Part shown: piece by piece, positions 1 to 64,000 of the stretch | How the letters are laid out: each line of letters starts with the position of its first letter | Numbering within the stretch: position 1 is the first letter of the stretch | Source of the DNA: Agapetus fuscipes | Taxonomy: Eukaryota; Arthropoda; Insecta; Trichoptera; Glossosomatidae | DNA length: 64,000 nt | NCBI GenBank assembly: GCA_951799405.1 | Contig: OX637334.1 | Location: 12,524,001 to 12,588,000, forward strand | Reading direction: 5' to 3' | The notes under the pieces: model-generated | Database searches by the model: none | Seen by the model: the letters and a program-made list of their open reading frames with translations, nothing else | Told to the model about the DNA's origin: nothing | Program-made: the position numbers and the translations under genes

Positions 1-930
1 ACCGTGTGGGTTTTTTTTTTTTACCAATTTAAAGTCAACAGCAAAAGCTAGCATTGAAAATACTGTGCCTAATTATAGCATTTAAACCCTTAACAGCTTG
101 AACACAATGCTGTCATGTAAGTACATTGTATTTGTTAGAGTAGAACACAATTGCTAATAAACGTTTTATTGTGTATAAATGTGAACTGTTAGATAAAAAA
201 TAAAGTTGTTTTTGATTAATTAGCCGGCGGCTAAATTATTTTATTAGCCACCTGACGATGCAAACGAATTGTTTGCAAACCCGGTCGTGGAACTTAATAA
301 ATTCGCCGTAATCAAAAACAAAGCTGTTTTTATTTTTTATCTTTTAAGGTGAATGATTACAAAGTGAATGCCTCTACAAACAATAAAACTGTAAAGTGTT
401 AGTTTCATTACAGCATGTAAAAAGGTCCGCACATTAATTGACATAGAAAAAATTGTTATGTCACACGGACGGATTTCCAGTGTCAATTGATACTAAGAGT
501 CCATTGCAGTAGAATAATTTCCCTTTGAAAGAAATTTAACCTTAGCCTTATCTGCGGTATAATTGCTAAATCTCATTATAACTAATCCCATGTGCTACAC
601 AAAACCTTGTCAGTAGTAGTTGTGATAAGGCTGTTCAGCAATCACTTTTATATCCATACAGTGTTTTTGTGTACATTGTTGTTGGCATGTGTGATAATCA
701 GGGTTGTTATCAACACTTGAAACAATTTGTTGATTATGGTTAATAATACATCTTATGTGATGGTATAGCAATCACTGTATGTCGCAAAATGCAACAAAAC
801 TAAGCTACACATATAGTGTAACTTCTTGCCGAGCTATTCCCCAATGGTTTCGCAAGTGGAAGTGGAAGTTTGGCGAGTGAAACCTATTTATCTTCACAGG
901 TAAGGCCAGCCTTACCCCATCCACTTCAGT
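1..930. other. AT-rich intergenic DNA with a foldback repeat
   Basis: No coding potential is seen. An imperfect inverted repeat lies at about 183-345. Its left arm includes the run ataaaaaataaagttgttt and its right arm carries the reverse complement. The sequence between them (a cctgacgatg...acccggtcgtgg stretch near 250-290) looks like the end region of a Penelope-like retroelement. That assignment rests on general resemblance only. The rest of the interval shows nothing recognisable. Confidence 0.4.
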
Positions 931-933
931 TGA

Positions 934-1252
934 ATAATAATAATATAATAATATTAGGATGATTCATTTGGTGAGCGCTGTTTTTGTGTGTATCACACCT
1001 CAAGAGCCCTCTGCGAGCTTGGTCGTCACTGTAGAAAGCGCCAATTCTCAAGCAAGACCCAGTTGCTGTAAGGTTGGATGGACCTTTCAGTGACCGGTCT
1101 TTGGTAAAGGTTTATGAATTTTTCAACCCAGAGAAGAGCACATTTTGGAAATATAAATGGTATATTTTTGTGCTCCGCCGGGATTTGAATCCACAACCTT
1201 CCATTTACGAGTCAAAGTGTTGCCACTGGACTACAGACCGGTCCAAGAAGGG
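934..1252 (-). repeat. SINE copy, tRNA-related head, near full length
   Basis: Read on the minus strand, the copy starts with a tRNA-like promoter region. The A-box-like tagtccagtgg is at about 1230-1240 and the B-box-like gattcaaatcc at about 1185-1197. A body with ggtccatccaaccttacagc follows, and the copy ends with cagcgctcaccaaatgaatc and an (ATT)n tail at about 934-960. The same body and tail recur at least ten times in this window. The short ORF at 1074-1271 lies inside the repeat and is not a gene. Confidence 0.85.
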
Positions 1253-1402
1253 GGGGTTTCACAGCTCCTGAGGGGGCTGGTACTTATTATTGTGAAGGCT
1301 TAGTAAACCTTACGGATATTTTATTTTGGGTTGGAAATGAACGCCGAAACCGCACTGTATGTCAGATATTTGAATTAGAAAAACGAATTATTTTCATGAT
1401 TA

Positions 1403-2502
1403 TATTAGGTCCTTACATATGAGATTGGAGTTTTGTATGGGAGGAACAAAAAGTTTTTTTTTTTAATCTAAAATATTTATTTAATCAAAGTATGTACCAT
1501 TGCTATCTATGCACTTTTGGCATCTCATAGGTGGTTCATTGATCCCTTTATCAAAATAACCATTCGGACGGCAATCAATACAATCTTTGAAGGCGGTTTG
1601 GACCGCCCCATCGGAGTTGAATTATTTTCCTTACAAGAAGTTATCCAAATTTCGAAAAAAAATGGTAATCTGTTGGAGCAAGGTCCGGAGAGTATGTGAG
1701 ATGTCGTAAACATTCCAATTGAAGCTCTCCTAATTTGGTAGCCGTCTGTTGTGCAGTGTGTGGTCTAGCGTTGCCATGAAGCAGCAGTGGCCTAGAGCAA
1801 TTGACCAGCTTCAATTGTTTAGCAGCTAGTTTTTCCATCATGGTTTGCAGTTGCTGACAATAGACATCTGCCGTAATCATCTGACCAGATTTAAGAAAGG
1901 TGTAGTGAACGACACCGGCACTAGTCCACCAAACGCTCACAAGTAACTTTTTTGAGACAATTTTCGCTTGGGGCATGATTTGGCTAGTTCGGCAGAATTC
2001 AGCCATTGCGATGAGCACTTCCGATTATTGCACAGGATCCATTTTTCATCACAAGTAATAATTCGATTTAAAATCCCTTCATTATTATGCCGGTTGAGTA
2101 AAGTAACGCCGCAGTCGACGCGCGTTTGTTGATTTGCTTCACCCAATTTGTGAGGTACCCACCTTTCAAGCTTTTTTACCTTTCCAATTAGCTTCAAGTG
2201 GATTAAAATAGTTTTATCACTAATTTTACAGCCTACAGCTTACTCGGACGTGGTTTGCGATGGATCCGCTTCCATAATAGCCTTCAATTCCTCATTATCA
2301 ACTTTGGTCTCCGGCAGTCCACGAGGCTTGTTCTGCAGGCCGAAATTTCCAGAACGAAAAGGTTGGAACCAAAAACGCTTTGTGTTTTATTTTGCTACAC
2401 TGTTGCCATACACATAATTAATCATTCGAGCCGTTTCTGCAGCACTGGTGCCACGGTGGAACTCATACTCGTAAATAAAGCGATATTTCAAGTTTTCCAT
2501 TT
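1403..2502 (-). pseudogene. mariner-type transposase, degenerate
   Basis: On the minus strand the start is near 2500 (MENLKYRFIYEYEF, the helix-turn-helix region). A WVPHKLGEANQQ segment and the first catalytic block TCDEKWI follow. Next come VWWTSAGVVHYTFLKSG, LLLHGNARPHTA and YSPDLAPTDYH, and the C-terminal SNGTYFD with a stop near 1478. These blocks in this order are diagnostic of mariner transposases, which cut and paste DNA through three acidic residues. The frame is broken several times. The second catalytic Asp is changed to Gly (LHGN where the family has LHDN), so the enzyme is dead twice over. A candidate terminal repeat, ttaggtccttacatatgag, lies at about 1405-1425 beside a TA dinucleotide; the other end was not identified. 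Confidence 0.9.
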
Positions 2503-2602
2503 TGTGAAATGAGTGACGCAAAGAAAAAAACAATTGAGGAACAAACAAATGAGTTATAATTTTAAAAACACAAATACATGAGTAAATAGCCCAAGTAACC
2601 AC

Positions 2603-3234
2603 TTTAGTCGTCCTAGGTTGTGCAAATTCCCTTTAGATCTCATAAGTCTCCTAGAAAGGTTAATGCTTTGCTATTCGGTCATATTAATGGCTTAAGAATA
2701 ACTTATAAGTCCTAAAACCAACTGGTTATTATTGCAAAATAGAAGTTGCTGACAAGAGGTTAAATTAACCTTATTGTGACTTGTGTTTCAAGAGCTTATT
2801 GTCCGTGGATCTTTAGGTTGTCTTAGACTCCTGATTAGGTTCTAGAGAGGTTGGCATTTGCTAAAGTGAGAGCCAAAGGTTAATTTTTTAATATTGTTAC
2901 AACCATAAAGCTATGGAATGTTGAAATTGCTTTAGGTTGTATAAGACTTGTCTAGGCAAACAAATTAGGACTGCGTGGTAAGAATCCAAACCAATAGGCT
3001 ATCTTCAGGAGCTACATGTATATTATAATGCTTTATAATGGCCTTCTCAAGAGCTGTTTTTGTCTACGGAACTTTAAAGCAATATCCGGTGTCTTGCAAG
3101 ATGAACCAACACAGGGTGATATAAAAAAACGGAATGGAAATCTTAAACGTAAAGTCCGTAACTTTTTTTTACTAATAATGAATACATCGGTAAGTTTTAG
3201 TGCTTAAATCATCTATCAAAGTGAATCAAATAAT
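2603..3234. other. non-coding, short internal similarity only
   Basis: No gene is seen. Short motifs such as gaaaggttaat and gaccttaa-like stretches resemble the sequence at 17410-17540, so both may belong to one old interspersed repeat. No ends could be defined. Confidence 0.3.
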
Positions 3235-3801
3235 TTGTATGCGCGTATTTTGTTTGAAAAAGATGGAAGAATGACAGGTGAACTTGAAAGAAGAGTAATG
3301 AAGGGCAGGTGTGTACTGGGTGCCACAGCTTGTATCGCCAAAAATCAAAGCATATCTAAAAATGCTCGATTGGCGGTACACAGTGGCATACTTTTACCCA
3401 CCTTGATGTATGGAAGCGAAGCCTGGACGGTGAATGAAAGTGAAATTAGCAAAGTCCATACTGTTGAAATGGACTTTCTAAGAAGTATGATTAGGAAAAA
3501 ACGGAGTGACAGGGTGAGGAATGATTTTGTAAGAGAAGAATGTGGTGCAAGAGAAAGTGTGAAAGTGAAGATTAAAAGAAGTTTGTTAAGATGGTTTGGG
3601 CATATGGAGAGAATGAATGAGGAAAGACTGACGAAGAAAGTATATGTTGGTAGAATAGATGGATGTCGTGGTAGAGGAAGACCGAGAAAGGTATGGATGG
3701 ACCAAATATCCGAAATTGCGAATGAATGGAATATCCAGAGTCATAATAAAAGAAGAGCTTGTATGAAGAAGGTTATGACTCTGGAGGAAATAGTAATGTA
3801 A
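3235..3801 (+). pseudogene. 3' part of an RTE-type LINE ORF (reverse transcriptase C-terminus)
   Basis: The open frame encodes only the region after the reverse transcriptase palm: HSGILLPTLMYGSEAW, then LLRWFGHMERMNEERLTKKV, then RGRGRPRKVWMDQI, then RRACMKKVM. This series is characteristic of the C-terminus of RTE-like and related insect LINE proteins. The catalytic YADD box and the endonuclease are missing, so this is a 5'-truncated dead copy. It runs without a break into its 3' untranslated region (3802-4222). A second, partial copy of the same 3' region is present on the minus strand at 63510-63915. Exact clade assignment would need a tree. Confidence 0.8.
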
Positions 3802-4222
3802 GGATAGAAAGAAATGGCGGTTGATCTGTAATGTTGGCGGCTAGGGTTTATTAAAGTGAAATTTGTTTTATGTTTTAGTTTTTTTTTTTTTTTTTTTTGA
3901 TGTCCATGTCCATGTTTATATTATATTATTGTTTATTAATTTTAAAAATGTAATTTGTGATGTTTGTTCCTTGACTTATTGGTTGGTATGCGGCTGACCA
4001 CCCATACTGTAAAAAAATGGTTCACTTTGCCAATGTCACCCCTGTTTCAGGGAAGGACGGCAAGAGTTGCAGGGCTTATGTTCATTTGAGATTGGGTTTT
4101 TATATTGCAGGTCCACATGCGGCATGTGTTAGCGCGAAATTATACAGTCTGCTTGTGGGAATGCATTTAATATAAATCTTAAATGATATATATCTTTGCA
4201 GCTTAGATTAGATTAGATTAAA
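3802..4222 (+). repeat. 3' UTR and tail of the RTE-type LINE
   Basis: A T-run at 3879-3898 is followed by the module ccttgacttattggttggta, gtcacccctgtttcaggga and ggcaagagttgcaggg. The region ends in a (GATTA)n tail at about 4205-4222. This terminal module of about 250 bp recurs in both orientations throughout the window, mostly as 5'-truncated copies. Confidence 0.75.
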
Positions 4223-4935
4223 GTAGCTCATACTTCAGACAATAGAGCATTCAATCTAAAAAATATATCATGTAGCACTGGTTTTTGGATATATTGTAAA
4301 TGTAGATAAGACTCATCAAATGCCAAGTTTTCGAACGTACATTTAGCCCCGAAAAACTTAATATTTTTTCAATCTTTCTACTTTTTAATTTTAATTTTTT
4401 GATCTAGAATAAAATATGTTTCCCCATTTTTTAAGATTATTACATTTTCAACAAAATTGGAAAACCAAGTTTTTTCATATAACCAATGAGTTTGAAGTTT
4501 CACGAGATAAAAAATAGATATTTTCAATGAAAATACCACTTTTAAAAACATTCTAAATATCTTGATTACATTTCTCGAAGAGCGCATTTTACAGAAGCAT
4601 AGAATATTACTTATAGTTAATTTAATAATCTACAATTGAATACTATTTTTAGCTTTTTCAACTAAAAAATAAAGAAGTAAACTGCTTTAAACAATAAAAC
4701 TTTACTTCATTCTAGTTCTAAAATCGTAATCAATAAAATAAACAACTACAAGAAATTTTAAGGTTTAAAACTTGGCATTCGCTGAATGTTATCATCTTGT
4801 TAAATATATGCAAAACACGATACAACATTGTAAATATACAAAGATGAAGAAGTATGGCTCATCTTTAAAACTGAGTTTTATGGATTTGAAATTTAAAAAA
4901 TTAAACAATACAATAATGTATTTTTTCTAAGACTT
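4223..4935. other. AT-rich, nothing recognised
   Basis: Very AT-rich sequence with short chance ORFs only. It is the left flank of the R1-like insertion and supplies its target-site duplication at 4936-4950. Confidence 0.5.
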
Positions 4936-4950
4936 TGAAATAAAATACCT
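4936..4950. repeat. target-site duplication, left copy (R1-like LINE)
   Basis: The 15-base sequence tgaaataaaatacct is present here and again at 9695-9709, exactly bracketing the LINE. Confidence 0.9.
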
Positions 4951-5044
4951 TTTTTTTGTTTTTTTTTTTTCAATTGAGAGGGGAAAATCTTCAAAAGATT
5001 CCTGCCATTGTTTCCGCCGGCAGGATATGTGAGACTTTTACTCA

Positions 5045-8000
5045 CTAAAAACCCCCCTCTGCATCTTGCCACACCCTGGAACTGCCACTACTATCTACAT
5101 TTATACTACTATCAACAGAAACTACATTTTGGCGGGTCGTGTTCATCCTTCGCTTGACGCGCTCGGCATCCTCCTTCTCTCCGATCACGCGAGAGGCAAA
5201 GGTATCCCAGGCCCGCCAGTTCTCTTCTGATTGGAGCATTGACGGTACTACCATGTCCAGGTCTAGTCGATCGACCACAATGGTTGCCATTAATGACCCC
5301 CTGTGGTCCGCCCAAGCAGGACACGACAGTAGCGTGTGCTCCGCGTCATCATTTTCTGAGTCGCAGTGCCAGCATGCTGCAGTTGCTTCTTTTCCTATTC
5401 GGTGTAGGAAAAATCCGCAACAACCGTGTCCACTCAGCATCTGCGTGAGCCGGTAGTTCAGGCAGCCATGCTTCCTCGAGTACCAGGGCTCGAGTTGGCT
5501 GACAAGCCTGTTCGTCCAGCGTCCTTTAGATGCCGAGTTCCAGCGATCCTGCCACTTTGACAGCGTCAGTTTCCTATGGTGCGGTCCCTTACCTGATTCA
5601 TAGACCGCTTTGCGCTCAAGCGCCAGCAGGTCTATGGGTGGAGAAGAAGCCAGCACCAATGCCGCTTCTTCGGATATGGTGCGGTAGCTGGAGATTACTC
5701 TCAGCGCGCTTCTTCTCTGGACGGCAGCCATCTTCTTCCTGTACAGCTCTGTCTCAAGCGAGTGCGCCCAGATGGGTGCCCCATACAGAAGTGTGGAGTG
5801 GACCACCTCATGCAATAGTTTCCTCCTGCATGATTTAGGTCCACCCACGTTCGGCATGAGCCTCCCCAACTGTATCGCTGCTCCGCTTGCCTTTGCAGCC
5901 GCCAGCTCGATGTGTTCTCCGAAACGAAGACCACGATCGAGTTGGATTCCAAGGTACCGCAGTGATTTTGCCAACGGCACCTCAAAACCCTCTAGCAGTA
6001 GCTTAGGCAGCAGAGGTCGCCGCTTTCGACAGAACAGTACGGCTTCTGTCTTCTGCACGGCAAGCTGCAATCCGGCTCTGTCAAGCCAGGCCTTCGCCCA
6101 CCTGAGTGCCTCTTTACCTGTAATTTCTATGTCACGAGAAGTCCTTCCCTCAATCATCACTGCGATGTCGTCCGCAAAAGCAACAATGCTCGACCCCTCA
6201 GGCATGTCCGTCCGCAGTAGACCATCGTATAAAGCATTCCACAAGGTCGGTCCTAGGACCGATCCCTGCGGGACGCCAGACGTGATCCGCCGCTTCTCTT
6301 CCACACCGGAGGGGCCGTGCCGATACTCAAGACTTCGGCCATCGAAGTAACTCTCAAGCATGGCCATTAGATAGTCCGGCACGCGGAAGCTCTCTCTCAG
6401 CGCTCTGAGGATTAATTCCCATCGCGCCGAGTTAAAAGCGTTCCGGATGTCCAGCGCTACCATGACCGGTGGCTCTTCACCGTGCCCTGCCATGCTTGTC
6501 GGATAACGCTGACAACGTGCCCAACTGCGTCAATCGTAGATCTGCCCCGCCTGAAGCCGTACTGCCTGTCGGAGAGACCCCGCTCCGGATCCTCCAGGAT
6601 TGGCTGAAGTCTCTCGAGCAGAAGCCGCTCAAGGAGCTTTCCGAAGCCGTCCAGCATGCACAACGGTCTAAAAGACGAAGGTCCGTCCGCGACTGCCTTT
6701 TTGAGAATAAGGACAAGTTTTTGTCTCTTCCAAGCATCACCAACGAGACCCTCCTCCAAGCACGCATTGTACACCCCAAGCAAAACCTCGGGAAACTCCT
6801 GGGCCACTAGCAGCACAATCTCATTTGGGACTTCGTCAGGTCCAGGAGCCTTACCTTTACTCACCTTTTTTGTGGCTGCCTCGAGTTCAGCTGCTGTAAA
6901 CGGTTGGAACTCAACAGGCGCAGGAGCAGGATCTGGATCTGCCGCCGGTCGGTCCTCGTGAAGGGGAAAGAGGCCATCAATGACAGCGGTCAAGTTACGG
7001 GGGTCACTGAGAAAAGGGTCTAGGCCACGTCCCCGTAGTTTCTGTCGCACAATCCTGTACGGCAGTCCCCAGGGTTCGCGATCCACCGCTTCACACAATT
7101 CGCCCCAGCACCTTCCCTTACTGCGCCTGATAGCACTCTTCAGCTCCTTTTTTGCAGCCTTATAGTCCTCGGTATGTATAGTTGCCCAACCTGAGCGCTG
7201 GGCCCGACGCCGCAAAGCTAAACATGACCGATGCAGACGCGCAATCTCCTCAGTCCACCAATAAACATTACGCCGGAGGGTGTGCCCGCCTCGCCGAGCC
7301 ATGGATGCATCGCAGGCGCGCTTGACCACGCTACTCAGCTCACTTACCTTTAAAGCTGCCCCGGTAGCATTTGCAATCCCCTCTCTGCCATTCTCAATGA
7401 CAGCATTTAGGGCGTTGGGGTCTAGAGAGCGAAGACTCTAACCCGCTGATCCAGCGGAAGAACCCAAGTCATGCGCGGCAGACCGCGGCCCCCTCACCAA
7501 CGTAAAGGTCACGTACTGGTGATCGCTCTGCGTATGCTCATCAAGCACACGCCAGTTTTTCACCCTTCCGATCATTCCTTCGTCAGCGAAGGTTACGTTG
7601 ATGACAGAACCCGTGGCACCCCTGCCAAAGGTGAACCTCCCACCTACATTTGCAGGGAGCAAATGCAGGCCCGAAACCACCTCTCACAGAAGAGCGCCCC
7701 GCCTGTTTGTCACCAGCGAGCCCCAGTCAGTCGCCCAGGCATTGAAATCACCAGCCAGCACAACGGGTAGCGTCGCTCTCCTGATGTCCTCCTCCAAAGA
7801 GCGCAGTTCTTCTTCGAATTGCTGCAGCGGGGTATTCGGGGAGAAGTAGCAGCTGTATATTCTACATCTGCCAACCTCAATCCACGTCCAGCCACTGCTG
7901 CCAGCCAAAGATCTCCCGGTGATGACTGCGCGCTGTGATGGAAAGAAGATCGCTGCCCTTCCGGTCTCATCCGAGTACCAACACCCTGTGCAGTTGCGAT

Positions 8001-8112
8001 ACTGTTCCGAAACCAAAACGACATCGATCCTCTTTTCTCGCGCTACCTGAAACATCAAATCTTGGGCCGCTTGGCAGTGGCCCAGGTTTATTTGTAATAT
8101 GTCAAGGTTCAT
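5045..8112 (-). pseudogene. R1-clade ORF2: AP-like endonuclease and reverse transcriptase, broken
   Basis: The reading starts at 8112. The endonuclease block shows ILQINLGHCQAAQDL, VLVSEQYRN and the LAGDFNAW motif. An in-frame TGA follows at 7684-7686 and a TAG at 7438-7440. After YWWTEEIARLHRSC come the palm boxes SKGKAPGPDEVPNEIV, FRPLCMLDGFGK, QYGFRRGRSTIDAV, LDIRNAFNSARW, GVPQGSVLGPTLWN and FADDIAVMI. The C-terminal CCHC-type finger is CWHCDSENDDAEHTLLSC. A one-base frameshift lies near 6457-6493. In the family this protein nicks the target and primes reverse transcription from the cut end. Here all catalytic boxes are visible, but two stops and the frameshift inactivate it. Confidence 0.93.
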
Positions 8113-9298
8113 CAATTTGTGGAAGATTTGGCGGCTTTCAGGGCACACCTAAAGGCACCGCACTTAGCACTACCGCACCAGTGCGCCGCCTCAAGGCCCG
8201 CCCTCGAGCATGGGGCACATCACAGCGGAGCTTTGCACTCCGCGGCCAAGTGTCCGCACTCACCGCACCTACGACAGATAGGAGAATGCTTACCTTCCTT
8301 ACCTGTCTTGTTCCTGTTATCCTAGAATCCAAGGCAGAGGAAGCACTGCCTTATCTCCACTCTTGGCTGCAATCGGCATCGGAGAAGACCAACCTGAAGT
8401 CGACCTCGCTCCAGCACCTCCGCACTGGCCCCTGACCAAGGGATCTTTGCCGTGCAGGCAAAGGTTCCCCGAGGTCCAGGTCTCAGAGGGCCAACCTCCA
8501 CGTCGATATCGCCAACCATCCTGGCTAGCGCTGTCTTGACGTCGTTGATCTCTACACCCTCGCAAAGATCTCTCACAAAGACGGCACGCTTAGGCGCCAG
8601 TCTTTGTACTCTGAAGTCACTGCCGGCTGCGCCGACCAAAAGGCTCTCCAGGGCAGGGCCCCTGTGATCGCCCCTGGCCAGCGTTATTTTCAGGGTACCA
8701 TCAGCTCTCTTTCGGATGCCATGGACTACTGGCAGCTCATTCGAGCGCCCTTCATCCCCCGTTATCCTGCGCAGGACTCCCGCGTACGACAGCGGTGGAC
8801 AATTTTTGTTAAGAGGGGCCAAGACCATCATCTCCGGGGGGCTCTTTTGAAGCCTCCGAGAATGGCTGCTGCCCCCTACGGGCTTCGCCTTTTCCGCATG
8901 TCCGCGGTTCGTTCTACCACGCCTCACAGTGATCCACTCGTTTGGCAGCAGGTACGTCAGCCTGCTTTTTCTTTCTCCTTTTCTTTTTCACCCGTCTCTG
9001 CACCTGAGGGGGTGGAACACCTCCCCTCGTGCAGGACGGGCGACCCTCATCTGTTGCTGGCCCCGCCAGCAACGGCCCGCTTCCAATGGTCTCTACCGGT
9101 CCGGTGACCGGTCTTCCAGGACTGCCAATTTGGCATCCAACGCTCCTCGCAGGGGCGTCCACAAAGGAATGGCCAATTTGGTAGCTGAGATCCAGTATCT
9201 CAGCCGCCAGGCCCTTAATCTCCTTGTTGACGCCCCTGCGGGAGCTCACAAATCTTGATAATTCTAACACCTTGTCCTGAAGAGTACGCAAGAGGGAC
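8112..9298 (-). pseudogene. R1-clade ORF1, gag-like with CCHC zinc knuckle, broken
   Basis: The N-terminal part (about 9291-8914) is followed by a basic KKKRRKKKQ stretch, then a second frame (8927-8322) and a third frame near 8330-8112. The last carries the zinc knuckle CRRCGECGHLAAEC, which fits C-x2-C-x4-H-x4-C exactly. In the family this protein packages the element RNA. Two frame changes and at least one internal stop are present. The ORF1 stop TGA (8114-8112) overlaps the ORF2 start ATG (8112-8110) by one base, a compact coupling typical of this clade. Confidence 0.85.
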
Positions 9299-9694
9299 TA
9301 TCCCAGGACATTCAAACGATAATTGCTCCCCCCAGAATCCGAGGGGCAGCCCGACGATCGCTCATCGGGAGGGGATTCTCCGCCGCCAATGGCGACGGTA
9401 CCCCCCTGGGGTAGTTGTTGAGTTATCGTTTCTGCCATTGATTTTGCATTGAAATTTATAATAAAATAAATAAATGAATAAATAGGAATATGTAAATAAA
9501 TATGATATATGATTCGCTTTAGTGAACTTTGGTCTGCCAGCGCCTACCTGCTCTAACCCCACCCGGGGAGCGCGCCTATCTAAGTCCCCCACCCACTAGA
9601 TTGTCAGCAGACCAAAGCCCCGACACTCGTCCGACAATGAGGAAAAGCATCGGGAAGCCCCTAAGCCACGACAAGGCCCGAACCATGATGGGGG

Positions 9695-9709
9695 TGAAAT
9701 AAAATACCT
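9695..9709. repeat. target-site duplication, right copy (R1-like LINE)
   Basis: Exact repeat of the 15 bases at 4936-4950. Confidence 0.9.
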
Positions 9710-11110
9710 GTGAGTTCAAAAGACAAACTTGACAAATAAAATAATCCAAAGTGTTTTTTTTTTGGAAAACTTAAGACTTTCAAAGGAATTGAAAAATAGG
9801 AACTTAATTTCACTTTCAGAGGAGCCTGTAGCTGTTTTTTAGCACTCTTTCCTAAACATGTGATCGAAGCACCATCCACCAACACCATCAAAACATGCAG
9901 GCAACATTTTTTTCTTAGCGGCTACTTTCGCGGCTGATAAGTCTAGAATTACACAATAATATCAATAGAGTACAGCTGTCAGTGGAGCTATTGACTAAAA
10001 ATATTGTTTTTCTACTCCCATTTGGTAATTTACTAATTACAAAACGGCTAACGCAATCACAATGCCATACATTTCTACACCCGTTGCATAATGTTACATT
10101 ATGCAACCGATAACAGTGTTAAAATGAACATGTGCGCATGCGCATTGTCAGAATTGGAACCATTTTTTAATTTCAAATGTCAACCTTGTATGGGGGTATG
10201 AAGACCTGTCAATCCAAGATGGCCGCAAGCGATCAGCTGATTAGGCTTCATACAATATTAGTGATATTCGGTAGGTAGGAATTACCGTGGTGATGAGACT
10301 TTCAGCCCTGTTCAGATGAAAATAAATAAGTATATTTTATGTGTAGAGTCAAATAAAAATTGTTAATAGTGCTAAAATTTATCGAATTTATTTATCGGAT
10401 TGCTCCAAATAAAGCTTTCCTTTTTTCAATGGAAAATAAAAGGCTTGAAAGGAAAACAATACAAAAAATTTCACCGCAAAAAATAAACAAACTCAAAAAG
10501 TTACTTGGTTAACCTTCCCCAATCTGTGCTAAAAAAATTACACGCGCAACGGTGCTGTGTAGTGACTACACGCTCATAAAAGTCGGATTTATGATCGGTA
10601 AATGATGTATATTAATAGCTAATCGCTTTAATAAAGTATAATTGAAGTCGAATGAAGAAGTAAATGAAAATAATTAGTATTTAAATGCTAAAAACATAAA
10701 AAATCATCGGCCGATGCCTATATAGCGGACGACAGGTCCACTCTGAGCGAGCGCCTGACAGCGACTGAAGCTTAGGCACGTGATATGGGAAAGGCGACGG
10801 GCAGCGGCTATCCAGGGAATTTAAACCTTTTGAAATATTTCAGAAAATTAAAAGTTCATAATAATATGTACCAAAATAATGTTAAATTGAACAACAAATG
10901 AAAACATTCAAAGTTATTTCCACATTACTCGTATTATGTTAAAGCACAATAACGAAAATTAGGTAAGTTAAAAGAAAAACATAAAACAATAGAAATATAA
11001 AAACCAAATAAAGACAATCTCTAAATTTTATTGCAATTGCTGCAAAAAATGTACTTTTTTTCTTTTCTGTGACTAGCACACACAGTTTTTTGACAAATAA
11101 GACACACTAT
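9710..11110. other. intergenic, no gene; hairpin and old repeat remnant
   Basis: No coding sequence is recognised. An 11-bp perfect stem (gttgcataatg / cattatgcaac) lies at about 10083-10107. The piece at 10180-10310 matches the DNA on both sides of the DD37D element at 35507-36799 and is listed separately. A TATA-like ctatatagcg occurs near 10718, but no gene follows it. Confidence 0.4.
10180..10310 (+). repeat. uninterrupted relative of the element that hosts the DD37D transposon
   Basis: The stretch gacctgtcaatccaagatgg, then cagctgatt, ttcata and caatatta, then cggtaggta and a tgatgagactttc-like end, parallels 35462-35506 joined directly to 36802-36855. There is only one TA where the transposon sits at 35507. 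It therefore resembles an empty site. Confidence 0.6.
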
Positions 11111-11139
11111 TGTGTTTCTTTTTTTTAATTGTATGGACT

Positions 11140-11330
11140 GTAACTGTAACTCTGTCGCCATTCCGCTAGGGGTGGCCAGAGCCTCTGCAGAGTTGCTTCC
11201 ATTTTTTCCTATCCTGACATACCTCTTTCAATTCCTTCATATCCATCACCTTTTTCATGCATTTTCTTCTTTTACGCTCACTTTGTATATCCCATTCTTT
11301 CAAAATCTACAAATTCTTGAAGGTGGCCGG
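11140..11330 (-). pseudogene. short LINE C-terminal fragment
   Basis: On the minus strand the text reads KRRKCMKKVMDMKELKEV, then a gccacccctagcggaatgg segment and a short (ACAGTT)n-like end. This matches the extreme 3' end of the LINE at 54950-55620. It is only about 190 bp long and cannot be functional. The plus-strand ORF here is its shadow. Confidence 0.65.
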
Positions 11331-12084
11331 GACACTGACACACTCCTTGTTGATTCGCCCAGCGGATAAGTTGGAGTATTTGCATCTGTAACAGCAGTTG
11401 CGGGTGATATAATTATGCTGATAATAGGATACAACCGTGTCAAAAGCATCTTGCTGTTGTTTATGGAATCTAACCATACTATTTTTTCTTCTTATAATAT
11501 TAGGCTTAGCCAACTCCAAACTAAGTTCTCTTACAAAGCATTTTCATTTGCTTGTTATTTTTTTTCCTACTCTGGATACTTTTCAATCCAAAATAAATAT
11601 GTGTTTCTACGTATTACACACAAATAATAATATAAAATAATGATTACATAGTTATTTAGAAACACATAAAAAAAATACTTACCAAACCAAAGAATTTTTA
11701 TTTATTTTATTATCGGAAATAATAAATCACTTTAGTATCCCTGCAAGTTCCAGCAATATTGAAGAATAAAATACGACTGCAATGGTAGCGACGGAGATGC
11801 GCTATTTCGTGTGCTCCAATCGTAGCAAAATATGTGAGAGTGAGATGTGAATAGCGTCGCACTCACCGCGCACGCTTTACATGCATGACGCGAGCTACAG
11901 CGCCTTACGCTGTGTGATTGTATTGGTGCCATTTGTTTTATTGTATTGGTGAATTTATTTCCGACTTTTACAAAACAGCTCTGCTGCCCCTTATTAGTGT
12001 GGATTATTAAATTTTTTTTTTTTAATTAAATTCGTAAATGTATGAGGGAGGAATACCTAGAATCTGAGCTCCATGTAAATTATA
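11331..12084. other. intergenic, nothing firm
   Basis: AT-rich, with a moderately GC-rich patch at about 11780-11920 holding a acagcgccttacgctgt palindrome. No gene or complete element was recognised. Confidence 0.35.
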
Positions 12085-12372
12085 TTTATAGAGATATTAA
12101 AGATTATAATAAGCAAGTGTACTGCCTACACTGCATAGGGGAGGGAAGGTTAATAGGTGAGTATGAGGTTGATCACCTATGCTGTACAAATTTGGTTCAC
12201 CTGCCAATACAACTGCAGGGCATCTGTTTATTTGAGTTTTGGGTTTGAATGTTTAAGCTTATATGCAGGATGTAAAAGCGCGACCTTATACATATGTGTC
12301 GGCTTGTGGGCATGAATTCAATATGAAACCTAAATATAATTTATTTTTACAACTTAGGTTAGATTAGATAAT
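12085..12372 (+). repeat. RTE-type LINE 3' tail, diverged
   Basis: Contains a diverged form of the repeat module (tttggttcacctgccaatac, ctgcagggcatctg, gcttgtgggcatgaattcaa) and ends in ttaggttagattagata. Confidence 0.6.
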
Positions 12373-12499
12373 CGAAGGGAATGATAAATCACACGTTTTG
12401 ACAAAGGTAAGGTTTTAATTACTTCAAATGGACGAGTACATTATAATGACTATTATTCACTATTTTGTTAATTCTCTCATGGTCGTAGAAAAAGTATTG

Positions 12500-12621
12500 T
12501 ATGCCACTGCACGTAATTAGTCTTTGTAACACTCGTGCTTTCTATTTTGCCATTCGGCTGCGCCTCATGGCACAAACTAGCACTCGTGTTAAAAAGACTA
12601 TCATTACTTGGCAGTGGCATA
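12500..12621. repeat. short inverted-repeat element (hairpin MITE-like)
   Basis: The ends atgccactgc and gcagtggcat are inverted, and the pairing continues through agtcttt and aaagact and into the loop. Arms are about 40 bp with mismatches. No clear target duplication was found. Confidence 0.5.
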
Positions 12622-12976
12622 AATAACTATTAAAAGTTCCAAAAGTGCATAAAATCATTTTTATTTCCTCGTGAATTTTAAACTGTTCTTACAACATCAC
12701 AATTATAAGTTTTACAATTTGTTATCCTTGAGGTACTTTTTTCTAACATTTAAACTTCAGTTTCGTGTTATTTGTCTCAAAAGTTTGAAAGAATTTATTG
12801 TTGTAATTTAATTGTAAAAACTTCTACTTCCTCTTCTTTTTGGCAAAGTCTCACGGATACCAAGGCGCCAGTACCTAATCGTCTTCCTCTTCTTTGTGGC
12901 AAAACCACACGGATGACAGAGGCGCCAGTGTCCATTTACGAGTATATTGCAAATAATTAACTTATACACCTTTAAA

Positions 12977-13951
12977 ATGAAGTGCAATAAGTGTTTCAAC
13001 GACATAAGCCCAAAAAAAACTCTAAAGTGCTCGAGGTGCTATATGAGCTACCACCCGTCCTGCCAAGAGAAATCCTCTGACACCATCAAGAAGATGACTG
13101 CAAGGACTCGCTCTCAATGGGCTTGTAACACATGCAGAGTGGAGGACCCGAGAACCTCCAAGCCGGGCCCCACTCCATCTCCATGTGCAGTCTCTCACCC
13201 TGCAACAAGCTCACCACCTTCTTCTACAATCCATGTAGACAAGGTGATGAAGGCTCTGGAAGAGCTGCAGAGTAGATGTGCTGCTCTGGAGGGGAGGTGC
13301 AAGGATCTGGAGGCGGAGAGGAAGGTCTGCACGTGTAAGTGCGAAGAGAGGATTGATGACTTTGAACGTGCTTTGCAAACTAAGACACTCCTTCCAGAAT
13401 CTAAGGATGAAGAACTGGAGCAACTAAAGGCTAATGTTGTTCGTCTCACGCAAGAAAATGTTGATAGGGAACAATACTTGAGATCGCACAACATTGAAAT
13501 TACTGGTGTACCGGAGAATAAGGATGAGTCGTTAGGTGATATTGTTTCCAAAATTGCAGGAAAATTGGACATAAACTTTGAGATAAATGAGGTTAATTTT
13601 GCTCGTCGGGTTGCTGCCTGGAGTAATGAAAAAAAACCTTCAAAGATAGTTGTGCAATTTAAAAACCGAAGCCTCGTGGAAAATTTCTTAGCAGCCATCC
13701 GTAGAAGACGTGGCCTTAACATCAAGGATCTGGGTTTCCAAGGACAGGAGCACCGAATATACTTGAACTACCACTTAACACCAACAAACAAAAAACTCTT
13801 TAAACAGGTCAGGGAATTGGCCAAGGCCAAAGAGTACCAATTTGTGTGGATTAAACAATGTCGAATATATACCAGGAAAGATAGCAGTTCGAGGGCTATC
13901 CTTTTGTCAGAAACGAATCTGACCTTAAGAAGATATTCTGACTATTTATAA
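12977..13951 (+). CDS. LINE ORF1 protein: PHD-type finger, coiled coil, nucleic-acid-binding domain
   Basis: The frame opens at 12947, but the Met at 12977 sits right before the first zinc ligands and is the likely start. Residues 1-50 form a PHD-like finger (CNKCFNDI, CSRCYMSYHPSCQ, WACNTCR). A Pro/Ser-rich linker follows. Residues about 85-165 are a heptad-rich coiled coil (ALEELQSRCAALEGRCKDL). The C-terminal part (RSHNIEITGVPENKDE to FVWIKQCRIYTRKD) resembles the RRM-like and C-terminal domains of LINE ORF1 proteins. In the family it binds element RNA and acts as a chaperone during integration. ORF2 begins 247 bp downstream. No internal stops occur. Confidence 0.85.
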   Translation: MKCNKCFNDISPKKTLKCSRCYMSYHPSCQEKSSDTIKKMTARTRSQWACNTCRVEDPRTSKPGPTPSPCAVSHPATSSPPSSTIHVDKVMKALEELQSRCAALEGRCKDLEAERKVCTCKCEERIDDFERALQTKTLLPESKDEELEQLKANVVRLTQENVDREQYLRSHNIEITGVPENKDESLGDIVSKIAGKLDINFEINEVNFARRVAAWSNEKKPSKIVVQFKNRSLVENFLAAIRRRRGLNIKDLGFQGQEHRIYLNYHLTPTNKKLFKQVRELAKAKEYQFVWIKQCRIYTRKDSSSRAILLSETNLTLRRYSDYL

Positions 13952-14198
13952 AAAATACCCATCATATTGTTACGATTTGCTTTTCTTTTTCTTTTTCATT
14001 AGTGTCTTTTTTTCTCTATACATGTTACAGAGTTATGTTCTACACTTCTGTAATGATCGATTTTGTTATTAATTTGTCTACGACTACAACATCACTATCC
14101 ACCTCTCATATTCCAGTCCTTCTTACCTCTTTAGCAGCATCCATGGTTGCCCCATTAATACTCATTGAATTCTATTGTTTTTCTACACTTTCTCCACT

Positions 14199-17057
14199 AT
14201 GAACCTGATAACATACTACCAAAACGTCAGGGGTCTTAGGACTAAAACACATCTATTTTATAGCAATATTTTGTGCAATGATTTTGATATAATTTGCCTT
14301 ACAGAATCTTGGCTGAATGAAAATTTTTATGATCACGAACTCTTTGACAGCCGATACTGCGTTTACAGACTTGACAGAGATTACCATACAACTGAACAAA
14401 AATTGGGAGGAGGAGTCCTTATTGCGGTTAAGTCTAGTTTAACATCATCTATCAGAACGGGCTGGGCTTCAGACTCAAAAGCGGAAGAGTTATGGATAAC
14501 CATTACCTTGTCAACATCAATGAAATTGAATTTGTGCTGCGTATACCTGCCTCAGGGTCAAAACCACTCACAAAGACTAGGTAAGTTCTTTGAAAATGCA
14601 TCGCAACTAGTATTAAATAATGTAGATGACAAATTTATATTGCTAGGTGATTTCAATTTGCCTGGAATATGCTGGGAGCCGACAGATGAACCAAATTCTT
14701 TTAGTGTAACTAATCATAGTTCCCACGATTCCCCTATGATCGATTTCATGTCATTCACGGATTTCAAACAATATAACGGCATTACAAACGTCAATGGTCG
14801 AATACTTGACCTCATATTAAGTAACATTGAAAGTTGTAACGTGTCTCACTGCACAGACTCCCTGGTTAGTGAAGATTCTCACCACAAATCTTTACTGTTA
14901 CAACTTGACAATGTCAGCATTCCATACATAAAACTGGATCCGAGACGAGTAAAATTATTTTATAGAGCAAACTACGATCATATTAAACAGCATCTGGTAA
15001 ATGTTGACTGGGGTAGCATTCTTTCGGGTAAGACTATTGATGAAGCATTGGACCGTTTCTATGAAATTTTGTATCATTGTATACAACTGTTCGTCCCATC
15101 AAAAATACGTACAAGTTCTCAAAGATTTCCCGTTTGGTATTCACACCCATTGGTCAAAGTTATAAGGGAAAAACTAAAGGTTCATAAGAAATGGAAAAAA
15201 TCAGGCCTACTTCAGGACTATGATGAATATTCCTTACTTAGAGAACGCCAAAAAAAAATGCAACTCGAATGTTACAGAACCTTTATTAATAGAACAGAGT
15301 TAAATATTAAAAATGACCCAAAGAATATCCACAGCTACGTTAAATGTATGAAATCACAATCAGGTTTCCCACAAAACATGTATTATAAAAACACTGTAAC
15401 TAACGAAATGGAACAGGTATGCGAGATGTTCAGTGACTTCTTTCAGTCATCGTTTACATCGAGTGCTTGTCCAGTACCAGACGTGGTGAGCCCTGGAGAG
15501 ATTGATATCGCCCGCATTTCTTTTGAACCATCTGATATTTTGAAAAATCTCAAACAAATGGACTTGAATAAAAGTCCGGGCCCCGATGGAATTCCCCCGC
15601 TATTCATAGTTAAATGCGCAGAGGAATTGGTCGCTCCGCTTTCCATTTTATTTAATTTGTCATTTACAACTGGAGTATTCCCGGATACTTGGAAGAGATC
15701 CTTTGTAACTCCCATCCATAAATCGGGGCCAAAGCATAACGTAGAGAACTATAGGCCTATCTCCAAACTCTCCTTGTTCAGCAAATTGATGGAGAAAATC
15801 GTGGTAGAGCAACTGACTCCAGCGTTAAAGAGTTTTATTCTTCCAAATCAACATGGATTTTGTAAAGGCAGATCGGCTGACTCAAATTTGGTTGAATTCA
15901 CTGACTACTTACACAATTCAATGAGTGGTGGGGGACAGGTTGATGCCGTGTATACGGACTTCTCGAAAGCCTTCGACAAAATTAACCATGAAATATTAAT
16001 CCATAAGCTCGGGAGGTATGGAGTGCACGGCAACCTGCTACGATGGTTATCTTCTTACATTATTAATAGACTCCAAGCAGTAACGGTAGAGGGTAATACT
16101 TCTCCATTTCAACAATGTCCATCTGGCGTTCCACAGGGCTCACATTTGGGGCCTGTATTATTTATTTTGTACATAAATGATATTCAGCATTGTTTCAGAT
16201 CATCTTCTTTCTTGATCTATGCTGACGACATTAAAATATACAAAAGAATTAAATGCTCCAAAGATTCCGAACAACTTCAGTTTGATTTACAGAGTTTGTC
16301 CCACTATTGCTCAAGAAGTAGCCTATTTCTGAACGTTGCTAAGTGCTGCTCAATATCTTTTACTCGTCGCAATACCCCTTACTATTTTAACTATACAATA
16401 GACGGTATATCCCTTAGAAAGTGTAGTGAGGTAAAGGACTTGGGTGTTCTTCTGGACAGCAAAATGACGTACAGGGCTCATATCAATTGGAGAGTGAGTG
16501 GGGCCCTTAGGCAGCTGGGATTTATTCTGAGAATCTCTAAGCCATTTAAACTACTAAATACAATAAAATTGCTCTATTATACGTACGTAAGGACATGTCT
16601 GGAATATGCCACGGTTGTTTGGAATCCTCAATATACTACGTATATTGATAGACTAGAGAGGGTCCAGAACAAATTTTTAAAGTCTCTTAATTATAGATGT
16701 CGTGTCACATTTGACAACTACCGCCTTTCTGCCAAATATCATCAATTAATGACCTTAGAAAATAGACGTACCGTTACTGACATGAAATTTCTACATAAAA
16801 TAGTGAACAATACAATCGATTCACCCGACTTGCTTAAAAAAATTTTTTTGAACTGTCCCATACGACGAACTAGATCCTTGCTTACATTTAAACAACCTAC
16901 CTGTGCAACTAATTATTTACAGAGCGCATTCATATACCGGGCCTGCAATAACTACAATATTTTTTTTGTCAACATTGATCTGTGTAACACCACCATACTG
17001 CAATTCAATGAAGCTGTAAAAAGATCCCTTATGACAGCGGGGGCTCATGGGGTTTAA
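14199..17057 (+). CDS. LINE ORF2 protein: AP endonuclease and reverse transcriptase, intact
   Basis: The open frame runs from 14175. The Met at 14199 starts the endonuclease (ITYYQNVRGLRTK, CLTESWLNE, LLGDFNLPG, ILDLILSN, SEDSHHKSLL). The reverse transcriptase follows with SPGPDGIPPLFI, NYRPISKLSLFSKLMEKI, YTDFSKAFDKINH, SGVPQGSHLGPVLF and the catalytic LIYADDIKIY. The remainder is the C-terminal thumb and tail. It is about 950 residues, a usual length for the CR1/Jockey group. The protein nicks DNA and copies the element RNA at the nick. All catalytic residues I can place are present, so the product is potentially active. Calling CR1 rather than Jockey is uncertain. Confidence 0.93.
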   Translation: MNLITYYQNVRGLRTKTHLFYSNILCNDFDIICLTESWLNENFYDHELFDSRYCVYRLDRDYHTTEQKLGGGVLIAVKSSLTSSIRTGWASDSKAEELWITITLSTSMKLNLCCVYLPQGQNHSQRLGKFFENASQLVLNNVDDKFILLGDFNLPGICWEPTDEPNSFSVTNHSSHDSPMIDFMSFTDFKQYNGITNVNGRILDLILSNIESCNVSHCTDSLVSEDSHHKSLLLQLDNVSIPYIKLDPRRVKLFYRANYDHIKQHLVNVDWGSILSGKTIDEALDRFYEILYHCIQLFVPSKIRTSSQRFPVWYSHPLVKVIREKLKVHKKWKKSGLLQDYDEYSLLRERQKKMQLECYRTFINRTELNIKNDPKNIHSYVKCMKSQSGFPQNMYYKNTVTNEMEQVCEMFSDFFQSSFTSSACPVPDVVSPGEIDIARISFEPSDILKNLKQMDLNKSPGPDGIPPLFIVKCAEELVAPLSILFNLSFTTGVFPDTWKRSFVTPIHKSGPKHNVENYRPISKLSLFSKLMEKIVVEQLTPALKSFILPNQHGFCKGRSADSNLVEFTDYLHNSMSGGGQVDAVYTDFSKAFDKINHEILIHKLGRYGVHGNLLRWLSSYIINRLQAVTVEGNTSPFQQCPSGVPQGSHLGPVLFILYINDIQHCFRSSSFLIYADDIKIYKRIKCSKDSEQLQFDLQSLSHYCSRSSLFLNVAKCCSISFTRRNTPYYFNYTIDGISLRKCSEVKDLGVLLDSKMTYRAHINWRVSGALRQLGFILRISKPFKLLNTIKLLYYTYVRTCLEYATVVWNPQYTTYIDRLERVQNKFLKSLNYRCRVTFDNYRLSAKYHQLMTLENRRTVTDMKFLHKIVNNTIDSPDLLKKIFLNCPIRRTRSLLTFKQPTCATNYLQSAFIYRACNNYNIFFVNIDLCNTTILQFNEAVKRSLMTAGAHGV

Positions 17058-17599
17058 TCGTTGGATGCTTTTCCTTTTCCTTTCCTTTTCCTTTTCCTTT
17101 TCTTTTTCCTTCCCTTTCCTATTCTTCCCCCCATTCCTTTTCCTCTCTTTATGTGATGATTAAGTTAATAGTCGTTTTCTCTTTGTTTTTTTCTTTCTTC
17201 TTCTTAATTTTTCTCATATTACTTTCCAAATTTTTCTTGTTTCTCCTTCTTAATTAAGCTGTAAACTAAATTATACCTACTACATTATGTTTGCAAACTT
17301 TGCTGGTTTTTGAAATTGTATAACTATGTTGTTTATCCCATATATTACATGTTTAACTGTTTGTTTATCTAATAAAAAAAAAAAAAAAAAATAAATAAAA
17401 AAAAAAAAGCTCCTGGCAATAACCTTAAAGGTGCGAAAACAGCCTTGTGGTTGCAAGTAGCTCCGCGAGACAACCTTTAGCTCTTATTTAGGCAAACTTT
17501 AAGAGCTTTTAGCAGTTATAGTTCTGAAAAGGTTAATTTTAATGCTTACTAGTAATTTTCTTACGGCAGCCATATTTTTTTGTTAAAAAAAATAACTAT

Positions 17600-17857
17600 T
17601 ATAAATAATTATAAAAAATTATAAAAAACACAGAGTTTTATTTTCACAAATTGAGTTTTTATTTCCACCTCAAGTACTTTCGACTTATTCACGTCATTAT
17701 CAAGAGGATACTCTTGAGAGGATAATCAAGAGGATACTCTTGAGAGGATCCTCTTGATAATGACGTGAATAAGTCGAAAGTACTTGAGGTGGAAATAAAA
17801 ACTCAATTTGTGAAAATAAAACTCTGTGTTTTTTATAATTTTTTATAATTATTTATA
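17600..17857. repeat. 258-bp palindrome with perfect 110-bp arms
   Basis: The left arm 17600-17709 is the exact reverse complement of the right arm 17748-17857. The 38-bp spacer is itself made of the repeated phrase aagaggatactcttgagagg. The arms carry ttcacgtcattatcaagagg and gtcgaaagtacttgaggtgg. That style of sequence is common at the ends of Penelope-like elements, but no protein is attached here. Confidence 0.9.
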
Positions 17858-19204
17858 AAAATGAATTTTCACTGTGTGAATACACAAACTTTAAAAAGTC
17901 TAAAAATAACTATCTTAATCAATAGCAATATTTTAATTCAATAAGGCAAAATTTGAATAAGGTATGCTATGCGATTTAAATTATATACCTTTTTGTATTA
18001 ATATAAGTTGTATTTATAATGTAACTTACCACCAAACACTTGATTTAAAAAAAAAACCATCAAAATCTTAAATTTGTTAACAACAAGTTACGAAAGGCCC
18101 GTCTCGTATACAGAACTATTATCCTAAAGTATCACGATAAAGTGCCATTCGCAGTATGTTTTACATTTCCCCTGATTTCATGAAGCCATTTATTATTTTG
18201 TTTGAATACAACTCACACTTATCTATCCATTTTGAAACTTGGTAAGACGGGGAATATGGCGCGCCATTATAATATGTATTTTAATTCACGGCTGTGTAAA
18301 AAATCTTCCACAGAAACATTTTATAACCTGAGCGAGAGCTAGAGAACCGAATGCCGATTTCCATACAAAGGTTCTGGGACCTTTTTGTAACCTTTTTAAA
18401 ACCTAAATGGTTACTTGGGAGCTGTAAAAATTTAAATTTTAAATTCCTAACCAAAGAGGAGATATTTGAGATCAAAGTGGCCAGTACGGCAAAACGCCAA
18501 TTTCATATGTTATATTTAACTAAAAATCCTATTGTTACTTTAGAATTCTACATCTAAAGAATAGATATCAATCCATCGATTGTAAAGCTAGGTAAATCTT
18601 GTTGATCAATTTCAAATAGCTCCGTAACTCTAGATGATTTCAAAACAGCTAGAAATCAAACCTCATACTCTTTTACCATGTATACTTGTACATGTTGTAC
18701 TTACCTTGTACATACTTTTCAAGCATGTCAACCTCTGGAGCTTAAATTGACTTAGATTGTGTTTTTTCAGCATTTATAAGGCTTAAACTAAAAAAAAATC
18801 ATCTATAAGTTTGTCCTTTTCATTCAGGACAAAGTCACTCTGGTAAGTTTTGACAATAAAATTAAATGCAGAAGGTAGATACAATAAGATGAGATAGATC
18901 TGAAAGATCAAATGCCACAGACTAGTAGGATCATAAAAAATATTATACTGGAGTCCTTCAAAATCAACATTCTATTTAAATGAAACTAGTGTTTTAATTG
19001 TTAAGTAATCAACAGCCATAAATAATCTGCGTAATACACACATAAGGAACAGTTGGCAGTCAAATTAATGTTTGATCACAGCAGGGTTAAACTATAATCT
19101 AAGTTGCAAAGAGGTTTTAACATAAGATTTAAGAGTTACTGCATTTTTTTTTCTTGATGAACAGGTTAATATGAGGCTAAATAAAATAAATAAGTATTTC
19201 GATG
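17858..19204. other. AT-rich intergenic DNA
   Basis: Only short chance ORFs. I see no gene or complete element. Confidence 0.45.
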
Positions 19205-19369
19205 ATTGATTGAGGGTGATAGCATGTTTGGATGATTGGTGAGGCCTGTTTTTGTGTGAATCACACCACAAGAGTCTTCAGCAAGCTTGGTTGTCTCTAA
19301 AGCAGCGGTTTCCAAACTGGGGGGCGCGCCTCCCAGGGGAGGCTCGAGGTATGGCCAAGGGAGGCGTCA

Positions 19370-19625
19370 AATTTTTTTTTTTTTTTTATATTTTAAAAAA
19401 AAAATAGATTTGTGGAAAGGAATGCAATCCACCAACCTATTTTGCCTGGCCAGTTGTCTTCATGCGAAAGCAGAAGCTTGTGTGCATGCAACGGCATGTG
19501 TTGAACCAGGGTCGAAGTTATCATCGCGGGATTCGAACCAGCGTTATCCGGTTCCAAATAACCTGTCTTGATCCCCGTGGCCATAAGACCGACATATTAT
19601 ATATGCATAAAAATATTAGAAAAAA
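19370..19625 (-). repeat. second tRNA-derived SINE family, poly(A)-tailed
   Basis: Read on the minus strand it has gtcggtcttatggccacggg and a perfect B box within ctggttcgaatcccgcgatg. An unrelated body follows, ending in a long A-run (T-run at about 19372-19388 on the plus strand). It differs from the common SINE in body and tail. It sits inside the hAT element. Confidence 0.65.
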
Positions 19626-19668
19626 AAAATTTTTAGGGAGTTAACTTCAAAATTATGTGACTACCCTT

Positions 19669-20069
19669 AGTCAACGACGTTACCATGTTGAAAGCACCGG
19701 TTCCCATAGATCACCGAAGTTAAGCAACATTGGGCGCGGATGGTACTTGGATGGGTTACCGCTCAGGTACACCGCGTGTCGTTGGCATCTTGGACTGTAG
19801 TCCGTAGTCCAGTGGTAACACTTGGAATCGGATCCCGGCGGAACACAAAAATATACCATTTATATTTCCAAATGTACTCTTCGCTGGGTTGAAAATTCAT
19901 AAACGTTTACCAAAGACCGGTCACTGAAAGGTCCATCCAACCTTACAACAAATGGGTCTTGCTTGAGAATTGGCGCTTTCTACAGCGACGACCAAGCTCG
20001 CAGAGGGTGTGATACACACAAAAACAGCGCTCACCAAATAAATCATCCTAATATTATTATTATTAATAT
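19669..20069 (+). repeat. SINE with a 5S rRNA-derived head followed by a tRNA-like head
   Basis: Positions 19670-19786 are a 5S rRNA-like sequence, including gatcaccgaagttaagcaac, ggtacttggatgggttaccg and the end gtgtcgttggc. It is followed directly by the tRNA-like part (ccgtagtccagtggtaacac and ggatcccggcgg), the common SINE body and an (ATT)n tail. A 7-bp direct repeat, taccctt, at 19662-19668 and 20070-20076 is the likely target duplication. The 5S part retains the internal control regions known to bind TFIIIA/TFIIIC, so this could be a type 1 polymerase III promoter. Confidence 0.85.
19670..19786 (+). ncRNA. 5S rRNA-like segment, part of a SINE (not a 5S gene)
   Basis: Close in length and order to insect 5S rRNA, with conserved ccgaagttaagcaac and ggtacttggatggg. 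Several substitutions occur, and it reads without a terminator into the tRNA-like module, so it is a retroposon head and not a working 5S gene. Confidence 0.85.
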
Positions 20070-20397
20070 TACCCTTCTCCCCCCCCCCCCGTCAACAGGA
20101 TTTTATGGACAAAATGATCAAATGATAAAATGATGAATTTCTTAAATTTTCCAAAAACCTAGGGAAGGAGGCGCGAAAAAATAATCTGTCTTGGGGAGGC
20201 ATGGTTGCATAAAGATTGGAAACCAGTGCTCTAAAGAAAACGCTAATTGCTCAAGCAAGACCCAGTTGGTGGAAGAGAGAAGACATATTAAGTAAATGAT
20301 TATACTGTTGTGCTCTGACGAGAATCAAACTCTTAACCTCCTAATCCCGAATCCGAAGTGTTAATCACTGGGCTACGGATCAGCTAACTACTCATAT

Positions 20398-20560
20398 TTG
20401 ATAATTGGTTCACTTTTGAAAAGCGGCAAGAGTTGCAGAGTTTATGTTCAGTTGGGTTTTTCATTTTCTTTTAAAAGCACACGTGCAGTATATGTAATGG
20501 TGAATTTACACGTGTGTGCATTGTATGTTTGCCACTTAGATTATAGATATGCGCTCACAA
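20398..20560 (+). repeat. RTE-type LINE 3' tail fragment
   Basis: Matches the module in ttggttcacttttg, gcggcaagagttgcagagtt and the gccacttagattatag end, with losses in between. Confidence 0.55.
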
Positions 20561-20926
20561 GCAAGCACGTGCAAGTTGTATTTTTAGTTGTGTGCATATA
20601 GAAGAGCTATTTTAATAAGCTGGTCTATTTTTACACTGCAGACAGTAATCTGTATGTACTCTACGAGTTGTTTATAGCTAGTATCATGACACATGCCAAC
20701 TATTTCCTAGTCTGTATTATTCCACAATTAGTGTAATGAAGAACTCGTGTATGTAAACATATCCAAGTAAATAAACAATGAATCATTTATCTTTTCCTAG
20801 ACTAAGGTTTTGTTAATTTTAGCAAGGTCTCAAGAAAGCACCCTTTCTTCCTGGGTGATTAATTTTAAAGAGAGTTTTCATTATTTTAAATGTCAAAGGA
20901 CCGTCCAGGAACCTTAAAGTAACTCC

Positions 20927-21299
20927 AGCTGTGGTTTTTCCCAGACTTCCATTACCTTGTGTATTGTAAAATAGTCAGTTCAGCTTGATGAAGCTTGCCA
21001 TCCCAACTGTGGTTTTCCCAGACTTCCATTACCTTGTGCATTGTAAAATAGTCAGTTCAGCTTGATGAAGCTTGCCATCCCAACTGTGGTTTTCCCAGAC
21101 TTCCATTACCTTGTGCATTGTAAAATAGTCAGTTCAGTTTGATGAAGCTTGCCATCCCAACTGTGGTTTTCCCAGACTTCCATTACCTTGTGCATTGTAA
21201 AATAGTCAGTTCAGCTTGATGAAGCTTGCCATCCCAACTGTGGTTTTCCCAGACTTCCATTACCTTGTGCATCGTAAAATAGTCAGTTCAGCTTGATGA
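20927..21299 (+). repeat. 77-bp tandem repeat, about five copies
   Basis: The unit with ttttcccagacttccattac and gtcagttcagcttgatgaag repeats at 77-bp steps (phrase starts near 20941, 21018, 21095, 21172 and 21249). Copies differ at only a few bases, which points to recent expansion. Confidence 0.93.
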
Positions 21300-22087
21300 A
21301 TGCACATTACACGGAAATTATGGTCATTTGACGTGATAACAAATTTAAATTAATTTTTGAAGACGGTTATTTGACAAACCATTACTTGGAGAATTTACTT
21401 TATTCTCAAAGATTTGTTGGTTGGGTTCACCCTTGATCTCCGCACAACAAGGGTGTCCTAATAATGTTGGTTAAACACCAATGAAACCTCAAGAATAAAA
21501 AAAGTTCTCCAATTTATTTTATTTTATTGTAAATTAATTTTAATCTGCCAACATGACAAAAGTGTCTGAGGAGGAATGCGAATTCCTCCTGTAAAGGTCT
21601 TTGAGTGTTGGGTGTTATTAAATAAAACTCTTGCATGCCCTTTTCTTACACGCAAATTTTTTATTCTTTTTCAAAGCTATTGTTTTTGGGAACAAAAGAA
21701 GCAGCATTCTAATATTCAAAATTAACAGCCCTGTTAGGTACAAAATCACTACACTCCTATCACCCATGTTTCAGGGAAAGTCGGCAATATTTGCAGAGTT
21801 TATGCTCATTTGAAGTTTGGGTTTATTTTTTATGCAGCATGTGTAAGTGTTAACTTCCATAGTGTGCAATAAATATTAATCTTCTATGCTAATATATCCT
21901 TGAACCTCAGAATGTTATAGATTATAGACACGTAAACTGAGCTCGATTGCGTAAATAAAAAAAATGTATGAAAACTAAATCACTCTAGGAGTGCAGTTGT
22001 ATATTCCATACATTTTGGTTTACCCGATCCAGGTGAGATTTACGCAGGGTTGTGTACTCAGTACCAGATTTGCCTGTTTCTTCGCAG
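21300..22087. other. presumed NPRL2 upstream intron, with LINE tail fragment
   Basis: A degraded RTE-type tail lies at about 21745-21915 (cccatgtttcagggaaagtc, agtttatgctcatttgaag). The 3' end is a pyrimidine-rich tract and the acceptor ttcttcgcag at 22078-22087. No further upstream NPRL2 exon was recognised. Confidence 0.5.
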
Positions 22088-22371
22088 CACCCTGCTGGAC
22101 TCCAAGATCCTGGGCTTCCCGGTGCGCATTGACAACAACAAGTACGCGCGCAACGCCTACTACTTCAACATGTGCTTTGTGTGCGACGCGTGGTCGCGCA
22201 CCGTGCACTACGAGCCTGTGGTGAAGAAGCTCACGGAGTACCTGCTGGCCATGGAGCTGGAGAGCGAGTGGCTGAGCAAGCAGGCCGCCTGCCAACACGC
22301 CGGGGCCCTCGGCCTGCTCATGCGCCAGGTCATGCAGGACCTCAACGCTCGCAAGATGTGCACCCTCACCG
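22088..22371 (+). CDS. Nprl2: NPRL2 exon (N-terminal half of the protein, 5' partial)
   Basis: Nprl2 pairs with Nprl3 and Depdc5 in GATOR1, the lysosomal GTPase-activating complex for RagA/B that switches mTORC1 off when amino acids are short. This exon encodes LLDSKILGFPVRIDNNKYAR, NAYYFNMCFVCDAW, EPVVKKLTEYLLAMELES and LNARKMCTLT, which match the NPRL2 longin-type domain in order. The acceptor cgcag and donor gtcagt give clean boundaries. It enters in the last base of a codon and leaves one base of the next, which the following exon completes as Glu. The exon encoding the start Met was not found in the window. The exon is strongly GC-rich compared with its introns. Confidence 0.93.
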
Positions 22372-22639
22372 GTCAGTCCAACACTCATCCCATCTGCTCT
22401 CTCTATGTTATCCACAGCCTCTGTACACTTGCTGCCACCTTTTCTTTTCCTGCAGTTCATATTTACTCATCACTTCTGTCATACATCTCTATTTTCACTT
22501 GTATTTCTCATTATTTGTTGCTACATACTAGAAGCATTAATGCAACCATTCTGCCCAATTTCTCTATGGTTTTTTCACATCCGGCGCTGGGTCGGAAGCC
22601 GATAGTGTATACATATATTAGACTAACTATTATGAAAGA

Positions 22640-23160
22640 ACTTACATCATTCTCAACGTTTTGTTGGGAACGTAGCCAAAGTCTTCTGCAGACACCCTCT
22701 CTGCATGATGACTGAGGATGAACTGTTTTTTTTTATAACTAAAACTGTCACAAACCCTGGACCAGAGATAATAAGTTTGATTTGATATGTCACAATAATT
22801 CTTCTCTTCTCTTTGCTTCTCTCACCAGTCGTTTGATCAAGAATTTATCTTTGGAAGAAACCTTCATTTGGTCAGATCTAATTAAGTGCATACTGCCTTT
22901 AAAGGAATGATCGCAGGTTGTTGATTTATTGGGGCTGTTTGCTTTCATCGCCCCAATGTGTTCCTTTATGTTGCGCTTAGTTTCACCAATGTAAAAAGTA
23001 CCACATGTAATTTTAAATATTTCACATTTCACATCACAGCCTAAAACTCTTATTTCACATTTATTTCTCTTCCTGCTACCTACTCTTATTTTTCTTATGT
23101 CTATCACAATTTCTATTGGTAGATGTTTTATTGCAATAATGACTAATATTACAGCTCCCA
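22640..23160 (-). pseudogene. Penelope-like element 3' fragment with GIY-YIG endonuclease domain
   Basis: The minus-strand frame from about 23161 encodes CEIFKITCGTFYIGETKRNI, then KEHIGAMKANSPNKS and SKDKFLIKRLVREAKRREEL. The FYIGETKR core is the GIY-YIG nuclease signature as used at the C-terminus of Penelope-like proteins. The reverse transcriptase is missing, so it is a dead 5'-truncated copy. Its non-coding 3' end at about 22640-22789 has the usual catcatgcagagag and gttcccaacaaaacgttgag type of text. Confidence 0.75.
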
Positions 23161-23324
23161 CTAATGTGGCTGTCTGTATTATTAAAAGTACCAGATTATC
23201 TGTAATGATGATGATATCTCACCTCGCCCAGACATGTTGTTTATTATATTTATAGATATTTTTTTTTAAGAAATCCTGTGCGAGAGACTCCCTAGATTCT
23301 AGAGACTCTAGGGTTCTATGACAC

Positions 23325-23598
23325 TTGTTGTAGTGCCGCAGAGGTGTACGAGCTTGGCCGTCACTACAAAGCGCCAATACTCAAGCAAGACCCAGTTGTT
23401 GTAAGGTTGGATGGACCTTTCAGTGACCGGTCTTTGGTAAAGTTGTATGAATTTTTCAACCCAGCGAAGAGCACATTTGGAAATATTTAAATGGTATATT
23501 TTTTTGTGCTCCGCCGGGATCCAAATCCACAATCTTCCGTTTACGAGTCCGAAGTGTTGCCACTGGACTACGGACCGGTCCAAGATGCCAACGACACA
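23325..23598 (-). repeat. SINE copy with tRNA head and a remnant of the 5S head
   Basis: The minus-strand order is a 5S 3' end (gtgtcgttggcatc at about 23583-23597), the tRNA-like boxes (tagtccagtgg and ggatttggatcccggcgg), then the body. The junction to the 5S end is the same as in the copy at 19669, so the composite head was inherited and not assembled twice. Confidence 0.8.
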
Positions 23599-24280
23599 CA
23601 AACATCTAAATATACATGCACACAAGTATTTAAATGTAAACACACAATTTAATATTCTTTTAAAGACAATAACTTAGGAAAATTAATCAATGCACAACCA
23701 AAAAAACTCCTATCCCCTGCAGCCGTCTTCCAACTTGACGTCTGAAGAAGTTGTGTGGTAAATCTCCTCAAACATTATTGTAGAAACTTTTCTTTGTGGG
23801 GCTCTTGCTTGAGGAAGCCCCAAAAATATTGAATAAAGCAAAAAAAAAACAGAATAAGCACCTCTTTTGGGGCTCTCTTGTGACCTAGTATGTCACAAAA
23901 AGTATTGATGAATTAGTAAAAAAATCAAGTCAACATAGATTTCTTTAAGAACCCCTTGGTCACGGTGGCTCGAAAGACTATTAGCATAGATCCCAGAGGT
24001 ATTAATCTCCACCTTATTCTGTCCTAGCACACTTCCTTTATCTCCAAGACATTCAACAATCTCTTCATACATGATGTTTTATTTTCTTCACCCTGAAGAT
24101 CTGATCAGTCTTTTATTTTTTCAGTCTTGCCCTCCCATACTCAGTTTGGTATCCTCTTTATACACTTTTTATCAGTCATCATCCATTTGTTCAAGATGCC
24201 TGCAACCATCTAAAGAAAGAAGGTTTAAACATGTGTGTGATCAACATAAGTGGGTAAATGTTTGTGTTTGTGAGTTGCAG

Positions 24281-24417
24281 AGGGCACCACCACCACCCAC
24301 CTTACCGTGGTCAGGTTGAGCCGTGATCCTGCTCCGGTGCAAGAGCACCAGGTGCCCGTGTTCCTCTTCAGCAGAGACACCTTCCTGCCCGACCAGTGGG
24401 ACCTCACCACCAATCAG
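24281..24417 (+). CDS. Nprl2: NPRL2 exon (middle)
   Basis: Encodes GTTTTHLTVVRLSRDPAPVQ, EHQVPVFLFSRDTF and PDQWDLTTNQ, corresponding to the linker and the conserved QWDLTTQ motif of NPRL2. The acceptor is gagttgcag and the donor gtaacc. The exon starts with two bases that complete the Glu codon and ends on a full codon, in phase with the neighbouring exons. Confidence 0.93.
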
Positions 24418-24639
24418 GTAACCAGCGATACAATTACAAATTGCCTCTCTGTCCGATGGCGCTACAGCTTAAATTGAGCCTCGGCCTTGCATATATTTTG
24501 TACTCTGCTAAAAAGGGTAATTTCTACTTTGATACTTCATAGTAACATGATTTCTATTTCCTGTCTGTAATGATGCATCAGCCTGAATCCCTTCGTCTCC
24601 ATCAAATACTGGGTTTCCAGCTCCTCCTGTTCTCTGCAG

Positions 24640-26640
24640 TCATTTTAAGAACGGTAAGCCAGGTAGCACTAGGCAATTATGGATTGACGCTCAGGGTATG
24701 TACAGGTCTGCTATTCTCCAGAAGAAATCCGATTTTTATTGTAGAAGGATTGCTGAGGCAAAATCTCCTCAGCAGGTGTGGAAACTTCTGGAGAGCTTGT
24801 CTGGGAGCACTCGGGCTGGTGTAGGTTCGACGTCGACTGCTTGTGATTTTGCCATGGATTTCGAAAATAAAATACCTCAGTTGCGCTCTTCTTGGGTCGA
24901 GGGTACTTCCGTCTCAAGGGTTGGAAGTGCTTCGCGACTCGAGGTGCTTGATATAACTAACATCGATGAGGTGTGTCAGATCGTGGTAGGATCGCCGAAT
25001 AAGCAGTGTGACCTTGACCCTGTACCGGTCTGGGTGCTCAAAGAATGCATTTCACAGCTGGCTCCATTTATTGTTAAGGTTATCAATGGATGCCTGATGG
25101 ATGCCACTGTTCCTCCGTCTTTGAAGGTAGCCCACATCACGCCAATCCTGAAAAAGCCACAATTGGATCCTGGTGAACCCTCAAATTTTATGCCTGTGTC
25201 GAATCTGCCATTCTTGTCAAAGGTGCTGGAGCGGATTGTCTCGCGGCGGTTGGTATCCTATCTGGATGCAAATAGCTTAATGCCGAAGAGGCAATCTGCA
25301 TACCGAAAGTTTCATTCAACAGAAACCGGTATGCTCAAGCTTGTATCGGATATGGTATCTGCTGTAGAGTGTGGTGATCTGGCTCTACTGGTGCTTCTTG
25401 ACATAAGTGCGGCATTTGACACAGTAAATCACTCGATCCTTATTGAGAGGTTGGAGGTGTCATACGCTTTGACCAACGGGGCTTTGGCGTGGTTCTCCTT
25501 CTATCTGGTGGAACGCAGGCAGGCGGTGCGTGTTTGTGACGGTGTCTCACCTACCTACTCGCTGTCTTCTGGGGTCCCACAGGGCTCTGTGTTGGGTCCG
25601 ATCCTTTTTATTTTGTATACTGCTGACATTGAGAGTATTGTTGAAAAATGGGACCTCATCTCACACTCATATGCAGATGACTGGCAAATATACTCTCAGT
25701 GTCGGCCAAACATGGCTGAGGACCTCAGTTGCAGGGTCTCTGGGTGTATCGCGGAGGTCGGTGGGTGGATGGTGAACAATGGCCTAATCTTGAACATGGA
25801 TAAGACGGAGATAATGTGGGCAGCCACATCTAGGCGTGATCACCTATTAGTGAACGGAGTACCACTCTCCATAGGAGGTAAGCTAATCCAGCCTTCTGAT
25901 TCAGTGAGACTTCTAGGAGTCTTACTGGATCGGAATCTGACGCTGGAGAGGCAAATAGATGCCACAATAGCTTCTTCTTTTTTTCACTACGCCAAATTAA
26001 AGCTATTAGAAAGTGTTTACCGTCAGATGCAGTCAAGACACTAGTGGGCGCGTTTGTGGTGTCTCGGATTGAATATTGTTCGACGCTTTATAGTGGTCAG
26101 CCAAAGAAGCAGTTCTATCGCTTTCAATCTGTGTTGAATTCGGCAGCAAGACTCATATTCGGGATACCCAAATTCGCTCACATCACTCCGCTGTTAAAAA
26201 CACTACATTGGCTTCGTTTCCCGGAGAGGGTGGTCTACCGTGTTTGTGTGATGGTATATAAAGCCATCAATGGCTTGGCTCCACCTTATTTGACTGACAT
26301 GATGCTGCCTGTTGAGATGGGTGTAAGGAGGCAGACCCTCAGATCCGCGGGCGATGGAGTAGTCAATTTGGTTCAGCCACGCCGTCAGATTCGTACAAAT
26401 TTCGGAGACCGCGCTTTTCGTGTAGCGGGTCCGGTGGAGTGGAACAGACTGCCACCCGGAGTGAAGAACTCCAAATCTGTGGATGTATTTCGCGGAGCTC
26501 TCAAGACACACCTTTTTAGAAAGTCTTATCCATGATCGGAGAGGGCCCTTGAGGTGTGACACACACAAAAACGGCGCTCTCTTATCATTTGTAAGTTAAA
26601 ATAAATTAGCCTGATATTATTATATTATTATTATATTTCC
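24640..26640 (+). mobile_element. L2/CR1-like LINE, 5'-truncated, sharing its tail with the SINE family
   Basis: The element starts inside the coding region and continues to an (ATT)n-rich end at about 26615-26637. Its 3' UTR (26540-26637) carries cttgaggtgtgacacacaca, aaaacggcgctc and cctgatattatta, which is the SINE tail. The likely inference is that this LINE family supplies the machinery that moves the SINE. Confidence 0.8.
24650..26535 (+). pseudogene. LINE reverse transcriptase, frameshifted
   Basis: The first frame, to 26044, holds the reverse transcriptase: PVSNLPFLSKVLERIVSRRL, VLLDISAAFDTVNHSIL, SGVPQGSVLGPILFILY and the active site SYADDWQIYS. A frameshift near 26000 (after HYAKLK) moves the reading to the next frame (SRIEYCSTLYSG, FGDRAFRVAGPVEWNRLPPG and KTHLFRKSYP), a C-terminus typical of L2/CR1 elements. 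The endonuclease is missing because of 5' truncation. Joined through the shift it covers about 620 residues. It is not functional as it stands. Confidence 0.88.
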
Positions 26641-26731
26641 AACTTTTGTGTTTCTCAGAACCAGCTTGACCTTGACTGCGTTTGAAGTTCCTAGAAGCAA
26701 TATAGTCTCATTTATTTGAGATCACTTCCAG

Positions 26732-26960
26732 ATCCTGCCGTACATAGATGGCTTCAATCATGTGGCCAAGATAGCTGCCGTGGCTGACGTGGAGACCAAC
26801 CTGGTGAAGTCCTGCATCCAGAACTTGGTGTATTACGGAGTGGTGACCCTCATCCCCATCTTCCAGTACTGCGCGGTGTACTGCGCCACGCCCAAGCTGC
26901 GCCAGCTGGCCGTGTGCAAGGGGCTGCAGAAGCAGTGCATCGACTATTGCTCCAGATCTG
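26732..26960 (+). CDS. Nprl2: NPRL2 exon (C-terminal region)
   Basis: Encodes ILPYIDGFNHVAKIAAVADV, ETNLVKSCIQNLVYYGVVTL and FQYCAVYCATPKLRQL, closely matching the NPRL2 region after QWDLTTQ, where the family reads ILPYIDGF and LLYYGVV. The boundaries are cttccag and GTAATC. It enters in phase 0 and leaves one base over. Confidence 0.95.
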
Positions 26961-27222
26961 GTAATCAAAAGCCCATTACACTCACATCTCTTCCATGATA
27001 AGTATATTTTGGAGCCTGCAGAGGTCAAACCATACACCTTATTATTAGTAGTTTTAGGTCATCTTTAAAACTACACCCATATCTAGACTAAAGATTTTAG
27101 GGTCTGGGCTGCAGAGGCAGAATAACCCAAATTCAACATGAGATCCAGGATGAGATGAACTTGGACTGGAAATTTCCTCATGTTGTGAAAAATCAAAAGT
27201 GAAAAAAGAAGTTTGTATTCAG
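26961..27222 (+). other. Nprl2: NPRL2 intron, short
   Basis: A 262-bp intron, GTAATC to tgtattcag. No insertion is seen. Confidence 0.85.
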
Positions 27223-27557
27223 GTCGTCAGCCGGCCTCCCTGAAGAGCATCCTGAGCATGTACGCCGGCATGAGCTACGGCACCACAGTGCGGGACCTGT
27301 GCGTGCGCTACAACCCGCAGCCCCTTGGCATCAACGAGAGGAAGCTGGTGCAGTTTGGAGTCCTGCAGGGGCTCATCCGGCGCGTCTACAAGTACCCCGT
27401 CACCGTGGCGGGGGAGGGCGAGGGGGGCGCGGCGCCTGGGACGCGCTACCTGGGGCTCGCCAGCCTGGATGAGCTCTGTTGCAAGTCAGGGGCATCGGTC
27501 ACAGCGCTGGAGGAGCAGCTGGAGAGAGACCGCAACGTCGTCATGATATGGAAGTGA
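27223..27557 (+). CDS. Nprl2: NPRL2 terminal exon
   Basis: Encodes the winged-helix-like C-terminus: SLKSILSMYAGMSYGTTVRD, NERKLVQFGVLQGLIRRVYK, YPVTVAG, SLDELCCKSGASVTALEEQL and the end VVMIWK, then TGA at 27555-27557. Family members end in the same way (a hydrophobic residue, then CWK or IWK). The insert GEGEGGAAPGTR is a Gly/Ala-rich loop that is shorter in vertebrates. GC content is very high. The 87-bp minisatellite starts 33 bp after the stop. Confidence 0.95.
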
Positions 27558-27590
27558 ATGACTCGCCAAACTCAACAATGAGTTTATCAA

Positions 27591-28112
27591 TATTGATTTG
27601 TGACTATGTGGGTTTGTCGGGCAGACTAAGGAACCCCTCCCGTGTGTACTGGTTATCTTAGCACCAACATCACATAATATTGATTTGTGACTATGTGGGT
27701 TTGTCGGGCAGACTAAGGAACCCCTCCCGTGTGTACTGGTTATCTTAGCACCAACATCACATAATATTGATTTGTGACTATGTGGGTTTGTCGGGCAGAC
27801 TAAGGAACCCCTCCCGTGTGTACTGGTTATCTTAGCACCAACATCACATCATATTGATTTGTGACTATGTGGGTTTGTCGGGCAGACTAAGGAACCCCTC
27901 CCGTGTGTTCTGGTTATCTTAGCACCAACATCACATAATATTGATTTGTGACTATGTGGGTTTGTCGGGCAGACTAAGGAACCCCTCCCGTGTGTACTGG
28001 TTATCTTAGCACCAACATCACATCATATTGATTTGTGACTATGTGGGTTTGTCGGGCAGACTAAGGAACCCCTCCCGTGTGTACTGGTTATCTTAGCACC
28101 AACATCACATCA
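27591..28112 (+). repeat. 87-bp minisatellite, six copies
   Basis: The unit starts tattgatttgtgactatgtg and contains ccccctcccg-like and ggttatcttagcaccaacat segments. Starts are at 27591, 27678, 27765, 27852, 27939 and 28026. Copies are nearly identical (for example an a/t change in gtgtactgg and an a/c change in cataata). It probably lies in the NPRL2 3' UTR. Confidence 0.97.
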
Positions 28113-28117
28113 TATTT

Positions 28118-28240
28118 TATATTAGGATGATTTATTTGAAGAATGCTATTTTTGTGCGAAACACACCTCAAGAGCCCTCTGCAAGCTTGGCTATCGCTAT
28201 AGAAAGCGACAATTATACAAGCAAGACCAAGTTTCTGTCA
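28118..28240 (-). repeat. SINE fragment (tail half)
   Basis: The minus-strand SINE tail and part of the body (cacacctcaagagccctctg, gcaagcttgg). It is fused directly to the end of the minisatellite. Confidence 0.75.
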
Positions 28241-28766
28241 GTTTGTTTGTGAGATTATGTCAACAAGGGTTGTCAAACCAAAATTGCTGTTATCTTGTCT
28301 CTTTTTGATAAAATATATCTTTAGCGTGAGTATAAAGTATGACATAAACTCCCTTCGATTGAATATCATGATGGAAATAAAAAAATGTAAGAATAAAAAT
28401 GGAAAAAACGTGGGGAGTTCATGTTATGTTTTATACTCAGGGTCTCTTTTTTTACATTGTATACCTATTAAATTTCATGCCACATTGGTACTGTGGGAAA
28501 ACACTCACATACGCCATCTATATCATTTATACTGATCAATTTTGGAAAGGAGTAAAATAACTAAGATAAAGACAAACAACAAAATATATGTATGAAATGG
28601 AATATTGCTTATGAGACATAGTGCTTTTGATAAATGAATGATTTACACATTGAGAAATGCAGAAAACATTTGCGATTTTAAGTTTTTGACAACAGCAACC
28701 CTATTGTGATATTTTTCTTTACAAGATAGTATTATACTCGTAGTTCCATAAATTTTTAATGAAATG
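28241..28766. other. intergenic, nothing recognised
   Basis: AT-rich. Only chance ORFs. Confidence 0.4.
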
Positions 28767-28774
28767 CTCTAAAG

Positions 28775-29079
28775 CAGGGGTGCCCATACTTGTATGAATA
28801 GGAGACCGACATTTTAACTGTTCCCCAGGGGTGTCCAACTCAAAATCGTGGCAGGTTAGAATTTTTTTTGTTATACTTTTGTCCATGGGGGGGGGGGGGG
28901 GGGGTTGGCACACAATTTTCAAATCCCCAAAATGTCAAATCTGTATAAAATTGTTGATCTCTAACATTACAAAAATAAATTTTCTTTTACAAAAAACTAC
29001 AGTTCAATCACTGAAAATTTTCGATATCCTCGGCGATCGACTTTAAAACCTTTCGCAATCGACCGTTTGGGCACCTCTG
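28775..29079. mobile_element. hAT-type MITE, 305 bp
   Basis: The ends are caggggtgcccatac and the inverted form of gtttgggcacctctg. The flanking 8-mers ctctaaag (28767-28774) and ctctatgg (29080-29087) agree at six of eight positions. A further CAG-type end (caggggtgtccaactc) at about 28826 suggests a nested or duplicated end. A poly-G run of about 18 bases lies near 28887-28904. Confidence 0.7.
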
Positions 29080-29114
29080 CTCTATGGAATCTGTACCCCA
29101 AGTATAAAACATTA

Positions 29115-29355
29115 CGTTATAATCTATAATCTAAGTTGCAAGGATATATTCATTTAAAGCTCTCAGATGTATGCCCACAAACCAACAAGTGTAGTTCGCG
29201 CTTACAAATGCTGAATGTGTACTTACAAATAAAATCCAAACCTCAAATGAACATAAGCCCCACAACTTTTGCCGACCTTCCCTGAAACAGGGGTGACATT
29301 GGCAACCATTTTTTACAGTATGGGTGGTCAGCCTCATACCAACCTATAAGTCAAG
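29115..29355 (-). repeat. RTE-type LINE 3' tail copy
   Basis: Reverse complement of the module, including ccttccctgaaacaggggtg, gtatgggtggtcagcctcat and ataagtcaagga. Confidence 0.75.
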
Positions 29356-29647
29356 GACGTTAACTCCCCTCAATTGCGTAAATAAAAAAAATGAAAACTA
29401 AATCACTCCGTGGCTGTTATATCTTTCATACATTTTCTTATTTCTCTATTGAGAAACATTTACGCAATGTCTTCAACTCGGGCTACTTTTTTCCTTACTC
29501 AACTTTTGTTTTTTATTACTACTTCGTAAAGTAAATACTTCTGGTATAGAACCCAAATGAATTTCCTCGTGATTTATTTTGATAAAATGTGCAAGTGATG
29601 TGATGTTGGCGTCATATAAATGTTGTTATTCTTTTATAAAATATTAA

Positions 29648-31138
29648 CCCATTTAAGCCTAGTGATCCGATTTCGGAACACTAGACTCGTTGCAGGTTTT
29701 TTTTTTTACTTTTTAATATCAACAAAAAATGGCGTTCGGAGTATCAAGTGGGTGATAGGGCTAGTGTAGCTTGCTTGTGGGAAGTATTTGAACGTTCATA
29801 GACCTGTAACGACGTCGTGATATATTTAGAAACATTGACATACAATATTGGACGATTTCAGCAACGGTTTTTTTAACTTAGGTAATTATTACTTTTGCAT
29901 TTTTGGTCCCATGAAAATAATTTTTGATATTACTAATCTACTTGACATACACTACCGTGTTTTAGTCACAATATACATCAATTGTTGATATTGTCGTTAT
30001 TAGGGGTTGGTAAAGTCGGGTGTTCCGATTTTGGAACACTAGGCTCATACGAGTACAAATCACATTCAATGCAGTACGGTAGTGGAGAAAGTTTAGATTG
30101 TTTTTTTTTTTATTTGGGTACAAGTTTATTTTATTTAACAAAACAAAACTTATCTATAATATCAAATTAAATAATAAACATAGTAAACTACTAAATTTAA
30201 AACATTCAGACGTCAAAGAGCTCTAATATTTTTTAATTCTTTTTAGTTACAACAGGCCTTTCTCAAGATGTCGAAGGGCTTATCGTTAAATGACATTCTG
30301 GTTATGCTAGAAACAGAAAGTAATATTAGAGCAAGGTCTATAATCATCGAACCCCCTGAAAATGCAAATAATGCCAATTTTGGATGAAGATTCTGGAGAT
30401 GAGTGGAACAAAAATAATCTACAAGGTTTCTTACTGCGAGCACCTGCACATTTAGTCCATAATGGTGATTATAATTTTTACTTCGATAATGAAGTTACCC
30501 CTGCTTCTATTGAGCAAAAACTTCCTCAAAAAAATAAAATAAAACTCACTAAAGTTGCACACCAATGGAAAAACATTGATTTGTATCCACAATCTCCAAA
30601 AGGAAGGGTTACGCAACTTCTACAGATAATCAGGGAAATATTGTCTGTCAGTGGCATGACAATATTATTGTCACTGTTGCCTCTTCAGGGGCTGGAATTA
30701 ATCCTATCGGTCTAGTAAAATGTTATTCTCAAAAAAATACAGGTTCAACAGCCATACATGATAAAGTTATACAACCAATATATGGAAGATGTGGCTAGAG
30801 CTGATGAAAAATTATTGCTTAGTATCAAGCTTCATACGGGAAAGAAATGGTATTCAAGCCCCTAGTTCTTCTGTTTCGAATCAAATTTACAAAAAGCTTG
30901 CCAATTACACAAAACATTTGAAGAAAACCCATTAGATGTTCTGGAGTTTCGTCGCCCATAAAGTGTAAAAATGTAGTCCGTGGGGCCTAGTGATCCGATT
31001 TCGAAACACCTCATATCTCAAAAACTAGAAACATTAAAAAAAAAGTTCCTTGAAAAAAAGTTTTTTTACACCATTTCATGTAACAATTATGAATTTCAGG
31101 AAAAAAATTGCAAAAAAAAAACCTCCGGTCTAAATGGG
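29648..31138 (+). mobile_element. decayed piggyBac-type element, 1.49 kb
   Basis: Flanked by TTAA at 29644-29647 and 31139-31142, with terminal inverted repeats cccatttaagcctagt and the inverted form of ggtctaaatggg. Coding remains on the plus strand start at about 30268 (MSKGLSLNDILVMLETES, EPPENANNAN). They continue frameshifted (DEDSGDEWNKNN) and end with WHDNIIVTVASSGAGINPIG. These are piggyBac transposase pieces with the central catalytic part deleted. TTAA duplication and CCC ends are hallmarks of the superfamily. Confidence 0.8.
30268..30760 (+). pseudogene. piggyBac transposase remnant
   Basis: N-terminal acidic region and a C-proximal fragment only. At least two frameshifts are present and the catalytic Asp blocks are missing. 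Not functional. Confidence 0.7.
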
Positions 31139-31470
31139 TTAATATGGCAACATTTAAAATAATATTTATCTCATTATTTAGATTATAATTTCTAGAATAT
31201 TCAAATAGTTAGATTAAATATTAACTGTGTAACAGTGAAAAGTTCAGCATTTTGTCTCTGGGCCAACATCATAATTAATAATCCTCAGGTGCAGAGTTCA
31301 AGAAATACGCTCTTACTCTTTCATTAACAAAATGAAAATATAAGGGCTACTCACAAGAATCTCTGGGTTGCAGTATGGGCTGGTTTCAGATATTGAATAA
31401 TTTTATGTCTCCTTACCTAATTATGTCTTGAAATCAGATGAATCACAACCTTTTCTTCTAAGAACACTAA

Positions 31471-32569
31471 CCCCCGTATTCACGATCAAAACTGATTTAA
31501 GTGCCTAACTCAAGCGCTACACTTACTCAAGGGTCGACATTCTGGAGCGTTTTGTTTCACAAAGAACACTCAAGCAGTAATCAGCCTAGTGCCCAACCCC
31601 CAGGAGACGTACGGGTTTGTCATTGGCTCTCGAAAAAACCCAGCTCTGTAATTGGTCAGTACCTTCCGACCGATATTCGGCGTACTTCACTCTTATCATT
31701 GCCGCTTCTTTCAAATTTCAATGTCATATCAGCTGTGCATAAAACTTTTACAACAAATAAGTACAATTACTAATTTAAGTAAACCGTAAGTACGAATTTG
31801 TTTGTTTACAATTTCTATTAGTTTTTAAAAATACATTTATGTAATATCCAATGTAAAGTGTTTTGATCGATTTCAGCGCCAAAAAGATGTTGTTTTCTCC
31901 AGCGGAAAAGGAGCTGCTGGTGGCTCTGATTAAAGAAAAACCTGTAATAGAAGATAAAAGAACAGATTGAAGAAATTGTTGGCTTTGCAACCCTCAATGA
32001 GCAACGGCAAAACTGTATACAGAACGACGCATTTTTTCAATCAAAAACGTCTTCTAAATTCTTCCTCTTCGTAATACGTAAATGGGTCTTTACAGTCTCT
32101 GATATATTTTCTTGGGACACTATTTTTGGACAAAACAATGTTATTATACTCGTTGATGTCGTCTTTATCGTTAGAATTCATTATTTTATGTAAAAAAATT
32201 GACAGTTCATCTGTCATTACAGTATGGTCCTAGACCATACCGGAGAACAAACCCAATTCTGATGGTCAAGCAATGTAAATAAACTCATCAAAACAATGTT
32301 AATACACTCGTAAAAATCATGTTTATAGTAAGAATTCATTTTTTCATGTAAATTCACAATCAAACAAAAAATGTGATAACAATGAAATATGACGGAATAT
32401 TTTGATAGGCGTTGGTTAATATACGTGTCGACCTTACTTACCTAAGTGCTAGTTTTTGGAGCGCTTGAGCGCTAATTTTATCTTAAGTATTGTTCTTGAA
32501 ATGAATTTCCCCAACCTAAGCGCTAGTTTGCCCTTAAGTAAGTGCCAGTTTTGATCGTGAATACGGGGG
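31471..32569. mobile_element. Harbinger-like element, internally deleted
   Basis: The inverted ends cccccgtattcacgatcaaa lie at 31471-31490 and, inverted, at about 32550-32569. The flanking 3-bp duplication TAA (31468-31470 and 32570-32572) is typical of PIF/Harbinger. Inside, the plus strand near 31880-31970 encodes a Myb/SANT-like start (SSAEKELLVALIKEKPVIED, then a stop). The minus strand near 32040-32190 reads like a Harbinger transposase N-terminus (KDPFTYYEEEEFRRRF). Harbinger elements normally encode exactly these two proteins; both are remnants here. Confidence 0.75.
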
Positions 32570-32572
32570 TAA

Positions 32573-33870
32573 AGCTTCATCCAGCCACCATTCCACAAGA
32601 CCTCCACAGATGTGTCTCCACTGTAAGATGTCCTTTATCTCCTTGACATTCATCACATGGAGTTGTTAAGAACCAAAAGATTAATACATTTACTTAATGA
32701 ATTCTCTACCTGAGGAATGCTTGTAATTTGGGATGTTGATAAATAATTTATTGATTAAGGAATATAAGAATCTGTGTGACATGTGTATAATTAAGTGTAA
32801 AGTTTAATGATACAAATTTGTGAACTGTCAACTATGTTAGTGCAAAACTCAATCTTCTGGTTACTTTTACTTCTTCTATGCTTTGCCAATAATAGATGAG
32901 CAATATGAAGTTGCCTTCTAACAATCAGTTATTAAATCCATCCAATGCGGTCATTAGTAGTGACTAAGCTACACATATAGTGTAAATTCTTCTGTGACTA
33001 TTAAATATACACTTCTAGTGAATTTTAAATAAAAGCAAAGGTATCAGAGGCTCATTGAAATCTGCTGTATTATACGCAAGACTATTTTTTTTTAGTTTAA
33101 TTACTTAGTGCCTGAGGAGATTACACAAGATTGAAGTTACGAGGCTTAGAAGACTTCAAGTGATCTTAATTATTCCGCTTAAAACTGTCTTATTTGACTC
33201 AAATCATGAAATATGCAAGTCCAAGTGTAAATTGTAATCCTTCAAATCATTTGTAATACTTGTCTTAGCACTCTTTTTGTTTGAAAAAATATGGAAATAA
33301 GTACGCCAAGTAATAAAACTTACTAAGTTACGCTCGCATGTTGTGAGGAGTAAAAAGTGTTAGAAAATTTATGTAGCCACGTGCCCTGGAAGGGCTGTTA
33401 AATTCAACTGCGCGTCCAGTGGGAGTAAATGGCAACACAAACTTTCATACATTTTTTACTACCCACGACATGTCGCACGCTTAATAATAAAGAGAAATAA
33501 CTCGAAAATTGGTAAAATCGAGATTTTGTAATAAAACGCAAGAACAATGCTAGAAGAATAGGTAGAATGCGACAGCCGTTCAATTTGGATGAATATGACC
33601 GAGATAAAACATCGGCCGCCTTTTTCATCCCATACAAGTTGTACTGGGTGTCTGAACTTTAAACGTGATTTCCCAACATTCTTGTTTTTTGAGTTATTGC
33701 TCTTTATTATTAAACGTGCGATGTGAGCATACTAGTTTTATACTAGGTTACTAAAATTTAATTGTTGTCTTTTATCTGTCACCTTTTGAAAGTATTGCAT
33801 GTGCACAGTTGCCACTTCATGTACTATTATTATAAAATGTGATATAATGTTACCGTCAGCCATAACCCAC
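32573..33870. other. intergenic, nothing recognised
   Basis: AT-rich, with short chance ORFs and no element ends that I can pair. Confidence 0.4.
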
Positions 33871-33872
33871 TA

Positions 33873-34292
33873 AGGCCCGGTATTTTGAAGTATCGTAAAG
33901 TTAACTAAAATGCAATTTTAGTTAAATCATCATAATATTTCACTCACCGAATTTCGCCAGTAAATATTTAGTAACTTTAACTTTCGATTTTTAAGATGGT
34001 GGCGCTTCACTGACAGCAGCTGTTCTTTTTTAATGTAAGGATACATCAAAATTGTTGCAAACTGAACATTTTTTGTCTCGTTTTCTAGCTTAATGAAGGT
34101 TAGGCATATGATTTTTATGAATAGTTGTTTGTTTTAAAGATTTTGAATGGCATTTTAATTATTTCCAAGATTTGGGGGCGTGGCTTCATACTTCGGCGAT
34201 GCTCGGTTTTAGTTAACTCGAGATTAGTATTTTGAATAAAAGTTCAAGTAATAGTTAACTAAAATATTACTACAGTTCAATATACCGGGCCT
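33873..34292. mobile_element. MITE, 420 bp, TA-flanked
   Basis: The ends aggcccggtatttt and the inverted form of tataccgggcct are flanked by TA on both sides (33871-33872 and 34293-34294). Internal copies of tagttaactaaaat occur near both ends in inverted orientation. It encodes no protein. TA duplication fits the Tc1/mariner group. Confidence 0.75.
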
Positions 34293-34294
34293 TA

Positions 34295-35019
34295 GTGTAG
34301 CAGTTAGTTCATGTTTTCATAAGATTGTATTGTGACACTCCCTGTTCTAACAAGAAACAGTCAACTGCATATCACTAACATGACAAACGTGGCCATGAGT
34401 TAAATATCTATTAGATAACTTAACATTTGAACTCATATAACTTTTTACCAAAAATGAATGGAATCTAAAACGGATGTACTGTTTAATTTTCCATACATTT
34501 TTGCTAAAATGCCACGGTTGAGTTAAAATGTGAAGTTATATACTTGCGAGTATTGAAGCTCTAGAATTCAAGGAGTTGACTGTATTGTGGATTGTTGAGT
34601 AGCAAAGTGATGCGCCCAGTGCAGCCCAACAGTGACAGTTGTGCTAGCGATTGTTTAGTCGTACCTCACAGCTCTACCTCATTTATTGTTCCTTGTACAG
34701 TCCTAGACAAGCGCTGACGCGGTCAGAGCAGATATTTTTATACTTGAGATAACTAACATAATATATCTTTACTTCTTCCTTCCCTTCACTTTGAAGTTGT
34801 CGTTGACGGAGATTGTGTTCACTAGTGGTATTGTTGTGTGAAGTATATTTTATGTTAAACCTGATACAAATATAAATTGTTTATTACCTTTCTTGGTGTT
34901 TTCTTCACCCACCTCCTGCACCAGTTTCAGCAAATCATTATTCTCTTATAAAACAAATTTTCTGGAGCTGCTCCGTTGATCTTCACTTTGGGTGAATTCC
35001 ATATAGATGGGAAATAATA
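34295..35019. other. intergenic, nothing recognised
   Basis: No coding sequence and no paired repeat ends. Confidence 0.4.
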
Positions 35020-35312
35020 ACATTAGGCTGATTTATTTGGTGACCGCTGTTTTTGTGTGAATCACACCTCAAGAGCTCTCTGCGAGCTTGGTTGTCTCTA
35101 AAGAAAGCACCAAATCTCACGCAAGGCCCAGTTGATGTAAGGCTAGATGGGCTTATGGTGGCCGGTCTTTGGTAAAGGCAGATTCATTTTTCAGCCCAGC
35201 AAAGAGAAAATTTAAAAAAAAAAAAATTGTGCTCCGCCAGGATTCAAGCCCACTACCTTCCAATCACGAGTCTCAAGCGTTACCACTAGACTACAGACCT
35301 CTCAAATCACAG
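35020..35312 (-). repeat. SINE copy, near full length
   Basis: The minus-strand head shows gtagtctagtggtaacgc (A box) and gggcttgaatcctggcgg (B box). Body and tail follow, with caagagctctctgcgagctt. No 5S head is present. Confidence 0.85.
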
Positions 35313-35506
35313 GTTAACACATTCCCAAAATCTTGTAGGGTTACTTTATTAACATTTAAGGCATTATATTGTAGAAGATTAGTTTCTTTCGGGGCAATTC
35401 TTAGACATTTTAGTCGTCGATTGAGCCCACGCTTTGACAAAGTAATGATGTATTTATATGAAGGCCTGTCAGTCCAAGATGCTACAAGTGAACAGCTGAT
35501 TTCATA

Positions 35507-36799
35507 CTTAGTCGGTCCCAAAGTTCTGTCACTGGCACATTATTTTTAAATTTAGAACATGATTTTAATTTTTTTATTGAATTCCAATTGTGAATGTTTG
35601 ACAATTATTTTAAACCATAAAACAGTCATTTGCTGCAATTTCTCACGATATAGTGGACGTTGAAAGAAGACCGAATAGCTGTTTTAGCATCACACCGCTG
35701 TGGGCACTCGCCAAGTACCCTTTTCAAGTTGCTCAAAATTTTAAATATAACGCTTAGGTTTGTGTACCTTACTATTGATAGGTACAATAAAGTCTCCAGT
35801 GTTGAGGACAAGAAAAGAATTGGCCGGCGTCGCTCCGCACGAACACCAGCAGTGATCAAAGCGATCAAGGCGCGCATAGCAAAAAATCCTGTCCGAAAAC
35901 AGAAGTTGATGGCTTTACAGATGGGTGTCAGTAGAAAAACCGTCAAAAAGGTTTTAAACGAAGGTCTTAGTCTACGAGCATACAAAAAAAGAGAAGGCAC
36001 TTGCTTAATGCCCGTCTAAAAACAATAAGGCTTAAAAGATCCCGGAAGTTGTTAAAGCGGTACGCAAAAAATCAACACCGTGATATCCTCTTTACAGATG
36101 AAAATATTTTCAATATTGAAGAAAAGTACAATAATCAGAATGATAGTGTACGCTTGAAGCTCTGAAGAAGCAGGAAAAAGAGTTTTGCGGGTGCAACATG
36201 GGCATCATCCATCATCAGTGATGGTCTGGTTGGGTGTATCTTATTACGGGCCAACTGAGGCTCATTTTTGCCAAAAAGGGGTCAAAATCAGTGCGAACGT
36301 GTACCAAGAGACAGTTTTGGATAACCTTGTCAAAGATCTGCCCAAAACGCTATTTATAGGACATAATTTTGTGTTCCAGTAGGATTCTGCGCCAGCACTA
36401 AAAGCCAAGACCACTCAAGCCTGATTTGTCCGTCAAAAAATTGACTTTATAAGACATGAAGATTGGCCTTCTTCCAGTCTGGACCTTAATCCTTGGGACT
36501 ATAAAATTTAGCAGGTCTTAGAGGAGAAGGTCTGTGCTAAACCCCATAAAAATGTGGAGAGCCTGAAATCATCTTTAAGAAAAGCAGTCACTGAAATAGA
36601 CATAAAAATGGTGCGTGCTGCGATAGACGACTGGCCGCGCCGATTAGGGGCCTGTATTAAAAACACGGGAGGTCATTTTGAATACTTTTAATTCTTTATT
36701 AAATGTACTTTAAACTGGTATATAATTTATTAAAAACTGATTGGTACTTTTGTTTTTATCATTATTTTCATTTGAGACAGAACTTTGGGACCGACTAAG
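35507..36799 (+). mobile_element. Tc1/mariner-superfamily DD37D element, 1,293 bp
   Basis: The terminal inverted repeats cttagtcggtcccaaagttc are perfect over about 24 bp at both ends. The TA duplication is at 35505-35506 and 36800-36801. It contains one degenerate transposase gene. DD37D spacing places it near the maT/mori-type lineages. Confidence 0.9.
35660..36690 (+). pseudogene. DD37D transposase, frameshifted
   Basis: The N-terminal open part (35660-36019) has RRRSARTPAVIKAIKARIAK and QMGVSRKTVKKVLNEGL, the paired-type DNA-binding region. After a break, ILFTDEN holds the first Asp and QDSAPALKAKTTQ (preceded by a stop, at about 36380) the second. WPSSSLDLNPWDYKI (about 36465-36510) holds the third. 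I count 37 residues between the second and third Asp, hence DD37D. The end reads AAIDDWPRRLGACIKNTGGH. All three acidic positions survive, but stops and frameshifts kill the gene. Confidence 0.88.
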
Positions 36800-37784
36800 T
36801 ACAAATATTACAAAATCCGGTAGGTAGAATGACTGTGGTTATGAAACTTCCTAGACCGGGCACCATTTGTTTGTCAAAGTGTGGGCTCAACCGACGACTA
36901 AAATGTCTAAGAATAGCCCCGTTTGTATTTTTCTTTATTAGTTCTTTCCAAATTGGATCATGTCATAAAGATAACTAGGCACACTGACCAGTTTTACTCA
37001 GCATTTTCTTACTTATTTTAAGAGGGTGCTAGGAAATTTCTCGAAAACACAGTTTTTGACGTGGTTTTTTTTCAATAAATATGGACAAATATAAAATTTT
37101 GATAACTTTAAGTGTTAGTTAAACATTTCATTTGCAATATGCATCAAATAATATATTATGTCTATAAACGCTTTTATTACTTGAAAAAATAAAAATTACC
37201 AACACCTTCTTGCGGTAAGTGGAAAACATACAATTTTTTAACCAGTTTTTCTGTAAATTGGTGGTATTTTGAAATCTGAAAAAAAATTACAAATATACTT
37301 TATATCCTGTTTTAGTTGGTGGTGTGATTTAAATGAGATTGAGATGAAGAAAACTGAATTAAAAAAAAAAAAATCTAGAAGCAAAAACTGACAAAAAAGT
37401 GTACCTACATTGTATCTTCGAATAAAATCTCAAAAAATGGTTATTTGTGCCCAATTATTTTCAAATATTAAACAATATAATCTTGAGCTTAGTTTTAATT
37501 TTTTTCAATTTTTTTATTTCATAAGATCTATTTTTTATTATTATTTTACAAATGGCTTTTAAATGCGAGATTCGCGCGTAAACACGCAGACCGGCTCCGA
37601 AGCCCACAGAGGACGGGTCTGCGTCACTTTTTTTTTTTAGCTAAAACTCTCTCATAAAAAACTTTTGCTTCGTCGGCAAGTGATATGAAACATTTTCGAA
37701 GCGAGTACATTTTACGATTTTCCATGTTACATTTTTACAAAAATATTATTTTTTGCAATCAACAATTTCTTAATAATACATTCC

Positions 37785-37985
37785 TTGACTTATAGGTTGG
37801 TATGAAGCTGACTACCCATACTGTACAAAGATGGTTCACTTTGCTAATGTCACCCCTGCTTCTGGGAAGGTCGGCAAAAGTTGCAGGGCTTATGTTCAAC
37901 TTCTATGTGTGTGCTTGTGGGAATGCATTTAATATGAATCTGAAATGATATATATCTTTGCAACTTTAATTTAGATTAAGACTTT
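37785..37985 (+). repeat. RTE-type LINE tail inside left palindrome arm
   Basis: Module with ccttgacttataggttggta, cacccctgcttctgggaagg and gcaactttaatttagattaa. Confidence 0.75.
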
Positions 37986-38324
37986 GATACTTAACTTAGA
38001 AATTTATCATTACTATTTTAGAAATAATCGGTCGACATTCTTCATCCTGCGGATCTTACGCAAAAAATAAAATAATTCTAGTCATCAAGAAAGGGAAATT
38101 GCGAGAAAGTAAATGCAATTTTACAGTATGTGAAAAACTAAATATTTACTAAGAAATACTGCGTGTATGCACTATACTGACCACTATTTTCAGAAAATTC
38201 CTTGGAACCTTCACATATCCATAACATTATTATGTGGTTACGCTTACGAGTAACTAAATACTTGTTTTTTTTTTATTTAATGTTTTTCAAAGTTCTAATG
38301 AATTAATAAAGTGGAAATACACAA

Positions 38325-38480
38325 ACCATTACCAAGACCCGTCACCAAAGTTCATCCAGCCCTACAGCAACTTGGTCTTGATTGAGAATCGACGCTTTCT
38401 TTAGCGACGACCAAGCTCGCTGGGGGCTCTTGGGGTGTGATTTACACAAAAACAGCGCTCGCAAAAATCATCCTGATATT
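38325..38480 (+). repeat. truncated SINE inside left palindrome arm
   Basis: Body and tail of the common SINE (gttcatccagccctacagca, cgaccaagctcgc, atcctgatattattatta). The tRNA head is missing. Confidence 0.8.
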
Positions 38481-40482
38481 ATTATTACTAAAAATATAAT
38501 TTGCGAAACTATTGATTTATTGTTGAACATTTTTAGTATCGCTATTGAAGGATGGAAAAGGTTGAGTCTATCTGCTCGGCATAAAAAAATGGCTGGCAAA
38601 AACTGAACTGCATAGCTACTATGAGTAATAACATAGAGGAGCGGAAACTAACGTGCTGATTTGATACATACTGCAGTTGTCATAAGAATAAAATTCTTCA
38701 CAATCTGAGCTAAGAATAAGCGTAAAATACGTAATGTGAGAGTTGTTTTAAATATTTTTGAAATCAATTTCCTGTTTTCATAAGACAATTGCTCATGTAA
38801 AATTAGCTTAATGGTCTCTACGGCAAACAAGAACAAAGGCAGCGACATGCTACCACTTGCGTTTCTCTCCTGTCACACGTTGCAGTGGTTATAATGAAAT
38901 GAGTGATAAAGTTAAAATATGAATATACAACTTGAAAATATGAAATATTGGCACAACTTTGGCGATCACAATATTTATAATGTGTGTTATCTGTCAACTC
39001 TAGTTATTTCCGGTCTAGTTGGCAGCCGTTATTTGAAATGGTACCAACATTCAAGATTTTTTTTTCGTTGTGCCGAGTTTTTTGTACACATGGAAATGCA
39101 ACTGTGAAGTTCTTTGTTATTTTTATTACTAATGACCATTTTCGTAAGTAAGTTGAGACATATATATATATATGTCTTTTTTGGTTAAAATAATTTCTAG
39201 TCCACAGATATTATAAGTTAATATACGTACCTTTCAAAAACTACAAACGAACGAGAGAGTAGAGCGCCGAGCGCGCCGCTGTGGCATAGATATGAATTAA
39301 GCGAACGCGGATTTTAAAATTATAAATATTCGAGAGCGCTCTTAAGTGCTTGTTACCAAATATGTAATTGTACTTTGAAGAGTTTGTGTATTTCCACAGT
39401 GAAAATTCGTTCTTATTTTCATAAAAAAAATATACTTCTCACAAATATTTCATTCTTTCTTCTTTAAGAGCGCTCTCGGAGATTTGTAATTTTAAATTCG
39501 CGTTCGTTTGGTTCGTATTTCTGCCAGAGCAGCGCTCTTCACGCTGTACATAAATTCGTCTTGGCAGTTCGTTCCTATTAGGTATATTAACTTATAATAT
39601 CTGTGGACTAGAAACTATTTTAACCAAAATAGACAAAGGTATATATCTGTCTCAACTTACTTACGAAAATGGTCATTAGTAATAAAAATAACAAAGAACT
39701 TCACAGTTGCATTTCCATAAGTACAAAAAACTCGGCAGAATGAAAAAAAAATCTTGAATGTTGGTACCATTTCAAATAACGGCTGCGACTAGACCGGAAA
39801 TAGCTAGAGTTGACAGATAACACACGTTATAAATATTGTAATCGCCAAAATTCGTGCCAAAAAACTTTATCACTCATTTCATTAAAACCACTGCAACGTG
39901 TGACAGGAGAGAAACGCAAGTGGTAGCATGTCGATGCTTTAGTTCTTGTTTGCCGTATATACCATTAAGCTAATTTTACATGAGCAATGTTTGCATGTGT
40001 ACTGGACCAATGTGTCTTGAAAACAGGAAATTGATTTCAAAAATATTTCAAACAACTCTCACATTATCGAATTTTACGTTTTTTCTTAGCTCAGATTGTG
40101 TAGAATTTGATTCTTAAGAGATTAAAAAGTCATATTTGACAGAATTGGTCTATAGGGCAAACAAGAACTGGGGGAGCGAAGATGTATCACATCAGCAAGT
40201 AAGTTTCCGCTCCTCTATGTAATACCTCATAGGTAGCTATGTCCCACATTTTTTCTACGCCATTTTTAATGCAATGCAGATAGGCTCAACCTTTTCAATT
40301 GTTGTATAAATTACATCACAAATATTTCATATTTCAAAAGAGGAAAGAGAGGTACTAAAAATGTATTTGATTGTATGGGTAGACTGAGATGTGAATAAAA
40401 GATGAAATATCTATTAACTTCCTTAGTTTTATTTTATCAAAGAAATAATAGTTTCAAAATTTATATTTTTAGTAATAATAAT

Positions 40483-40645
40483 ATCAGGATGATTTATATT
40501 GCGAGCGCTGTTTTGTGTAAATTACACCTCAAGAGCCCTCAGCGAGCTTGGTCGTCGCTAAAGAAAGCGTCGATTCTCAATCAAGACCAAGTTGCTGTAG
40601 AGCTGGATGAACTTTGGTGACGGGTCTTTGTAATGGTTTGTGTAT
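40483..40645 (-). repeat. truncated SINE inside right palindrome arm
   Basis: Mirror copy of 38325-38480. It is truncated at the same body position, which shows that the arms were duplicated after this SINE inserted. Confidence 0.8.
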
Positions 40646-40979
40646 TTCGAGTATATTAATTCATTAGAACTTTGAAAAACATATAAATAAAAAAAAAAAC
40701 AAGTTTTTAGTTACTCGTAAGCGTAACTACAGATGTTATGGATATGTGAAGGTTCCAAGGAATTTTATGAAAAAAGTGGTCAATATAGTGCATACACGCA
40801 GAATTTCTTAGTAAATATTTAGTTTTTACATACTGTAAAATTGCGTTTCCTTTCTCGCAATTTCGCTTTCTTGATGACTAAAATTATTTTTTAGCGTAAA
40901 ATCCGTAGGAAGTAGAATGTCGACCGATTATTTCTAAAATAGTAATAATAAATTTCTAAGTTAAGTATCAAAGTCTTAA

Positions 40980-41175
40980 TCTAAATTAAAGTTGCAAAGA
41001 TATATATCATTTCAGATTCATATTAAATACATTCCCACAAGCACACACATAGAAGTTGAACATAAGCCCTGCAACTTTTGCCGACCTTCCCAGAAACAGG
41101 GGTGACATTAGCAAAGTTAACCATCTTTGTACAGTATGGGTGGTCAGCTTCATACCAACCTATAAGTCAAGGAAT
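40980..41175 (-). repeat. RTE-type LINE tail inside right palindrome arm
   Basis: Mirror copy of 37785-37985, with the same internal deletion. Confidence 0.75.
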
Positions 41176-41920
41176 GTATTATTAAGAAATGGTTGATTGC
41201 AAAAAATAATATTTTTGTAAAAATGTAACATGGAAAATCGTAAAATGTGCTCGCTTCGAAAATGTTGCATATCACTTGCCGAGTTTTTTATGAGCGAGTT
41301 TTAGCTAAAAAAAAAAAGTGACGCAGCTCCGTCCTCTGTGGGCCTCGGAGGCGGTCTGCGGATTTGCGCCGCGAATCTCGTATTTAAAAGCCATTTGTAA
41401 AATAATAATAAAAAATACATCTTGTGAAATTAAAAATTTGAAAAAAAATACAACTAAGCTCAAGATTATATTGTTCAATATTTGAAAATAATTGGGCACA
41501 AATAACCATTTTTTGAGACTTTATTCGAAGATACAATGTACACTTTTTTGTCCGTTTTTGCTTCTAGATTTTTTTTTTTAATTCAGTTTTCTTCATCTGA
41601 ATCACATTTTAAATCACACCACGAACTAAAACAGGATATAAAGTATATTTGTAATTTTTTTTTTGATTTCAAAACACCACCAATTTACAGAAAAACTGGT
41701 TCAAAAATTGTATGTTTTCCACTTACCGCAAGAAGGTGTTCGTAATTTTTATTTTTTCAAGTAATAAAAGCGTTTATAGACATATATTATTTGATGCATA
41801 TTGCAAATGAAATGTTTAACTAACACTTAAAGTTATCAAAAATTTATATTTGTCCATATTTATTGAAAAAAAACCACGTCAAAAACTGTGTTTTCGAGAA
41901 ATTTCCTAGCACCCTCTTAA

Positions 41921-42945
41921 TGGAATACATCTTGTTGTTTTGTGAATCTTCCAGGATTTTGTACATTTTTTTATTCAAGATGCAGATGGCAAGTAAGTAG
42001 GTACTCAATCTCTTTGTAGGCATCCGAAACTGACAAGTTTATTTTCTTCATATCATCCTTCATCATGTTAGTTGAAATAAGTTCCCAAGTGTAAATAACA
42101 ATGTTTTCTGTATTTTTTGACAGTAAAATATGTTGGGCAAATATTCATAATACAATAATATGTACAAACTTGTCTCATACACGACCACTCTTTATATACA
42201 GATCCTTTTATATAGAAACATGTTTAACCTACAGGAAGGCTTGTCTCTGGTTGTCGAGGACAAGCGAGGGACAACAAACATTTACATGCCATGAACAGCA
42301 CAACACAGACACTCACAGAGGAAGTGCTTGTGACTCGTTTAGTAACTAACTCAGTCGTTTAAGTTGTGGTGTCCGTGCTGCTCTGCGTTTGGTTTAAGGA
42401 ATAAAAAATGCTACAGTTATAATATATTAGAGTGTGTCTGTTAAAACACAGACAGCACTTGTTACACGTCCCGTCCGTCACTCACTGTGGAATCATCACT
42501 CATCACTGCTTATCACTAATATGGTACAACATCAGTCTAGGAAGAGTGTTAGGAGAATGTGGCAGCCTTGGCAGTCAGCAGGAGCAGGTTGCGTGCTTCA
42601 AACGGTTCTTTGTTTGCAGATCTCCAGACATAAATGCCATCTCATCTGACACAGCTTTGTGACTTATGGCGTTATAGCAGGAGCTGCTCGCGAGCCAGGG
42701 GGGTCAGAACAGGTCGTAGCGAAAGAGCTGCTGCAGAATCAAGTAAATTAACTTTCTGATGTTTTTCAAAGAAGCTGCCAACTCATCGATGATTTGAAAT
42801 ATTTGTTAACGCATTGCAATCGTCTGCAATTTTTCCCCTGCTAAAAATGATGTATTTAACATAAATGCAGTGCTCTGGTAACTTAGGGTGTGGTTCTCCA
42901 GCGTGTTTGATATGGTGGCTCCGGAAGCTGGAGCCAGAGTTCCTG
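41921..42945 (-). other. Cdk12: Cdk12 3' flank and probable 3' UTR
   Basis: Lies downstream of the Cdk12 stop codon on the minus strand. No other gene or element was recognised. The poly(A) site was not fixed. Confidence 0.45.
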
Positions 42946-43519
42946 CTAGGCGGGGGCCTCCTGCTGCTCGCGCTGCTGGCGCCGCCGCTGCTTGCTCCAC
43001 AGCTCGTGGCAGTCCTGCCAGGTGGGCAGCGCGGGGCCCACCATGCGCTCCGGCACAACGCCCTCCAGCCACGCTGACTTTAGCGCGTCTTCTGCCGTAA
43101 TCCTGCGGTCAGGATCCAACTCCAGCATCTTGTCTAATAAGTCCAGCGCAGGGGCAGGCATGAAGCTGAAGTCTTCTCTCACTCGTCTCCGGTGGAACTT
43201 CTTTGGCTTTAGGGAGTTCCACAGCGGCAGCTTGACCACAGAGGGCCACACGGCGGGCGCCGGGGTCCCGCACAGCTTGGAGATCATCTCCAGCTGCATC
43301 ATCTCCACGGAGGCCTGGAACAGCGGGTGCTTGAGGAAGAGCTCCCCCAGGATGCAGCCGCAGGACCACACGTCTATGGCGGGCCCGTAGCGCTCCTCGC
43401 CCAGCAGCAGCTCAGGAGGCCGGTACCACAGCGTGATCACCTTGTTGGTGTAGGGGCGCTGACGGTCCTCCGCGTTGTACAGGCGAGCCAGTCCAAAGTC
43501 TGCTAGCTTCACCTCTCCC
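42946..43519 (-). CDS. Cdk12: Cdk12 terminal exon (kinase C-lobe)
   Basis: Cdk12 with cyclin K phosphorylates Ser2 of the RNA polymerase II C-terminal domain and supports transcription elongation. The exon encodes [20 protein letters not shown] with the DFG motif, the activation segment [20 protein letters not shown] with the T-loop Thr, and [17 protein letters not shown]. It continues with [20 protein letters not shown] and [20 protein letters not shown]. The basic tail after [16 protein letters not shown] is also a Cdk12/13 trait, since this family needs a C-terminal extension for activity. The stop is TAG at 42946-42948. The acceptor is ttgtag. The first base completes an Arg codon begun in the previous exon. 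Confidence 0.95.
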
Positions 43520-44486
43520 CTACAACATACACATTACACACACATGCTTGTTAACAATATCTTCCTTCCTCCTGAAGGTAAACATGCATTAAGAGGCCCA
43601 GGCTCTTTTTGCTGGCAAAAAAACATTGGAGAGAGAGATGGTGAACTATTGTCTCAGAATAAACGCTATGTTACAAGTCACACTTGCAATGCAACAAAAC
43701 TGATGAATTCTCAAGGCACATTATAAAATATATGCCTCTAGTAGTAGCAAGTCTGGTCATAACATCTCTGCCTCCCGCTATCATATTGCCACTTAGGTAA
43801 AACTGAATCAGTACAGATTCCTTGTTTTGAAATATCGCTAAAAGAAGATTTCAAAGTGTATTTCTTCTCCTAGTTCGTGAACCAATCATCAGAATGAACT
43901 GTTTTTTTTTTGTCAGTTTAACAGTGATTGTAATCTTTTAATTTGATTTAATTAACTCACACATTTCATTTTTTTTTCAGGGATAAAAAAAAACACAATT
44001 CTCAAAAGGCAATATATGCAGTTGTTCATTATCAACACAATAGACATACATAATAATTTGTGAATTGGCAGATGTCATTATATTGTTGCGGTTAAATTGA
44101 GCACTAACTTACGTCTTACTTTTTTTGTACGGAACATCAATGATCTAAGTTGCAAAGAAATATTGGCATTTAAGGCTTATATTTAATGCACCCCCGTAAG
44201 CAGTGCTGGTTTTAGCACTACCAGTGCCCTGGGCGAGATTTTTAGGCGCAACGGTTGTCCAACCGCGCCCTACCCAAACGCCCGCCATGCCCATAAGCAG
44301 ACACGTGATGGTTGGCGTTTATTTTAGAACATGTTTGAACTTTTGATAGTACAAACCAAACTTCACATGAACATAAACATAGCAACTCCTGCCACCTTTA
44401 CCTGAAACTGGGGTGTCATTGGCAAAAGTGAAGCAAGTGTTTATAGCCTATTAGTCACGAGCAACGTGATGTAATGTGATGGGCAC
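43520..44486 (-). other. Cdk12: Cdk12 intron with LINE tail
   Basis: GT-AG on the minus strand. It contains an RTE-type tail copy at 44150-44430 (minus), which is itself interrupted by a foreign piece near 44200-44300. Confidence 0.8.
44150..44430 (-). repeat. RTE-type LINE tail with an insert
   Basis: Outer parts match the module (atctaagttgcaaagaaata, cctgaaactggggtgtcat). The middle (gcagtgctggttttagcact through acgcccgccatgcccataag) does not, and looks like a separate small insertion. Confidence 0.6.
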
Positions 44487-44683
44487 CTGTTGTTCATGAG
44501 GATGTTGCTGCACTTGATGTCCCGATGCAGGAAGTTCTTCTTGTGGCAGTAGTTGAGGCCGTCCAGCAGCTGGCGCATGATGCTGGCGTTGTGGGACTCA
44601 TTGAAGTCCACCATCTTGGACTCCAGCAGCCCCATCAGGTCGTGGTCCATGTACTCAAACACTAAGTAGAAGGAGCCCTTGTC
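44487..44683 (-). CDS. Cdk12: Cdk12 exon (hinge and catalytic loop)
   Basis: Encodes [40 protein letters not shown] and the catalytic loop [13 protein letters not shown]. The [15 protein letters not shown] run is the signature of CDK12/13/9. The acceptor taattag and donor gtgccc are clean. It enters in phase 0 and leaves two bases that give Arg with the next exon. Confidence 0.95.
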
Positions 44684-44729
44684 CTAATTACCAACAAACA
44701 CACAATAATTAAATAACAAAGTATCTTAA

Positions 44730-47269
44730 CACATTGTTTGCGGGAGACGCTTAAAGGCGTCTTTTCCATAACTGTTGTTAGAGAGCGGGGGACGCTTAAA
44801 AGCGTTTTTTTATTTGTGTACTGTTGGTAGAGCGCGGGAGACGCCTAAACGCGCTGACACTTAGAGTAACAACATATTACGAGAAACGTGTGATTCTTGG
44901 TTACTCTCTGAACTAAAAATTAGGCGCCAGCTCCTTTGAGACGTGTTATACCTGTACCGGGTACCTAAACCCGGCAATTCGTGGAATTAGGGTCGGGTGG
45001 CCGACTGTGGTCATAAAACATTCGCTTGAAAGCTGTAAGATAAACATTGCGTTTTTGTCTTTACATTTCTTCAGTGTTATAGCGATACTGTTTCGTTCAA
45101 GACGTTCTCCATTTTCGTTTCTGTCTACATTCTGCTTTAAAAATTTCGTATACAATACCTATCATTGTATGATATATTCGTAATCGATCGCTGTTGTGTT
45201 TAAAGTTTTTGTTACATATTTTTATTATAAAAAAATACCTTATAACAATGGATGAGAGTGACGGAGAATTGTGTGCTGATAATTTATCAAATTATTCTTG
45301 TGATAGTGACGTTGAGAAACATACAGATGATGAATTTGAATTTAGTGATGATGAAGTTACAGTGCGTCCCCAGACTTTTTTCCATCGAACAATTGAAAGC
45401 AGTTCGGATTCAGACTCAGATGAATATGAAGCAGAATGGTCATCGGCAGATAAAACACCAGTAATGGAAGAGTTTTTAGGTCGCCCAGGTATAAATACCG
45501 ATAATGCTCCTAATAGTGTAACGGAAGCAACAAATTTATTCATAGGAGAGGATTTTTTTACATTCCTTGTACAAGAATCAAACAGATATTATTATCAAAA
45601 TATCCACAAATTTAAAATCTACAAGAAATCTCTCAAATGGAAAGACATTACAATACAAGACATGAAGAAATTTTTGGGACTTATTATTCTTATGGGACAA
45701 GTCCGTAAGGACAGAAGAGACGATTACTGGAACACAGATGCGTCCACGGAAACACCATTCTTCGCAAAAACGATGAGCAGAGACAGATTTCGACAAATAT
45801 GGAGAGCTTGGCACTTCAATAACAATGAAAATATTGAAGATGGATCAGATAAGCTATGTAAAGTCAGACCAGTATTAGATTATTTCCTTCCGAAGTTTAT
45901 AAATGTTTACAAACCTAGACAGCAACTATCTTTAGATGAGGGTATGGTGCCTTGGAGAGGGAGATTATTCTTTAGAGTTTATAATGCTGCAAAAATTATC
46001 AAATATGGGATTCTCGTACGTATGGTGTGCGAAAGTACTACAGGCTACATATGCAATTTCGAAATTTATTCTGCTCAAGGACGAAAATTATTGGATACCA
46101 TAAAAACTGTTGTATCACCTTATACTGATCTATGGCATCATCTGTACATGGACAACTACTACAACAGTGTGGAAAATAGTCAAATACTTTTACAACATAA
46201 AATTCGAATTTGTGGCACGATTCGAAAAAATAGAGGATTGCCTGATTGCCTAAAAGTAACTAAATTGAATAAGGGAGAAGCGATTTTTCGAAGGAAAAAA
46301 GATGTTCTCTTACAAGTTTGGCAATCGAAAAGAGAAGTGTCTATAATTTCTACCATACATTCAGCAGAAATGCGAGAAAGTCACAGCATAGATTGGAAAA
46401 CTCGTGAGAAAATAGTGAAACCCAGCGCCATAATCGATTACAATAAATATATGAAAGGCGTTGATCGAGCAGACCAATATCTTTTGTATTATTCTATTTT
46501 ACGAAAAACCACTAAATGGACCAAAAGACTAGCGATGTATGTAATAAATTGTGCATTATTCAACTCATTTGTTGTGTACAATTCTGTAAAAGAAAGGAAA
46601 ATAAAATATAAACAATTTTTAAAGGACATCGCAGAGCACTGGGTGGCTGATCAGATATTGTCGGATGATATTCAAGACCCGGAACCAACACCATCAACAT
46701 CTGGTATCCGAAAAACATCTGTAAAATCAGATCCTCCAGGAAGACTTTCGATGGATATGAGAAAACATACATTGGAAAAGATTGAAGGCAACGGTAAAAA
46801 TAAGAATCTACGAAGGCGATGTCGTGTGTGCGCGGTCCACAAAGTGCGTAGCGAAACCCGGTATATGTGTAAATTCTGTGCTGTACCATTACATAAAGGG
46901 AACTGTTTCCAACGATATCATACTTTGAAACAATATTAGTGTTTATTGTTTTGTATTTTACAAAATATATATTTTGTTGACTGTGCATAAAATGACTAAA
47001 TCGACAATACGACAAAAGTGCAGTTTTTTCCAATGTTTTATATTTGACCTTGAATATTATATTTTTTTATCCAAAAACATTTACATTTGTGACCAGATAA
47101 TATTAGAAAATTTCATTTAAGGTAAAGTACTCAAAATTTTATTAAAATATGATCAATAGTTCAGAAGTTATAGCTGTTTTACGTGAAACGTAATTTGGCA
47201 CGCGAATCTGACAAAATTGCCCGCCTTACGGCGTGGATTAATAATATAAGCCCCCCCGCGAAAGATGTG
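44730..47269 (+). mobile_element. complete piggyBac-family transposon, 2,540 bp
   Basis: Flanked by TTAA at 44726-44729 and 47270-47273. The imperfect terminal inverted repeats are cacattgtttgcggg and the inverted form of cccgcgaaagatgtg (12 of 15 match). Three subterminal copies of a gggagacgcttaaa-like motif lie at about 44741, 44787 and 44836. It holds one intact transposase gene. It sits in a Cdk12 intron, antisense to the gene. Confidence 0.92.
45248..46939 (+). CDS. piggyBac-family transposase, intact
   Basis: The open frame begins at 45194. The Met at 45248 (MDESDGELCADNLSNYSCDS), at the acidic N-terminus, is the more usual start. Domains in order are the acidic N-terminal region (to about residue 75), then the DDE core. 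The core starts NIHKFKIYKKSLKW and LIILMGQVRKDRRDDYW. The catalytic Asp motifs are SLDEGMVPWRGRL, YMDNYYNSVEN and MKGVDRADQYL. The C-terminal Cys-rich finger is CRVCAVHKVRSETRYMCKFC and HKGNCFQRYH. The length of about 563 residues is normal for the family. The enzyme excises and reinserts DNA at TTAA without leaving scars. With no stop, complete ends and a TTAA duplication, the element may be active. Confidence 0.96.
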   Translation: MDESDGELCADNLSNYSCDSDVEKHTDDEFEFSDDEVTVRPQTFFHRTIESSSDSDSDEYEAEWSSADKTPVMEEFLGRPGINTDNAPNSVTEATNLFIGEDFFTFLVQESNRYYYQNIHKFKIYKKSLKWKDITIQDMKKFLGLIILMGQVRKDRRDDYWNTDASTETPFFAKTMSRDRFRQIWRAWHFNNNENIEDGSDKLCKVRPVLDYFLPKFINVYKPRQQLSLDEGMVPWRGRLFFRVYNAAKIIKYGILVRMVCESTTGYICNFEIYSAQGRKLLDTIKTVVSPYTDLWHHLYMDNYYNSVENSQILLQHKIRICGTIRKNRGLPDCLKVTKLNKGEAIFRRKKDVLLQVWQSKREVSIISTIHSAEMRESHSIDWKTREKIVKPSAIIDYNKYMKGVDRADQYLLYYSILRKTTKWTKRLAMYVINCALFNSFVVYNSVKERKIKYKQFLKDIAEHWVADQILSDDIQDPEPTPSTSGIRKTSVKSDPPGRLSMDMRKHTLEKIEGNGKNKNLRRRCRVCAVHKVRSETRYMCKFCAVPLHKGNCFQRYHTLKQY

Positions 47270-47273
47270 TTAA

Positions 47274-47487
47274 TAAGTGGAAAAATGGGGGAAACACATA
47301 CAACCACCTCTTAAGGCATTCACGCTCAATCTATCTGAAAAAGCTGTAATCTATAAACTTTTGCCTGTCATTGTTTTCCTCGTGGGAAGCTGATGGGCAT
47401 GGTCTTATTGGGATCGTTTGTGAACATTTACGCTATGCAGCCTACTGCCTTACTTTTCTTCTTGGTTGTTCCCTTTTTAATTTCTTA
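47274..47487. other. Cdk12 intron remainder between two transposons
   Basis: Short AT-rich stretch, with no feature beyond the TTA target bases at 47485-47487. Confidence 0.5.
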
Positions 47488-47980
47488 CGGTGTTATTCTT
47501 AGACATTTTCGTCGCCCTTTGAACCCAGGTTTTGCTTAATTTTGATTCTTGAACATTTCTGAAGTAGTTAGGCTTGCGTCTCGAGCTCAACGCCCGCCCA
47601 AATCTAGCCTCCAAATGTATGCGAAGCAATGCGAAGTTAGGCCTAGGCAAAATCGCCTCGGAGACGGTTTTGTGGTACAATCGATTTTGACAACTGCCGT
47701 ATTTAATATTAAATCGTAAATATTTGCTTTATTACTGTTTTGTTTTGCGATTTGTTTTTGTCATTTTAGTCAAATTGACAGAATTCAGCACTTTTTTGCT
47801 AATCAATCGCTTTTTGAGGCACAAAACACACAAAATTAAAAAGCAAAAGAAATCATTTGACAGATTGCATCACGGCTCGCGGCAAATTTCTCAATATGAA
47901 AAATTTGCCGCGAAACTGAAGTTATGTATATAGTTTAAAATAAGGCCGATGGCGAAATATGACAAGTAAGAATAACACCG
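47488..47980. mobile_element. Harbinger-type MITE, 493-bp short form
   Basis: The ends cggtgttattctta and the inverted form of taagaataacaccg are flanked by a 3-bp TTA duplication (47485-47487 and 47981-47983). The interior is the same sequence as the MITE at 48552, minus about 400 bp near its right end. A 12-bp perfect stem, cgcggcaaattt, lies at 47878-47889 and 47901-47912. Confidence 0.85.
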
Positions 47981-48042
47981 TTAGACATAAGAATGGAAGC
48001 ATATTGACTTGTCCTGCTATTGCAGATTCAGTGTGTAGTGAC

Positions 48043-48234
48043 CTTGCGGAAGTCCAGGGCGTCCTGTTTGTCGGTGACTATCTCCCTGAGGTTGACGATG
48101 TTCTTGTGGTTGAGCTGGCGCAGGATCTTGATCTCTCTCACGGCTGTGATGGGGAAGCCCTCCTTCTCGTGCTCCAGGCGCACCTTCTTGAGCGCCACCA
48201 GCTGGCCTGCTCGCCTGTCCCGTGCTTTGTACAC
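48043..48234 (-). CDS. Cdk12: Cdk12 exon (N-lobe: catalytic Lys and PITAVRE helix)
   Basis: Encodes [20 protein letters not shown] with the ATP-binding Lys, then [20 protein letters not shown] with the cyclin-binding PITAVRE helix, and [13 protein letters not shown]. The last segment is typical of CDK12/13. The acceptor is gttaatag and the donor gtcact. The exon length is 64 full codons. The glycine-rich loop must lie in an upstream exon, which I did not find before 64000. MITEs flank the exon on both sides. Confidence 0.94.
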
Positions 48235-48551
48235 CTATTAACATAACAATTGCAATAATTTAAATTATGAAATTCCATGACGTGGAACCGGGTCCACCCT
48301 ACTTGCGCACGCGCCTGCACACACACCCGCGCTGACCCCCCGTCGCCCCCTGTCACACCTACCACTCATCCCAGAGCTAAGGAAAATGGGAACAACGCAA
48401 TATATTTCCAATATTATATTCTGTATATTTTTGTTAACCGTATTATTGAATAAAATATTCCAGCAGTAGTATGATACACAATCACAATTGTAACGATTAC
48501 ATTTTATTGATCTAACAGAATAGGTTTTCATGATGTGAACACAAACTCTAA
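48235..48551 (-). other. Cdk12: Cdk12 upstream intron, start
   Basis: Ends on the minus strand with the acceptor gttatgttaatag. Otherwise nothing is recognised; a small pyrimidine/GC-rich patch lies at 48290-48360. Confidence 0.6.
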
Positions 48552-49446
48552 CGGTGTTATTCTTAGACATTTTCGTCGCCCTTTGAACCCAGGTTTTGCT
48601 TAATTTTGATTCTTGAACATTTCTGAAGTAGTTAGGCTTGCGTCTCGAGCTCAAAGCCCGCCCAAATCTAACCTCCAAATGTATGCGAAGTTAGGCCTAG
48701 ACAAAACCGCCTCGGAGAGGGTTTTGTGGTACAATCGATTTTGACAACTGCCGTATTTAATATTAAATCGTAAATATTTGCTTAATTACTGTTTTGTTTT
48801 GCGATTTGTTTTTGTCATTTTGGTCAAATTGACAGAATTCAGCACTTTTTTGCTAATCAATCGCTTTTTGAGGAACAAAACACACAAAATTAAAAAGCAA
48901 AAGAAATCATTTGACAGATTGCATCACGGCTCGCGGCAAATTTCTCAATATGAAAAATTTGCCGCGAAACTGAAGTTATGTATATAGTTTAAAATAAATG
49001 AAAAGGATATTTAACACTCTACGAACACATATGAGACACTTTTTCCATCTGAAATAAAATATTTAGATGCATTTCGGCCGACATTTGATTTGATTACAAA
49101 CAAAACAGCCAGACGTCCGCCATTGTGACGTCAGCGATGACAGACGTGCCGCGGCCAATTTGTGTGGTCATCCCAAACGCATATTCCCCACATTTGGTTT
49201 ATTTTTCCCAATCCACAAAAAATATACGGATTCATTTGTCTAATCAATTGTTTTCAAAGTTGTTTTAATTATTAATTGAACGGACGTAATTTCAGCCGTC
49301 CAAAACTGGTCGCAGGCTCAACTGTTCCTAGGTTACACCATGAACGAGAATCAATATTTCAAATTTGGTCTAGTCTGGCTTTGTGCCCAGACTAAGTAGT
49401 CGCCAGATAGGCCGACGGCAAAATATGACAAGTAAGAATAACACCG
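48552..49446. mobile_element. Harbinger-type MITE, 895-bp long form
   Basis: Ends and first 450 bp as in the MITE at 47488. It is flanked by TAA at 48549-48551 and 49447-49449. The extra 400 bp near 48990-49400 are missing from the shorter copy. No protein is encoded. A TWA duplication of 3 bp is typical of PIF/Harbinger. Confidence 0.85.
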
Positions 49447-49449
49447 TAA

Positions 49450-50150
49450 AAATTAAGTGATTTTTAAACTTATATACAACTAGCTGTCCCGGCAGATTTT
49501 ATCCTGCCTTTATTTTTATAAATGAGATACAATAGTTTTGTGAATTTGTAAATTTGGGAACGGCTGTTCTTCAGAAAATGGAAACGATGAGAGAAGGAAT
49601 CTTATTCTGAAGCACAGAGTATTAAGGTACTTAGAGAAGCCACTCTATGACTTTGGGGTAGGTCCGTACTTCGAAACCCCCCTCCCCGTCTTTCTTGCTT
49701 CGCTGCCTCAACAAGACCCTTTTTCGGACTTTGATCTTGTATGCATGTGTGTATAAACACGCGGCACGCGGGTACACCCACACCACTATATTCTTATATT
49801 ATTATCTGCCATGATATTATTGATGAATATTATTATTATAGCTGTCAAAATAAAAGGCTTATATTTTGCGCAATATTTATTTACTCAAGAAAGATTAGTC
49901 ATACAATCACAAAAATACACACTTTGTAAAGAAAAACTTTAATAAAAAAAACCTTAATGTAAAAAACACAAATGATATGGCAAAAAAAACGTAGTAGGAA
50001 AACAATCAAATAAGCACCTGTCAGAGAAGATATTGTAAGGGCACTGGCATTCTGTATCTGTATTTCTTGCAAAAGTTTTGGATCCCTGATGATTGCCCCC
50101 TGATGATAGCCTGAGGACCGGAAATGTTTATAATATGAAATCTATACACT
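49450..50150. other. non-coding, nothing recognised
   Basis: Contains an actagctgtcccggcagatt phrase at about 49482, the kind of text often seen near old insect LINE ends, but no coding sequence. Confidence 0.35.
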
Positions 50151-50450
50151 TTTTTTTCTTTTCTTCGGCTCATCAGCCGACAGCCTAAAAGCTCAGGGAC
50201 ACCTGCACCACAATTTTCCAGGACTCTGCCTTGTGCTGCTTCCCTCCATGGTCGCCTCACTCCCAAAACTTCGGCGTTGGCTTCGATGTTCTCTGCCCAT
50301 CGCATCCTGAGACGTTCGAGTTGTAGAACACCTGAACGGGCACCATCCAAGACAGTTCTGATGATCCTGGAGTCTTCTGCACGTGCTACATGTCCGGCCA
50401 CTGGAGTCTTCTTGATTTCATTAATCTCTACACTCTCTTCAATAATAGTG
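50150..50450 (-). pseudogene. LINE C-terminal fragment (RTE-like)
   Basis: The minus-strand translation shows VAGHVARAEDSRIIRTVLDG, LERLRMRWAENIEANAEVLG and RRPWREAAQGRVLE, the region after the reverse transcriptase in many RTE-like proteins. About 100 residues remain. Clearly dead. Confidence 0.65.
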
Positions 50451-50559
50451 AAAATAAAACAGTTCGTTTCAAATACGCTTGACGTTTGAGGCCGACTGGC
50501 TCCAAGCAGGCTGTTAATGGCTGTTATCGCTGCGCAAATCCTACACACAGTTCAACCAT

Positions 50560-52494
50560 CATTAAAAAATATTTTTTCATCAGTTTTTTTTATAAAAAAT
50601 GAGCAATTTAATAAATACTGAACAATTAAAAGTTTATTTACACTTAAACTCTTTTTTTAAATGAATAACAGTAAATATAAATCATTAATTCAATTTTATT
50701 CACGCTCATTCTGATTTCAGTTAAAAAAAGCCCACCTCTTCCCCTTCCTCCTTACTCCTTTCGTCTTGTGAGAATACCATAGATCGATTCCAATATGGCT
50801 ACCGATATTATAAAACAGGGTTACCAGTAGCAAAATACTAGTTAACGGGGTCTGTTCTGAAGATTGTAACTATTTTAGTGAGATGGCATAGCCCAATAAC
50901 TTGAAACAATTGAGCGTGCATATTTTCATGGACATTATATGAAATGAAATTGGGCTCATTTAAAGATATTGAAGTACTATGGATTGCAGTTTTGAGAGAT
51001 GTTGTAGCCTTTTCAAATTTGTGGAGGTTTATATGAAAGTCTTGTATATTTTGTCATTTTCAAACTGTAATCGGTATTTCAAGCATAATTTCATTGCTTA
51101 ATACCAATAAAAGAATGCTGTCATTCTATTGGGCAGAAGGAAACCTTTTCTGTGTACATTTCAAAAATAATCAAATTATCATTTATAGGTTTTAAATGAT
51201 GGTTTAAATAAAGCTATTTTCAATCGTTGATGTATAGACTATAGTGTATACATATTGATTGATATTAGAAGAAGTAAAATCAATAAGATAATTTAGGGTA
51301 GATTTGGATGTTTTGGGTAGTTTTGGATGTCCATATATTTTTTTTTATTGATTTTAAAAATGTAATTTACTGTATTTGTTCCTTGACTTATGGGTATCGC
51401 CGTCGAAATTTGTACCTTTTGTCTTGTGCGTGTGTCCCCTAATGATTTTCAGCTTTTTCATAAAAACTGGTGATCTCTACTGAATTCTAAAATTATCAGA
51501 GTAGAGTAAATAAAAAGCGTATCGAAATACAAAAAAAAACTGCAAAAAGCATTAAGTGGCGATGTAATTAAAAAATAAAACAAAAATGCCTTTTTTCCAT
51601 TCCCATACAAATTTTACATGTCCGCAACCCATTTTTGACCCTTTGATGGCATGATACGATCAAAATAGTCAAACGTTTTTAAAGTTGAGTATTTTTGCAT
51701 ATACCTTAGTAACGTATCTTTCATTTTCTGTACTAGCCACAATAATATTTACTTATTTAAACACGAAATATTGATTGCTAAGGGTTGTCTCCATTTTTGG
51801 CTCCGAAATTTTTCTTTTAGTATGTTACCAATTCCATTGGAACTGACAAAAATCTTGCAATCTTAAGTATTTCTTCACGTATGGTAACTCTTTGATGTAG
51901 TGTGGACAACACAAAAAAACTCATTCGATACCTTCATTTTCTTCTGAGAACGTTTACATCAGACTCGGGAATTTGTCGTGAATGTTTTGAGTGGAAGTTA
52001 GCTTGGCATTATTAAGGTATGTATTCGAATATGTTGTCAGTTGTATATTTTTTACTTAGATCCATTAATTCTTCTAATGATTGTATGTTTTTATCATTGC
52101 TGACAGTATTATTTTTCAAATGGCACAAGTTTAAGGTAATGTCGGGCGGTTTTTTATTTACAATCTTTACCGTATGTTACCAGTATTAAGGTGTATTCAC
52201 GTAGGTTTAAAAAAATACACCTACTTACCGTTAATTTATGGTTGACTAACAAATATCATTTACGTACCTAATTGAAACATAAAACTATCTAATCAACCTT
52301 ACTACATGCTATTAATATTTTAAATGCACCGTTTGATGTTTATTATTCAAAATAGCAAAAAGGTTTATTCCGTGATCTGTGGGCTAAACGATTAAATGAA
52401 ATTTGGACCACAGAGGTACCTAATTTTTATATCGGTGCTGGATACTGTGAAAAATGTACGCAAAAAAAACATTGCCTATCTATCTAAATCTATG
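50560..52494. other. non-coding, one LINE 3' UTR scrap
   Basis: The piece at about 51330-51397 (attttaaaaatgtaatttac, gttccttgacttatggg) matches 3935-3985 of the RTE-type LINE. Nothing else is recognised. Confidence 0.4.
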
Positions 52495-52715
52495 ATAATC
52501 TATAATCTAAGTTACAAAAATATATTGCATTTAAGACTTTAAGTTCGTACTTAAACATGCTGCATGTGAACCTACAATATAAAACCCAATCTCAAATGAA
52601 CATAAACCCTGCAACTCTTGCCGACCTTACCTGACACAATGGTAACATTGGTAAAGTGAACCATTTTTTACAGTATGAGTGGTCAGCTTCATACTAACCT
52701 ATAAGTCAAGGAAAT
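52495..52715 (-). repeat. RTE-type LINE tail copy
   Basis: Reverse complement of the module (tgcaactcttgccgacctta, cagtatgagtggtcagcttc, ataagtcaagga). Confidence 0.75.
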
Positions 52716-53054
52716 TTATTAAAATACAATAAACGAACGATTTTAGGTAGTTATTAAATGTGCATATTCATATTTTTATTAAACATTCATAGACAAACAA
52801 CATTCATATTTATAGACATTCAAAATGGTGCTCTTATATTTTTACTGAACAGTGTTTACGAACTGCTATAAAATCTTGTATTCGTCGCCGAAAAAAGAAA
52901 TGAGATATCGAAAGTAAAAAAACCTAATTTTTCGAACCTGTCCGTCATTTTGAATAGACCTTAATTTAACTCACGATGTTTTCGTTTTCTTGAATCTTGC
53001 CGGTCGACAGTAATGGTACAAATTTAAACGGCGTTACCCTTATACGTTGGTTTG

Positions 53055-53245
53055 GGGCTGACGAAAATGATTTACTTTGCCAATGCCACCCCTGTTTCAG
53101 GGAAGGTCGGCAAGAGTTGCAGGACTTATGTTCATTTCAGATTAGGTTTTTTTTGTAGGTCCTCATGCGGCATGTATTAGCGCGAGATTATGCGTGTCTG
53201 CTTGTGGGAATGCATTTAATATCTTTGCAACTTAGATTTAGATCA
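53055..53245 (+). repeat. RTE-type LINE tail copy
   Basis: Module from gctgac to gcttgtgggaatgcatttaa, followed directly by a second copy. Confidence 0.75.
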
Positions 53246-53500
53246 TTGTGTATATGCTCCTTAACTTATAGGTTGGTATGCGGCTGACCACTCATGCTGT
53301 AGAAAATAGTTCACTTTGCCAATATCACTCCTGTTTCAGGAAAGGTCGGCCAGAGTTGCAGGGTGTTTGTTCATTTGAGATTTGGGTTTTAATGTTGTAG
53401 GTTCACATGCGGCTTGTGCAAGCGCGAACTTATACATGTGTGCTTGTGAGAATGCATATAATGTGAATCCCCAATACCTTTGCAACTTAGATTCGGAAAA
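53246..53500 (+). repeat. RTE-type LINE tail copy, tandem with the previous one
   Basis: Module from ccttaacttataggttggta to acctttgcaacttagattcg. Confidence 0.75.
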
Positions 53501-54719
53501 AATGTAATCCTTTTTACTTTCTTGCTATAGCCGAAGGCTATAAAGAAAGTTATGATTTGGTGTGAAATTTTTTTTTCGAGGTTTTCACGGAAATGAGTTG
53601 TCCTGGTGCAGGACATGCCAAAAAACACTATCTTTCAAAAACGTCCGTCTGTATGTGTGTGTGTGTGTGTGTGTGTCACTTTCCAAAGTATAAGACCTAG
53701 AGATACCAAATTTTGGCTACATCAACTTTTTTGGACATGTATTAAGTATGAATAACATGGCATTACACCAACTTGAAAATTCAAGATGGCTGCCATACAA
53801 AAAAAACATAAAATTGCACTTTTCTCAAAAACGGCTCCAAGAATTATTCTTAAATTTTCAGATGCCACTAATTAATTTTTAACTTAATTAATTAGTTATG
53901 GCAACACTGTTACTAATCTGTGTCTATGGGCTGCCATATGAAAAAAACAAATGATTGTGATTTTCTCGAAAGTAAAGGGGTCAACAAAAATATAATGTTC
54001 TACAATATTATGGACAACATAAATTTCTACAAATTTACAAAAAAAAATTTTGAAAAAATAAATATAAAGCACCGTTTACACGACCTGAAATTTTAAATCG
54101 AAAATATTACAAAAACCTATTAAAATGCAAGATATTTAAATTTGTTTTAGATTTGATAGAAAGAACAAGCTTATCACTTTAATTCGTAATCATTTTGTTT
54201 TTACTTTTTAGAAAATTCAAGATGGCTTCCGAAGAGCTGAAAATTTAAAATGCGATTTTCTCAAAAACGGCTCTGACGATTTTTCTTAAATTTTTTGTGA
54301 ATCCATTTATATAATAGTGCTATCTAATAATTATAATCATTTCTTCATCATAATCTCGGTTTAGGGAGTTGCCATATAAAAGAAAAAAATAATGGAAAAA
54401 TTCTCGGCAGTTAGAGGGTTAATAAAAAAATAATGTAGCGCAAATGTAAAACAATAATAATAACCTATATATTGCCATCATTATTTTTTCCAAAAAGTGA
54501 ATCAAAAGTATAGCCGCCATACAAAGTGAAAAATTTCCATACAAAATGTATTAGCAATTTTCTTGGTAGTCAAAGGGTTAAAAATAGATAAAAGGCTGCG
54601 ATTCTTAAAATTTTATAAATACCAATAATAATCAGTCCTTACTTTTTCAAAATGTAACTAAAAAGTGTACCCACCATACAAAGTCCTAGTTTGCATACAG
54701 AAGGGTTCAATGACCATCT
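53501..54719. repeat. uncharacterised repeat-like region with (GT)n
   Basis: Two similar blocks about 430 bp apart contain aattcaagatggct and ttttctcaaaaacggctc (near 53775-53860 and 54210-54290). A (GT)n tract lies at about 53655-53676. It looks like a non-coding repeat family, but ends and type could not be assigned. Confidence 0.4.
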
Positions 54720-54945
54720 ATAATAATCTAGAATATAAGTTGCAATGAAATATAAACATTCAAAACTAATATGAAATGCATGCCCACAAACAGGTACGTG
54801 TAAGTTCGCGCTTACGAATGCTGAATTTGTACTTACAAATTAAAACCAAATCTCAAATGAACATAAAACCTGCAACTCTTGCCGACCTTCCTTAAAACAG
54901 GGGTGACATTGACAAAGTGAATTATTTTTTACACTTTGGGAGGAC
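54720..54945 (-). repeat. RTE-type LINE tail copy
   Basis: Reverse complement of the module, ending at caaagtgaattattttttac. Confidence 0.7.
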
Positions 54946-54949
54946 TGAG

Positions 54950-55625
54950 AAATGCGAGAAAATTGAGATAAGACTGAATGAAAAAAGAGTGGAGGTCGTG
55001 AAAGAATTTGATTATCTGGGAAGCAAGTTTGAGTCGAATGCGAAATTGACGAAATAATTGGAAAAGCGCGCTAGTAGAGGAAGAAGTGTAATGGAAACGA
55101 TTGGAACAATTGCAAGAAATAGGAAACTAACGAAGAATATGAGATCGGCGTTCCACAATGGCATATTGTTTGGTGGAAGTGAGGCTTAATGAATGTGAGC
55201 TGAGTAAAGTATGTAAGTACGGTTGAAATGGCTTACCTGAGAGCAATGGCTGGAAAGACACTGAGTGATAGAGTACGTAATGCTTGAGTGATGAACGAGT
55301 GTGGTATAAAAGAGAATATGAGAATGAAAGTACAAAAAAGTACGATGAGATGGTTCAGACATCTTGAAAGAAAGGATGATGAGCAACTAACTAAGAAAGT
55401 GTACAAAGGAAATGTCAGAGGAAAGCGCGGAAGGGGAAGGCTGAGGAAAGAATGGTTAGACCAAATAGGTGAGATTGCGAAAGAATGGATTCTGCAAAGT
55501 GAGAATAAGAGAAGAGTATGTATGAAAAAGGTGATGACTGCAAAAAGTGGAGGCGCATCTGCGGAGGTACCGGCCACCCCTAATGAAACGGTGGCAGGAT
55601 ACAGTACAGTACAGTACAGAGGTCA
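54950..55625 (+). pseudogene. RTE-type LINE fragment with (ACAGT)n tail
   Basis: The degenerate plus-strand reading has VEVVKEFDYLGSKFESN, KNMRSAFHNGILFGGSEA, then MRWFRHLERKDDEQLTKKVY, RGKRGRGRLRKEWLDQIGEI and RRVCMKKVMT. The end is accggccacccctaatgaaa and a (ACAGT)n tail near 55600-55620. It has stops and lost its 5' part. It differs in tail from the LINE at 3235, so it represents a second subfamily. Confidence 0.75.
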
Positions 55626-55654
55626 GCTTCATACCAACCCATGAGTCGAGGATC

Positions 55655-55765
55655 TTTCTTGTGTAATTGGCGCTTTTTCCAGAGAAGACCAACCTCGCAG
55701 AGGGCTCTTGAGGTGTGATTCACACAAAACGGCGCTCACCAAATAAATCATCCAAATATTTTTTA
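55655..55765 (+). repeat. SINE tail fragment
   Basis: Contains accaacctcgcagagggctc, gtgattcacacaaaa and accaaataaatcatcc. Only the tail half is present. Confidence 0.75.
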
Positions 55766-55769
55766 TTCA

Positions 55770-56130
55770 CTTAAGAATTTATATGGCTATTTCCATACTC
55801 GCACGGGTATGCAGGTACACACCGCAGTGGAATAAAATTGATTTATTATCGATATATTATATTTTCATTGAAACTGCATAAGCTGGTAGATGATTATAGC
55901 TTTACATACGTTGCGTAGTTGCGTTGCGTAGTTGCGTATACGTCATACAGTGGGTTAATTTTTGCAAGAAAGTCGAGTGCAGATTCTGTGCAATTTATTT
56001 CATGATCTATTGATGATACAAACTTTATATTTTCTTTATTTTGTTCATTTTTGCTTTGATTTGTTACCTCGTATGAACGATTCAAGCTAAAGTTTGCACA
56101 TGAAAAATTTAATATTAAGTAAGAAGATCG
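55770..56130. other. non-coding, nothing recognised
   Basis: Short tandem gttgcgtagttgcgt at about 55909-55935. No gene. Confidence 0.35.
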
Positions 56131-56320
56131 ATTATGTAGTACAACTTGGTTCACTTTTGCCAATGCCCCCCCGGTTTCAGCGAAAGTGGCAGGAGTTGCA
56201 AAGTTTATGTACACATGCAGCATGTGCAAGCGTGTACTTACATGTGCTTGTTTTTGGGCATGTATTTAATATGAGTCTTAAATGTCAATATATCTTTGCA
56301 ACTTAGATTAAATATATTTG
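56131..56320 (+). repeat. RTE-type LINE tail copy
   Basis: Module with ttggttcacttttgccaatg, gtggcaggagttgcaaagtt and ctttgcaacttagattaaat. Confidence 0.7.
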
Positions 56321-57861
56321 GATCTAAGAAATGTTGAAATGTGGCTTGCTGACACATTTATAATTCCAATATGAAAAAGTGCAGTCAGGTTATTCGGTCT
56401 ATGAAAATCTTTGATGTAGGTAACTTTTCACAAGAAAAAAGTTACAACCTTTCCTTTTAGCCAGGCAAAAAGAGCAACATTCCTTATACTTTGAAAAAAA
56501 TATTGTGAGTAATCTGATTCACATCCACACGATCCATCTCAAAGGTAATTTACATGTTGTCTAAGAATTAGGCCAATGTGCGATGAGTATTTAATTTTTA
56601 TATAGATGCAGACGATGCAGTATGTATGCCAAACCAAATTCCATTAATGAACAATGTTGAGCTTTTCACAAATTTGAACATCTTCAATGATACTTTTTCA
56701 ATCTTTTTTATCCATACACCTGTTCCAGATTACAAACATCATAAAAAAAAAACAAATCGGTTCAGTCATTCTCGAGTGATACGTTTACCAACAATATTTG
56801 ATTTAGATGCATTCAGGTGTCACCTTATGTTTTTATGCAACTTAGATTATAGGTCCTCGACCTGTAAGTTGATGTACAAATTGTTTCACTAAGTTGCACA
56901 GTTTTTATGTTAATCTGACATTTGGGAATTGCGTTTGGGTCTAATTTTGAAAATATACATGCATTATGTGTATGCGCACACTAAAATATGTTTCCTTTTG
57001 GGCATCCATTCAATATGAACCTTAAATGTGTGCATATATTTGTAACTGAGATTAAAGATTTATTTATTTAACATTGAACGGTTTTTATGACTTTGACAGT
57101 TGAAAAGCTAAATTCCAATTTTTAAAATAGAGTTCTGTTTGGTAAAGGCTGTTGATGAATAATATCTTTTATTCCATTATAAAATTTTGTACCTACCAGT
57201 TTATTTTATTAGTTTGATTTCTTTAACCAAATGCAATATTTCAAACCGAACACATTTTAATGAAATTTGAATATGGAACAAAAATCTGTCAATTAGATGA
57301 AGTTGGAAATGATCAATCCCCATATCGTCGTTGTTCTGGCGATAGGTCGTATGTCAAAGTTTACCAACTTTTCAGGAGACAAAAAAAACATTACAACTTT
57401 TTCCGGGTTAGTTTAGTAAAAAACTTTCTTCACAGGATTACTTAGTTTTATGAAGACAAACAATAGTAAATCATTCAATTACGGGAAATGAAGTCATAAA
57501 CTGAGTTAGGTTGACATACGACTTATTTGATACATGGAAATGGTTCTCGAATGTTGACATACAATAATTTGCATGATAAAGTCAATGAAACTCATTCAAT
57601 TGGATACTGAAATGTAATTTTTATTTCTTTAAGGAAAATTTACTGGAAACAATGTGAGAAAACAAAATCAGGAAAAATAATAAACTAACCTCTAAATCAC
57701 AAATTCAAGATCAGATCAGTTATGTAACAAATTTTCATAAAATGACCAGCAATCACGTGGTATGTGTTTTTTTAATTCTAGTAGGTGGGAATATTTTGAA
57801 CCTTCAATTGAACAGGGCCCTTTATAAAGCGGGGACCATTCCTCATTTCTTTTAGGCTTCA
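56321..57861. other. non-coding flank of the split transposon, with a further LINE tail
   Basis: A diverged RTE-type tail lies at about 56845-57060. The phrase ttgacatac occurs near 57510 and 57555 and again near 62130-62300, on the other side of the split transposase gene. The phrases cacaaatttgaacat (56678) and cacaaatttaaacatg (62359) also correspond. These may be repeats in the non-coding parts of that transposon, but its ends were not found. Confidence 0.4.
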
Positions 57862-58638
57862 TCATTTGTCTATGGGGTAGCTGTACCCAATTGTCCGAGA
57901 ATTTGAGTTTATACTGTATAATTCCATCTGGAGTGTACTTAAGGCAAACAATATCCGTGACTGTTGGGTCTCCCTTCCAGGCCTTATGCTCGCATAGAAC
58001 CGGGGTTCAAACTTTAAGAAGTCATAGTAGGACAGTGAGAATGCTTTGTATGGTTCCGGGTTCTGTCGTGCCGATCTTATAACATGTGAGTACTCACTCG
58101 GGAGATAAATTTCCTTTCTGCGTCCCAACTTGCGCTCTATTGAGCTGTGGATCGAGTCTGCCTCCATTTGAGTATGGCCTACCTCAAGATATTTCCGTTT
58201 AATAATTACAGAATGTTTGGTTGCCAATACAAGGAGTGCGTTAGATAGCTTAATGTTGCGATTTTGGTAAGCACATCCGTCGCTCCATATAATAATGTTT
58301 GTTGGACTGTGCTTAGAAATTTCCTGCTCCAAGAATTTCGTTACTATCGAAGCAAAGACGTCACTCTCGAGGCCTCCCTCTCCCTCGTGCCATAAATAAT
58401 AATTTACATCTTTGTTGTTTAGATTATAGTACGTCAAATTATGAACTTTGAGTTTAGTTTTGTAATAATTAGCTGCAGAATTCAAACGTGGAGCTAACAG
58501 AACGGCTTGTAGGTCCACTGTGTAAACCAACATTTTGTTATTTCTTTGACATTCAGTTTTATCTTTATCTTTTTCTTTCCGTGCTTCTTCCTTCTTATGT
58601 ATTTGAGAGAGGTATGCTTGTTCCATCACTGAACCTAC
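57862..58638 (-). pseudogene. C-terminal part of a transposase-like protein, split by an LTR element
   Basis: The minus-strand frame of 255 residues shows KMLVYTVDLQAVLLAPRLNS, LTYYNLNNKDVNYYLWHEGE, the motif IIWSDGCAYQNRNIKLSN, YLEVGHTQMEADSIHSSIER and EYSHVIRSARQNPEPYKAFS. Proteins with SDxCxxQNRN and GHTQxEADSxHS are widespread in arthropods and behave like transposon genes. I recall them as DUF7869-type, but I cannot verify that name. The spaced acidic residues (VDLQ, SDGC, EADS) suggest an RNase H-like DDE fold; this is inference. The N-terminal part lies beyond the LTR insertion at 61615-61945. Confidence 0.7.
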
Positions 58639-58642
58639 ATAT
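58639..58642. repeat. target-site duplication ATAT, left copy (LTR element)
   Basis: ATAT here and at 61605-61608, directly outside the LTRs. A 4-bp duplication fits Gypsy-type integrases. Confidence 0.75.
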
Positions 58643-59097
58643 TGTTACGTTTTACCTGAGGTTCTTTTAATTAAAACACAAGTTCAACACAAGTTAGCCA
58701 TACAGTTTATTTACACAGACTTTCTGACAATAGATTTATTTTAACAGACTTATTTTAACAGATTTATTTTAACACACTTATTTATTTCGTACAGATTACA
58801 TTTATTTTACACCATATTGGTCGCCCTAGTAACTAGATATTCCTCTGTGTGAGTGCTTCGAAAGACTAACTCGCTCCAGCCGATTGTCGCCCTTCCTATA
58901 GCGGAACCTAGGGGCCATTCTAGCCGGCCCTAGAAAGTTCCACTACCACAGTTGTTTAGACGATTCTGGACATATTTATTTCTCGAAGAGTCCATTTCCT
59001 ACCTACATACACACCTTACAACTACAATCGTCTGGGCCAGAACATTCTCTCAAAACACACGTACACCAATAAGCATCTACCAGTGTATTTCGTTACA
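58643..59097 (-). repeat. 3' LTR (455 bp)
   Basis: On the plus strand it starts tgttacg and ends cgttaca. It is nearly identical to 61161-61604, differing by three substitutions and one 11-bp tandem duplication (acaagttcaac-type) present only here. Confidence 0.95.
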
Positions 59098-60804
59098 TTA
59101 TCCCCCCCTTAGGCTGTTTCGCCCCGGAACAGTCTTTTCTTTAAGAAGGTACGGGCAGTTTGACCCACGGTTGCATCCAGTGGTCAGGAAAAATGACGTT
59201 CCACGGATTTCTCCCCTTAGGCTTTTGCCCGTCATTGCTGGCTGGTGTGGGTGGGGGTGCTTTCCTTTTGGCGGCCGGCATGGGCGCCTTTCCTTGGTTG
59301 GGGGCGCCGCCTTGCGTCCCCGGTCGGCCACCGCTCCTCGGCTCCGCTTGCTCGCCGGCTCCTGCGTCAAAGGATCAGAATCCTTGGTCGTCGGAGCCGC
59401 TCTCCTGCTCGGAAGCGGAGTTCTCACTCTCGCTCTCGTCCTCTGACTCGCTGGGTGGCTTCCTGCCGCGCCCTGCTTGGGTCGTCCCTTCTGCTTGCTC
59501 TGCTTGGCTGAGCCCCTGCGGGCGGGGGCGCGGCGCCTGCGGGAGGGAGCGCCCCCCTCCCCCACTGACGGGTCAAAGTCAGAGTCCGCCTCCTGTCCGG
59601 AGCCACTCGGGTTGTAAGAGCCATCTGAATCCCCTAATTCATCCCTGCTGACTTTGGGTCCCCGCACTTTGGTTTCCAGATCTTTTTCATACTCCTCGTT
59701 AGAGTAACCTCTCTTGACAATAGCAGCAGCGGACCTTCTGGGCCTGCCTCCCGTGGCCTCGCCGCGGTCAGTCACCGGCCTCTCCTTCATCAGCCCCCTG
59801 GCGTGCGAGGAGGCCAGCTTTGGCAGCAGCAGGAAGCCCACCACCCTGCTGGCCAGCTCCGTGGGCGCGCCCCTCTTGTCCAAGCCCAGCTTCTCGCACA
59901 GCGTCCGCAGCTGCTTGGGCTCCAGCTTATGCACCTCCTCCAGCTTGGACTTGTGCTCAGACGTGTCCTTCTCAAACTCGTAGCCCTTGAACTTCTTTTT
60001 GTTGCGCTTGATGAGGTTCGTGCGGCACAATTGATTGTACAGGAACTTGAGGTCCTCCATCTTGAACCTGGAGATGGCCACCTCCACGTCGGGGATGTGG
60101 TCGATGGGGATGCCCCGGCCCGCGGGCACGGGCACCGGCGGCTCCACGGCCTTCTTCTTCTTGGGCGCCTCCTCCACGGCCTCCTCCGCCTTCTTCTTGG
60201 GCGCGGGCTTCTTCTTCACACTGTTGGCCTTCTTGGCCTTGCCCTTCTTGTCCTTGGCGTCCTCATCCTCCTCCTTGGCGTCCGTCTCCTCCTTCGCATC
60301 CTTGTCAGCCTTTACCTCGGCCGAGTCACTCTTGCCGTTTTCAGCCGACTTGACATCGTCTTTGTCATCTTTGCTGTCAGCTGCGTCCTCAGCCTTGAGC
60401 TGGCCGTTGTTTTTGGCCTTCAGGTCTCCCTTCCCCAACTCCTGAGACGACTCATCCTCAGTTGACATATCGGCCTTTTTGTCATCCTGATTATCACTTA
60501 ATTTTACACTATCAGTGTCCAACGACATTTTTAAGGCTAGGTTTTTAGCCATCTCCTCCTTCCAGCCAGCCAGGTCTTCCCTCAAGCTCTTGAAGTTGGC
60601 AGCCATCTTTGTTTTAAACGCTTCCAGGGCTCTTCTTCCTAACAGCAGAACGAACGCACTAGGATTTTCGCCCGCGTTTTCTAAGGCTTCCATCAAACGC
60701 GCCTGCAGGGTTGCTTTCAGTCCCGAAGAATCCAGATCTCTCTCAGCCAATTCCTCCTTCAATTCCACCACTTTTAAATCTTTTATATTCACAAATTTTG
60801 CCAT
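59098..60804 (-). CDS. Dek: gag-DEK chimeric protein encoded by an LTR retrotransposon
   Basis: The open frame begins at 60846. The Met at 60804 (MAKFVNIKDLKVVELKEELA) is the likely start. Counting from 60846, residues 19-55 are a SAP motif as found at the start of some insect Gypsy gag proteins. Residues to about 110 remain gag-like (FKTKMAANFKSLREDLAGWK). From about 118 the composition turns GC-rich and acidic/Lys-rich (MSTEDESSQELGKG). Residues about 235-345 match the conserved SAP-like core of DEK, a chromatin and histone-binding protein: AGRGIPIDHIPDVEVAISRF, FKGYEFEKDTSEH, LCEKLGLDKRGAPTELASRV. Near residue 458 the DEK reading slips out of frame, and the last part is out-of-frame DEK plus element sequence. 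The stop TAA (59098-59100) touches the LTR. The DEK C-terminal domain is missing. DEK introns are also missing, as expected of a copied mRNA. Confidence 0.88.
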   Translation of the reverse strand: MAKFVNIKDLKVVELKEELAERDLDSSGLKATLQARLMEALENAGENPSAFVLLLGRRALEAFKTKMAANFKSLREDLAGWKEEMAKNLALKMSLDTDSVKLSDNQDDKKADMSTEDESSQELGKGDLKAKNNGQLKAEDAADSKDDKDDVKSAENGKSDSAEVKADKDAKEETDAKEEDEDAKDKKGKAKKANSVKKKPAPKKKAEEAVEEAPKKKKAVEPPVPVPAGRGIPIDHIPDVEVAISRFKMEDLKFLYNQLCRTNLIKRNKKKFKGYEFEKDTSEHKSKLEEVHKLEPKQLRTLCEKLGLDKRGAPTELASRVVGFLLLPKLASSHARGLMKERPVTDRGEATGGRPRRSAAAIVKRGYSNEEYEKDLETKVRGPKVSRDELGDSDGSYNPSGSGQEADSDFDPSVGEGGAPSRRRRAPARRGSAKQSKQKGRPKQGAAGSHPASQRTRARVRTPLPSRRAAPTTKDSDPLTQEPASKRSRGAVADRGRKAAPPTKERRPCRPPKGKHPHPHQPAMTGKSLRGEIRGTSFFLTTGCNRGSNCPYLLKEKTVPGRNSLRGG

Positions 60805-61160
60805 TTTTTTTGTTTTGTTAGAAGAAGAAGAATTTACTTTTAACAAATTATTTTACAAAAAAAAATATTTTTAAATTTCAAATAATGATATTAGATAATG
60901 ATTATTTACTTTGCTTCGTCAGATCGGCTAATGAGTATTTACTAACACTAACACAATATTATTAACACGTTATCTATGCACACTTCAATCAAATTTTTAG
61001 CGGGTAACCACACAATCGTTTTTAATTCAAGTTTAATCAGTTTTATTTAAAACTCTTTTTTTATTCATCAGTTTTTATTATGTTGTCCAGATATATTTTT
61101 TAATAGTCTCAAGCACAGTTTTTACTTGGTACTTGGTTTTAAACTTCACACCGACACCAT
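60805..61160 (-). other. 5' leader of the LTR element with primer binding site
   Basis: A plausible primer binding site, tggtgtcggtgtg (minus strand, about 61147-61159), starts one base inside the 5' LTR. The matching tRNA was not identified. The rest is an AT-rich leader. Confidence 0.65.
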
Positions 61161-61604
61161 TGTTACGTTTTACCTGAGGTTCTTTTAATTAAAACACAAG
61201 TTAGCCATACAGTTTATTTACACAGACTTTCTTACAATAGATTTATTTTAACAGACTTATTTTAACGGATTTATTTTAACACACTTATTTATTTCGTACA
61301 GATTACATTTATTTTACACCATATTGGTCGCCCTAGTAACTAGATATTCCTCTGTGTGAGTGCTTCGAAAGACTAACTCGCTCCAGCCGATTGTCGCCCT
61401 TCTTATAGCGGAACCTAGGGGCCATTCTAGCCGGCCCTAGAAAGTTCCACTACCACAGTTGTTTAGACGATTCTGGACATATTTATTTCTCGAAGAGTCC
61501 ATTTCCTACCTACATACACACCTTACAACTACAATCGTCTGGGCCAGAACATTCTCTCAAAACACACGTACACCAATAAGCATCTACCAGTGTATTTCGT
61601 TACA
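61161..61604 (-). repeat. 5' LTR (444 bp)
   Basis: Starts tgttacg and ends cgttaca on the plus strand. It has the same sequence as 58643-59097 without the 11-bp duplication. As the 5' LTR of a minus-strand element it should hold the promoter. Confidence 0.95.
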
Positions 61605-61608
61605 ATAT
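61605..61608. repeat. target-site duplication ATAT, right copy
   Basis: Matches 58639-58642. Confidence 0.75.
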
Positions 61609-61945
61609 TTTGTATTATGAACAGGTGTTGCACTGATCTTTTTTAGGGGTCCATATATCTAGATTTAGACGTCTGAAAATTCTAAAAAATGTCGACCATG
61701 AAGCTTCTTTTTTATTGTCGTCTTTGCATTTCGATACATACACAGAGTAGACTTGCCTGCAGATGTTCCAAATTGGCTCCAGATAGTTTTTTGAAGATGA
61801 TGGATGCCCTGCAGTAGTGTGGCTCAACTTTCGGCAACGAAACCAGAAAATCTTCAACACCCTTTTTACACATGATATTATTATTGTGTTGTACAGGATT
61901 CACCACATTAGACCCTTCAACAGGATTCTCTATTTTCCATCTCAA
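61609..61945 (-). pseudogene. N-terminal part of the split transposase-like protein
   Basis: Two overlapping minus-strand frames read EDFLVSLPKVEPHYCRAS and, after a shift near 61800, KNYLEPIWNICRQVYSVYVS, CKDDNKKEASWSTFFRIFRR and LNLDIWTPKKDQCNTC. The text up to the C-x2-C pair fits the region just before the part at 57862-58638, which resumes with AYLSQIHKKEEARKEK. A frameshift and a TAA show that the gene was already decayed, or decayed after the LTR insertion. Confidence 0.65.
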
Positions 61946-62125
61946 GGTCCATCCAACTCAATATTCTCAAGGTCCATCCAACCTTACAACAACTGGGTCT
62001 TGATTGAGAATAGGCGCTTTCTACAGCGACGACCAAGCTCGCAGAGGGCTCTTGAGGTGTGATACACGCAAAAACAGCGCTCACCAAATAAATCATCCTA
62101 ATATTATTATTATTTATATTATTAA
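61945..62125 (+). repeat. SINE copy, head missing, with a small internal duplication
   Basis: The phrase ctcaaggtccatccaac occurs twice (61943 and 61967), then body and tail follow (gcgacgaccaagctcgcaga, atcatcctaatattattatt). The tRNA head is absent. Confidence 0.8.
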
Positions 62126-63509
62126 CATTGACATACGCCAAATTGCAGAACCAAATTTCAATGGTGCTGACATACGATATATTTGATTGGGCGCATTTTA
62201 AATTTTACTGTATGGTTTATGGTATGAGAGTTATTGCAGTTATATAAAATGATTTTTTCCCTATCAAATGGCATCATAAAAAGAAAATCGAAAAATTTTG
62301 ACATACCTACGACCTATTGCCAGAACAATGACGATATAAAAAAGGACGTTCAGCATTTCACAAATTTAAACATGTTCTGCGATATTTTATCAACTTTTTG
62401 TTCCCTAAAACCTCTCCCAGATTATATACTTTATTCTGAAACGAAAGACAGCCAAAACTGTATAGTCCTTCACCATTTTATCGCATTACCAACGAACGGT
62501 TTTTTGGTTTTATAGTATAGAAGATCAGGGGTCGGCAACCTTTTCCAGCTTAAGGTTATACGAGAGCTTAAGAAGATTATTAATATCGGGACTAAAGAAC
62601 CTCTTTAATTGTTTTATGAAACTAAAATCGTAATTTTATGTCAAATAACTTTGACTCATCAGATTAGATGGCGTTACTCCCCAGCGTTTTAGTTTTTATA
62701 AACTTTTGGATAAACGCTATGGTTGTGTAAACGCTTTTAGAATTCACCGGTAGGGCTTAGAAACTTTTCTTAGCCATTTTGTGTTTCTTTTTCATAATAC
62801 ATCAAAAAAATCCTGACTTTAATTAAAAGCAATAAGTTGTACATTTTTAAAATAAAAGTATTTACTTTATTTCGAAATAAATTAATTTATTATTTGTTAC
62901 ACATTTCATTTTTCACAAAATTGTATAGAAAGTAACACAACGCTCCTTGAGAGCGTTTTACTTTTTATATAATTAATTGTGAATCTTCAGATAAAAGATT
63001 CAGCACACATAATAGTGTTGTATGAGTGTTGTACACAAACTGTAACAATTTATTGCATCTTGAATACAAACACGGATTTGTGTGCAGAGCATTACTTTTA
63101 TTTACCAGTGCGACGTTCTGCTGTTCTGCCCTGCTTACCAAAAAGGAAGTATCTGCAAAATATTTGTTTTGAGATAATCTACTTCAAACTTGAGTTTGTT
63201 GGGCTAACTTATTTAAATTTAAAGATTTCAGTTTCAATTTTTTACCATGGTTTTTGTGAGTGACCTTTTACGTATAACTATTAAAAAATATGAAAATAAA
63301 TTAAAAATTCATAAAATTATAGCACTTACTGCTTTTTGGTTATAAGAAAAACTAAGCATAAAAGCAGTAAGTGACAGATACTACTTTTTTTCTTAGCAAA
63401 TGTACAATGAAAGAGGCAGTAAGTGCTTTATTTCTGCTTAAAGTGATTTTTATAGCAATGAAACAAAGCAGGTTAACTTAAATAATTTACTTATCTAATC
63501 TAAGCTGCA
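62126..63509. other. non-coding AT-rich flank
   Basis: Carries phrases shared with 56600-57600 (see that entry) and a lone hAT-like end, caggggtcggcaacc, at about 62526. A inverted pair taagcataaaagcagtaagt / ccttactg-like lies near 63330-63375. No gene. Confidence 0.35.
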
Positions 63510-63915
63510 GAGATTTTTATCAATTCTAATCTAATCTAATGTAAGTTGCAAAGATATGTTACATTGGAGATTCACATTACATGCATTCTCACAACCAGAC
63601 ACGTACAAGTTTGCGCTTGCACATGCCTCATGTGAACCTACAACATAAAAACCAAATCTCAAATGGACATACACCCTGCAACTCTTGCCGTCCTTCCCTG
63701 AGACAGGGGTGATATTGGCAAATTGAACCATTTTTACAGCATGGGTGGTCAGCCGCATACCAACCTATAAGTCAAGGAACATACACGACAATTTAAATCA
63801 ATAAATAATCATTTCTATGGACATCAAAACTAAAACAAATTCCAATTTTATAAACCCAAGCCGCCAACATTACAGATCAACCGCCATTTCTATCTTTCCT
63901 TACATACTTCTTTCA
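63510..63915 (-). repeat. RTE-type LINE 3' UTR and tail, extended copy
   Basis: Minus-strand match to about 3800-4222: tgtaaggatagaaagaaatg, tctgtaatgttggcggctt, then the tail module with gtttcaggg-like text. It shows that the tail module belongs to the LINE that encodes the reverse transcriptase fragment at 3235. Confidence 0.8.
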
Positions 63916-63921
63916 TTTCCT

Positions 63922-64000
63922 CCAGTCTTTGGTAAAGGTTTATGAATTTTTCATCTCAGCGAAGAGCAAATTTGAAAATATAAATGGTATATTTTTTGTG
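63922..64000 (-). repeat. SINE, cut by the window edge
   Basis: Body segment tctttggtaaaggtttatga and aatataaatggtatattttt. The tRNA-like head would lie beyond 64000. Confidence 0.75.

Follow-up and report, generated by a model that had tools for sequence, protein, structure and literature searches.

Structure of the element in the window

An LTR retrotransposon of 2962 bases lies on the minus strand near one end of the window, the stretch of 64,000 nucleotides analysed here. It shows paired LTRs with TG...CA ends inside a target-site duplication, a primer-binding site (PBS) after the 5′ LTR and a polypurine tract (PPT) before the 3′ LTR. Its parts are as follows.

58639..58642, strandless: target-site duplication copy ATAT, abutting the element edge
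58643..61604, minus strand: whole element, 2962 bases (copy L011)
58643..59097, minus strand: 3′ LTR, 455 nt, from the alignment of the LTR pair
59101..59110, minus strand: PPT AAGGGGGGGA, preceding the 3′ LTR
59144..59241, minus strand: non-DEK 3′ segment, probably a remnant of the pol end; in another frame it reads ...WNVIFPDHWMQPWVKLPVPS and a stop
59242..59481, minus strand: captured DEK exon blocks 8–9, with frame-changing indels and without DEK_C
59482..60528, minus strand: captured in-frame DEK coding sequence, 349 codons from the DEK ATG, intronless
60529..60535, minus strand: DEK 5′ UTR bases CTTAAAA, which the ORF crosses on its way from gag into DEK
60532..60804, minus strand: gag N-terminus, 91 aa, with a SAP domain and a long helix (low-confidence prediction)
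60805..61150, minus strand: AT-rich 5′ leader, whose end resembles that of a gag-pol copy on contig C27
61151..61159, minus strand: PBS-like TGGTGTCGG, starting one base past the 5′ LTR
61161..61604, minus strand: 5′ LTR, 444 nt, from the alignment of the LTR pair
61605..61608, strandless: target-site duplication copy ATAT, abutting the opposite element edge

The architecture that an earlier note had read from the letters alone was borne out. The two LTRs, described there as nearly identical, match at 441 of 444 aligned bases, with three mismatches and one 11-base gap. The 4-bp target duplication, the purine tract and the PBS-like site, which we take to resemble tRNA-Leu, are all in place. The sole ORF (568 aa) runs from the ATG at 60804 to the stop at 59098–59100, and neither the ORF list nor a Pfam domain search revealed a pol ORF or a pol domain across the 2.96 kb, in agreement with the reported absence of pol. 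The element does not encode the PR, RT, RNase H and IN of an autonomous element. Nor does it belong to the TRIM or LARD classes, in which the internal region is non-coding, because the gag-DEK ORF is open.

Composition of the ORF

The ORF had been described as a SAP-domain gag followed by a DEK-like region starting at residue 118. The SAP-bearing gag start was upheld (Pfam SAP at residues 7–42, E 1.1e-12), but the boundary was shifted: gag accounts for residues 1–91, not 1–117, and DEK starts at residue 93 with its own ATG at 60528. This placement comes from the lepidopteran DEK N-terminus MSGDTDKAKISDNQDEDKK, which aligns to element residues MSLDTDSVKLSDNQDDKK; thus, the DEK ATG lies inside the fusion and residues 1–91 are extra.

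The DEK homology held when the ORF was compared with known proteins: five lepidopteran DEK proteins match it with E of 3e-63 to 3e-52, and human DEK chains (PDB) match residues 168–343 and 168–344 with E of about 1e-12. The SAP/SAF DNA-binding core of the DEK family is present, as judged by sequence, and the C-terminal DEK_C domain (PF08766) is absent from the ORF. The DEK frame is kept up to about residue 441 (59482), and the rest, to 59242, is partly in a wrong frame. A protein search with the DEK core passed 2 of 1827 candidates, both already known, and gave no closer donor. Of 28 columns that differed in a shared-state test against human DEK, the element had the human state in 4 (P 0.10); P0004, one of the five control proteins, had it in 3 of 6. 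The structure models were of too low quality (mean pLDDT 58.6 and 49.9) to serve for fold searches.

The host DEK gene and its captured transcript

The parent of the captured DEK was sought in the host's own assembly (G000; 618 Mb, 148 contigs). A search with the DEK_C peptide found a single place, C11:946574–946732 (94% identical), and the gene there is the multi-exon DEK parent that the earlier note had postulated. Nine exon blocks of this gene are present in the element and the introns are missing. Eight blocks show 91–96% DNA identity: 94% for exon 1, 96.2, 94.8, 93.6, 91.0 and 95.0% for blocks 2 and 4–7, and 94.4 and 95.5% for blocks 8 and 9; the acidic exon 3 shows 76% in a gapped alignment. 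In the C11 gene, GT follows the exons and AG precedes most of them, while the element is continuous. The parent gene, the nine matching blocks and the lack of introns together show that the element captured spliced mRNA from the unusually divergent DEK gene of its host, and with it transduced a cellular gene.

The homology begins in the DEK 5′ UTR, immediately ahead of the ATG, and stops precisely where host exon 9 stops; the element bases past exon 9 have no 10-base match farther along the host gene. The host DEK_C exon sits downstream of the captured portion and is missing from the element. Several changes distinguish the element from its parent: 12 bases coding LHQF are lost, the acidic repeats are shortened, and indels change the frame past residue 441. 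The frame first shifts where block 7 meets block 8; these two were apparently joined at similar stretches, CCAAGC[A/G]GGG, and not at splice sites. As far as it was read, the native DEK locus lacks the gag-like first exon that would have spoken against capture: exon 1 of the host gene starts with MSVDTDSVK, and the roughly 9.7 kb before it have no significant match to the gag end.

Copies of the element in the genome

The further gag-DEK copies suspected in the earlier note are numerous. The DEK part gave at least 116 scored matches among 541 first-look candidates, in a ranking by protein score that favours intact copies and from which L009 and L010 are missing. Those listed are 96–100% identical and span residues 1–349 (two start at residue 2), and only one of the 116 contains a stop codon. 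The insertions are repeated and dispersed, as in an LTR retrotransposon, and the element has spread, as had been proposed, while lacking a pol of its own. In the LTR search, 1110 first-look candidates yielded 40 scored matches in the genome; of these matches, L003–L007 are apparent solo LTRs.

The copies read number 52: the LTR search supplied L009 and L010, and the DEK search L011–L040 and L044–L063. A nested copy on C33 and L066–L071, L073 and L074 are outside this set. Both LTR ends are found in 47 of the 52 copies, and 46 of these 47 are flanked by identical 4-bp target duplications (26 ATAT, 8 GTAT, 6 ATAC, 3 CTAT, 2 ATAA and 1 GTAC); the target centre is TA in all 47. The LTR pairs are mismatch-free in 37 of the 47 copies, and 36 of these are also gap-free, so the insertions are recent.

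The copies vary in their gag heads, DEK tails and C-terminal ends. Two main gag heads exist: about 200 bases are only 49–60% identical between the window copy and a copy on C9, as against 98.4% for the in-frame DEK part of the same two copies. As far as the sequences tell, recombination with another gag lineage would best explain the two heads. L039, a candidate for a third head, proved to be a copy interrupted at its 5′ side. One subfamily, of which L015 is an example, carries a tandemly duplicated piece of the DEK tail; ORFs of 651–665 aa occur in 7 of the 52 copies; and several different C-terminal ends have been amplified. A motif filter gave no ORF in three of the 52 copies (L031, L039 and L051), yet they have open frames of 575, 545 and 587 aa, respectively.

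The gag segment and its gag-pol relatives

The identity of the gag segment was settled within the host genome, not by the protein search, in which none of 355 candidates passed. The 91-residue gag head gave 150 scored places of 1352 candidates in the genome. Older forms of the element (L069–L071) retain a longer gag before DEK (...AKNLAEKMTNLKEELEEKPTGLEETVAKGTELLK). The gag/DEK junction lies in the DEK 5′ UTR, and the older copy L071 has the longer gag together with a shared stretch, ACAGA[A/G]CTCTTAAAAATG.

With the longer gag as the query, 150 of 1090 candidates were scored and 147 matches were listed. Six of them span the query completely or almost completely; another 30, with E below 1e-8, either reach near the DEK junction or are divergent throughout; the other 111 are short (E about 5e-4), as gag-DEK copies give. 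Open frames of 440–460 aa hold 13 of these 30, and longer ones, of 1266, 1273, 1390 and 1674 aa, hold four. The 1390-aa frame, on C27, is the one gag-pol relative that was read, in two pieces. It has the same gag start (MAKFVNIKDLKVVELKEELAERDLDSSGQK...), 89% identity to window positions 60907–60621 (the leader end and gag head), RVT_1, RT_RNaseH_2 and RT_RNaseH domains, and a YLDD motif. From the shared gag start and the RVT_1 and RNase H domains it follows that the head of our ORF is gag and that a gag-pol relative exists.

As for the autonomous relative with the same LTR that the earlier note proposed to look for, the C27 copy shares the gag head, but the stretch of its LTR that was read matches the gag-DEK LTR at only 76–78%. 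The helper was probably a gag-pol relative of this C27 type. Among the LTR matches that were followed out of the 40, none belonged to a gag-pol copy whose LTR is near-identical; those followed (the window pair, L003–L008, and the C5, C9 and C33 pairs) are gag-DEK copies or apparent solo LTRs. The C33 pair, whose LTR spacing of 5980 made it a candidate autonomous copy, belongs to a gag-DEK copy with other elements nested inside. Scans of viral contigs with the ORF, the gag part and the LTR start found no relatives. The source element was probably of the Ty3/gypsy type, with which, we presume, the 4-bp target duplication fits.

Proposed origin of the element

We consider it highly probable (about 0.93) that the element belongs, as one of many copies, to a non-autonomous LTR family that has been active recently and is built around the captured host DEK. 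While a gag-pol element was being reverse-transcribed, the polymerase may have switched between the element RNA and a co-packaged, spliced host DEK mRNA, so that DEK exons 1–9 would have taken the place of most of gag and pol. The chimera retained the LTRs, PBS, leader, gag start and PPT; with these cis signals, helper elements could package, copy and integrate it in trans. Transcription from the LTR should then yield an RNA encoding a Gag(SAP/helix)-DEK fusion.

The donor gene, the junctions, the longer-gag intermediates, at least 116 copies and the gag-pol relatives are all found in one assembly. With these at hand, one can directly test how retroelements capture genes, depend on helpers and use host chromatin proteins.

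Possible selection on the fusion and alternative explanations

Does the DEK part matter to the element? Two answers have to be weighed. One is that DEK is a passive cargo: the family would owe its success to a short length, a full set of cis signals and a strong helper, and the protein would be useless for transposition. The other is that the fusion is useful, joining the helper Gag via the shared N-terminal segment and assisting integration or counteracting silencing through the nucleosome binding of DEK. DEK is a nucleosome-binding protein.

Comparison with the host gene over six exon pieces gave pS 0.119 and pN 0.031 for the window copy (ratio 0.26), and pN/pS of 0.23, 0.26 and 0.30 for three other copies. 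These ratios speak against mere cargo and suggest some constraint after capture, given a neutral expectation of about 0.5 or more that assumes equal branch rates; unequal rates could account for part of the low values. Within the family, piN/piS is 0.83 (47 copies), and 20 of 29 shared variants are nonsynonymous (P 0.21–0.59), near the 0.69–0.77 expected without selection, as would suit a cargo and not a useful protein. Singleton variants are nonsynonymous in 21 of 37 cases (P 0.005–0.09, by mutation model), and singletons and shared variants together in 41 of 66 (P 0.005–0.16). Of the 52 copies read, 50 had been ranked by protein score, which biases the tests toward conserved proteins. The family thus gives no clear signal, and selection on the fusion is at most suggested.

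The state of the frame points the other way. The gag head and the DEK core are in frame across the copies read. In none of the 52 copies is the reading of the first 349 codons of DEK cut short by an in-frame stop, and the deletions there sum to multiples of three in each copy, in an alignment that dropped insertions relative to the window copy. In neutral simulations, the frame stayed stop-free in 35% of 60 runs at 0.02 substitutions per site, in 10% at 0.05 and in 0 of 60 at 0.1. The single stop among the 116 matches listed agrees with this, although, two copies aside, both sets come from a ranking by protein score. The high recent copy number also favours a useful fusion, while the loss of DEK_C counts against it; the frameshifted DEK tail in the window copy and the relatives compared with it, and the differing C-terminal ends of the amplified copies, are what a cargo would show.

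On balance, we give the passive cargo about even odds and the useful fusion a tentative place below it. The more specific proposal, that Gag-DEK co-assembles with helper Gag and that its nucleosome binding helps the element to reach chromatin, choose its sites or evade silencing, is rather unlikely; if it were true, a parasite of a retrotransposon would have gained a host chromatin factor and outgrown its helper.

Two further explanations are very improbable. An ancient gag-DEK family that diverged independently would account for the 58–61% identity of the element's DEK core to the five lepidopteran DEKs, which are 81–89% identical to each other, but the host DEK is itself as divergent (its main core exon is 52–54% identical to lepidopteran DEKs, its DEK_C exon about 91%) and has the high DNA identity to the element given above for eight of the nine blocks, and this idea was dropped once the C11 gene was found; GC3 of 0.92 over about residues 151–350 in a window of 38.5% GC had likewise pointed to recent capture from a divergent gene. 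A domesticated host retrogene merely sitting between two LTRs would suit an open ORF with a chromatin domain, but not at least 116 matches, those listed being spread over 32 contigs, nor the young LTR pairs inside target duplications, nor the result that no two copies were found to resemble each other in the 5′ flank (the flanks of L009 and L010 are too short for comparison).

Relation to known gene captures

Among genomic parasites, this high-copy family on a captured DEK looks like what the acute-transforming retroviruses would have as their natural counterpart in animals. Oncogene-carrying acute retroviruses have a host coding sequence fused to gag, are defective and depend on a helper. The gag-DEK element would work in the same way; it differs in having no env or infectivity and no known effect on cells, and in multiplying in the germline genome.

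The maize element Bs1 is pol-deficient. It is an early known transducing LTR element and resembles ours in being an LTR element with cellular gene sequence in a hybrid gene, as far as the available text of PMC13317346 describes it. Bs1 belongs to a plant, whereas in gag-DEK most of one chromatin-protein coding sequence is joined to gag in an animal element with more than 100 copies, whose LTR pairs are mostly mismatch-free in the copies read.

LTR-mediated retroposition by template switching is already known (PMC5408686, citing Tan et al. 2016), and the route proposed there is the one considered here: an mRNA packaged with LTR RNA, microsimilarity, a chimeric cDNA and insertion by integrase. 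The available text of that source describes retrocopies, whereas the gag-DEK chimera is a self-propagating family and goes beyond them in its later internal deletions, tandem duplication and swapped gag head. What is unusual is the scale, the recent activity and the fusion of gag with a chromatin protein.

Pxyfem, on the W of Plutella xylostella, consists of PxyMasc cDNA joined to gag-like sequences; here too, host gene cDNA is combined with gag-like LTR-element sequence, and template switching has been inferred (PMC9674220). According to the available text, Pxyfem forms W-linked tandem clusters, has no recognisable LTRs and makes silencing RNAs, whereas gag-DEK has intact LTRs, target duplications, an open gag fusion and dispersed copies. 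In eight lepidopteran species, retrotransposition events were mainly attributed to non-LTR elements, in the available text of PMC11675541. We found no publication on a retrotransposon-captured DEK in Lepidoptera, which is a weak test of its absence from print. The young insertions may be polymorphic within the species.

Flanks of the window copy

Downstream of the window copy, the flank contains an ORF that carries a DUF7869 domain. In a sequence from which the element is cut out and whose flanks are put together, this ORF faces the one on the opposite side, and the two are mutually out of frame. If both belong to one gene, that gene was probably already broken.

Variation among the gag-DEK copies

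The gag head is swapped between L010, a gag-DEK copy taken from the LTR search, and the window copy, most likely through recombination between retroelement lineages. When L010 is compared with window 60633-60825, the gag heads have a DNA identity of just 49-60%, and the in-frame DEK part is 98.4% identical. A long-ORF form (651-665 aa) has also been amplified: it is carried by L013-L015, L017, L019, L030 and L063, and the long ORF of L015 represents a tandem duplication within the DEK tail.

Inside one gag-DEK copy (L041-L043, contig C33), other elements are nested, one ORF of which resembles a zinc-finger transposon protein. In L077 (C27:4661150-4662050), the LTR match of the gag-pol relative is directly bordered by 40 bases that share 90% identity with the DEK part of the element; the relative possibly inserted into or beside a gag-DEK copy.

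Host DEK gene

In the host gene (L065, C11:946500-956400; and L075), the core is strikingly diverged from that of other Lepidoptera (52-54% in the main exon), whereas the DEK_C domain is still 91-94% identical.

Insertion site and other coding sequences in the window

12947-17057, plus: a 334-aa ORF with Baculo_FP domains, adjacent to a 960-aa endonuclease/reverse transcriptase ORF
42946-43512, minus: protein-kinase fragment, CDK-like in appearance
45194-46939, plus: open 581-aa ORF, DDE_Tnp_1_7 (piggyBac-type) transposase and zinc-finger domains
57862-58629 and 61615-61860, minus: ORFs flanking the element; a DUF7869-containing ORF adjoins the insertion

The reading frames of the two flanking ORFs do not match, and the DUF7869-containing ORF probably belongs to another mobile element. 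The pair of adjacent ORFs is probably a non-LTR retrotransposon with a baculovirus FP-like domain in its first ORF; the kinase fragment may be a host exon or a retrocopy.
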